Shown here one piece after another: positions 1 through 41,719 of a DNA stretch of 41,719 nucleotides (within the stretch, counting starts at the first letter, position 1; every line of letters begins with the position of its first letter). Source of the DNA: an uncultured Saprospiraceae bacterium (GTDB lineage: Bacteria; Bacteroidota; Bacteroidia; Chitinophagales; Saprospiraceae); contig CALLVG010000063.1 in NCBI GenBank assembly GCA_938010715.1, forward strand, positions 1 through 41,719. Direction: 5' to 3'. The notes under the pieces are model-generated. The model did no database searches and was not told the DNA's origin. It saw only the letters and a list, made by a program, of their open reading frames with translations. The position numbers were made by a program, and so were the translations under genes.

Positions 1-3000
1 CTTTTTCATCAAAATGAATCGTAGATTGGTAGCCTAATATTTCATCAAAATTATTAGACGTAAATTCAACTTCTACCTGATTTCCTTTTTCAAATTTCTG
101 ATTTGAAACGAAGAAATTCAAATGCTCATCAAAAGTTCTGAAATCAACGAAATTGCTATTCGCCATATCTGCATCGCCGTTGACATCTCCAATTTTTATT
201 GCCGTAAAGTCAACTTGATTTATACCAGAAATATCATTCACACTTGACAACTCTGGGAACGTTTCATACCACGGATTGTCAGATAATGGGAATACATAAT
301 CACGATGTACAAATCTCCATGAAGTATTATTTGGAAAATCATTTGCGATGTGCAAAATCAATTTTTGAACCGCTACAATATCAAGTGTGGTAACACTTCC
401 CGATCGGTTGGCATCTGCAGCAATCAATTTATATGGCGAATCTAACGGTCGTTCATTGAGAATGTGTTTTGATATTTGAATGATATCAAAAGTGGAAACT
501 CCATTCCTATAATTTTCATTACATATTGGGTAAATTGTATAGTCCTCACCTGGCTGAAGTTCAGCAAATTCGAATGCGCCATCTGCCTTTGTCATCACCG
601 AAGCTAAATCAATTCCATTGATAGAAACCTCAACGTTTTGAACAGGTTGGTTCTTATCGTTTTTAATATTTCCAACAATAATTGGTTTACTATTGGAAGA
701 ATCACAAGCACTAAAATTATCTTGAACAGTTACGGTTGTGGAACAAAAATCATTATTATTGAATTCATCCCAAACGTATAGATTTACAATATTAACACCC
801 GTATCAACACAGGTAAAATTCTTACAGGTATCATTAATGTCAACACTGAAACTGTATCTGACTGGGCCTCCACAATTATCAATATTATTTTTACCAAGCA
901 TTCTCGCTTTGACTCGTGCCATTGCCCATGTAGGGTTCAAATCAACTATCAAATCAATACATGCAGCTGAAGGAGCTTTTACATCACGTACCACGATTGG
1001 CACCACACACGAGTTTGCATTTCCACAACCATCTTTTGCAAAAATTTCCACAAAATAAGTTCCTGGCACTACATCATTGATGGTTCCAAACCGGTCAAAA
1101 TCTCCTGTTACTTCAAATGTAATATCTGGACTACAATCTGTCACATTTGTCGGTTCATCTATTTGAAATGAACCTACACAATTAGCATCTGTATCCACAA
1201 TGATATTTGGAACACAAGTCATTTCTGGCCCTCTGCTATCCATTACAACCAATGTTTGTCTGTGCGTCCAAACACCACCTGTCATTGGATCATCTGGATC
1301 GTAAGTACACCAGTCAATCAATTTCCAATTTCTAAATATTTTAAAACAAGCACCTTGTACTCTTTCGAAATATTCATCTTCATATCCTAAGAACAAATCA
1401 GCACAGAAATCCTGAGAGTAAGTTGGATAACTGAATGGAGCCGATAAACTATCAGGGTGCAAACCTTTTCCACAATCATCTATGAACGTTCTATCGTTTG
1501 GCCAATTAATTGTATTAGGATCAAATGGATTTGAGTTTCTTACGCCAATGGTTTGATCACATGTTTTTCTTGTTCCATTTGTGGTTATCTCAAATCTTCG
1601 ACGAAGCTCACCGACACCACATTCATTAAGACCACCAAAGTCTCTATAAGCAGGAGTTGAGGAGGAGCATCCGTTGACAACGGTAGGAACTCCTGTCAAT
1701 GTCAAATCAAAAATATCATCTGTACAGTTGATAACAATGTTGGGAGGACAAGACAAACTTGATCCCAATTTATCATCAACACGAACACCAACCATACACT
1801 CATTGAAATTATCATAACAATCATAAACTCTCAAAACGACCATCACAGTATCACCAACATCGGTACAATCAAAAGTGACCGATGGGCTAAAGTCTCTAAC
1901 TCGTTGTGTCATTTTTCTTACCTCAAATCTATCCAAACAACAATTGTCAGAACTACCCGCATCAAATGAAGTCGCTGGCACAGTTGCCGTTCCTGTTGAA
2001 GTCAATGATGTTGTTAAAAATTCAATACAAATTGGAGTAGGTTCTATTTTATCAACGACCTTCAATTGTGTAGTACATATTATTTCATTTCCGCAACTAT
2101 CACGGACAACATAATCTACATCATAATTACCAATTGGAAATCCATCAATCGTTCCTCCATTTCCACTCACCGCACCAAAAGGAGTATTGATGGTAACAAT
2201 TACGCCACTACAATCATCTGTCGCTTGAATGGCAGGAAATGTAACATTCGCGGTACAATTGGCATTTTCGGCGCTTACCTCAATTTCATCAACACACACG
2301 AGTTGCGGTGGCGTTTTATCTTCAAACTTGATAATTTGCGTATGCTCTAGTGGGTTCACCCCTGTCACAAGCGGAGCGCACCAATCAAGTACCGTCCATT
2401 TTCTTAATATCTTTTTACCTGTTCCACAGGTCGGAAGCACATTGTCTTCAAATCCAACATTTAGCATACAAGCATTTCCTATCAAAATAGAACCGCCATC
2501 CACTCTTGGATAACCAATACTATCTGGACTTGCCTCTATCATATCTAAAGAACAATCCAAAGATGGCAAAGTGATATTGTCATAATTTGGTGGAAAAGTA
2601 ACCGCGTTCAAAGTCTTTCTTACATATTTTATAACCTGTTCGCAAGTGTTTGAAGCATTCCCATGGCTGTCAGTTGCTCGATAAGTTCGAGTAATAATTT
2701 CTACTGTTCCATCTAACCTTCCACAACCAAAATTATCAGTTGTAATACTCAACAATTGAGGAGTAATGGTTCCTTCACAAGCATCTACAGCCGATGGCCC
2801 TGGAATTGTATTTAAGTCAATAGTACATCCAATCGTAACCGTATCCGTCATCGTACATATACTTTGAGGAATTCCGTTTACATCTGTTGGACTTGTGATT
2901 TCCCATTGATAATTTCCTGTGTCATTATTCGTATGTCCATAGGTAACCAATACAAAATCTCCTACTGGTAAGGTAACATCCAACTTTGGATTTCCAGCAA

Positions 3001-4480
3001 TACTACTACTTGCTTCATCTGCGACCAAAAGATTGGTACATGGATTAGCTGGATCAAATGAATCCGTATAGATTGCTCCGTCAAAATCAGCCGTATTGTT
3101 TACGATTTCGAAAATATAGTTTCCAAAAGTTGTCGTTGTAAATTCTTGTGCTTCATAATATGCGTTGGTAGCTGCACCTGAAGGCATACACATTGAAGGT
3201 GCAGTTCCTTGTGCAAATGGAATTGTTGGTTGATACCTGTCATCTCCAATTCCAACATGTCCCGTTGCTGCATTTGTTTTATAAGAATTGATAGAACAAT
3301 CAAGAACAGGAGCTAATTTATCTTCAACTGTCAAAAATCCCCAACAATAATTTTGAGAACATTGATCGATTACTCTAACCGTCAGATTTCTGTTGATATG
3401 TGTTTCATTGACCGTGTTTCCGATGATGGTTCCGCCGTCATAAATTACAACTTCAAATCTATCATAAGCTCCAAACGAACCTTCCAAAACTTGATCAGGA
3501 TCGATGGTTACCTCACAATCTTCGTCCAATGAAATATTTACTTGGTCATTACAGCTTAATGCTCCAATTGATTTTACTAATTCGATATCGAGTTGACTTG
3601 TTGCTATACATCCTACTTCATTTTCGTAAGTAACCTCGACCGTTACGTTACCAGTTTGACCATTCGGAACAGAATTATCAATCAAACCAATAAAATTAGG
3701 GTTCTGAGCAAATTGATTATCAAACGAACCTCCAAAACCTGCATCAGAAGTAACTACTGCCCATGAGAAATTACTATTCGGGGCGTTACTCGAAATAATA
3801 TTAGTTTGTAAGCTTACCGATTCTTGATTACAAAATGAATTAGTGCCTGCTGGTACCATTCCAAAAACAGCTTCTACTTCTGGCGTAGGATTTAAAGTAG
3901 TTTTGAAGTGATGTTCGTAACTACATTCTTCAAGATCTCCTGTACTTGTTCTCACCATTAATTTTACGATGATTTGATAATTGACCATGGCTGCAAGTTG
4001 GAAGTCAGCTGGAGAAGAAATCATATAAGCATCCTGAACCATTGGTTCGAATGGCGTATTGACATTCCCTTCCAAAATAAAAGGCATTGTTAGGGAACTC
4101 AATGTCGTTGACAACACTCGTGGTGTATTTGGGTCAAAGATTGTTGCTGGTTGAATTTCATACCTAAGAAAGTAATCTTTCGGAGTCAACGCATTTAAAG
4201 AATCAAAATCAACTACTTGAACCATCTGAAATTCAAAATCTGTCAATAGGCCACTTACATTTTCTTGGCATAAATCTCGATTTTCAAAATCTCCAATAAC
4301 TGATCCTTCATAAAAAGGTAATGCGATACCTTTAGCGCATGGCCCAACTGCTTCATTTTCACTAAAATATAAAGCTGAATTGCCCGCAAACAAACTGGTG
4401 CTTAACAGGAATAAGAGTAAAAAAATTGGTGGGTAAATCGGTCGTTTGCCCCAGCCTTTGTGATAATTTAAAATTTGCAT
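1..4480 (-). CDS. Giant secreted HYR/dockerin-like surface protein, C-terminus beyond the window
   Basis: An open frame runs without a stop from the ATG at 4480 to the left edge, about 1493 codons, so the C-terminus is missing. The N-terminus has a basic stretch and a hydrophobic core (IFLLLFLLSTSLFAG), a probable signal peptide. The body contains repeated Cys-bearing modules of the kind (V)EDKxxPxxxC followed by beta-sandwich sequence, like hyalin (HYR) repeats, and recurrent W(T/K)(V/L)xDWC motifs near 2390 and 1315. A stretch near 3100-2900 resembles the pre-peptidase-like region of Bacteroidota surface proteins. Near 700-540 there is a carboxypeptidase-regulatory-like segment, then a dockerin-like pair (AADANRSGSVTTLDI, then KIGDVNGDA) at 500-170. 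Such proteins are usually exported by the type IX system, but the sorting domain would lie outside the window. It is probably extracellular; the substrate or binding partner is unknown. Confidence 0.85.
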   Translation of the reverse strand, partial: MQILNYHKGWGKRPIYPPIFLLLFLLSTSLFAGNSALYFSENEAVGPCAKGIALPFYEGSVIGDFENRDLCQENVSGLLTDFEFQMVQVVDFDSLNALTPKDYFLRYEIQPATIFDPNTPRVLSTTLSSLTMPFILEGNVNTPFEPMVQDAYMISSPADFQLAAMVNYQIIVKLMVRTSTGDLEECSYEHHFKTTLNPTPEVEAVFGMVPAGTNSFCNQESVSLQTNIISSNAPNSNFSWAVVTSDAGFGGSFDNQFAQNPNFIGLIDNSVPNGQTGNVTVEVTYENEVGCIATSQLDIELVKSIGALSCNDQVNISLDEDCEVTIDPDQVLEGSFGAYDRFEVVIYDGGTIIGNTVNETHINRNLTVRVIDQCSQNYCWGFLTVEDKLAPVLDCSINSYKTNAATGHVGIGDDRYQPTIPFAQGTAPSMCMPSGAATNAYYEAQEFTTTTFGNYIFEIVNNTADFDGAIYTDSFDPANPCTNLLVADEASSSIAGNPKLDVTLPVGDFVLVTYGHTNNDTGNYQWEITSPTDVNGIPQSICTMTDTVTIGCTIDLNTIPGPSAVDACEGTITPQLLSITTDNFGCGRLDGTVEIITRTYRATDSHGNASNTCEQVIKYVRKTLNAVTFPPNYDNITLPSLDCSLDMIEASPDSIGYPRVDGGSILIGNACMLNVGFEDNVLPTCGTGKKILRKWTVLDWCAPLVTGVNPLEHTQIIKFEDKTPPQLVCVDEIEVSAENANCTANVTFPAIQATDDCSGVIVTINTPFGAVSGNGGTIDGFPIGNYDVDYVVRDSCGNEIICTTQLKVVDKIEPTPICIEFLTTSLTSTGTATVPATSFDAGSSDNCCLDRFEVRKMTQRVRDFSPSVTFDCTDVGDTVMVVLRVYDCYDNFNECMVGVRVDDKLGSSLSCPPNIVINCTDDIFDLTLTGVPTVVNGCSSSTPAYRDFGGLNECGVGELRRRFEITTNGTRKTCDQTIGVRNSNPFDPNTINWPNDRTFIDDCGKGLHPDSLSAPFSYPTYSQDFCADLFLGYEDEYFERVQGACFKIFRNWKLIDWCTYDPDDPMTGGVWTHRQTLVVMDSRGPEMTCVPNIIVDTDANCVGSFQIDEPTNVTDCSPDITFEVTGDFDRFGTINDVVPGTYFVEIFAKDGCGNANSCVVPIVVRDVKAPSAACIDLIVDLNPTWAMARVKARMLGKNNIDNCGGPVRYSFSVDINDTCKNFTCVDTGVNIVNLYVWDEFNNNDFCSTTVTVQDNFSACDSSNSKPIIVGNIKNDKNQPVQNVEVSINGIDLASVMTKADGAFEFAELQPGEDYTIYPICNENYRNGVSTFDIIQISKHILNERPLDSPYKLIAADANRSGSVTTLDIVAVQKLILHIANDFPNNTSWRFVHRDYVFPLSDNPWYETFPELSSVNDISGINQVDFTAIKIGDVNGDADMANSNFVDFRTFDEHLNFFVSNQKFEKGNQVEVEFTSNNFDEILGYQSTIHFDEK

Positions 4481-4789
4481 AATTTAGAACTTTTGGATAA
4501 ACTGGATGAAAAAATTTATGTAGCTCGACTTGCTAACTATTTGAGTCGAACTACTTTTATATATTTTGAGCATGCCACGGCCACAAGGACTTTCGGCATC
4601 TCCGAATTCCAATTAGAAAAACAGCAGTCGAGTCCGCCGGGGCAGATCTTCGCTCGCGAAAAACTTGATAATTGAGTTGTGTATGTTTAGTGTAGGTGTG
4701 GTTAAAAATTAAGAAGAACAAGGGGCGAGTGCCCATGCTTTTACGCATAGGTCACAACGCCTCGCTCTTGGGATGCGTTTTTGAAGTAT

Positions 4790-4850
4790 GTTTAAAATTC
4801 AAATCGAAATTGCCTATAGCTTAGGCTAATTCTGAAATTGAATTTTAAAC
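4790..4850. repeat. Perfect 13-bp inverted repeat with nested stem
   Basis: GTTTAAAATTCAA at 4790-4802 is exactly complementary to TTGAATTTTAAAC at 4838-4850. Inside it, GCCTA (4812-4816) pairs with TAGGC (4822-4826). No T run follows on either strand, so it is not a classical terminator. Its TTTAAA-centred arms resemble those of palindromes at 16024 and 30940. Confidence 0.6.
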
Positions 4851-5311
4851 AAAAGCTTACTGCACATTAGCGCAAAAAAGCTTTACACACAACTTTTCTG
4901 GCAAGTACACAAGGCACTCACCAACAACTTTGTTAGTTTAGGAATCTGTGGACACAATCTGCCACTTTTGGGAAGGGGAGGTGCTCCAAAAAAAAGGAGT
5001 ACCACCATGTTTTATTTTAAATCGGTAAATTCCAGAATTTTAAATGGGTAGATTTAAAACTCTCTTTTTTTGAAGCTGATAAATACTAAATCAAAAAAAC
5101 AGCTTCTTTTTATAGTGTTATAGTATGAGGGTTCGTGGAACAAAGTCCATTTAATCTCTACACTATATAGGGTATCAAATACATTGCCAACTTTTGTTAT
5201 ATGTAATTCATTGATAAAAATACTTTCAAGAAAGCATCAAAAACTAAGCAAGCAGGGGCGTTTCATCTATTCGTTTTTTCCTGCTCTACGCTCTATTCTA
5301 AAAATACAACC

Positions 5312-5319
5312 TATCTTTG
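5312..5319 (+). promoter_or_regulatory. Bacteroidota-type -7 box for rlmN, implying a leaderless message
   Basis: TATCTTTG followed by C matches the Bacteroidota TAnnTTTG element. It ends four bases before the rlmN ATG, so transcription would begin at or next to the start codon. No TTG is seen 19-20 bp upstream, so the -33 half is weak. Confidence 0.45.
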
Positions 5320-5323
5320 CAGC

Positions 5324-6376
5324 ATGAATTCGAGTATAGAAAAGAAAGATATTCGTTTGTTGGGGCATGATGCACTTCTGGCCACTTTCGTGGAAATGGG
5401 AGAAAAGAAATTTCGAGCGAAGCAAGTGGAGGAGTGGTTGTGGGCAAAAGGAGCAATGAGTTTTGATGAGATGACCAATCTCTCAAAGCCGCTCAGAGAA
5501 AAGTTGGAAGCGCATTTTGTAATAAATGGGATCACAGAAGAGACTGTTCAGTTTAGTAACGACGGGACGATTAAAACTCGATTTAAACTGCATGACGGTA
5601 GTTTGATTGAGTCAGTACTGATTCCTGTCCCACGCGATAAAAGATTTACGGTTTGTGTTTCTACGCAAGTAGGCTGTAGCTTGACCTGTAAGTTTTGTGC
5701 AACCGGGAAAATGAAACGCGTCAGAAATCTCGATGCTTCGGAGATATTTGATCAGTTTGTTTTGGTCAACAAACAAGCTTTGGAGCATTTTGGACACCCA
5801 TTGACCAATATCGTTTACATGGGTATGGGTGAGCCGCTTCTTAATTATAAAAATACCTTGAAAAGCATCGAACTCATCTCTAATCCAGACGGATTGAATT
5901 TTTCTCCGAGGCGAGTAACCGTCAGTACTGCAGGTATTTCTAAAATGATAAGAAAGTTAGCAGATGATAAAGTTAGATTCAATCTCGCACTTTCACTTCA
6001 TGCAGGTGATGATTTAAAACGCGACCAAATCATGCCGATCAATGAGCAAAATAATTTGGAAGTTTTAATGGATTCAATTGAATATTTTTATCAAAAGACC
6101 AAAAATAAAATCAGTTACGAATACATCACTTTTCAAAATTTCAATGACAGTATTGAAGATGCGCAAAAACTATTAAAGCTCTGCAAGCGTTTTCCCGTCA
6201 AGGTGAATATCATCGAATACAATCCTATTGATGGCTCTTCTTTCTTAAAATCTGCCGAAAATCGCATTGATGAATTTGCTAAATATCTAACAACTCGTGG
6301 TGTTACTGTTACAGTGCGAAGAAGTCGAGGAAAAGATATTGATGCCGCTTGCGGTCAACTTGCCAATAAAACATAA
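5324..6376 (+). CDS. rlmN: 23S rRNA (adenine2503-C2)-methyltransferase RlmN
   Basis: A radical-SAM dual-specificity enzyme that methylates C2 of A2503 in 23S rRNA, and A37 of some tRNAs, in the cytosol. The 4Fe-4S motif CxxxCxxC is at C118, C122 and C125 in GCSLTCKFCATGK. MGMGEPL, the SAM-contact motif, follows. The second catalytic cysteine is C343 in AACGQL near the C-terminus, so both cysteines of the covalent mechanism are present. At 350 residues it has normal family length. The ATG at 5324 is preferred because the conserved N-terminal region (LLGHDALLATF...FRAKQV) starts close to it and the next Met is too late. rsmA begins four bases after the stop, so the two rRNA-modification genes are probably co-transcribed. 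Confidence 0.97.
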   Translation: MNSSIEKKDIRLLGHDALLATFVEMGEKKFRAKQVEEWLWAKGAMSFDEMTNLSKPLREKLEAHFVINGITEETVQFSNDGTIKTRFKLHDGSLIESVLIPVPRDKRFTVCVSTQVGCSLTCKFCATGKMKRVRNLDASEIFDQFVLVNKQALEHFGHPLTNIVYMGMGEPLLNYKNTLKSIELISNPDGLNFSPRRVTVSTAGISKMIRKLADDKVRFNLALSLHAGDDLKRDQIMPINEQNNLEVLMDSIEYFYQKTKNKISYEYITFQNFNDSIEDAQKLLKLCKRFPVKVNIIEYNPIDGSSFLKSAENRIDEFAKYLTTRGVTVTVRRSRGKDIDAACGQLANKT

Positions 6377-6380
6377 TTAA

Positions 6381-7154
6381 TTGAAAGCTAAAAAATCATA
6401 CGGCCAACATTTTTTGAATCAACCTACTATCGCAAGTGAAATTGCGCATAGTTTGAGCTTAAAAGATGCTTATAAACACATCTTGGAAGTTGGCCCTGGT
6501 ACGGGTAACCTGACCAAGCATCTTGTAAATCTTCCTTTTGAGTTAAAGGTGGTTGAAGCAGATAGAGACATGGTTTTTGCATTGGCATCAAATTACCCAC
6601 AGTTAATGCATTCCATTATTAAAAGGGATTTTTTAAAATTGGAATTGGATACTTTGTTTGAGAATCAGCCCTTTGGTTTGATTGGAAATTTCCCTTACAA
6701 TATTTCTTCTCAGATTCTTTTCAAAATGCTAGATTACAAAGAACTGATTCCTGAAATGGTCGGGATGTTTCAAAAAGAAGTAGCGGAAAGGGTTGTTGCA
6801 AAACCAGGTTCTAAAACTTATGGAGTTATTAGTGTTTTAATCCAAGCATATTACGATGGTGAGTACTTATTCGATGTTGATAAAAGTTGTTTTACTCCTC
6901 CTCCAAAAGTTCAGAGTGGAGTGATTCGTTTGATTAGAAAAGAAAATTTGGATTTGGGCTGCGAGTATAGACTCTTTCGCCAAGTTGTTAAACAAACGTT
7001 TAGTCAACGCCGAAAAATGCTACGGAACACTTTAAAAGCGTTTGTCAGTGACTCCTCCTTGCTAACAGACGAAATTTTTCAAAAAAGACCTGAACAACTT
7101 TCGGTTGAAGATTTTATTAATCTTACTCTATTTGTAAAAAAACACACTGATTAA
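6381..7154 (+). CDS. rsmA: 16S rRNA (adenine1518-N6/adenine1519-N6)-dimethyltransferase RsmA (KsgA)
   Basis: Dimethylates two adjacent adenosines in the 3'-terminal hairpin of 16S rRNA during late 30S assembly, using SAM. Family landmarks are KKSYGQHFL at the N-terminus, the SAM loop EVGPGTGNLT around residue 40, the catalytic motif IV as NFPYNI (usually NLPYNI) near residue 105, FTPPPKVQSGVI, and the C-terminal QLSVEDF helix. Length is 257 residues, normal for the family. The start is a TTG at 6381: there is no in-frame ATG before the conserved KKSYGQHFL block and rlmN ends four bases upstream. The tight spacing suggests translational coupling with rlmN, and the TTG start may lower output. 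Confidence 0.96.
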   Translation: MKAKKSYGQHFLNQPTIASEIAHSLSLKDAYKHILEVGPGTGNLTKHLVNLPFELKVVEADRDMVFALASNYPQLMHSIIKRDFLKLELDTLFENQPFGLIGNFPYNISSQILFKMLDYKELIPEMVGMFQKEVAERVVAKPGSKTYGVISVLIQAYYDGEYLFDVDKSCFTPPPKVQSGVIRLIRKENLDLGCEYRLFRQVVKQTFSQRRKMLRNTLKAFVSDSSLLTDEIFQKRPEQLSVEDFINLTLFVKKHTD

Positions 7155-7195
7155 AAACATCTACCCTCCTTCTTTTTAAAATTACAATTAATAAA

Positions 7196-8134
7196 ATGCA
7201 TAAATTACTATTTAGTGTATTGCTACTGTTGTGTTCCTTCTATGTAAAAGGACAAGAAACCGCAGTTGCAATTGTTGATACTACTAAAAAATTTGCTCCC
7301 ACTGCTGAAGAAAATTCGCTTTTGTGGGAAATTTCTGGCAATGGATTGAAAACCTCTTCCTGGCTTTTTGGAACGATACATATTATTCCAAAAGAAGATT
7401 TTTTCCTAACAGATATTATGAGATCTTCTTTCCAAAAATCGAAAAAAGCAATCTTTGAAATTGACACTAAAGACATGTTTAATATGTCTGCCCAATTGGG
7501 ACTTATTATGAAATCTTTTATGAACGAGGGTGTTCATTTAAAAGATTTACTTTCCAAAGAAGACTACGCTGTTGTGAAAAAACATTTCGATGAAATGGGT
7601 TTACCGCTTATGATTTTTGGAAGAGTGAAGCCAATGATTTTATCAATTTTCGCTTCTCAAGACATGGAAAATGTTGGCAAAGGAATGAACATGGAAGAAA
7701 TGAAATCCTACGAAATGGTACTTTCTGAAATGGCAGAAAAAGAAGAAAAACCAACAGGAGGACTTGAAACTATTCAATATCAAATGAGCATGTTTGATAG
7801 TATTCCATATAAAGCTCAAGCGGAAATGTTGGTACAAGGTATCAAAGGAGAAAAAACGGCAGTAGATAGCGATTTAGACCAAATGATCGAATTGTATAAG
7901 AAGCAAGACATCTTCGGTTTACATAGCCTTATTGCTAACGGTTCAGATGATTTCATGAAAAAGTACGATAATGTTTTGCTTGATGGCAGAAACAGAAATT
8001 GGATTGAGCCAATGAAATTTGAGATGAGTAATCAACCTACTTTTTTTGCAGTTGGTGCAGGTCACTTATCTGGCGAAAATGGCGTAATCGCTTTATTAAG
8101 AAAAGAAGGATTTCAGGTTAGTCCATTAAAATAG
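7196..8134 (+). CDS. TraB/GumN family secreted protein
   Basis: A 312-residue protein with an N-terminal signal peptide (hydrophobic residues about 4-16, then KGQ) and the family hallmarks LLWEISGNGLKTSSWLFGTIH near residue 45 and GAGHLSGENGV near the C-terminus. TraB/GumN (TIKI-like) proteins carry paired GxxH motifs and are related to metal-dependent proteases; the exact substrate of bacterial members is unclear. The signal peptide and lack of other membrane segments suggest a periplasmic or lipid-free secreted protein. It follows rsmA by 41 bp on the same strand and is closed by a strong terminator, so it is probably the last gene of the rlmN-rsmA transcript. A family assignment is safe; a specific role is not. 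Confidence 0.85.
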   Translation: MHKLLFSVLLLLCSFYVKGQETAVAIVDTTKKFAPTAEENSLLWEISGNGLKTSSWLFGTIHIIPKEDFFLTDIMRSSFQKSKKAIFEIDTKDMFNMSAQLGLIMKSFMNEGVHLKDLLSKEDYAVVKKHFDEMGLPLMIFGRVKPMILSIFASQDMENVGKGMNMEEMKSYEMVLSEMAEKEEKPTGGLETIQYQMSMFDSIPYKAQAEMLVQGIKGEKTAVDSDLDQMIELYKKQDIFGLHSLIANGSDDFMKKYDNVLLDGRNRNWIEPMKFEMSNQPTFFAVGAGHLSGENGVIALLRKEGFQVSPLK

Positions 8135-8150
8135 ACACTATTGTCACCAT

Positions 8151-8190
8151 AAAAAAAAGGGTAGAACCGCTTGGTTCTACCCTTTTTTTA
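8151..8190. terminator. Bidirectional rho-independent terminator
   Basis: GGGTAGAACC (8159-8168) and GGTTCTACCC (8173-8182) form a perfect 10-bp stem with a GCTT loop, flanked by A8 on the left and T7 on the right. It serves the convergent TraB/GumN gene and the OmpA gene. Confidence 0.93.
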
Positions 8191-8210
8191 TAAATCAATT
8201 TAAACCTTAA

Positions 8211-9866
8211 TTATCTCAAGTTCAAATCAAATTCTACACGTCTATTCATTCTTCTTCCTTCAGGAGTATCATTTGTAGCTACAGGATTCGTTTCACCGTA
8301 TCCTTGAGAAGCGATTCTTCTTGAAGAGATTCCTTTAGAAATTAAATAGTTAGCACATGTTCTTGCTCTATTTTCAGAAAGCGTCTGATTTGCAGCAGCA
8401 TTTCCTCTATCATCTGTATAACCTCTAATCTTCACGTTATAGTCAGGGTATCTTTTCAAGATATCAACTACTTGGTCAAGGATTGGGTAAGATTCATTTT
8501 TAAGCGTAGCTCTACTTGTTTCGAATCTAACGTTCTGAACAGCTAAGTTTAAGATTCTTCTATCTTCAGCTTTGATTACTGGACAACCATTATTTGATGG
8601 TGAACCTGCAGTAGTTCTACACTTATCTTTAGAATCTTGAACACCGTCACCATCTGTATCTGGACATCCTTGGAATTGTCCAACACCAGCTACTTTAGGA
8701 CAAGCATCTTTGCTATCAGAGATTCCGTCGCCGTCTGTATCTTTATCAGGACATCCGCCCATTAGGCTAGTACCAGCTTCGTTTGGACATTTATCTTCAG
8801 CGTCAACGATTCCGTCACCATCTGAGTCAGGACACCCACTCATACTTCTTAAACCAGGAGTATTTGGACAAGTGTCTTCCATATCAATAACGCCGTCACC
8901 ATCTGTATCTGGACATCCCTTTAAAGCAGCTCCACCAGCTACATTTGGACATTGGTCTTCGATGTCAATAATTCCGTCACCATCTGAGTCAGGGCAACCT
9001 TTAAGATCAACTGGTCCAGCTACGTCAGGACAATTATCTCTTTTATCAACGATTCCGTCACCGTCACGGTCAGGACAACCATTGAAGTCAGCTAAACCAG
9101 GTACAGTAGGACATTCATCTTTTTTATCAACGATACCGTCACCGTCTGTATCTTTTCCAGCTCCTAATCTAAATCCTAAATTGATTCCTCCATAAGAGTA
9201 CCAATCATTGTCTTCTGGATCTGCAGATGTAGAAATTCCATCAAGATAATCGGAAGTTGGGGTTCTGAAACCGAATTCTAAATCAGCGTGAATCATTTCT
9301 GAAAGGTCGAAACGAAGACCACCACCGATTGGAATAGTTAATCCTGAAGTTTCAGTATTATTCATATCCTCTTGTTCAGGACGATCCCCATTAATAAAAT
9401 TAACTTCAGGACTGAAAGATGCAAAACCTAAACCAGCAAAAAGGTATGGAGATATAGTTTTTGCGAAACCGTTTTTATATCTCCTTTTTCCTAATAAATC
9501 CCATTCAAGATTTAATGAAACTTCTGTCAATGGACTTTCAAAATTATAACTACGATCGTAGCCTCTATCTTCAAAATTAGTTTCGTCTCCAGTTAAGGTA
9601 GAACCAAAGTAACCTAATTTCAACCCTAAACTCGGACTAAAATTATATTTAAGGTTTACTCCATAACCAAAGCTGTTGTTTCCGCCATTTAAACTGTAAG
9701 CAGGTTTTACAAGGTCACCTTGATAGTTAGCAAAGCCACCAAATACACCTACACTAAATTTTCTGAAATTTGGAGTAGATGTGTTTTCCATCATCTCTTC
9801 TTGAGCGAAGAGACCAGTTGCTAAAAATAGGACTGCAACTGTTAGTAATGTGATACGAGATTTCAT
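8211..9866 (-). CDS. OmpA-family outer membrane protein with seven thrombospondin type 3 repeats
   Basis: A 551-residue outer-membrane protein. Signal peptide MKSRITLLTVAVLFLATGLFA, then an outer-membrane beta-barrel of about 210 residues, seven calcium-binding TSP3 repeats of the form DxDGDGxxDxxDxCP at about residues 245-430, and a C-terminal OmpA peptidoglycan-binding domain (NVRFETSRATL ... GYTDDRGN ... LSENRA ... NRRVEF). The ATG at 9866 is chosen because the frame upstream only offers a TTG ten codons earlier and the signal peptide begins at this Met. Such proteins tie the outer membrane to the cell wall. One repeat carries an extra DKDT insertion, and the final one reads KCRTTAG instead of xCPxxAG. 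It is probably monocistronic, between a terminator and a 266-bp gap from atpG. Confidence 0.93.
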   Translation of the reverse strand: MKSRITLLTVAVLFLATGLFAQEEMMENTSTPNFRKFSVGVFGGFANYQGDLVKPAYSLNGGNNSFGYGVNLKYNFSPSLGLKLGYFGSTLTGDETNFEDRGYDRSYNFESPLTEVSLNLEWDLLGKRRYKNGFAKTISPYLFAGLGFASFSPEVNFINGDRPEQEDMNNTETSGLTIPIGGGLRFDLSEMIHADLEFGFRTPTSDYLDGISTSADPEDNDWYSYGGINLGFRLGAGKDTDGDGIVDKKDECPTVPGLADFNGCPDRDGDGIVDKRDNCPDVAGPVDLKGCPDSDGDGIIDIEDQCPNVAGGAALKGCPDTDGDGVIDMEDTCPNTPGLRSMSGCPDSDGDGIVDAEDKCPNEAGTSLMGGCPDKDTDGDGISDSKDACPKVAGVGQFQGCPDTDGDGVQDSKDKCRTTAGSPSNNGCPVIKAEDRRILNLAVQNVRFETSRATLKNESYPILDQVVDILKRYPDYNVKIRGYTDDRGNAAANQTLSENRARTCANYLISKGISSRRIASQGYGETNPVATNDTPEGRRMNRRVEFDLNLR

Positions 9867-10132
9867 GATGTGAAAGATTTTTTTTTGGATAATCAACTCT
9901 TAAGACTGTTAGTAAATAAAAAGTAACTTTAATATTTAAAATAAGTAACCCAAAGAGATTATATATTACTAATACTTATCTCCCTGGGCTACAATTTCTT
10001 ATAACAATATGTTGGTGGAATCTCTATAGATTAAAATCAGAGTAAAGGATTTTCAAGAAATAATCTCAAAAAGTCCGCTAATATAATGCGTTTTTTTGTA
10101 TAAATAACAAATAACAATAATAAAACAGATTT

Positions 10133-11038
10133 TTATCCGCCTTCAAGTGCTGCTGCTCCTCCAACGATTTCGAGTATTTCTTTGGTAATTGCTTCTTGAC
10201 GTGCTTTGTTATATGAAAGTTTTAATTCTTTCAGCAATTCTTCTGCATTTTCGGATGCTTTATCCATTGCTGTCATACGTGCACCATGCTCTGATGCGTG
10301 TGTATCTAAAACATATTTTTGAAAAGAAGATTGAAGAATACTTGGAACTAATTGATTTAACAATTTTTCCATACCTGGTTCAAAAATATAGTTCGCTTTA
10401 CTTTCTAACTTCTCTTCTTCATCAATTAAACTTGCTGCTTGCGTTACAGGAAGGTACTGTTCAGAAATCATGAACTGGGTCGCGGCATTTTTAAATTTAC
10501 CGTATGCCACCTCAATTGCGTCATAAGTTTCGTCTTCAAAAGATTTCATCAAATATTTTGCGACTTGCGATACATTATCAAATGACAAGTCATCAAATAA
10601 AGCGACGTAATCAGTTATGATTGAATCAGCCGGTATGCGTTTTTTGTAATAATCATACCCCTTCTTACCAATACAAAGCACTTTAAGATTTCCAGAATCT
10701 CTAAGTGCAGCGTATTTACCATTTATCAATCGCTCTGCTGCTTTTATTACATTGGAGTTAAAAGCACCACACAAACCTCTATTAGAGGTTACAACCACTA
10801 TACAAACATTTTTCAACTCTCTTTCTTTACCGAAAGAAATATTTGCTTCTCCACCAAGATTCGCCAAGATATTCTTGAGCATCGCATTTTGCTTCTCAGC
10901 ATAAGGACGCAATCTTGTAATCGCTTGTTGAGCACGTCTCAATTTAGCAGCAGAAACCATTTTCATGGCTTTTGTAATTTGCTGCGTGTTTTTTACAGAC
11001 GATATCCGTTCACGTACTTCTTTTAAATTGGCTCCCAT
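10133..11038 (-). CDS. atpG: F1Fo ATP synthase subunit gamma
   Basis: The central rotor shaft of F1, which turns inside the alpha3beta3 ring. The N-terminal helix (LKEVRERISSVKNTQQITKAMKMVSAAKLRRAQ region) and C-terminal helix (SYNKARQEAITKEILEIVGGAAAL) form the coiled coil and are both well conserved; the middle holds the Rossmann-like part with VVTSNRGLCGAFN. At 301 residues it is complete. It is the last gene of the operon and is separated from atpA by 78 bp containing a 12-bp-stem hairpin. atpD and atpC are absent from the window, as usual in Bacteroidota, where they lie elsewhere. Confidence 0.97.
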   Translation of the reverse strand: MGANLKEVRERISSVKNTQQITKAMKMVSAAKLRRAQQAITRLRPYAEKQNAMLKNILANLGGEANISFGKERELKNVCIVVVTSNRGLCGAFNSNVIKAAERLINGKYAALRDSGNLKVLCIGKKGYDYYKKRIPADSIITDYVALFDDLSFDNVSQVAKYLMKSFEDETYDAIEVAYGKFKNAATQFMISEQYLPVTQAASLIDEEEKLESKANYIFEPGMEKLLNQLVPSILQSSFQKYVLDTHASEHGARMTAMDKASENAEELLKELKLSYNKARQEAITKEILEIVGGAAALEGG

Positions 11039-11070
11039 AATTTTATTAAAAATGGCGTTATTTTATGAAG

Positions 11071-11107
11071 TCCCAGAAAACAACTTGTATTAAGCTGTTT
11101 TCTGGGA
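11071..11107 (-). promoter_or_regulatory. Intercistronic hairpin between atpA and atpG
   Basis: TCCCAGAAAACA (11071-11082) is perfectly complementary to TGTTTTCTGGGA (11096-11107): a 12-bp stem with a 13-nt loop. On the minus-strand message it lies just after the atpA stop. No T run follows, so it is more likely an mRNA-stability or processing element than a terminator. Confidence 0.7.
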
Positions 11108-11116
11108 AATAGAGTT

Positions 11117-12718
11117 TTATTTATACTGAGAAGAAAGTTCTTTTGCCAAAGTTGCAATTGCATCCAATCCTTCTTTTGGCAACTTACCTGATTTCAATTC
11201 AGCTAATATATCAGCATGACGTTGCTTCATTGTTTGTAAGAATACGCCTTCAAATTCTTTCACTTTATTTACAGGTACATCAGACAATAATCCTTTAGTA
11301 CCTAGATAAATCATCGCTACTTGGTCTTCTACTGCTACCGGAGAGTATTGTGGTTGCTTCAAAATTTCCACGTTACGTTTTCCTTTCTCTAATACTGCCA
11401 TTGTAGATGCATCCAAGTCAGAACCGAATTTAGAGAATGCCTCTAACTCACGATATTGTGCTTGATCCAGCTTCAAAGTACCTGATACTTTTTTCATGGA
11501 TTTAATCTGAGCAGAACCTCCTACACGACTTACTGAGATACCTACATTAATCGCCGGACGAACACCCGCATTAAACAGGTTTGTTTCCAAGAAAATTTGA
11601 CCGTCTGTAATAGAAATTACGTTGGTAGGAATATATGCAGATACATCGGCTGCTTGTGTCTCAATGATTGGCAATGCTGTCAAAGAACCTCCTCCTTTTA
11701 CGATAGGTTGACCACTATCATCTTTTGCATTAGCAAGAGAATCTGGTAAATCATTCATCTGACGAGCGATCGCATCATTTGCAATAATTTTTGCTGCACG
11801 TTCTAATAAACGTGAGTGCAAGTAAAATACATCACCTGGATATGCCTCACGTCCTGGAGGACGACGCAATAACAGAGAAACCTCACGGTATGCTACTGCT
11901 TGCTTTGACAAATCATCATAAATAATCAATGCTGGACGACCTGTATCTCTAAAGAACTCTCCAATCGCAGCACCTGCAAATGGTGCGTAGAATTGAAGTG
12001 GTGCAGGGTCTGCAGCAGATGCAGAAACAATCGTGGTGTAATCCATTGCACCGTACTCTGTCAATGTCTTCGCAACGTTTGCAACAGTTGATGCTTTCTG
12101 GCCAGAAGCCACATAGATACAGTAAACTGTTTCCCCTCTTTCGTGAAATTCTTTTTGATTGATAATCGTATCAATTGCCACTGCTGTTTTACCAGTTTGA
12201 CGGTCACCAATAATCAACTCTCTCTGTCCACGTCCAATCGGAATCATTGCGTCGATCGCCTTGATACCCGTCTGAAGTGGTTCAGATACTGGTTGTCTAT
12301 AAATTACACCTGGTGCTTTTCTTTCGAGCGGCATCAAGTATTTTTTTCCTTTTATCTCGCCTTTACCATCGATTGGTTTACCCAATGTATCCACAACTCT
12401 TCCAACCATTCCTTCTCCAACTTCGATAGAAGCGATATTTCCTGTGCGGCGGACTTTAGCGCCTTCACGGATACCATCACTCGGGCCCATCAATACAACC
12501 CCCACGTTATCTTCCTCTAAGTTCAAAACGATAGCGTTTACGCCAGTTTCAAATTGTACCAACTCACCAGCTTGAACACTGTTCAAACCATATACACGAG
12601 CAATACCATCACCAACTTGTAGTACACTACCTACTTGTTCAAGTTCAGTGGTCGTATCAAATCCTGATAATTGTTGTTTAAGGATTGCTGATATTTCGTC
12701 CGGTTTTACGTCAACCAT
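11117..12718 (-). CDS. atpA: F1Fo ATP synthase subunit alpha
   Basis: The nucleotide-binding, non-catalytic subunit present in three copies in F1. The Walker A motif GDRQTGKT is at residues 171-178; [11 protein letters not shown] is in the N-terminal beta-barrel; [10 protein letters not shown], carrying the conserved arginine that reaches into the beta site, is in the C-terminal third; and the [20 protein letters not shown] block follows. At 533 residues it is slightly longer than the ~510-525 typical of other phyla. The ATG at 12718 precedes the conserved N-terminal [11 protein letters not shown] helix. Downstream lies the hairpin at 11071-11107. Confidence 0.98.
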
Positions 12719-12781
12719 TTTTATAAAATTTTCTAATTAAAAAAGGATGTTTTGAATCATGAATGATTTGTTGCTAAATAT

Positions 12782-13351
12782 TTATTCAGCAATAATCATT
12801 GATTTATATAAATTGTCTTTGAATTCTTTTCTGAGTAAAGCCAATTTATGTTTGACACTTGTGTCGTATAATTTATCGTCGAATTCGATAACGAAACCGC
12901 CAATCAAGTCTGGTTGAACTTCCGTTTCGATTTCTATATTTTTGTAAGTATCAATACTATTCTCCAATTTGCCTTTGATAGATGCGATTGCTGCATCAGA
13001 CAGTTTTTTAGCAGTGGTAATTTTGATACTTGAAATCTCATTTCTCGTTTTGACCAAATCGTTGAATTCTTTAGCGACTTCTGGCAAGTACCCCTCCCGA
13101 CCTTTATCAACCAAAATCTTCAAGAATGCCATCGTAAGCGGATCAAATTTCCCGTCAAAAATCTTTTGGATAATCGTCCACTTCTTTCCTCCCTTTACAA
13201 TAGGACTTTTCATCAAAAGTTGGAAATCACGTTGCTGGGTTGCTTTCTCAAATGCTTGAACGTCTTCCTTAATTTTATCCAACTTATTTTGCTCAATGGC
13301 TAAGTCAACAAGTGACTTTGCGTATCGAGTGGCTATTCTGGTTACAGACAT
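12782..13351 (-). CDS. atpH: F1Fo ATP synthase subunit delta (OSCP)
   Basis: A peripheral-stalk protein that joins the b subunits to the top of F1. The 189-residue protein begins with RIATRYAKSLVDLA, the typical first helix of delta/OSCP, and ends in the KLYDTSVKHKLALL region that contacts subunit b (family pattern IGG.. I.. D...D.S...KL). Divergence is normal for this poorly conserved subunit, and position between b and alpha confirms it. Spacers of about 70 and 63 bp separate it from atpF and atpA, without strong hairpins. Confidence 0.96.
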   Translation of the reverse strand: MSVTRIATRYAKSLVDLAIEQNKLDKIKEDVQAFEKATQQRDFQLLMKSPIVKGGKKWTIIQKIFDGKFDPLTMAFLKILVDKGREGYLPEVAKEFNDLVKTRNEISSIKITTAKKLSDAAIASIKGKLENSIDTYKNIEIETEVQPDLIGGFVIEFDDKLYDTSVKHKLALLRKEFKDNLYKSMIIAE

Positions 13352-13422
13352 AATATATGAGAATTTGAGAGATCGAAAGTTTGAGAATTCGAGTATTCCT
13401 TAACTTAACTCACTCTAAATTT

Positions 13423-13941
13423 TTAATTTAATTTTGCTTCGCTGATCAACTTTTGAACAAAACCTTCAGAAGCAGCTTCTCCTGCCAATTCGCTTTTTAA
13501 CATTTTCTCTGCGATATCAATTGCCATTTTACCAGCCTGATTTTTCATATCAGTTACTGCTGCCATTTTTTGGTTATTGATTTGCTCTTTCGCACTTGCA
13601 ACGATTTTTGAAGCTTCTGTTTTTGCAGTATTTTTTGCTTCAGCAATGATAGCCTCTTTTGCTTCTTTTGCTTCTTTCAAAATAGCTACACGTTCTTCTT
13701 GTGCTTGGCGCAAAAGTTCTTGATTTTCGGCTTTTAAGTTTGCCATATCTTCACGTGCTTTCTTCGCTTCGTCCAAAGAATCTTGAATATCACTTTGTCT
13801 TTCAAGCAAAGCATCAGCGATTGGTTTGAAAGCAAATTTTGCCATCAAAAGCCAGAAAAGAATGAAGATAACAAAAGTCCAAAAGAACAGTCCGAAATCT
13901 GGTCGGATTACGCTAAAATCTGCGAGTAAAATATAATTCAT
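13423..13941 (-). CDS. atpF: F1Fo ATP synthase subunit b
   Basis: The peripheral stalk: one N-terminal membrane helix (about residues 14-36, FGLFFWTFVIFILFWLLM) followed by a long charged Ala/Lys/Glu-rich helix (about 45-150) that dimerises as a coiled coil and reaches delta. It is 172 residues long, normal for the family. Only one b gene is present, so a homodimer is expected. The start at 13941 places the membrane helix at the usual distance from the N-terminus. Upstream, between atpE and this gene, is a 12-bp-stem hairpin. Confidence 0.97.
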   Translation of the reverse strand: MNYILLADFSVIRPDFGLFFWTFVIFILFWLLMAKFAFKPIADALLERQSDIQDSLDEAKKAREDMANLKAENQELLRQAQEERVAILKEAKEAKEAIIAEAKNTAKTEASKIVASAKEQINNQKMAAVTDMKNQAGKMAIDIAEKMLKSELAGEAASEGFVQKLISEAKLN

Positions 13942-13992
13942 CTTTTAAAAGATTTATTTCTAATTTTCTAAAAAAATAAAATCATGATTGGT

Positions 13993-14038
13993 TAAAAGGT
14001 TGACCCAAAAACCAACCGTTTTCGTAGTCAACCTTTTA
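13993..14038 (-). promoter_or_regulatory. Intercistronic hairpin between atpE and atpF
   Basis: TAAAAGGTTGAC (13993-14004) is perfectly complementary to GTCAACCTTTTA (14027-14038): a 12-bp stem with a 22-nt loop, 16 bases after the atpE stop on the minus-strand message. No convincing T run follows. A 3'-stabilising element or partial attenuator is likely, since subunit c is needed in much higher copy than subunit b. Confidence 0.7.
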
Positions 14039-14054
14039 TACATTTTGATCGAAA

Positions 14055-14261
14055 TTAGTTAACGAAGAACGCCAAGATAATCGCGATAAGTGCAGCTCCC
14101 TCAATCAATGCAGCCATCAAGATCATATTAGATCTGATGTCATTTACTGCTTCAGGTTGTCTTGCAATGGCTTCCATTGCTTTTCCACCGATGTTTCCGA
14201 TACCTAATGCGGCTCCGATAACAGCCAATGCAGCTCCAATTGCGGCAATATTTCCAGTCAT
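14055..14261 (-). CDS. atpE: F1Fo ATP synthase subunit c
   Basis: The proteolipid of the rotor ring: two membrane helices joined by the polar loop ARQPE (residues 33-37). The ion-binding carboxylate is E54 in ALIEGAALIAI. The residues after it are Gly-Ala rather than the Ser/Thr of Na+-type rings, which points to proton coupling. The ATG at 14261 (protein starting MTGNIAAIG, 68 residues) is chosen over a frame extension of 19 residues, because subunit c starts directly with the first helix and the extension (FLRSNNEFYFLYH) is not c-like. The gene is followed by a strong hairpin that may raise its expression relative to atpF. Confidence 0.96.
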   Translation of the reverse strand: MTGNIAAIGAALAVIGAALGIGNIGGKAMEAIARQPEAVNDIRSNMILMAALIEGAALIAIILAFFVN

Positions 14262-14330
14262 GATTAAACTATTTATATGATATAAAAAATAAAATTCATT
14301 ATTGCTTCTCAGAAACAAAGTCTCTAAGAA

Positions 14331-15716
14331 TTAGTGTGCTTCTTCTACTGCTGCTCCAATATATGAAGCTGTCAAAATCGTAAACACGAAGGCTTGGATA
14401 AATGCAACCAACAATTCAATTGACATCATGAAGAGTGTCAAAATTGTTGATCCTATTGCTGTTCCATACGCAGCGCCCGGATTAGCTCCTGACTGACCAA
14501 ATATAAAAATCAATCCAACAAAAATCGCAATTACGATGTGACCCGCAGTGATGTTCGCAAACAAACGAAGCATCAAGGTTAAAGGCTTAATAAATAAACC
14601 CATAATCTCTACTGGTGTAAGTACTAATATTTTTACGATAGCAGGTACACCTGGCATCCACAATGTGTGTTCCCAATAGTGTTTGTTACCGCTAAAAGTT
14701 GTTACGAGGAAGGCAAGAAGTGCCAGAACTGCCGTAAACGACAAGTTTCCAGTAACATTAGAACCTCCAAAAAATGGAATCTGTCCAAATAAATTCAACC
14801 CAAGAATGAAGAAGAAAATAGACTGGAGAAATGGCAAGTACTTTTGCCATTTATGTCCAAGAAACGGTTTTACAGCTTCATCTTGAATAAATATAAAAAT
14901 TGGCTCAATGAAATTTGTAATCCCTTTTGGCGCCATTCCCCTTCTTACTTTGTAGGATTTTGCCATTGACATGAAAACCCAAGCTAAAAATAAGAATACA
15001 AAAATCATCGACAGGACGTTTTTTGTAATTGAGAAATCATAGAAAGATGTTATTCCTCCTCCAAACATTCCCGCGTCTGCAGTACTTTTTGTGTCTGCTT
15101 GCCACTCTTTTCCATTATAACAAACAAATGCGTATTCTTTAGTTTTGCCTTTTTCTATCGGCAACTGTTTTGTATAAACAGCATGGTGTCCTAAATCAAC
15201 TTCACCTGTGGGAAACGATGCATCCAAAACTCGTCTTGCAACACCTTCACACAAAATGTACTGATTGTAGGCTTTTTCTCCATTTCCGTGAGCATCTGCG
15301 TGGAATCTTCCCGAAGAGAAAACATCCCAACCATGGCCTGGAGCGTACAAAAAGCACGGCAACGGAAAAGAGAATGGCCCAATACTGTAAATATTCTGAT
15401 CTGAAATATGGTGAAACGCCGTTTCACCAGGATTGAATTCATGATGTCCACTGTGACCACATGCGTTCGTTGCATGGCCTTCTCCATCTGAGTGAGTTCC
15501 ATGATTGTGTCCAGCATGGCTACCGTGGTCATGACCTTCATGACTACCATGATTATGACCAGAGTGGTCATGTCCTTCGTGGTTGTGATTTTGATGATCT
15601 GTAGCCTGCGTTTCTTTAGCGTGTTTGTGACCGTCATGGTTATGACCATCGTGTTGCGCTAACGCAAAAACAGAAAGACAAAAAATACAACAAAGACTGA
15701 GAATATATTTCCGCAT
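14331..15716 (-). CDS. atpB: F1Fo ATP synthase subunit a with a His-rich N-terminal extension
   Basis: The stator channel subunit of Fo. The C-terminal ~235 residues are a canonical subunit a: the essential arginine is R384 in LMLRLFANITAGH, and the last two helices (SIELLVAFIQAFVFTILTASYIG) are well conserved. The start is unusual. Residues 1-20 look like a signal peptide (MRKYILSLCCIFCLSVFALA), and residues 22-92 hold 23 histidines in HxH and GHDH patterns, followed by about 120 residues of unknown fold with several Cys. The total is 461 residues against ~270 in E. coli. N-terminal extensions with signal-like sequence are known in Bacteroidota AtpB; the dense His tract is the odd part and suggests periplasmic metal binding, which is inference. 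It is the first gene of atpBEFHAG. Confidence 0.95.
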   Translation of the reverse strand: MRKYILSLCCIFCLSVFALAQHDGHNHDGHKHAKETQATDHQNHNHEGHDHSGHNHGSHEGHDHGSHAGHNHGTHSDGEGHATNACGHSGHHEFNPGETAFHHISDQNIYSIGPFSFPLPCFLYAPGHGWDVFSSGRFHADAHGNGEKAYNQYILCEGVARRVLDASFPTGEVDLGHHAVYTKQLPIEKGKTKEYAFVCYNGKEWQADTKSTADAGMFGGGITSFYDFSITKNVLSMIFVFLFLAWVFMSMAKSYKVRRGMAPKGITNFIEPIFIFIQDEAVKPFLGHKWQKYLPFLQSIFFFILGLNLFGQIPFFGGSNVTGNLSFTAVLALLAFLVTTFSGNKHYWEHTLWMPGVPAIVKILVLTPVEIMGLFIKPLTLMLRLFANITAGHIVIAIFVGLIFIFGQSGANPGAAYGTAIGSTILTLFMMSIELLVAFIQAFVFTILTASYIGAAVEEAH

Positions 15717-15763
15717 TTGGATACCAAATTTTCTTTTGTGATAGTGCTTTCTGAAAAGCGCTG

Positions 15764-15771
15764 CAAATGTA
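15764..15771 (-). promoter_or_regulatory. Candidate -7 box of the atp operon
   Basis: On the minus strand this reads TACATTTG followed by C, matching TAnnTTTG, 47 bases before the atpB ATG. The expected -33 position reads TTTT rather than TTG, so only the -7 half is convincing. Confidence 0.4.
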
Positions 15772-15966
15772 GATATAATCCATAGTTAATAAAAACTATA
15801 TTTTAGCTTTTTGAACCATAAAAAGATATATTTTTCAAAAAAAATAAATATATCAATTATATCAATTAAATTAAGGTGACACTATTTTGAATAAATACCT
15901 TTTTGGCAAAAATTGTTTCCTTGAACTATCAGTTGCTAAAATTATTGGTTGTTTTATCGCCAAAAT

Positions 15967-16006
15967 AAAAAAGGCTCTGAAAAATCAATTTCAGAGCCTT
16001 TTTTTT
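15967..16006 (-). terminator. Rho-independent terminator of the PKD adhesin gene
   Basis: AAGGCTCTGAAA (15971-15982) pairs perfectly with TTTCAGAGCCTT (15989-16000), with A and T runs on the outer sides. It lies about 75 bases past the adhesin stop on the minus strand and could also work in the other direction. Confidence 0.9.
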
Positions 16007-16023
16007 GAGAAAATTATTGTTTA

Positions 16024-16072
16024 AAGTTGTTTAAAATAGATTTTAAGGTGAAAATCCAATTTTAAACAACTT
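16024..16072. repeat. 14-bp perfect inverted repeat with nested stem
   Basis: AAGTTGTTTAAAAT (16024-16037) pairs with ATTTTAAACAACTT (16059-16072), and GATTTT (16039-16044) pairs with AAAATC (16051-16056). It lies between the adhesin stop codon and its terminator. Its arm composition resembles the palindromes at 4790 and 30940. Confidence 0.6.
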
Positions 16073-16080
16073 CAATAGCA

Positions 16081-19000
16081 TTATCGAATCAACGAAATGT
16101 TTCCTTTTTTGAAATATTCTTCGCCATCAATACATTTAACCGTGAGGTAAAAACCATAGGTATCAGGGCTTAATTCTTCTCCTTTAAACTTTCCATCCCA
16201 ACCAAAAGATTGTTCTCTTGATTCAAAAATCTTTTGCCCCCATCTGTCAAAGATGACCAAATGCATTTCTTCAACAAATTGACCTTTGAGCCTCAGTACA
16301 TCATTATTGTTATCACCATTTGGTGAAAAGGCATTTGGTAAGAATATATATGGCTCAACGCAAAGTGGATCGAATACTACTACCGTCACCGTACGAGTAG
16401 TTACACAACCATTATCATCCTCGACTAGGACAGTGTAGGTTGTTGTTTCTTCGGGAGATGCCTCTGGGTCATTTACGCTATCATCATCTAAAGAGCCAGA
16501 TGGCGTCCAATTATAAAAGAAATCGGGGTTAAATGTTGTTTCTAATTGAGAAGTTTGCCCCATTATGATCGAATCAGGAGTGGCGGTTAGTTCACCAACG
16601 ACATTCAAGTCATCTAAATTTACAACGTCAACATTGATATCAATATCTTCTTGGCAGCCAAATTGATTTTCTACACTAACTGTAAAAGTCGTTGGCATCG
16701 AAATGTCAACTTCTGCATCGGAAGTTCCTTGACCAGAAATTATTTGATTGGCAGGACTCCAATTATATGTCAAATTTTGAATTGAAGATTGATTGACTAA
16801 ATTGATTGTTTCAGGATTGCCAAAACAGATCGTTGTGTCAGCATCTATTTCTACATCTATTGGAACAATAGTCATTGTCACAGAACCTCCGTATTGACAC
16901 TTTAGAGAGTCTTGACTAAATCCTCTGACATAAAAAGTATTGACACCTGTACTGTTTACAAAGATTTCTCTTTGCGTATCTATAACTTCCATGAAGTCTG
17001 GTGTTAATGCCCATTCGTAGTCAAGGCCTGTCTGCGGGGTGATTACTTCTAAAGTCACTACTTGTTGCTCACACAAAGTATCACTTGGAGTTAGCTGCAA
17101 TTGAATCGGTGTTTGCACGACCACATCTACTTGTATAGTATCAATACAGGTAAGTGAATCGACCATTTCAGTTATTTGCGCCATATAGGTTATATTACCA
17201 GAAAGGTTTGCACGTGGATTTTGGCTTGTTGGATCATTTAGTCCTGTCGCTGGAAACCATAAATACTGTTGATCTGGATTGAACCCTGGATAAATATTCG
17301 TTTCTACATTAGTACAAATTTCTATTGACCGATCAGTACCTGGGTCAAAAGCTCCAATACCCAAAACCACACTTGCTGTATCCAAACAGCCAAATTGATT
17401 TTCAGTAATTACTTGAAAAATATTAGTGCCAGGATCTGTTGTATTTATTTCTACCATTTCAGTCCCTTGACCTCTTACAATTTTATCATTCGGTATCCAA
17501 TCAATATTTACCAAATTATCATTAGCATCAAGGTTATTTATGGAAAGTGTCGCAGATGCGTTTTGACAAACACCCCCTGGGCTGTTTGCTTGTATATCAA
17601 CTTGCTGATTGATAACAGCTATCGTATCGCTCATCCCACATCCAAAATTATCTAAACCTGTTAAAATATAGGTCTCAGTGGTAGTTGGGTCAACTACTAA
17701 AGTAGGATCACTTCCTAATGAAGTACCACTAAGGGTAGTCCATTCAAAATTAAACGGCATTACGTTTACCGATGGCGCTAAAGTAATTGGGTGGCCACAA
17801 GTTATTGTATCGCTTGTGTTGGTAATTCTAATTGGCTGGGGTACGGTTACTTCTACTTGTCGAAAGACCTCGCAAGTATCTGCTCCAATGTTTAAAATTC
17901 TTACATTTAAAATAGCATCTGAACCACCTAAAAATTCAGGATTATGAGAAGTTGGGTCGTCCACTATACTTGCTGGAGACCATTCGTATTCATAATCTGG
18001 ATTTCCATTTGGATTCAAGAAAATTCTTTGATTTTCACACTTGACAAATGGCTGATCAGGGAAACCACTTAAGTCAAAGAGGTTCAAGTCAATTGTTCTT
18101 GAAAGGCTATCTGCGCAGTCAGCTGCATTTTCTATCAGTAAAGAAACATCAACTGTTGCATCTGCGGCGAATGTGAAAGTTTGATTTTGAATATTGTTGA
18201 AAGTTCCTAATGAACCGAAATCCCATTCTAAATTGGTTACGTTATTTTGAAGGCTAAAAGAAGTACTTGTAAACTGAACGGTTACACTATCTTCGGAACA
18301 ATTCAAGTAATCAACGTCAAAACTTGCTTCTAATACTTTATCATTTACTTCTACAAATTTCAAAATAGAATCCCTACAGGAGACATCGTATGGAATTGTC
18401 AACAAGACCCAATACCCTCCAAGTGCTGGATAAGAATAACTTGGGTTTGCTACACTGGTTGTATCTGATGAAGTTCCCAAATCACCAAAATTCCATCTAT
18501 AATCAAACCCATTTGGGGTTAGATTTTCAAATTCTACAGAAAGGCCGTCACATTGTACCTCGAAATCAAAATCCATTGGTGCTGGATCTACAAACACTAA
18601 ATTGATTTCATCAGAATAAGAACAACCATATTGTGAGGTAATATCTACCGATAGGTTAAAATTACCTGGCATTGAATCAATAACTGGATTAGCAGTATTT
18701 GCACCTGAAAGAATACGAGTACTTGGGCTCCATGAATATTGTAGATTGTCATTTGCATCTAGATTGGTAATTCCAACTGAGAAATTTTCACCAATACATA
18801 ATGCTTGAGCTGTTGGAACTTCCACTTCAACAGGGCCTCCAGCTACTTGCACAAATTCTGTTTGGCTACAGCCAAAAGCATCTTCAGCAACCACCGTGTA
18901 GTTTTCTTGACCAGAAACAGAAACTGTAATACTTCCTCCTGTTCCTACTAAATTCGAATTACTATCAAACCATTGAATATTAGGATTCGCTGTGGTATTT

Positions 19001-21441
19001 GCGAATAGCGTTGCAAATGAGTCACAAGTGATTTCGTCGTCACTTACCTGTAAATTTATAATGGGTGGAACTATTATTTCTACATTATGAAGAATATCAC
19101 AAGTATCAGCTCCAAATGCTGAAATTTGGACACTATAAGTCTGCGAACTATTAAGACTTACCCGTGGATTAGGATCGTTGGGGTTACTCAATCCTGTTGA
19201 AGGTGACCACACATACCTATAATCAGGATTGAAATTTGGATTCAATTCCAAGCTATCAGCAGCACATAATTGAAAATTACCATCAGGTAATTCTTCTACC
19301 ATATTGAGGTCAAGGTTTTTGGAAATGACATTTCTACAACCTTGAGAAGTTATAATTTCTAATTCAACGTCGATATTTTGACTAGTAGAAAAAGACAATT
19401 GTTGATTCTGCCCAGTCATCGTTCCTAAAGAAGGACCAAAATTCCAATTATAATCAGTAATCGTATGGCCATTAACATTCACAATAGGAGTAAAATTAAC
19501 AGTAAGATTCCCTAAATCACAATTTTCATATTCTACTGCAAAATCTACGTCTAAGCCTCTATCTGATACGTCAACTGTTTTTCTGACAGTGTCAAGACAG
19601 GTCGAAGTTGCATTTGATAAATAAAGCTCTACTTCATAGACACCTGATTGATAAACAAAAACTGGATTGAGATCTGTTGAAGTGGTATTCGCAGCATCTC
19701 CAAAATTCCAAGCATAATCTGTTGCACCAGTACTATTATTTGTAAACGTTACTGTTCTATTATCACAACCAAGTTCAAAATCAAAATCTAAAACCGGAGC
19801 GGGTTGTACTATAACTTCTACGTTTCTTTGGATTCTACAAAACTGGTCGTCTGCAAATACCATCACTTCATAAGTAGTGGTAGTCGCTGGAGTGGCAGTT
19901 GGATTGAATAATGTATCATTATCTAAACTTAACGCAGGTGACCAAAGATAACTAAACCGTGAATCCCCGTTTGGATTTAGTTCAACACTCTCGCCTTCAC
20001 AAATCCTTTGTGTTCGTGGAATCGTACTGGTTGGGTCAAGTATATCTGTTGGAATTATTTTGATATCATTGGCAACACATCCATTTTGTGATATCAACTC
20101 CAATTTTAATTCTACTGAATCTAAAACGGGGGCAGAAAAAACTGGGTTTTGATCATTTGAGGTAATAACGGTTCCATTTGAAAGTGTAAATTGCCAATTC
20201 CATGTAACAAGAGGCGATACTGTGTCAATACTCAAGTCATTGACAATGATTTGAGAACTATCGGAACAGTTAAGAGTTGTCACGTCAAAATCAAGTTCTA
20301 TTGAGTTATATTGAATAAATATATCTGCGAATGAAGTATCAGCACAGGTAGTTCCGGGTTGGGCTATCAATGCGATTGTATAGCTTCCAGTATCCGGGTA
20401 AGTAAAATTAGGAACCCTTGCAGTATCGGTAAAAGTCATATTCGGATAATCAAATATCCACAAATAATTATCCGCCTCAAGGCTATTGTTTTCTAAAGTT
20501 ACCCCTAGCGTATCACAAAGTGTTTCGGGAGATTGAAAAGAAGAGGTAATCATTCCACATAGTCCTACATTGTATTGAAAATCTCTAATCGTTCGAGACA
20601 TCAAGGTTCCTTCTCTATACTCTTCGATACAGATACCTACGACAAATTGTCCTTGAACATCTGGCCGACCAGTAAGCCTACCTGTTCTTGAATTTATTCG
20701 GAGCGGCCTACCCGATCCTAATATGTTCCCTAAATTAAATGGAGCTTTCCACTCTACTGTGTCGTAAGGAGGTGGATTGGGTGGTTGTGGTTTTGGAAAA
20801 CCAAAAGAAGCACCTGTGTTTGGCGTACACAAACTATAAACCAAAGAATCTCCTTCTGCATCCTCTGCAGAGTGGTCATAAAAAATTTCTGTACCAGCAC
20901 AAATAAATAGCGGTGGCCATTCTTTGAAAGCTGGACTCGAATTACATTCAGTAAGCGCCCTTTCGGACAAAACGATATTGTAAGTCGCACCTGTTCGATC
21001 TGGAACGATGATGTTCTGAACAGTTTGATTTCTACAACATCGTTGGTAAACTAATGTATAACCACCAGTTCGAAAAGGAAGATTAATCGTGTCTTTATAA
21101 GTTGTTGTGTGCACACATACTGTTGCAGGGACAATAAAACATGGATCAGCTAAAAACGAATCCAGTGTGTCATCACTAACGAATGGAATCCGTAGATCTC
21201 CTACCAAGGTATCGGTATTCAAATCAAAAATTCCGACAGATGCTGGGTTATCAAAAGGAGCATCTATATTTCCAAAAAAACAATCTCTATAAACGTTTAC
21301 TGTAACCTCGTATTCATTACCACCTAAACATCTATATTGAATTTCACCACCAATAATATGGGATGCTTTTGTTACACCAGGAAGCACTATAAGAAGCACT
21401 AAACTCAGGAATTTAACTATTTGGTTAATATCAAACCTCAT
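16081..21441 (-). CDS. Giant PKD/Ig-repeat adhesin with gliding-motility-associated C-terminal domain
   Basis: A 1786-residue secreted surface protein. It has a signal peptide (residues 1-26), then the SHIIGGEIQYRCLGGNEYEV-type N-terminal module common to these proteins. About 1350 residues follow of alternating PKD units (WNFGD, WDFGS, IFDYP motifs) and repeats of the form YxWSPxxxLxxPxxxNP ending in a Cys. The last ~90 residues (FLPNAFSPNGDNNNDVL, FDRWGQKIF, GWDGKFKGEELSPDTYGFY) are the CHU_C/TIGR04131 domain, a type B signal for the type IX secretion system. Type B cargo generally needs a PorP/SprF-like partner, and one is encoded two genes upstream. It is the third and last gene of that cluster and is closed by a terminator. 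A role in adhesion or gliding is inferred from architecture; the ligand is unknown. Confidence 0.93.
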   Translation of the reverse strand: MRFDINQIVKFLSLVLLIVLPGVTKASHIIGGEIQYRCLGGNEYEVTVNVYRDCFFGNIDAPFDNPASVGIFDLNTDTLVGDLRIPFVSDDTLDSFLADPCFIVPATVCVHTTTYKDTINLPFRTGGYTLVYQRCCRNQTVQNIIVPDRTGATYNIVLSERALTECNSSPAFKEWPPLFICAGTEIFYDHSAEDAEGDSLVYSLCTPNTGASFGFPKPQPPNPPPYDTVEWKAPFNLGNILGSGRPLRINSRTGRLTGRPDVQGQFVVGICIEEYREGTLMSRTIRDFQYNVGLCGMITSSFQSPETLCDTLGVTLENNSLEADNYLWIFDYPNMTFTDTARVPNFTYPDTGSYTIALIAQPGTTCADTSFADIFIQYNSIELDFDVTTLNCSDSSQIIVNDLSIDTVSPLVTWNWQFTLSNGTVITSNDQNPVFSAPVLDSVELKLELISQNGCVANDIKIIPTDILDPTSTIPRTQRICEGESVELNPNGDSRFSYLWSPALSLDNDTLFNPTATPATTTTYEVMVFADDQFCRIQRNVEVIVQPAPVLDFDFELGCDNRTVTFTNNSTGATDYAWNFGDAANTTSTDLNPVFVYQSGVYEVELYLSNATSTCLDTVRKTVDVSDRGLDVDFAVEYENCDLGNLTVNFTPIVNVNGHTITDYNWNFGPSLGTMTGQNQQLSFSTSQNIDVELEIITSQGCRNVISKNLDLNMVEELPDGNFQLCAADSLELNPNFNPDYRYVWSPSTGLSNPNDPNPRVSLNSSQTYSVQISAFGADTCDILHNVEIIVPPIINLQVSDDEITCDSFATLFANTTANPNIQWFDSNSNLVGTGGSITVSVSGQENYTVVAEDAFGCSQTEFVQVAGGPVEVEVPTAQALCIGENFSVGITNLDANDNLQYSWSPSTRILSGANTANPVIDSMPGNFNLSVDITSQYGCSYSDEINLVFVDPAPMDFDFEVQCDGLSVEFENLTPNGFDYRWNFGDLGTSSDTTSVANPSYSYPALGGYWVLLTIPYDVSCRDSILKFVEVNDKVLEASFDVDYLNCSEDSVTVQFTSTSFSLQNNVTNLEWDFGSLGTFNNIQNQTFTFAADATVDVSLLIENAADCADSLSRTIDLNLFDLSGFPDQPFVKCENQRIFLNPNGNPDYEYEWSPASIVDDPTSHNPEFLGGSDAILNVRILNIGADTCEVFRQVEVTVPQPIRITNTSDTITCGHPITLAPSVNVMPFNFEWTTLSGTSLGSDPTLVVDPTTTETYILTGLDNFGCGMSDTIAVINQQVDIQANSPGGVCQNASATLSINNLDANDNLVNIDWIPNDKIVRGQGTEMVEINTTDPGTNIFQVITENQFGCLDTASVVLGIGAFDPGTDRSIEICTNVETNIYPGFNPDQQYLWFPATGLNDPTSQNPRANLSGNITYMAQITEMVDSLTCIDTIQVDVVVQTPIQLQLTPSDTLCEQQVVTLEVITPQTGLDYEWALTPDFMEVIDTQREIFVNSTGVNTFYVRGFSQDSLKCQYGGSVTMTIVPIDVEIDADTTICFGNPETINLVNQSSIQNLTYNWSPANQIISGQGTSDAEVDISMPTTFTVSVENQFGCQEDIDINVDVVNLDDLNVVGELTATPDSIIMGQTSQLETTFNPDFFYNWTPSGSLDDDSVNDPEASPEETTTYTVLVEDDNGCVTTRTVTVVVFDPLCVEPYIFLPNAFSPNGDNNNDVLRLKGQFVEEMHLVIFDRWGQKIFESREQSFGWDGKFKGEELSPDTYGFYLTVKCIDGEEYFKKGNISLIR

Positions 21442-21486
21442 TTTAACTTGCTTTAATTTAGAGAGTATAGTTTTTGAAAATAGTTT

Positions 21487-23931
21487 TTATCTAGTCCCTC
21501 TTTGAAAATCTTCTGCTTGTTTTACGTCAATGATTTCCACTCTTCTTTCTAAAGACGCTGGAACTCCATATATCGAATTTCTAACATCATCCAACTTATC
21601 GCTGACATCTGTCTTTGATTTCGTTTCTCCATAAGGTCTCTCAAGAATAACTAATTTACCAGATTTGATAAATTCTCTCAAAATACCTCCATTATGTCTT
21701 TCAAAATGATTTTTAACAGAAACAATTCTACGCTTTGAAAGCATATCATTGTAATCTGACTCTGCACGAGGACTAGTATACCCTCTGAGCACCAATTCAA
21801 GATTATTTCCTTGCTTCAAAAATTCATAAAGTAAGTCAGTGAAGGTTTTAAGGTTTTCACCTCCAGCATTTACCTCTTTTTCAAAAAAGCCACCAAGCCG
21901 CTGAGTGGCCATCATTTTCATTTGACCTTGCATACCACTTCCATATTCATCCATAAATTCTCCTTGCCTTGCTCTATACTTATCCCAAGTTTCCAAATAG
22001 GACTTAGAAGTATAAGTTTCTCTTGTGTTCGGATCAGGATGATCATTATCAAAATAAAGTGAGATCGGTAAGAATTTCGCAAATATTAATGGCGCTAAAT
22101 AAAGTTCACTTTTTAAATTAGGAACGTCAATTATTTGAGGAACTCGGATGGTGTCTAAATCATGCTCATAACCACTTTTTGATCCTCTAACAATATAGGT
22201 TTTACCTGGCTGTACAGTGAAATCAAAATCATTGCCATCTGGATTGTTTTTTTCTTCAACCAATCTGCGTTCACCTCCAACCAATTCAAACAACTGAAGT
22301 GTTGTTCCAACCAAACCTTCTTTTGAATAATCATCAAAAGTCAGCACCGTTAGACTCACCTCTGCTAAGTCAATAAACATTTCGTGACTGATAGAAGTCA
22401 TATCTACCATAGGGTCTCGATCCAAATATATTGTATCAATGTCCGTCGTATATTCTGGCTTTTCCGCTTTTAAAATATAGGCGTATCTTCTTTCAGGTAT
22501 AAAAGCGAAATCATTTCCAGTCTTATTGGTCAATGATTCTACCACTGTTTTACTTTTCAATCGAGTCAAAGTAACAGTTGTCCCTTTAAGCGGTTTTTTA
22601 CTAAACTTATCAAAAACGCTGACTAACAATTCAACATTTTGAGTTTGCATAGAATAGATATCATGGCAACACGATTCTTTTTCTCTTTCGAGAAAAATAG
22701 AACCCAATCTATTGGAAGCAAAATAAGCAGATGCCCCTCCAGCGCTTGGTTTGTAATGAATATCATCGTAGCTACTGTTGAGCGGGTACCCCAAGTGCTC
22801 TGGCGAACTCCATTCTCCTTCGTTCAAAGTAGATTTAAAAATATCATGCCCTCCCAATCCTTGACGGCTATTATTACTGAAGTAAAGCGTATTCATACTG
22901 GACTGGTAATATGGCGTGATGTCATCTCCATCCGTATTTATTTCAGATAAACTGACTGGTTTCGAAAATTTACCTTTTTCATTTACTTTACTGAAGTACA
23001 AATCCATTCCACCTTTTCCACCTGGTTTATTGGAGGAAAAGAATAGGCATTCTTCTCCATTGACCTTTGCTATTTCAGGATTTGTTGAATTGAAATTTGC
23101 AACATTAATACTTGAAGGAAGTTTTACTGGCTCTCTCCACACATCTGTCGAATCTTTTTCACGGTAATAAATTTCACATCGAATGTCTGCTTCGTTCACA
23201 TAATCGCAATAGGTGAAATATACACGTGTCAGCCCATCTTTACTAAAAGCTGAGTGAGCTGTATGCCTTTTATCCGAGTTGAATCCGTCCCAAGGTATTG
23301 CAGGGCCACTTTCCGTATGCATGACTTTGTTGTATTGTCGAGGTGGTGTGTGTTTATCATTCGGGTTATCAAATCGAAAAGAAGTATAGTACAATTCGTT
23401 TCCGATTTTTGTTGGAGAAACCTCTGAATATGGAGAGTTGACATCTTCACCCAAATTTTCTATCACTATATTTGTATCTGGATTAGAGATGACTTCGTAG
23501 GCCCATTCTGCCTCGGCAAGTCCAAGAGTTGCCTTTAATTTGACATCTCCACTGACGATAGTTGAATCATCGAGAACAGCTTGGTAATACGATATCGCAT
23601 CACCATATTTACCCAGACTAGTCTGGACTTCTGCCAACTTCATTTTTGTCAATGGAAATTTTGAAGCATCTATATCCAGAACCTTTTGGTAGGATTCCTC
23701 TGCAATCGAAAAAGCATAGAATGCTTCTGCTGATTCTCCAAGTTTGTACCAAACATCTGCTTGAGTAGAATCAAATTCTAATGCTTCACTATAATATTTC
23801 ATGGCTGCATAATAATTTTCCTGTGCAAAGGATTTATCAGCAGCTTTTAGGTATTGTCCTTTGTTTTGACTGTAACTATTTGAAAAAACAAAAAATAAAA
23901 GGACAATGGGAATTAATATTTTATCATTCAT
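21487..23931 (-). CDS. TPR/PD40 propeller/OmpA cell-envelope protein with PorE-like architecture
   Basis: An 814-residue protein with signal peptide (MNDKILIPIVLLFFVFSNSYS), TPR repeats (about 25-150: YYAAMKYYSEALEFD, AFSIAEESYQKVLDID), a six-bladed PD40/WD40-like propeller (about 160-430, with motifs such as YFTYCDY, LFFSSNKPGGKGGMDLYFS and LYFSNNSRQGLGGHDIF), two carboxypeptidase-regulatory-like domains (about 435-610) and an OmpA-type peptidoglycan-binding domain (about 690-800, LRGYTSPRAESDYN, LSKRR). This order matches PorE of Porphyromonas gingivalis, a peptidoglycan-anchored T9SS component, and the many paralogues found next to SprF-like genes. As it sits between a PorP/SprF gene and an adhesin, it probably anchors or assists export of that adhesin. 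It could be a paralogue rather than the core T9SS PorE. Confidence 0.9.
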   Translation of the reverse strand: MNDKILIPIVLLFFVFSNSYSQNKGQYLKAADKSFAQENYYAAMKYYSEALEFDSTQADVWYKLGESAEAFYAFSIAEESYQKVLDIDASKFPLTKMKLAEVQTSLGKYGDAISYYQAVLDDSTIVSGDVKLKATLGLAEAEWAYEVISNPDTNIVIENLGEDVNSPYSEVSPTKIGNELYYTSFRFDNPNDKHTPPRQYNKVMHTESGPAIPWDGFNSDKRHTAHSAFSKDGLTRVYFTYCDYVNEADIRCEIYYREKDSTDVWREPVKLPSSINVANFNSTNPEIAKVNGEECLFFSSNKPGGKGGMDLYFSKVNEKGKFSKPVSLSEINTDGDDITPYYQSSMNTLYFSNNSRQGLGGHDIFKSTLNEGEWSSPEHLGYPLNSSYDDIHYKPSAGGASAYFASNRLGSIFLEREKESCCHDIYSMQTQNVELLVSVFDKFSKKPLKGTTVTLTRLKSKTVVESLTNKTGNDFAFIPERRYAYILKAEKPEYTTDIDTIYLDRDPMVDMTSISHEMFIDLAEVSLTVLTFDDYSKEGLVGTTLQLFELVGGERRLVEEKNNPDGNDFDFTVQPGKTYIVRGSKSGYEHDLDTIRVPQIIDVPNLKSELYLAPLIFAKFLPISLYFDNDHPDPNTRETYTSKSYLETWDKYRARQGEFMDEYGSGMQGQMKMMATQRLGGFFEKEVNAGGENLKTFTDLLYEFLKQGNNLELVLRGYTSPRAESDYNDMLSKRRIVSVKNHFERHNGGILREFIKSGKLVILERPYGETKSKTDVSDKLDDVRNSIYGVPASLERRVEIIDVKQAEDFQRGTR

Positions 23932-24058
23932 TGTGTACGCCTTTTTACAAAAAGAGGGGTGTCTTTGATAGATTTTTGATTAAGGAGGCGAGTACTAACG
24001 CTCAGTAATAATTCCTTTTAAATCGGTTTTGGAATTTCACTAATTAGTAAATCTCTCT

Positions 24059-25081
24059 TTATATTATTGGACAAATTCGGAATACTGGAATCGGCTTTAC
24101 AAATTTAATGATGTACCTCAAGGTAACCTCTGGACCACCATTTCTATTGGATGCAATTCTGTACTCAGATACATTAATGTCATAACTCACACCCAAGCGC
24201 CAGTACTGATAATGTCCTTCAACTGCAAGAATTGCAGCATCCCCAATCTCATTTAATCGGTATGCCAAGCCTGCTTGAAGCGCCAATTCTTTTCCTCTTC
24301 TTTGGTCTAAGTGAAAACGACCACCTGCACCAATAACACCTTCAAAATATTTGTCTTGAAGTTGCGCCAATCCGTTTAGATAAAAATCAAGTTTAGGTCT
24401 TAATTGATATAATTGATTGGCATAAATGCTATATTTTGGTTGAAGTTTACTTACACCTTGATCATCAAAACTTTGATTTGGTTGATGTAAATGAAAAGCA
24501 GCCACTCCAATATCAATATGTGTTCGCTTATCCGTTTTCTGAGCGCGATAGTTGATACCAACTCCAAAATCAGGATAGATATATCCACTTTCGTTAAAGC
24601 TTTCTCCTGAAGCAGTAGCTGGATCAAACAACTCTCCATTATGCTGACTTCCCCAACGCAGGCCAGCCATATCAAAGGAGCGCTGTCCTGCGCCGAGCAT
24701 GAGCCCACCTGTAACAAGATTTTCCGGATCTAATACATAAGTGTAAGATCCAGCTAAATTTACTTGAATTAATGCCAGTCGAGAATCACCTGAACGATCA
24801 TAATTCAATGCACCTCCAACGCCTAAAAAACCTTTACCTAGTTTTTTATTGTAAACTTTCTGATCAAAAGACCCATGAAAAGTGGTGTAAGGTGCGTCAG
24901 CAGTGTACCATTGTCCTCTTCCGGCACCAATATATCGTTGGTCACCATTGAAGATTCCCGTCAAAGCGGGAGATACCGACATTGGAGTATTATAATGTTG
25001 CGTGAAATGAATATCCTGCGCAACACAGTTCGATGTCACAAAGAGACAAAGAAGGACAGGGAGTAAAATTTTGAATTTCAA
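24059..25081 (-). CDS. PorP/SprF family outer membrane protein
   Basis: A 340-residue beta-barrel protein with signal peptide (residues 1-21) and the family start AQDIHFTQHYNTPMSVSPALTG, which contains the characteristic Q-Y-x-x-P-x-x-x-x-PALTG pattern. The remainder consists of alternating amphipathic strands ending in a basic tail. SprF of Flavobacterium johnsoniae is required for secretion of the adhesin SprB, and such proteins commonly pair with type B (CHU_C) cargo. Here it is the first gene of a three-gene cluster with the PorE-like protein and the PKD adhesin, so it most likely handles that adhesin. A candidate promoter lies at 25152-25159. Confidence 0.93.
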   Translation of the reverse strand: MKFKILLPVLLCLFVTSNCVAQDIHFTQHYNTPMSVSPALTGIFNGDQRYIGAGRGQWYTADAPYTTFHGSFDQKVYNKKLGKGFLGVGGALNYDRSGDSRLALIQVNLAGSYTYVLDPENLVTGGLMLGAGQRSFDMAGLRWGSQHNGELFDPATASGESFNESGYIYPDFGVGINYRAQKTDKRTHIDIGVAAFHLHQPNQSFDDQGVSKLQPKYSIYANQLYQLRPKLDFYLNGLAQLQDKYFEGVIGAGGRFHLDQRRGKELALQAGLAYRLNEIGDAAILAVEGHYQYWRLGVSYDINVSEYRIASNRNGGPEVTLRYIIKFVKPIPVFRICPII

Positions 25082-25151
25082 TTTTATCAGATTTTAGTTC
25101 TGGATAAATCGGTTATTATTGGTATATGCTAATTTTAAGCCAAATTCGACG

Positions 25152-25159
25152 CAAAATTA
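25152..25159 (-). promoter_or_regulatory. Candidate -7 box of the PorP/SprF-adhesin cluster
   Basis: The minus strand reads TAATTTTG followed by CG, matching TAnnTTTG, about 70 bases before the ATG at 25081. A second match (TAAATTTG) is at 25161-25168. No TTG at the ideal distance was found for either, so this is tentative. Confidence 0.3.
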
Positions 25160-25257
25160 ACAAATTTAAATACACTATATATATCAAATAGCAATGTCAC
25201 AACTTATGCTAACTGACATTAGCAAACTTCTCTTGGGGATCTATGAGTTGGGGGAAA

Positions 25258-28140
25258 TTACTTTTTAACAAAAAGGTGGGTAGCTGATTTTTTTTCGTTT
25301 TTAAAATTCATGAAATATATTCCTGACGGGTAATTATGTATTTCAACACTTGATTTTATTCGATCATTTCCATAAACCATAACTATTTTTTTCTCCAATA
25401 CGCTGCCTGCTGCATTATAAATAGTTACGATTAATTCTCCATCCATTCCTTCTAAGTCAAAATTTACAACGCTTTCCACTGGATTTGGGTACAAAGATAT
25501 ATGATATTTTTCTCCAATGTCAAGTGTACTTGAAGATTTGCAACTATCTACTGGTACAATTATTTGATTAGAAAAGACAGGATTCGACGTGGGACACTGA
25601 ACAGAGGAAGTCATAAAACATTGAATCACATCTCCATCTTCCAAATCAGATGCTTCATAAAAAGCAGTAGTAGTTGGTAATAATACATTGTTTTTAGACC
25701 ATTCAAAAGTAGGAGATGTTCCTTCGTGCACCAAAGATGATTCGAATCGCACCAATTCTCCTTCACAAACAATCGTATCTGGTCCTTCAAGTTGAATCAT
25801 TGGACTCAAAAAGGGAACAGAGGTTATATCTACAGTCGCAACTTGCGTATCTTCAATTACACATTTAACTTCTGAGATCGCTCGGCAAGTCACCTCCCCT
25901 ATACCGAAAATTCCGCTTACAATCACACTATCTTCAATCGCTCCATTAATTGGATTTCCATTTAATGACCACATATATTTTGGTGTATTGCCGCCATTTA
26001 CATGAGTTGCTTTTACCATTACTTCCGCACCTTCACAAACTGTGCTTGGTGATGAAAGTGATATGGAAAACTCTACTCGCTCCTCTACATTCAAAGTTAC
26101 AGTCGAACTCTCAATTGTTCCTACAGTGTTAGTCACTGCGCAAGTGTAGTTACCTACATTTTGAAGGCTCACCGAGCTTATTTGATAAACACTTTGAGTT
26201 GCGCCTATTATTGGACTTCCATCTTTTTTCCATTGATAACTCATCGCCTCATTACTTGAGGCAACTATATCAAAAGTTACAATTTCATTTTCACAAGCAT
26301 CTTTAGATTGTGGCTGCTCCGTTATAACAGGTGGCATTGCATTATTCCCTTGAAATTCATACGCACCAAGATCTACACGTCCATTTACTACTCGTGGATT
26401 ACTATCTAAGTCAACCCCTCCTATTGGATTCATCGGATTTCCTTGCTCAATAACAGATGCTCCTTCTTTAAGCCTATAATTACCAGAAAGCGTATCTACA
26501 AAATATAGTTCTTGACTAAAAATCAATCCATCGCCACAATTAATATTTGACGATGAATGATCTGTCAATTCGTCGCAACGATCAAGGTCAAACGAGCAAT
26601 ATTCTACGGTAGGAAAACCATATATAATTCGAAAAACTCTGCCTGTAGGTGCGTAATTATCGTAGAATATACAGTTGGAAATTACTGGATTACTTTGACC
26701 ATTTTCATCATTTGCATTACAATAAATCGCCCCTCCTACTTGTGCTCTATTCCCAACAAAAGTGCTATTGGTAATATTTGGATTACACTGTCCTCGATCC
26801 GAACCAAGATTATAAATCGCTCCAGCAGAAAATCCTCTGTTTTTTACAAAAAGACAATTATTAATATCTGGATTACAATGTCCAGCATTTCCAATATTGT
26901 AAAATACTGCACCAAAAGCAGTAGCTATATTTTGCTTAAATTCACAATTTGAAAAACGGGGTACGCAGGTTCCACTCGAACCGTTATTGAGAATTGCTCC
27001 TCCTGAGTCAGTAGAACGATTATTCTCAAAATTGCACCTTTCAAAACTTGCTTGACAAAACCCATTTGAGGAACCTAAATTATAAATCGCTCCTCCATCT
27101 TTTAACGAATGATTTTCAAAGAAATCGCAATCAAAAAACTTTGGACTGGTCTCCCCACTAAAGCTTCCATCAGAATAAACTGCCCCTCCTTCGTCCGCTT
27201 CATTTCTAATAAATACCGTTTTTTTAAAAATTGGATTGCTATGGCCATTATTTCCAAAATTAAAAACAGCCCCTCCATTCAGGTGAGCATTATTTGATTC
27301 AAAGCGACAGTCTTCGATCAATGGGTTTGAAATACCGCTTGTCCCTCCAGAATTCACCATTGCTCCTCCATGCTCATCGAGCGCCTTATTTCCTTTAAAT
27401 TCACATGATTTAAATACAGGATCGCAAAGCCCTTCAAAAACAGCATTGGCATAAAAGCCACCACCTGAATTTTTAGCTGTATTGTTGATAAATTTTACAT
27501 TTTCGAAAAGCGGAGAGGCATTCCCTTTAAAACTCCCATCTGAGTAAACTGCTCCCCCATACCCAAAAGCGTAGTTGTTAGTAAAAATACAATTACGAAT
27601 TACAGGGTGAGAAATGAATCCTTGAAGCTGACCATTATTATAAAAACCACCTCCACTATTATGTCTATCTCCCAGTGCAGCATTGTCAAAGTCTGCATTT
27701 CCATCTTGAATGGTAAAACCGTCTATTAACGTTTGATTGGATACGCCTTCGGTCAGTAATATTGTGTAGGAATTATTCGCTAACGTATTATCATTATCGA
27801 TATCACCGCTCAAAATTGTTAGATTTTGAGTTGCAACACGTTGATCAGATTGTGTTTCTGTCCCTTTAAAGCCTCCTAATAATTTAACACCATCTTTAAC
27901 AATAAAGGCTGTATTTCTTTGTGGTTCTCCACAGTTAGAGCAAAAAGTAGGTTTATAAATTCCTTCTGCTACCCATATTTCTACACCAAAGTAAGACGCT
28001 TGAAGGGCAACTTGCAGATCACCTGTCGCTTGCTGCCAAGAACTACCATCACCATTCCCATTTTGTTTAACAAAAATCGTTTGGCAAAAAAGTGTAGAAA
28101 TAGAAAAAAGAGCAATTATTAAAGTTGAAAAATATTTCAT
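25258..28140 (-). CDS. Secreted beta-helix and Ig-domain protein with type A T9SS sorting domain
   Basis: A 960-residue secreted protein. Signal peptide MKYFSTLIIALFSISTLFC; then a parallel beta-helix at about residues 25-570 made of ~10 Pmp-like turns with NNxAxxxGGAxYN patterns and Cys ladders (CxFxxN); then Ig-like domains (about 595-870: QPQSKDACENEIVTFDI, SYQWKKDGSPI, VGNYTCAVTNTVGT, with two more after it); and a C-terminal type A sorting domain (SLYPNPVESVVNFD, IYNAAGSVL, YPSGIYFM, LFVKK). The ATG at 28140 is preferred to a TTG seven codons upstream because it begins the signal peptide. Such proteins are exported by T9SS and attached to the surface; many beta-helix members act on or bind polysaccharide, but no catalytic residues can be named here. 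Confidence 0.92.
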   Translation of the reverse strand: MKYFSTLIIALFSISTLFCQTIFVKQNGNGDGSSWQQATGDLQVALQASYFGVEIWVAEGIYKPTFCSNCGEPQRNTAFIVKDGVKLLGGFKGTETQSDQRVATQNLTILSGDIDNDNTLANNSYTILLTEGVSNQTLIDGFTIQDGNADFDNAALGDRHNSGGGFYNNGQLQGFISHPVIRNCIFTNNYAFGYGGAVYSDGSFKGNASPLFENVKFINNTAKNSGGGFYANAVFEGLCDPVFKSCEFKGNKALDEHGGAMVNSGGTSGISNPLIEDCRFESNNAHLNGGAVFNFGNNGHSNPIFKKTVFIRNEADEGGAVYSDGSFSGETSPKFFDCDFFENHSLKDGGAIYNLGSSNGFCQASFERCNFENNRSTDSGGAILNNGSSGTCVPRFSNCEFKQNIATAFGAVFYNIGNAGHCNPDINNCLFVKNRGFSAGAIYNLGSDRGQCNPNITNSTFVGNRAQVGGAIYCNANDENGQSNPVISNCIFYDNYAPTGRVFRIIYGFPTVEYCSFDLDRCDELTDHSSSNINCGDGLIFSQELYFVDTLSGNYRLKEGASVIEQGNPMNPIGGVDLDSNPRVVNGRVDLGAYEFQGNNAMPPVITEQPQSKDACENEIVTFDIVASSNEAMSYQWKKDGSPIIGATQSVYQISSVSLQNVGNYTCAVTNTVGTIESSTVTLNVEERVEFSISLSSPSTVCEGAEVMVKATHVNGGNTPKYMWSLNGNPINGAIEDSVIVSGIFGIGEVTCRAISEVKCVIEDTQVATVDITSVPFLSPMIQLEGPDTIVCEGELVRFESSLVHEGTSPTFEWSKNNVLLPTTTAFYEASDLEDGDVIQCFMTSSVQCPTSNPVFSNQIIVPVDSCKSSSTLDIGEKYHISLYPNPVESVVNFDLEGMDGELIVTIYNAAGSVLEKKIVMVYGNDRIKSSVEIHNYPSGIYFMNFKNEKKSATHLFVKK

Positions 28141-28333
28141 TAAAGATAAAAATATGTTCAAAAAAAGGGCTTAAATCTCAACTTACTGAAAAAAATCAGG
28201 GCAGGTTTTAGTAAAAAGAAGAGATTTTTATAAATCAAAGGGACTACGAAGATAAGCCTTTTTTAATTCTATTTTGACGCAAATGATATAAATTACTGTC
28301 TTTCAGGGATATATACAGGTTGTTAAAACAGAA

Positions 28334-28365
28334 AAAGGGCGCAAGAATAGATTCTTACGCCCTTT
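28334..28365 (-). terminator. Second minus-strand terminator
   Basis: AAAGGGCG (28334-28341) pairs with CGCCCTTT (28358-28365), and AAGAAT (28343-28348) with ATTCTT (28351-28356). On the minus strand the stem is followed by a short T run. There is no protein gene on that strand directly upstream, which supports a non-coding transcript ending here or at 28401. Confidence 0.8.
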
Positions 28366-28393
28366 AAATTATATTTAAGGATCTGATTTTTTT

Positions 28394-28570
28394 AAAAAAA
28401 GTGAGTATAAGACCAGCTCTACCCCCCAAATGAACTGGTCTCACTCACTGTCTCCGGTCACTTCTGACCTTCGACTTCTTTCATAAATATGCTTTCTAAG
28501 TTGGGGAAGCATACTTAAAGGATCTTTCGATCAAGTTTCTTTTAAGAACATCTAACTGTTCTTATTAACG
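28394..28570 (-). ncRNA. Putative structured small RNA of unknown family
   Basis: Read on the minus strand, about 165 bases contain a series of compact stems: AAGAACA/TGTTCTT (28544-28563), GATC closed by a GAAA tetraloop (28521-28532), TATGCTT/AAGCATA (28488-28513), GGTCA closed by GAAG (28456-28469), and a terminal hairpin (28401-28448) followed by T7. The terminal hairpin combines AGACCAG/CTGGTCT with an outer GTGAGT/ACTCAC helix. A terminator with no gene before it, plus tandem secondary structure, indicates an RNA gene. A 23-codon frame (starting MLPQLRKHIYERS) lies inside it, so a leader or small-protein message is an alternative. The 5' end is uncertain, and the RNA could start well upstream. 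Confidence 0.5.
28401..28448 (-). terminator. Strong minus-strand rho-independent terminator
   Basis: GTGAGT and AGACCAG (28401-28416) pair with CTGGTCT and ACTCAC (28435-28448), interrupted by a small bulge. On the minus strand the hairpin is followed directly by seven T (28400-28394). Confidence 0.85.
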
Positions 28571-28909
28571 GTTGGTGGGTATTAAGGGAATATAAATGAA
28601 TAAAGAAGGGAAAATAACACCTGGAGGAGAGGATGAATAGTGAAGCACTTCTTTTCTTTATATACTTTATTAATGTCGAAAACTGTGCCAATTGAATCTT
28701 ATAATAAAAACTATTATGTGAAGAATTCTTTTGGCTTAAAACGAGATAATCTTTATCGTCTCATTCAAATACAGAACAAAAATACAGGGATCATACACTT
28801 ATATTTTCCCAAAAATCATTTTTTTGTGACATTGAATACAACGCACAATCTATCCTAATTTTAATATGATACTTGATATTAAATAATAAATGCTTTTTTA
28901 AAACCGTGA

Positions 28910-28954
28910 TTGTCAGTCATTTTGTCAGCAATAATCCACTGGCATGTCCTTTGA
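28910..28954 (+). promoter_or_regulatory. Sigma-54-like promoter with paired TTGTCAG boxes upstream of htpG
   Basis: TGGCATGTCCTTTGA at 28940-28954 resembles the -24/-12 consensus TGGCAC-N5-TTGC: the GG is present, and the downstream half is TTTGA with GA in place of GC. Directly upstream, TTGTCAG occurs twice (28910-28916 and 28922-28928), 12 bp apart, roughly one helical turn. The htpG ATG follows 36 bases after the -12-like box. No TAnnTTTG box is seen in this leader. Confidence 0.45.
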
Positions 28955-28990
28955 AAATAACGGGAGAATGTATTTATTAACAAAACCTAT

Positions 28991-30862
28991 ATGAATATGC
29001 AAAAGGGAAACATTTCAGTACAAACGGAAAATATCTTTCCCATTATTAAGAAATTTCTGTACGCAGACCAGGAAATATTCTTAAGAGAACTTATCGCCAA
29101 TGCAATTGACGCTACTTCTAAATTGAAATTATTATCAAATAGCGGTGAATTAAAAAAAGATACTGGCGATCTTACTTTAGAAATCATTCTTGATGAGGAG
29201 GCAAAAACCCTAACGATAAGAGATAAAGGAATCGGGATGAATGAAGAGGAGGTGCAAAAGTACCTCAATCAAATTGCTTTTTCGAGTGCCAGCGAGTGGC
29301 TTGAAAAATATAAAGACGATGCAAGTATCATCGGTCATTTTGGTTTAGGATTCTATTCTGCCTTTATGGTTGCCGATAAGGTGGAAGTAAACACCAAATC
29401 ATGGAAACCAAAATCTCAGCCTGTTCAATGGGTGTGTACTGGTTCTCCTGAGTATGAAATCAACGAAATCAAGAAAAAAAGTAGAGGTACAGACATCGTT
29501 CTTCATATTGGGGAGGAAGGAAAAGAGTTTTTGAGCAAACATAGACTTGAGGAGCTTTTGATGAAGTACTGCCGATTCTTACCTATTCCTATCAAATTTG
29601 GAACGAGAACGGAGACAGAGGAAGTTGGCGAGGGTGATAAAAAAGAAACCATCAAAAAGGAAGTTGATAATATCGTCAACAATCCAACACCAGCATGGAA
29701 GAAGAATCCAACCGAATTATCAGAGGAAGATTATAATGCTTTTTACAAAGAGTTGTATCCTTATAGTTCAGATCCTTTGTTTCATATTCATTTGAATATT
29801 GATTTTCCTTTTAACCTGACGGGTATTTTGTATTTCCCTCAACTGAATAATTCATTCGAGGTTCAGAAAAACAAAATTCAATTGTACTCCAACCAAGTTT
29901 GGGTGACGGATGATGTAAAAGAAATCGTTCCAGAATGGCTGACATTATTGCATGGAATCATTGATTCGCCTGACATTCCTTTAAATGTCTCCAGAAGTTC
30001 TTTGCAAAGTGACAGCAACGTGCGCAAGATCACTGGCTACATTACTAAGAAAGTAGCAGATAAGCTACACGACCTTTTCAAAAAAGATAGAAAAGAGTAT
30101 GAATCGAAGTGGAGAAGTTTGGGCGTGTTCGTGAAGTACGGATTTATGTCTGATGAGAAATTCGCAGAAAAATCGAATAAGTTCTTATTACTTGAAAATG
30201 TAGAGAATGAATTCTTCTTACTCGACGACTACGTTGAAAAGGTAAAAGGAACGCAAAAGAACAAATTTGACAAGGTCGTCATTCTGTACACCAATAATAA
30301 GGATGCGCAAGACCTATATATTACAACCGCAAAAGAAGAAGGCTACGATGTCGTTTTGCTTGACAATGTAATTGACAATCATTTTATTCAGCAGTTAGAG
30401 TATAAACGTCAAGACATTACTTTCAAAAGAATTGATGCTGATACAGTTGACAACTTGATCGAAACAGATGAGAAGAAAGAGTCAGTTCTGAGTGAGAAAG
30501 AATCTGAAACGGTGAAAGACCTTTTCGGAACATTGACTAAAGAGAAAGGAAATGTAACAATCGAGATCAAACCACTTTCGCCGACGGCGCCACCGGTGCA
30601 AATCACCAAACCAGAATTTATGCGTCGCATGAAGGAGATGCAATCCATGAATGGGATGAATCTCGGTGATATGCCTGACAGCTACAACTTGATCGTTAAC
30701 GGCAATCATCCGCTTGTCGCGAAAAAGCTACTAAGTGCAAAAGGTGAGAAGCAATCTGAGTTGGCGGAATATTTCTACAACTTAGCTTTGTTGAATCAAG
30801 GCATGTTGCAAGGAAAGGGCTTGACTGAGTTTATCAACAAGTCTTTGGACTTGATTAAATAA
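28991..30862 (+). CDS. htpG: Molecular chaperone HtpG (Hsp90)
   Basis: A cytosolic ATP-dependent chaperone that acts as a homodimer on late folding intermediates. The GHKL ATPase domain shows RELIANAIDAT (the Mg-coordinating Asn/Asp helix), DKGIGM and GHFGLGFYSAFMVADKV within the first ~125 residues; the middle domain holds the catalytic-loop arginine region (LNVSRSSLQ); the C-terminal dimerisation domain is complete. It is 623 residues long, nearly the same as the E. coli protein. The gene stands alone, with its own upstream control region and a terminator directly after it, as expected for a heat-shock gene. Confidence 0.97.
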   Translation: MNMQKGNISVQTENIFPIIKKFLYADQEIFLRELIANAIDATSKLKLLSNSGELKKDTGDLTLEIILDEEAKTLTIRDKGIGMNEEEVQKYLNQIAFSSASEWLEKYKDDASIIGHFGLGFYSAFMVADKVEVNTKSWKPKSQPVQWVCTGSPEYEINEIKKKSRGTDIVLHIGEEGKEFLSKHRLEELLMKYCRFLPIPIKFGTRTETEEVGEGDKKETIKKEVDNIVNNPTPAWKKNPTELSEEDYNAFYKELYPYSSDPLFHIHLNIDFPFNLTGILYFPQLNNSFEVQKNKIQLYSNQVWVTDDVKEIVPEWLTLLHGIIDSPDIPLNVSRSSLQSDSNVRKITGYITKKVADKLHDLFKKDRKEYESKWRSLGVFVKYGFMSDEKFAEKSNKFLLLENVENEFFLLDDYVEKVKGTQKNKFDKVVILYTNNKDAQDLYITTAKEEGYDVVLLDNVIDNHFIQQLEYKRQDITFKRIDADTVDNLIETDEKKESVLSEKESETVKDLFGTLTKEKGNVTIEIKPLSPTAPPVQITKPEFMRRMKEMQSMNGMNLGDMPDSYNLIVNGNHPLVAKKLLSAKGEKQSELAEYFYNLALLNQGMLQGKGLTEFINKSLDLIK

Positions 30863-30882
30863 AAGACTCTCCAAGAAAAGCG

Positions 30883-30917
30883 AAAGGGGTGCACTTGAAA
30901 AAGTACACCCCTTTTTT
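30883..30917 (+). terminator. htpG terminator
   Basis: AAAGGGGTG and ACTT (30883-30896) pair with AAGT and CACCCCTTT (30901-30914) around a GAAA loop with one mismatch, followed by a T run. It lies 20 bases after the htpG stop. Confidence 0.92.
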
Positions 30918-30939
30918 ATTCCCACAGGTTTTATATTGT

Positions 30940-31095
30940 AGTGATTTAAACTTTTAGAATAGAGGCGAAAATGATATAAAATTGGTTCTGATGAAGCCAA
31001 AAATTCAATGCATAGCCGCGCTACGGATTTAATTTTTGGCGAAATCAGGTTCAATTTTAGATTATTTGCAGCTTATTTGAAAAGTTTAAATCACT
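30940..31095. repeat. 156-bp long imperfect palindrome, MITE-like or REP-like
   Basis: The outer arms AGTGATTTAAACTTTT (30940-30955) and AAAAGTTTAAATCACT (31080-31095) are perfect 16-bp complements. Inside, AAAATTG..TTCTGAT..GCCAAAAATT pairs with AATTTTTGGC..ATCAG..TTCAATTTT, and the centre carries GCATAGC/GCTACG. The element fits exactly between the htpG terminator and the stop codon of the CBS gene. No transposase is present and no target duplication is evident. Confidence 0.65.
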
Positions 31096-31098
31096 TCA

Positions 31099-31542
31099 CT
31101 ATGCGTGAACCAAATCCGTTAAGCGATAAGCTTTTTCGAGTTCATCGTTCGGATATGATTTATCGAATACAAATCTCATTACATCGTGCGTTGTTACAAT
31201 TCCTTGTAATTTCCTGTCTTCATCTACAATTGGCAGACCATGAAATAAGTGTCTCAAAAAGATTCGAGCGGCAGCTCCTATTTTTTCTTCGGGTTGAAGT
31301 GTGACAATCTTTCGAGTCATTACGTTTTCAATCAACATATTGTCGTATTCCTCAAATTTTAAATTCAACTTCATCAAATCGTAAGAAGTGACTATTCCTT
31401 CTATCGTACCATCCTCATTCACTACAGGAATATGGTGATAATGCTTTTCGAAAATAAGATTCTTTGCTTTGGAAAGTTTGTCGGTAGGAGAGAGCGTGAC
31501 TACATTCCTTGTCATAATTGTAGAAAGGGCTTCATTCATCAT
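31099..31542 (-). CDS. Tandem CBS-domain protein
   Basis: A 147-residue cytosolic protein made of two CBS domains (about residues 5-60 and 70-130). Each starts with the usual pattern, MTRNVVTLSPTDKLSKA and MTRKIVTLQPEEKIGAA, and ends with GIVTSYDLM and GIVTTHDVM. The pair forms a Bateman module that binds adenine nucleotides and senses energy state or regulates partner proteins. No fused catalytic domain is present, so the partner is unknown. It lies 134 bp downstream of the response regulator on the same strand and may share its transcript. Its stop codon abuts the palindrome at 30940-31095. Confidence 0.9.
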   Translation of the reverse strand: MMNEALSTIMTRNVVTLSPTDKLSKAKNLIFEKHYHHIPVVNEDGTIEGIVTSYDLMKLNLKFEEYDNMLIENVMTRKIVTLQPEEKIGAAARIFLRHLFHGLPIVDEDRKLQGIVTTHDVMRFVFDKSYPNDELEKAYRLTDLVHA

Positions 31543-31675
31543 AATTGAGAAATTTTAAGGTGAAATAATCAGAGTACTTCAAATTTATTTTATTTATTCT
31601 GATTTTCAAATAAAATTCCAATTTAATTTTAAAAAACGACCATTAATCCAATTTAAATTCTTTTAAAGTTAATTC

Positions 31676-32356
31676 TCAAGAAATAAAACGATACCCAACA
31701 CCCCTTACAGAATGAAAATATTTTGGATTACGCTGATCTACCTCAAAATTTTTCCGAAAGGATAAAATAAAATTATCAATCGTACGAGTGGAAGGGAAAA
31801 CATCGTAGCCCCAAACAGACTGCAGGATCTGCTGTCGAGAGACTACCTCGTTTTTTCTATCAATCAATAATTTAAGAAGCATCGCCTCTCTCTTGGTTAG
31901 TGTAAATTTTCCATTGACACCTTCTGCTTCAAAGGTTAGAAAATTCACTTTGTTTGTTCCGAACTCATATACTTCTGGAGAATTTTCTGGGGAATCACTT
32001 GTCCGTTTTATCAGATTGTTGACGCGTAATAAAAATTCTTCCAATACAAATGGTTTGGGCAAATAATCATCTGCTCCTTTTTTCAAGCCTTCAATTCTGT
32101 CTTGCGCTTCTCCCCTTGCCGTTAACATTAGAATTGGGACTTTGGTATTAGTCAAGCGAATTTGCTCGCATACCTGCAAACCATCCAATTCTGGCAACAT
32201 AATATCCAAGACTATCAAATCGAAATGTTCAGATTGAAAACGGCTCATCGCTTTCTTTCCATCTTCGGCAATGACCACTTCATAGCCATCCAGTTCAAGG
32301 TTCAATTGGATTCCTTTTCTGATGTTTTCTTCGTCTTCGACCAATAAAATTCTCAT
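31676..32356 (-). CDS. OmpR/PhoB-family response regulator, orphan
   Basis: A 226-residue two-domain regulator. The receiver domain (1-118) has the acidic pair E7/D8, the phospho-acceptor D51 in LIVLDIMLP, T79 in MLTA and K101 in LPKPF. The C-terminal winged helix (about 130-226) has the TLTKREAMLLKLL start and the GVGYRF hairpin of OmpR-type DNA-binding domains. No histidine kinase is encoded nearby, so the signal is unknown. Its promoter region and first codons are duplicated at 33257-33370, with the MNT/HEPN pair lying between the copies. It may drive its own expression, since TAGAAGTT and AACTTCTA occur as an inverted pair in the leader. Confidence 0.95.
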   Translation of the reverse strand: MRILLVEDEENIRKGIQLNLELDGYEVVIAEDGKKAMSRFQSEHFDLIVLDIMLPELDGLQVCEQIRLTNTKVPILMLTARGEAQDRIEGLKKGADDYLPKPFVLEEFLLRVNNLIKRTSDSPENSPEVYEFGTNKVNFLTFEAEGVNGKFTLTKREAMLLKLLIDRKNEVVSRQQILQSVWGYDVFPSTRTIDNFILSFRKNFEVDQRNPKYFHSVRGVGYRFIS

Positions 32357-32445
32357 GGCTGATTCTATTTTTCTGGCAAAATAATAGAAGTTGAAGGAAG
32401 TTTCTGCTTTAGGTGAAAATTTTACAAAACTTCTACAATAGAAAA
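32354..32445. repeat. Direct repeat, copy 1 (regulator promoter)
   Basis: 92 bases, from the regulator's start codon back through its leader, are repeated at 33279-33370 with four mismatches. Copy 1 is the functional upstream region of the response regulator, and its far end abuts the HEPN stop codon. Similarity continues faintly to about 32457. Confidence 0.9.
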
Positions 32446-32450
32446 AGCTA

Positions 32451-32843
32451 TTATCCTATAATCTCTTTTCGAACTTCAAATATCAACTCTTTGGTGGGAG
32501 CCAAAATAGATTTTAAATCTTCTTCTTTAAAATCAAAGAAATCGCCATAATCACCTTTCTGTCTGGAGTCAAATAAATCGGAAAAGACTTTTCCGAGTTC
32601 AAGTTTAATTTTTCCGGACTTAATGTAATGAAGGAAGAATTGTGTTTTTACTCCTGAATGTGTTTTGGTAACAATTTCTTGTTGTACTAAAAGTGCACTT
32701 ATTGCATAATAAGCGGCATAGTATAATCGATTTATAGCGGAATTCCATTTTTCGTTTTCAATTAAAATCTCAGCAGCTTCAAGCGTTTCTATTGACATCT
32801 GAATTCGGTAATTCACGTAATTTTTTCTTTCCGATGGTTTCAT
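32451..32843 (-). CDS. HEPN-domain protein, putative toxin of an MNT/HEPN pair
   Basis: A 130-residue all-helical HEPN-domain protein, with the core NRLYYAAYYAISALL at residues 38-52, a SRQKGDYGDF stretch at 93-102 and a C-terminal helix. It resembles the PF05168-type HEPN partners of minimal nucleotidyltransferases. The RX4-6H ribonuclease motif seen in many HEPN toxins is not present: no arginine lies 4-6 residues before H62 or H72. It may therefore be a non-nuclease or substrate-binding member. Its ATG overlaps the stop of the upstream MNT gene (ATGA), so translation is coupled. Toxin function is inferred from pairing only. Confidence 0.8.
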   Translation of the reverse strand: MKPSERKNYVNYRIQMSIETLEAAEILIENEKWNSAINRLYYAAYYAISALLVQQEIVTKTHSGVKTQFFLHYIKSGKIKLELGKVFSDLFDSRQKGDYGDFFDFKEEDLKSILAPTKELIFEVRKEIIG

Positions 32844-33157
32844 AGCCGCACTCCTTCTTGATTTATGTTATGAAAGAGAGAAGTAAAACGAAAATCGCCA
32901 TCCCAGTCTTTCTTAGATTTCACTATTGTAGAAATAGCCTGCCCATACTCCAGTTCCAAATCAAATAGCTTGTGTCTAAATCGTTGCTCTTCTTTAAAGT
33001 CAACGTTTTTTGGTACAAGAATCAGCAAATCCCAATCAGACTCTTCATGGACATCACCTCTTGCACGCGAGCCATACAAGACTATTTCAGCCAACGGTTC
33101 TAACTCCTGAACCACTTGTTTTATCTTCGCCAATATTTCTTTTTCTAAAATACTCAT
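32840..33157 (-). CDS. Minimal nucleotidyltransferase (MNT), putative antitoxin
   Basis: A 105-residue Pol-beta-fold nucleotidyltransferase. The active-site motif is GSRARGDVHEESDWD: G29-S30 and the carboxylates D41 and D43. The third acidic position, on the following strand, is not evident (AISTIVKSK). In MntA/HepT-type systems the MNT neutralises its HEPN partner, in some cases by adding AMP to it. It precedes and overlaps the HEPN gene by four bases. Its promoter has a palindrome over the -33 region, suggesting autoregulation. Confidence 0.85.
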   Translation of the reverse strand: MSILEKEILAKIKQVVQELEPLAEIVLYGSRARGDVHEESDWDLLILVPKNVDFKEEQRFRHKLFDLELEYGQAISTIVKSKKDWDGDFRFTSLFHNINQEGVRL

Positions 33158-33162
33158 ACTAT

Positions 33163-33198
33163 CAAAGCTAACACTTTTGTTGCTTTTAAAGCAACAAA
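33163..33198 (-). promoter_or_regulatory. MNT/HEPN promoter with palindromic operator candidate
   Basis: On the minus strand TAGCTTTG (33170-33163) matches the TAnnTTTG -7 box, six bases before the MNT start codon, with TTG 21 bp upstream. The -33 region lies inside a near-perfect palindrome: TTTGTTGCTTT (33176-33186) and AAAGCAACAAA (33188-33198), centred on one T. The layout fits repression by the encoded complex. Confidence 0.55.
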
Positions 33199-33256
33199 TT
33201 AATCATTTGATTCTTTTCATTCGAGATTGCGCGCTGTACTTTTCTGATATTTTCTT

Positions 33257-33281
33257 AGCCTTGGATAAGTAAGATTTCCAT
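33257..33281 (-). pseudogene. Remnant of a response-regulator start
   Basis: The ATG at 33281 opens a frame reading MEILLIQG and then stop, closely matching MRILLVED at the start of the response regulator. Together with the 92-bp repeat upstream of it, this is the stub of a duplicated regulator gene. Confidence 0.55.
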
Positions 33282-33370
33282 GGCTGATTCTATTTTTCTG
33301 GCAAAAAAATAGAAGTTGAAGGCAGTTTCTGCTTTAGATGAAAATTTCACAAAACTTCTACAATAGAAAA
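33279..33370. repeat. Direct repeat, copy 2 (duplicated regulator promoter)
   Basis: 88 of 92 bases match 32354-32445. This copy follows the terminator of the immunity gene and leads into the regulator stub. The MNT/HEPN operon and its promoter lie between the two copies. Confidence 0.9.
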
Positions 33371-33401
33371 CAGCTACTCCTAAAACAACGAGGAATAGCT
33401 G
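33361..33401 (-). terminator. Probable terminator of the toxin/immunity transcript
   Basis: CAGCTACTCCT (33371-33381) pairs with AGGAATAGCTG (33391-33401) with one G-T wobble. On the minus strand a T-rich tail (TTTTCTATTG) follows. It lies about 40 bases past the immunity gene stop. Confidence 0.7.
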
Positions 33402-33437
33402 CTACAAAAACAAAACAGTTCTTTTGAGTCAAAAAAA

Positions 33438-33905
33438 TCAAATATTTTCTTCTAAAGATTTAATCTCGGCTTCAAATCTATTTTTCCATATCCCGCAAAA
33501 ATCAGGATACAAAGCATTAAGTTTATTGTAAATAAATTTAGAATAATCCAATACTATTTCAGTAGTTATACTTTTCCGAATAATTGCCTCACCTGCATTT
33601 TCATGATATACAACAATGTCGTTTCTACTTACAAACCCGATGTCTTTCAAATCTTCCAAATCCTCCCAGTCAAGATTTTTGTAAAATTTTAAAGAGCCTG
33701 GAGGACTATAAAATACACTTTGGTTATTAAATGATACCAAGAAATCAGTGTAGTTCAAAATTGATATACCATTGAGGAAAAATTCTAAAGGAATACAATC
33801 TGGCTCAAACTTTATTGATGCTACGTCACCACTTTTTAAATAAGCACCATTTTTATTTACCGAATCATTTACCTCATATTTTAATTCTTCAATTTGCCAC
33901 TTCAT
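33438..33905 (-). CDS. Putative immunity protein of the adjacent toxin
   Basis: A 155-residue protein without signal peptide or membrane segments and without a family I recognise. The ATG at 33905 (MKWQIEELKYEV) is chosen: it lies 10 bases after the toxin stop. The longer frame starting at 33965 would overlap the toxin by 50 bases and begins with unlike sequence. The position directly behind a toxin C-terminal module, on the same strand and before a terminator, is the standard place for an immunity gene in polymorphic toxin loci. Function is therefore inferred from context only. Confidence 0.6.
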   Translation of the reverse strand: MKWQIEELKYEVNDSVNKNGAYLKSGDVASIKFEPDCIPLEFFLNGISILNYTDFLVSFNNQSVFYSPPGSLKFYKNLDWEDLEDLKDIGFVSRNDIVVYHENAGEAIIRKSITTEIVLDYSKFIYNKLNALYPDFCGIWKNRFEAEIKSLEENI

Positions 33906-33915
33906 ATTATCAGAT

Positions 33916-34314
33916 TTAAAGGAAATAAAATGTATCAATATTTCCATTTTTAATATACCCCTCAATATTATACCCTTCTTTGGTCACTCCTCTAAACTGA
34001 CCATCATTTACAGATCCTCTCTTTTTGGCATTATCAATTAAAGCTTCTTGCGCCGCTTTTTTGAGTTTGGGATCCGTCCAAAAAACAGGATCATACACAG
34101 TTTTTATTCCCCCATTGCTGGGCTTCACTAATTGACCTGTAGTAAGTGATGGATTAGAATTACTCAAGCCAGGAATTTTATATTCCAAAATTTTAACATT
34201 AGGAACAATACTGTGATTAATATTTTTTAAAATAACTATTTCTTCTACTTGAGCTACTGTTTTTCCCACGGGTGGTAAATATCGAGGGTGTTCAGAAATC
34301 TGTGTCATTTTCAT
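33916..34314 (-). pseudogene. 3' fragment of a split polymorphic toxin gene: toxin module
   Basis: A 132-codon frame. The first 13 codons come from the insertion element and the target duplication; the remaining 119 (from PPVGKTVAQVEE onward) continue in frame the protein encoded at 35631-37526. The module has EYKIPGLS, KTVYDPVFWTDPKLKKAAQEAL and a C-terminal GYIKNGNIDTFYFL. This order recalls C-terminal CdiA-type tRNase-like toxin domains of Bacteroidota polymorphic toxins, but I cannot assign catalytic residues. The ATG overlaps the transposase stop as ATGA, so a decapitated cytosolic version could be translated by coupling. It has lost its signal peptide and N-terminal domain, so export is unlikely. 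Confidence 0.75.
34276..34283. repeat. Target-site duplication, left copy
   Basis: TAAATATC lies directly before the left terminal repeat of the insertion element and is repeated exactly at 35631-35638. Confidence 0.93.
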
Positions 34315-35630
34315 TTTATGATAATATTATCATCGAGGTGCTTTTCAAATCTATGGCCAAATTCTCTGATAAGCCCCCGTTTAATTTCAGCCCATTTAAA
34401 GACTTTTTTCTTCCAAGATTTCGGGTCACGGATCAAATTTAAGTATAAAAGTTTAAGAAGTGCTTTGTCATTGACAAAAGCTCCTTTGGACTTTGTCACT
34501 TTCCTCATTTTTCGATGCAAACCTTCGACGGCATTAGTGGTATAAATTAATCGTCGAATAGCCGCATTAAAACCAAAAAAGGTGGTTAGTTCCAACCAAT
34601 TATCCTCCCATTTTTGACGAATTTCGGGATATTTAAAGTCCCAACATTCGCCAAATTGTTTTAAAGCTACCTTCGCTCCAGCTTCATCATCGGCGGAATA
34701 AACGGCTTTTAAATCCTTACAAATTTTCCGATAATCTTTATCGTCGACTAACTTCAAAGAGGTTCTGATCATGTGAACAATGCAGCGCTGGACAAGTGAT
34801 TGAGGATAAACTTCCAAGATAGCTTCCCCGAAACCAGATAAACCATCAACTGCAAAAAATAGTACGTCTAAAACTCCACGATTTTGTATTTTCTCTAATA
34901 ATCGTCCCCATTCTTTTGCTCCTTCTCCATCTCCTTGCCCTATGTGAATATCTAAAATATCACGTTCTCCTTGTGCATTTATACCGTAAACTGTATAAAT
35001 CGCCTTGGTAACGACTTGACCATTTTCTCGAATTTTAAAAAATATCGCATCCAAATAAATCAATACGTAAAAGGCATGCAAGGCTCTACTTTTCCAGGCC
35101 AAGACTTCTTCCCATACCTTTTCGGTAACTGCGGAGATGTGACCCGTACTGATATTTATACCATATAATTTCTCTACAAAATTTTGAATATCTAACAGAC
35201 TGTTACCTTTAGAGTAAAGTTCTAATATTTGATTGTCTAAACCTGTATTTAAACTTCTATCCCAGTCTTTAACCAATATTGGCTCAAACGTCCCTTTACG
35301 GTCTCGAGACCGCTCTATTTCTACCGCGCCAATTGAAGTTTTTAGAGTCTTTTTTAACCGACCATTTTTACGATTACCAACTTTACCAGAGGTCTTTTCT
35401 TCCTTCAAATGGTGCGTCAGTTCGCCTTCCAACGCAGCATTAACTATCCGTTGGACTAACTCTGTTAATACTCCTTCTTTGCCTATTAAGTCATGACCAG
35501 CTCGTAATTCTGATATCGCTTTTTGCTCGAAATTCGAATAATCGAATTCTTTTGATTTTGATTCTTTTTTCATCTGTCAATTTTTATTAAATTTATTAAA
35601 AAAATTTGACACACTTTTTTGAACACCCTC
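34284..35630 (-). mobile_element. Complete IS256-family insertion sequence, 1347 bp
   Basis: The ends are 24-bp terminal inverted repeats: 34284-34307 starts GAGGGTGTTCAGAAATC, and 35607-35630 read in reverse starts GAGGGTGTTCAAAAAAG; they match at 21 of 24 positions. The element is flanked by an exact 8-bp duplication (TAAATATC), the size expected for this family. One transposase gene fills it, on the minus strand. Intact ends, duplication and transposase indicate a recent insertion. It sits inside a toxin gene. Confidence 0.95.
34311..35573 (-). CDS. IS256-family (Mutator-type) transposase
   Basis: A 420-residue DDE transposase. Catalytic residues are D175 in YLDAIFFK, D243 in FFAVDGLSGF and E350 in TTNAVEGLHRKMRKVTKSKG, the last being the family signature. 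The RCIVHMIR motif at 263-270 is also typical. An N-terminal basic region of about 100 residues likely binds the terminal repeats. No frameshift or stop is seen, so it is probably active. The stop overlaps the ATG of the toxin fragment by the sequence ATGA. Confidence 0.96.
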   Translation of the reverse strand: MKKESKSKEFDYSNFEQKAISELRAGHDLIGKEGVLTELVQRIVNAALEGELTHHLKEEKTSGKVGNRKNGRLKKTLKTSIGAVEIERSRDRKGTFEPILVKDWDRSLNTGLDNQILELYSKGNSLLDIQNFVEKLYGINISTGHISAVTEKVWEEVLAWKSRALHAFYVLIYLDAIFFKIRENGQVVTKAIYTVYGINAQGERDILDIHIGQGDGEGAKEWGRLLEKIQNRGVLDVLFFAVDGLSGFGEAILEVYPQSLVQRCIVHMIRTSLKLVDDKDYRKICKDLKAVYSADDEAGAKVALKQFGECWDFKYPEIRQKWEDNWLELTTFFGFNAAIRRLIYTTNAVEGLHRKMRKVTKSKGAFVNDKALLKLLYLNLIRDPKSWKKKVFKWAEIKRGLIREFGHRFEKHLDDNIIIK

Positions 35631-37526
35631 TAAATATCCTGGATTAGATGAAGCGTCTACACTTCTGATGACATTTTGATCAAAGAAAGCAGATTCATCA
35701 TGACATCCTACTATTCCTTTTTTCCTTCGGCTCGGAATTCTGGTCTTCAAATGTGTAAAAGCTGCAGAAAAGTTAAAGTTATCTATTTTCTTCCACAGCA
35801 AATACCCAATATTTTTTATATCTGGAATATTATCAGAAACCTTTATTAACTCAGCTATATTCCTCCTATCAATAGGATCTACTTTAGCATTATCAAGAAT
35901 ATCCCACGCCCCAACCTTATCCTGATTCTTTAAAATCCAATCCGCAAATTCATCATTCCCCTCAAAATCAGATTCAAAATTAAGACGCTTTTGATCATCC
36001 CAATCAGTATAAGGCTTCTTTTTCTTAAACCTATCTAATTGCCTTTTCCTAAATATCTTTCTAAAACCACTTTGTCCATTACCCGAAATATCACCAATAT
36101 TATCTGCTACCCACTCCGATAATTTACCAAATTTAAGAAACTTCTTAACACTTCCTAAAATCTCAAAAGCCGCTTTGGAGCCATAATATCCATGATAATA
36201 TCTTTCTTCTGGTTCAAAACCATCAACATCACCCCACATATCTAAAAATTGGGCTTTCAGTGCTTCCCAAATTTTATTTCCAGTAGCAAAAAAAGTTTCC
36301 CAATCAGTAACCAATAAGTAGATAAAATCAATGCCTTCTTTTATGCTTTCATAATTAGCTTTAAAACTTTCATCTTCACAACGGGCGCTATCGGGTATCT
36401 CTATTGGTCCAAAAAATGCTTTTACAAATTCTGAATCATCAAACATCGAATTAAACAAAGCATGAGCTGCTTGATTTTTCCAACTGGTTGCCTCCGAATT
36501 TTTAAGAGCAATAATAACTACCGCAAGACGCTTTGTAGTTAACCAAGTGTCGTGATCACAAAAAATTTCATATAAAAAGTAATCACGTCCACTTAATACA
36601 AAACCTTCAACACTGCTGGGAAGGTTATAAACATCAGTAGCAATATCTTCTAAGGAACTGGAAAGACCATCAGTCCCTCCTGCAATAAATGGCGGATCTA
36701 ATGGAGTATAAGCTAAACCACTACTTTGTATACCTTCCCATATGCAAAAAGGAACTAACCCGTTTCCATTATTTTCTAATTCAGCCTTTGACTTCCATTC
36801 AGATGCTTGGCAGCTTTTATAAAGCGAATAAACCTTATTAACCTTTTTCAAAACAACTAACCACGTAGTATCTGACAATAATCCATCGATTATAGCTTGA
36901 TCGGCCGTTGAGTTTATACTACACCCACTAAGTCTCGCCAAAGTTTTTCCACCACCTGTTTTCAATAAATGAGCAGATAAATAATTAGAGCAACAAAAAC
37001 CTTCACCAAGAATTTTATCTAAGTCTTTAAGTAACTCTTTTTGCTTTTCATAAAAACCATCTGCACTTTCCGATAGGGATTGATTAGCTGACTCTTGAAG
37101 GTTATCTCTTATAAGTTCATTATCAATACAAATAAAATCATCGTCAGGAAAAACAAAATCAATCCAAATTTTAGAATTGACTCCTCTATCATCAACCTGT
37201 CTTCCAAATAGTAGAAAGTATGTGCTTTGTACAGCAGCCGTATTTATAGCTCTTTGAAATGCTTCAGGAAAATCTCCCTCATAGTCTCTTTCGTGTAAGT
37301 AAAAACCAACATCAAAAACTTTGAACTGACCAGAAGTGGGGAGTTCGATATCAATCGTTGAGATCAATTTGTCAGCTGCTGAATTTAACGAATCTAACTG
37401 TTGCTGCGAAGCAGTATACCCAGTAGCATCATTTAAAACTATAAAATTACCCTGACCAATAAGGAATTGAAAAGAAAGAAGGAGTAGAGAACTTGTAAAA
37501 AGAAGTTTGAGGTTTTTCATTTGCAA
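35577..37526 (-). pseudogene. 5' part of a split secreted polymorphic toxin gene
   Basis: 649 codons. Residues 1-632 are native and the last 17 (EGVQKSVSNFFNKFNKN) are read from the insertion element. A signal peptide (MKNLKLLFTSSLLLLSFQFLIG) is followed by an N-terminal domain of about 130 residues (VLNDATGYTASQQQLDSLN, FKVFDVGFYLHE, YFLLFGRQVDDRGVNSKIWID), then a Cys-bearing helical region and a basic linker (RKIFRKRQLDRFKKKKP, SRRKK) before GIVGCHDESAFF, which probably opens the toxin domain. The rejoined gene would give 751 residues. The N-terminal domain is unfamiliar to me, and no T9SS sorting domain is present. The truncated product could still be exported but lacks most of the toxin module. 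Confidence 0.8.
35631..35638. repeat. Target-site duplication, right copy
   Basis: TAAATATC directly after the right terminal repeat of the insertion element, identical to 34276-34283. Confidence 0.93.
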
Positions 37527-37592
37527 TAGTTTTAAATTGTAGGATGGGAATTTCTTGATTTCCAGAAAACCACCTTAATAAAATCTGAATTG

Positions 37593-37629
37593 CAAATGTA
37601 GGAGCGACCACTCTCATTTATTGAGAGTG
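37593..37629 (-). promoter_or_regulatory. Toxin gene promoter with inverted repeat
   Basis: TACATTTG followed by the start of the leader (37600-37593 on the minus strand) matches TAnnTTTG, 66 bases before the toxin ATG. Just upstream CACTCTCA (37609-37616) and TGAGAGTG (37622-37629) form a perfect 8-bp inverted repeat where the -33 element should be, so it may be an operator. Confidence 0.4.
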
Positions 37630-37644
37630 AGAAAAATTTAATAG

Positions 37645-37680
37645 AAAAAACGGGACGTCGAATGAATCGACGCCCCGTTT
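37645..37680 (-). terminator. ahcY terminator
   Basis: AAACGGG and CGTCGA (37648-37661) pair with TCGACG and CCCGTTT (37667-37680), with a single mismatch. On the minus strand six T follow. It lies about 45 bases after the ahcY stop. Confidence 0.92.
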
Positions 37681-37723
37681 GAATATAATCTAAAAGAAAT
37701 TCTTTGAAAGAAATCTCTCTTTC

Positions 37724-39037
37724 TTAATATCTGTAGTGCTCTGGCTTGTAAGGACCATTCTTCGCCACGCCGATGTAATCAGCTTGATCTTTAGAAAGGT
37801 CTTCCAACTCCACACCTAATTGAGCCAAGTGCAAACGTGCTACTTCCTCATCCAAGTGCTTAGGCAACATATATACTTCGTTTTTGTACTCTTTTCCTTT
37901 TTCCCAAAGCTCGATTTGAGCCATTACTTGGTTAGTAAAAGAGTTTGACATCACGAATGATGGGTGACCCGTTGCACAACCCAAGTTTACCAAACGACCT
38001 TCTGCCAATAAGATAATATCATTACCATCAACAGTGTATTTATCAACTTGTGGCTTGATTTCAACATGAGTATTGCCGTGGTTTTCTTTCAACCATGCTA
38101 CATCGATTTCATTATCGAAATGACCGATGTTACAAACGATAGTTTTGTCTCTCATCAATTTGAAGTGCTCTCCTGCTACGATGTCTTTGTTACCAGTAGC
38201 GGTAACAACGATGTTCGCACGTGGAATTGCATTCGTCATTTTTTGAACTTCGAAACCGTCCATTGCTGCTTGAAGCGCGCAAATTGGGTCAATCTCAGTT
38301 ACGATTACTCTACATCCTGCTGAAGCTAAAGAAGCTGCTGAACCTTTTCCAACATCTCCGTAACCTGCAACAACTGCAACTTTACCTGCCATCATTACAT
38401 CAGTAGCACGACGAATCGCATCTACACAACTTTCACGACAACCGTATTTGTTATCAAATTTAGATTTGGTAACTGAATCATTAATATTGATTGCTGGAAC
38501 TGGTAAAGTACCTGCTTTCACACGCTCATACAAACGGTGAACACCTGTAGTTGTCTCCTCAGAGATACCTCCGATACCGGCAACCAATTCAGGGTAACGA
38601 TCCAAAACCATGTTGGTCAAATCACCACCATCGTCCAAAATCATATTCAATGGCTTTCCGCCTTCAAAAGCGAAAAGTGTTTGCTCGATACACCAGTCAA
38701 ACTCTTCTTCGTTCTGACCTTTCCAAGCATATACAGGAAATCCTGCTTCTGCAATAGCAGCAGCTGCTTGATCTTGTGTTGAGAAAATATTACATGAAGA
38801 CCATGAAACTTCTGCTCCAAGTTCTTTCAATGTTTCAATCAAAACTGCTGTTTGGATGGTCATGTGCAAGCATCCTGCGATACGCGCACCAGCCAATGGT
38901 TTTGATTTTCCGTATTTTTCACGAAGTGACATCAAACCTGGCATTTCTGCCTCAGCCAATTCGATTTCTTTACGCCCCCAAGCTGCGAGCGAAATATCTT
39001 TAACTTTGTAGCCTAATTTAGAATCTACTTTTGACAT
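37724..39037 (-). CDS. ahcY: S-adenosylhomocysteine hydrolase
   Basis: Splits S-adenosylhomocysteine into adenosine and homocysteine, which relieves product inhibition of SAM-dependent methyltransferases. At 437 residues it is a normal bacterial SahH. The NAD+-binding loop is [10 protein letters not shown] (225-234). Substrate-site residues are seen in DDGGDLT (135-141), [10 protein letters not shown] and [11 protein letters not shown] (K191 and D195), and the C-terminal KxxHYRY tail that reaches the partner's NAD site is intact. It stands alone between two terminators, with its own good promoter. Confidence 0.98.
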
Positions 39038-39090
39038 TAAAACTTATTTTGGTGAATTAATTTTTAGTTCGTGGCCTGAGAAAGGCGGCG

Positions 39091-39121
39091 CAAAATTACG
39101 CTTTTAATAACTCTGAACCAA
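39091..39121 (-). promoter_or_regulatory. ahcY promoter
   Basis: On the minus strand TTG (39121-39119), a 20-bp spacer and TAATTTTG (39098-39091) fit the Bacteroidota TTG-N19/20-TAnnTTTG pattern, giving a leader of about 50 bases before the ATG at 39037. Confidence 0.6.
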
Positions 39122-39206
39122 TAATATGAGACTGCTTTCGACAGAGAAAGACACTTTTTAACCAAAATGTAGAGAAGAAAAAACAAGAAAAGTGTAAAAA
39201 GAAAGA

Positions 39207-39265
39207 AAGCAGCCCCTTTTTCGCGTTTTTATTACTTAGTGAGAGTAAAGGAAAAGAGGCTGCTT
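39207..39265 (-). terminator. Terminator of the glycosyltransferase-sigma factor transcript
   Basis: AAGCAGCC (39207-39214) pairs with GGCTGCTT (39258-39265), extended inward by CTTTT/AAAAG after one mismatch. On the minus strand pyrimidine-rich TTTCTTTCTTTTT follows. It lies some 240 bases past the sigma factor stop. Confidence 0.65.
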
Positions 39266-39462
39266 ATATAAATTTTCGAAACCTTAATTCGGGTTTTAAA
39301 CGTTTGGTTCTTTTTATGTGCTGCCTGCTTTTCAAAAAAAACTCTTTTTTTCAAAAATCTTAATCTCTAAAACAAATTAGCCGATGCGCTTTACAACACA
39401 CCGGCCAATTTCCTCAATTTGGGTTAATATCTTATAAACTCTCCTGAGCAAAATCTCTCAAA

Positions 39463-39496
39463 CTCTCACTCCTCTCAATCTCTCACTCCTCTCAAT
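39463..39496. repeat. Tandem 17-bp repeat, two perfect copies
   Basis: CTCTCACTCCTCTCAAT occurs at 39463-39479 and again at 39480-39496, inside a longer CT-rich tract of TCTCAA-like units just after the sigma factor gene. It is a simple slippage-prone repeat. Confidence 0.85.
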
Positions 39497-39507
39497 CTCT
39501 CAAGATT

Positions 39508-40179
39508 CTAACTCGCTTTCGCTACTCTTTTTTCGCGACGAGCGACTGTTTCAAAATACGCAGCTGCATGTGGGCGCTGCATCATTTGAAATAAAATCTC
39601 TTTTGCTCTAAACAGTTGTGCCTTTACTGTTCCTAATGGGATCTCTAATAATTTAGCGATTTCATCATAACTCAATTCCTCAAAATAGCGCAACTCAATC
39701 ATGAGGCGATATTTTGGACTCAATTCACCGATAGACTCACGCATCAAGTTGATACGTTGGCCACGAATGACCTGTTCTTCTGGATTGAGGCTTGGCGCTT
39801 TGATGTTGTTGGCAAATCCATAATCGCTATTTGGTTCGATCGGATCATCAATAGAAAGGGTTTTAATTCTTTTCTTACGAATGTGATCGATACAATTGTT
39901 AATTGCGATCTTGAATAGCCAAGTACTAAAAGCGAAATGTGGTGCATAGGTAGGCAGCTTATTGAAAGCTTTACCAAATGCTTCTTGCGTTAAATCATGA
40001 GCATCTTCCTTATTTCGTACCATTTTCAACATGGTATGAAAAATTGAGTGTTGATAACGTTCCATCAGGGTCTGATACGAGCGTTGGCATCCTGCAATTG
40101 CGCGTTGTACTAATTCGAAATCTTTTTGCGCTTTTTCAGATAGATTTCCAATTACGGGGGTCCGTGTTGCTACTTCCAT
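39508..40179 (-). CDS. ECF-type RNA polymerase sigma factor
   Basis: A 223-residue group IV sigma factor. Region 2 (about residues 30-100) contains EDAHDLTQEAFGKAF and FSTWLFKIAINNCIDHIRKK, the -10 recognition and core-binding helices; region 4 (about 150-200) contains LSPKYRLMIELRYFEELSYDEIAKLLEIPLGTVKAQLFRAKEIL, the helix-turn-helix for the -35 element. No anti-sigma gene is adjacent, and the regulon is unknown. The start codon overlaps the last codons of the upstream glycosyltransferase gene by 10 bp, so the two are co-transcribed and probably translationally coupled. Confidence 0.95.
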   Translation of the reverse strand: MEVATRTPVIGNLSEKAQKDFELVQRAIAGCQRSYQTLMERYQHSIFHTMLKMVRNKEDAHDLTQEAFGKAFNKLPTYAPHFAFSTWLFKIAINNCIDHIRKKRIKTLSIDDPIEPNSDYGFANNIKAPSLNPEEQVIRGQRINLMRESIGELSPKYRLMIELRYFEELSYDEIAKLLEIPLGTVKAQLFRAKEILFQMMQRPHAAAYFETVARREKRVAKAS

Positions 40180-41312
40180 TGTTGCGTTTTGCGTTTAAGT
40201 AAACTCGGCGAGAGGATGCAGTAATACAGAACAAACGCAAAATCGAAAATCGGTACCCAAGGTAAAAGAGAGGGATCGCGTAATTTTCGAAGGATGCGGT
40301 TGTATAAGTACATTACCACAAGCATTCTCATTACATATAATAAAAAAACAAATATTGTGCTAACTTTAATATAAAGTAACACAGCGCCTCCCATGTAGTG
40401 TATTAAGTGACTCAGCGCCAATCCTCCCAAAAGCAATTGATGCTTTTTTTTGTAGTACCGACCAGTAGTCAGGTGCCTGGATTTTTGACGATAGTATGCT
40501 TTCCAACTGCGAACAGGTTCCGATATGACAAAGGAATCGGCCGACAATTGGATTGAAGTGTTGGTGGAAGTGGCAACGGCATTGACGAATAAATCGTCAT
40601 CTCCTGAAGCAAGTTGGATATGTTCATGGAATCCTCTTACCCTTTCGATCAACTCTTTTTTATAAATCAAATTTCTCCCAACGCCCATATAGGGCATGCC
40701 CGCGACAGCAAAGGAGAAATATTGGATTGCTGTATAAACAGTCTCTAATCTTATCAACTTATTCAGTAAACCTGGATACGCTCTATAAGGAGAGTACCCC
40801 AAACCCAATTCGTAAGGGCCATTTATTTGGTTTATCATCTCTGCTGCCCACTTGTTACCTATTGGTTCACAATCAGCATCGGTCAATAAAACTATATCTC
40901 CAGAAGCAGCTTTTACTCCTTTGAGTAGTGCTTCTTTTTTTCCAATATATAATTTTTTCGTATTTGAAATAATTATAATGCGTAAGGTAGAATTTCTTTT
41001 CTGAAACTCCTGCATTATTTCCAGAGTATTGTCTGTGGAGCCTTCGTTTACGAGTACTAATTCTATGGAGCGGTATGTTTGACTTAGAATACGGGGAAGA
41101 AATTTTCTAAGATTTTCCGCTTCATTTTTCGCACAGATAATTATGGATACTAACGGCTGTGGCTGGATTTTGCTGCCTGAGCTACCTTCTGGCTCTGGCT
41201 TCTTTTGCTCTCTATACCATGCAAACTTACTAAAAAGAATTAACCAATAGCAAATATTTACTATTGTCGTACCTATAAAAATTAACTTTAATATGAAAAT
41301 TGCGGTTTGCAT
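40170..41312 (-). CDS. Membrane-bound family 2 glycosyltransferase
   Basis: A 380-residue GT2 enzyme of the inner membrane. There is one N-terminal membrane helix (about 5-30); a GT-A catalytic domain with SIIICAKNEAENLRKFLP (near residue 55), VNEGSTDNT, and the metal-binding LTDADCEP; then a SGDDDLFVNA motif and about three C-terminal membrane segments (295-375). It probably transfers a sugar from an NDP-sugar to a lipid or surface polysaccharide; the acceptor cannot be read from sequence. The canonical VDDGSTD reads VNEGSTD here, with Asn-Glu in place of Asp-Asp, as in several related proteins. The promoter at 41318-41347 lies so close that the message would be leaderless. Confidence 0.93.
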   Translation of the reverse strand: MQTAIFILKLIFIGTTIVNICYWLILFSKFAWYREQKKPEPEGSSGSKIQPQPLVSIIICAKNEAENLRKFLPRILSQTYRSIELVLVNEGSTDNTLEIMQEFQKRNSTLRIIIISNTKKLYIGKKEALLKGVKAASGDIVLLTDADCEPIGNKWAAEMINQINGPYELGLGYSPYRAYPGLLNKLIRLETVYTAIQYFSFAVAGMPYMGVGRNLIYKKELIERVRGFHEHIQLASGDDDLFVNAVATSTNTSIQLSADSFVISEPVRSWKAYYRQKSRHLTTGRYYKKKHQLLLGGLALSHLIHYMGGAVLLYIKVSTIFVFLLYVMRMLVVMYLYNRILRKLRDPSLLPWVPIFDFAFVLYYCILSPSLLKRKTQQWK

Positions 41313-41317
41313 TGGGA

Positions 41318-41347
41318 CAAAGGTATAAGAGCAAAAACAAGTTTCAA
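41318..41347 (-). promoter_or_regulatory. Consensus promoter of the glycosyltransferase gene
   Basis: On the minus strand TTG (41347-41345), exactly 19 bp, then TACCTTTG (41325-41318): a full match to TTG-N19-TAnnTTTG. The start codon follows after five bases, so the transcript is expected to be leaderless or nearly so. Confidence 0.7.
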
Positions 41348-41377
41348 GTTATGATTGAAATTTTTAATGTCTGAAAA

Positions 41378-41479
41378 TTACCGCCCCGACAACCCTCGGT
41401 GCTTCTCAGCCAAATCACTCTGCCCCAACTTCCCATAAATCAGCGAAATAAGATAATGATCATTTTTTGAAAAGCGATT
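41378..41479 (-). pseudogene. Possible remnant of a TPR-protein C-terminus
   Basis: The frame between two stops reads SKNDHYLISLIYGKLGQ, then SDLAEKHRGLSGR and stop. This resembles the end of a tetratricopeptide repeat (pattern YxLxxIYxKLGxxDLAEKH) but has no start codon and an in-frame stop before it. It is probably the tail of a lost gene; chance resemblance is possible at 33 codons. Confidence 0.35.
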
Positions 41480-41514
41480 TTAATTGACTTTTTGCATCAA
41501 GGCAATCACTTTAT

Positions 41515-41548
41515 CGGAAAGCATTTTTGAAATACAAAATGCTTTCCG
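41515..41548. promoter_or_regulatory. Perfect 13-bp inverted repeat before the last gene
   Basis: CGGAAAGCATTTT (41515-41527) and AAAATGCTTTCCG (41536-41548) with an 8-base loop, ending 12 bases before the ATG at 41561. It could be an operator or a leader hairpin; no T run follows. Confidence 0.55.
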
Positions 41549-41560
41549 TAATTTTCAACT

Positions 41561-41719
41561 ATGAAATACATTATCCTTACCTCCTTATCACTTATTCTCT
41601 CTTTACACGCTCAAAACCACGATGCACACTGGATATTGGGTTATTCACCTGTCAATTATGGAATAGACTCTACACTAGGAAAAGATGATGGCGTTTTATT
41701 TGATTTTACGGACGGTAGT
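41561..41719 (+). CDS. Start of a secreted protein, truncated by the window edge
   Basis: 53 codons are visible. A signal peptide (MKYIILTSLSLILSLHAQ) is followed by WILGYSPVNYGIDS and GVLFDFTDGS. The pattern W-x-LGY ... G-x-x-x-DF is typical of the N-terminus of large Saprospiraceae secreted proteins that carry a T9SS sorting domain, but the rest lies outside the window, so this family placement is tentative. Confidence 0.75.
   Translation, partial: MKYIILTSLSLILSLHAQNHDAHWILGYSPVNYGIDSTLGKDDGVLFDFTDGS

Follow-up and report, generated by a model that had tools for sequence, protein, structure and literature searches.

The locus and its predicted transcript

The window analysed here, a 41,719-nucleotide contig from an uncultured Saprospiraceae bacterium, carries htpG, the gene for HSP90, at 28991-30862 on the plus strand. 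Head-to-head with htpG, on the minus strand, is an intergenic element that a first-pass annotation had put forward as a candidate small RNA at 28394-28570; the next gene beyond it (25258-28161) lies on the same minus strand, 237 nt from the hairpin described below. The strong minus-strand structure claimed there is well beyond what shuffled sequences attain: the segment 28386-28600 has a minimum free energy of -58.7 kcal/mol (z -4.1) with 0 of 200 shuffles equally stable, and the longer span 28326-28664 of the same strand folds with a z of -5.2. The stem-loops themselves are there as described, in the number of five rather than four. On the minus strand they are predicted at 28564-28543, at 28532-28521 with a GAAA loop, and at 28516-28485, followed by a small hairpin at 28475-28450 with a GAAG loop (hairpin 1, of the type GGUCA-GAAG-UGACC) and by a long hairpin at 28450-28398 (hairpin 2), which matches the covariance models R1/R2 with 75 bits. 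Hairpin 2 displays a 12-nt G-rich loop, AUUUGGGGGGUA, in which the invariant run of six G occupies 28422-28427, and a run of seven T (28400-28394) forms its 3' flank.

The three 5' stem-loops of the window are not kept even within the same genus, and among 60 related genomes searched at the DNA level the 3' part, unlike the 5' hairpins, proved to be kept across other genera. The conserved unit is just the last two hairpins, the small hairpin and the G-loop hairpin. The small one has a counterpart in nearly all units; its stem letters differ between units while pairing is retained, and its mean minimum free energy is -9.8 kcal/mol, compared to -4.7 kcal/mol for shuffled sequences (113 units).

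Two terminators had been proposed for this strand. The seven T of the first are present, and they are the 3' flank of a conserved hairpin rather than part of a strong terminator. A terminator scan calls a single site in this segment, 28365-28334 on the minus strand (14 pairs, a 4-nt loop and a T-rich tail), and not hairpin 2 with its T run; in the close relatives G001 and G005 that T run is interrupted. The second of the two proposed sites is thus the conserved terminator, with counterparts in relatives G001, G003, G002, G005 and G033; across loci, terminator-like sites were found in 26 of 65, against 0.23 in shuffles. Upstream, a sigma54-type -24/-12 promoter, TGGCACAGTTTTCGAC, is predicted at 28690-28675 on the minus strand. 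The boundaries first suggested are therefore too narrow, as the RNA would reach from this promoter to the terminator end at 28334. With the start set 12-13 nt after the -12 G and the end at the terminator, the minus-strand transcript probably spans about 28664-28330, some 335 nt rather than 177.

Conservation, distribution and genomic setting

Covariation in hairpin 2 was assessed in an alignment of sequences from 97 distinct relatives, in which standard pairs make up 94.8% of cells; shifting the partner by 1-3 columns as a control lowers pairing to 30-53%. The compensatory substitutions whose absence from relatives had been named beforehand as the refutation are present: double changes occur at 16 of the 18 base pairs, and 233 double-change cells were observed compared to 52±12 in shuffled alignments, in an alignment that was fitted to the covariance model and is hence biased towards it. 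The hand-inspected seed alone already has double changes at 9 of 18 pairs. Some seed rows of the alignment A2 were hand-trimmed by 1-2 bases; the later alignment A4 consists of untouched matches. The stems of hairpin 2 vary while the loop stays constant, as a near-invariant Y-GGGGGG-UA in which the six G are found in 113 of 117 copies, the base before them is U or C, and UA follows in about 110.

The distribution of the element was addressed across a broad sample with R1, a covariance model built on the long hairpin. R1 matches at least 78 of 199 sampled Saprospiraceae genomes, in 50 of 112 genera. All 21 matches among 248 genomes of the order fall in Saprospiraceae, and there is no match outside this family among the genomes sampled from the class (n = 247) and the phylum (n = 345). 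When 84,980 named species were scanned with a pattern, 54 contigs were returned, all of them titled as Saprospiraceae, Saprospirales, Bacteroidetes/Bacteroidota or Bacteroidia MAGs. No copy was seen in about half of the Saprospiraceae genomes; a second model, run with filters off, found a divergent G6-loop version in 5 of 28 htpG loci of match-free genomes, and by our estimate perhaps half of Saprospiraceae have the RNA.

Nearly every carrier genome has a single locus with one to about five hairpins (up to four at the R1 threshold), several genomes having two to four copies spaced about 100-200 bp apart, and the tandem arrays often alternate hairpins with C-rich stretches. In genome G021, two contigs (L038 and L039) both terminate within the hairpin array; the array breaks assemblies, so that the copy number of at least four is an underestimate. 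At the other extreme are reduced versions (L120, L123 and L142) made up of the promoter, about 65 nt and then a G-loop hairpin with its own T run. From these comparisons, the G-loop hairpin is the part never lost, even where all else is gone.

The nearest upstream gene is a divergent htpG in 56 of 65 loci, with a small same-strand ORF in between in a few. The same arrangement in the window bears out the earlier remark that no minus-strand protein gene feeds the terminators: none lies upstream, and htpG departs in the other direction at 28991. Downstream the setting differs between genera, with genes that read from sequence as M28-like peptidase-type, sugar isomerase-like and others; 43 of the 64 loci have this gene in convergent orientation. 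The RNA is thus not a leader in general, and the idea that it is the leader of the downstream gene was rejected. Promoter, terminator and mostly convergent downstream genes together support an independent transcript.

Between htpG and the RNA, about 20 RNA-bearing genomes encode an unnamed conserved ORF of about 80 amino acids (L158:1714-1962, L165:7136-7396 and L194:7005-7253, among others). Distant relatives of it also occur in some genomes in which the RNA was not detected, and it is missing from the window's own genome and from many RNA-bearing ones. It has no Pfam or NCBIfam match and is predicted to adopt a beta-beta-beta-beta-alpha order; for its AlphaFold model (pLDDT 82), Foldseek gave no match better than E 0.066, and the best VIA-align match, a PH domain with Z 6.9, does not qualify as a usable relative. 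The strand order led us to consider a PUR-like fold, which was absent among the matches listed, and the ORF was set aside as a nucleic-acid-binding partner since the model had no clear fold match.

Promoters and possible C-rich partners

Most relatives have a counterpart of the box at 28690-28675 ahead of their first hairpin, and the consensus between htpG and that hairpin is, in most loci, TGGCAY-R-N4-TTGSA. At least 10 of 12 consensus positions are matched in 32 of 64 loci, as against 1.8 after dinucleotide shuffling and 6 on the reverse strand; the copy in the window matches 9 of 12. A second sigma54-type box, TGGCATGTCCTTTGAA, lies on the plus strand at 28940-28955, upstream of htpG, with an operator-like sequence, GTCATTTTGTCAG, nearby at 28916-28928 on the same strand. 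Such a box precedes htpG in 49 of 56 regions, where shuffles give 0.28, and in 17 of the 25 htpG loci from the other set, often with an operator-like palindrome, [CG]TCATTTTGNCAG, about 12 nt upstream of it. This arrangement is conserved across Saprospiraceae, and in the genomes searched the combination of the box with [CG]TCATTTTGNCAG was found only at htpG. The palindrome TGTCA-N3-TGACA was considered as an activator site common to the RNA and htpG, and rejected; it lies mainly near htpG and is not shared.

The sigma factor itself is widespread, rpoN being present in 77 of 80 Saprospiraceae genomes. The genome bin of the window (G000) has two full-length rpoN genes, on contigs C47 and C169, where most relatives have one; the second is either a true paralog or bin contamination. 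In Bacteroidota, sigma54 promoters are enriched at chaperone genes, HSP90 (COG0326) is enriched for them in Bacteroidia, and GroES and GrpE are cited as sigma54-dependent (sigma54 regulon comparison, PMC12316311). The TGGCAY-N5-TTG box that marks this chaperone regulon stands before both the RNA and htpG, which look like neighbours in one sigma54 chaperone regulon.

C-rich boxes such as CCCCCC or CCTCCC lie 5' of 48 of 102 hairpins, compared to 7.8% of windows drawn at random from these loci, and on the antisense strand the count is 8 of 102, a sixfold enrichment on the RNA strand. In the window, such a box, CCTCTCCTCC, is found in the 5' part at 28623-28632 on the minus strand, and is a possible partner for the G loop in the light of this enrichment in relatives; in addition, and in the window only, an apical loop at 28501-28506 of the same strand presents CCCCAA, complementary to UUGGGG of the G loop. 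At the window locus the loop duplex score is not above shuffles, and duplexes between C box and loop beat dinucleotide shuffles in just 20% of units. Since the minimal versions do without a C box, self-pairing of this kind is not universal.

Partners elsewhere in the genome were sought in 12 genomes with the perfect-complement nonamer TACCCCCCA, which occurs slightly more often than a reversed-pattern control; as a search for conserved target sites this was weakly above control, with mixed contexts. In the window's own genus, the sites inspected are mostly in or antisense to ORFs and mostly outside 5' UTRs. One 5' UTR of the window's own genome (L276, on contig C127 of G000, minus strand) contains several C-rich tracts, including UACCCCCCAA. 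The UACCCCCCAA site lies 30 nt before the gene for a large secreted DUF11-like surface protein, and UACCUCC stands at the matching place in one relative only; this 5' UTR is a possible target of the G6 loop, and we regard it as a lead, not as evidence.

Possible function and relation to known RNAs

The evidence for conservation, structure, synteny and promoter is good; transcription, induction by protein-folding stress, a pairing partner, a regulatory outcome and the loop as the effector are what we infer. Our preferred reading, to which we give a probability of about one half, is that of a trans-acting small RNA of the sigma54-driven chaperone regulon, whose G6 loops dock by base pairing onto C-rich RNA. 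The RNA gene, head-to-head with htpG, would be read from a sigma54-type promoter of its own, and its product would probably be synthesised alongside the chaperone once stress acts through RpoN and an enhancer-binding activator. The functional element would be the long hairpin with its Y-GGGGGG-UA loop, with the small hairpin on its 5' side and, in roughly one unit out of two, C-rich single strands as well. Docking could take place on mRNAs with UACCYCC-like sites and on C boxes of the RNA itself, where the G loop would be stored or shielded, and duplication of tandem units would tune the number of docking sites. A bolder version, put forward tentatively, holds that this is a Saprospiraceae-confined family whose invariant GGGGGGUA loops, on tandem hairpins, make up a multivalent branch of the HSP90 stress regulon under sigma54 control and act through G6-C6 docking within or between molecules, possibly assembling RNAs.

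The same loop would suit a protein. Tandem G6 loops might hold an RNA-binding protein off its mRNA targets, in the way that CsrB/RsmZ sequester CsrA and CrcZ sequesters Hfq; a protein partner fits the invariant loop as well as pairing does, and the near-invariance extending to the flanking UA, the display on a long stem, the varying tandem number, the sigma54-type control and the small conserved ORF beside the RNA in some genomes are all in keeping with titration. That ORF, however, is absent from the window genome and many other carriers, no clear fold match was obtained for its model, and a single hairpin, as found in many genomes, is weak for titration. Given the C-rich partners in the same molecules and the common single-hairpin versions, we consider pairing with RNA somewhat likelier, and titration a possible but less favoured alternative.

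Other roles are unlikely. With two G-U pairs included, GGGGGGU could form seven contiguous pairs with the tail ACCUCCU of 16S rRNA, so the loop might bind this anti-Shine-Dalgarno sequence and modulate initiation under stress, and the constancy of the loop would then follow from that of its rRNA target; yet GGAGGU would pair better and the G run is unbroken in nearly all 117 copies, and Bacteroidota ribosomes occlude this tail, making such a role improbable. Lower still do we place a cis-acting 5' leader or attenuator of the minus-strand gene at 25258-28161, already largely refuted: the same-strand neighbour of the window would suit it, but the gene at this place changes from genus to genus, is mostly convergent, and is separated from the RNA by the terminator. 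Equally improbable is an element acting as DNA, whether a mobile repeat or an inverted repeat bound by a protein. The long inverted repeat and the tandem copies at the G021 contig ends would agree with this, but there is one locus per genome with fixed synteny and fixed promoter orientation, and the stems contain G-U pairs and carry a strand-specific, asymmetric loop.

If the docking reading is right, the RNA suggests how small RNA pairing may operate in a phylum whose translation relies little on Shine-Dalgarno sites, and in which regulatory RNA is little explored beyond Bacteroides. Saprospiraceae are abundant in activated sludge and in the sea, and the family is a testable one: its ends and its inducer (RpoN/chaperone stress) are predicted, its place in the genome is fixed, and a single loop is invariant. 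At the sequence level, it connects sigma54 with both HSP90 and an RNA.

The first-pass annotation had recognised no known RNA family here, and Rfam 15 agrees: the window has no family at gathering score, nine relative loci gave just two tRNAs, and a permissive search returned sub-threshold matches alone, such as BTnc060 with 23.8 bits where the gathering score is 228.9. Together with the compensatory changes at 16 of 18 pairs, this upholds the proposal of a new small RNA as a prediction from sequence. With a predicted promoter and terminator of its own, a structure under selection and no role as leader of the downstream gene, it has the features of a standalone small RNA. By Rfam it is a new RNA family; as a kind, a stress small RNA with repeated identical loops, its analogues are CrcZ, CsrB and LhrC. 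FopS and other Bacteroides small RNAs (the BTnc series) are likewise from Bacteroidota, and Rfam gave no match to them above threshold. CrcZ and CrcY of Pseudomonas, which depend on sigma54 and CbrB and sequester Hfq, are standalone RNAs that share with it repeated binding motifs and a sigma54-type promoter, present here at the sequence level; CrcZ has repeated CA motifs (AANAANAA) for Hfq-Crc, whereas the Saprospiraceae RNA has long hairpins with G6 loops, is adjacent to htpG and belongs to Bacteroidota. CsrB/RsmZ similarly have several hairpins with one invariant loop motif in varying copy number, but the motif there is GGA, in place of which Y-GGGGGG-UA is found in nearly all 117 copies, and the promoter here is of sigma54 type. 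LhrC of Listeria and the staphylococcal small RNAs with C-rich loops are also stress-linked tandem units with a constant mRNA-pairing loop; their UCCC- or CU-rich loops pair with G-rich Shine-Dalgarno sites, whereas here the loops are G-rich and the C-rich parts lie elsewhere, a mirror image. If pairing is indeed what the loop does, the RNA would be a reversed-polarity counterpart of these C-rich-loop RNAs of Firmicutes, and what is new is this reversed G-rich loop, the linkage of sigma54 and htpG, and the restriction to Saprospiraceae.
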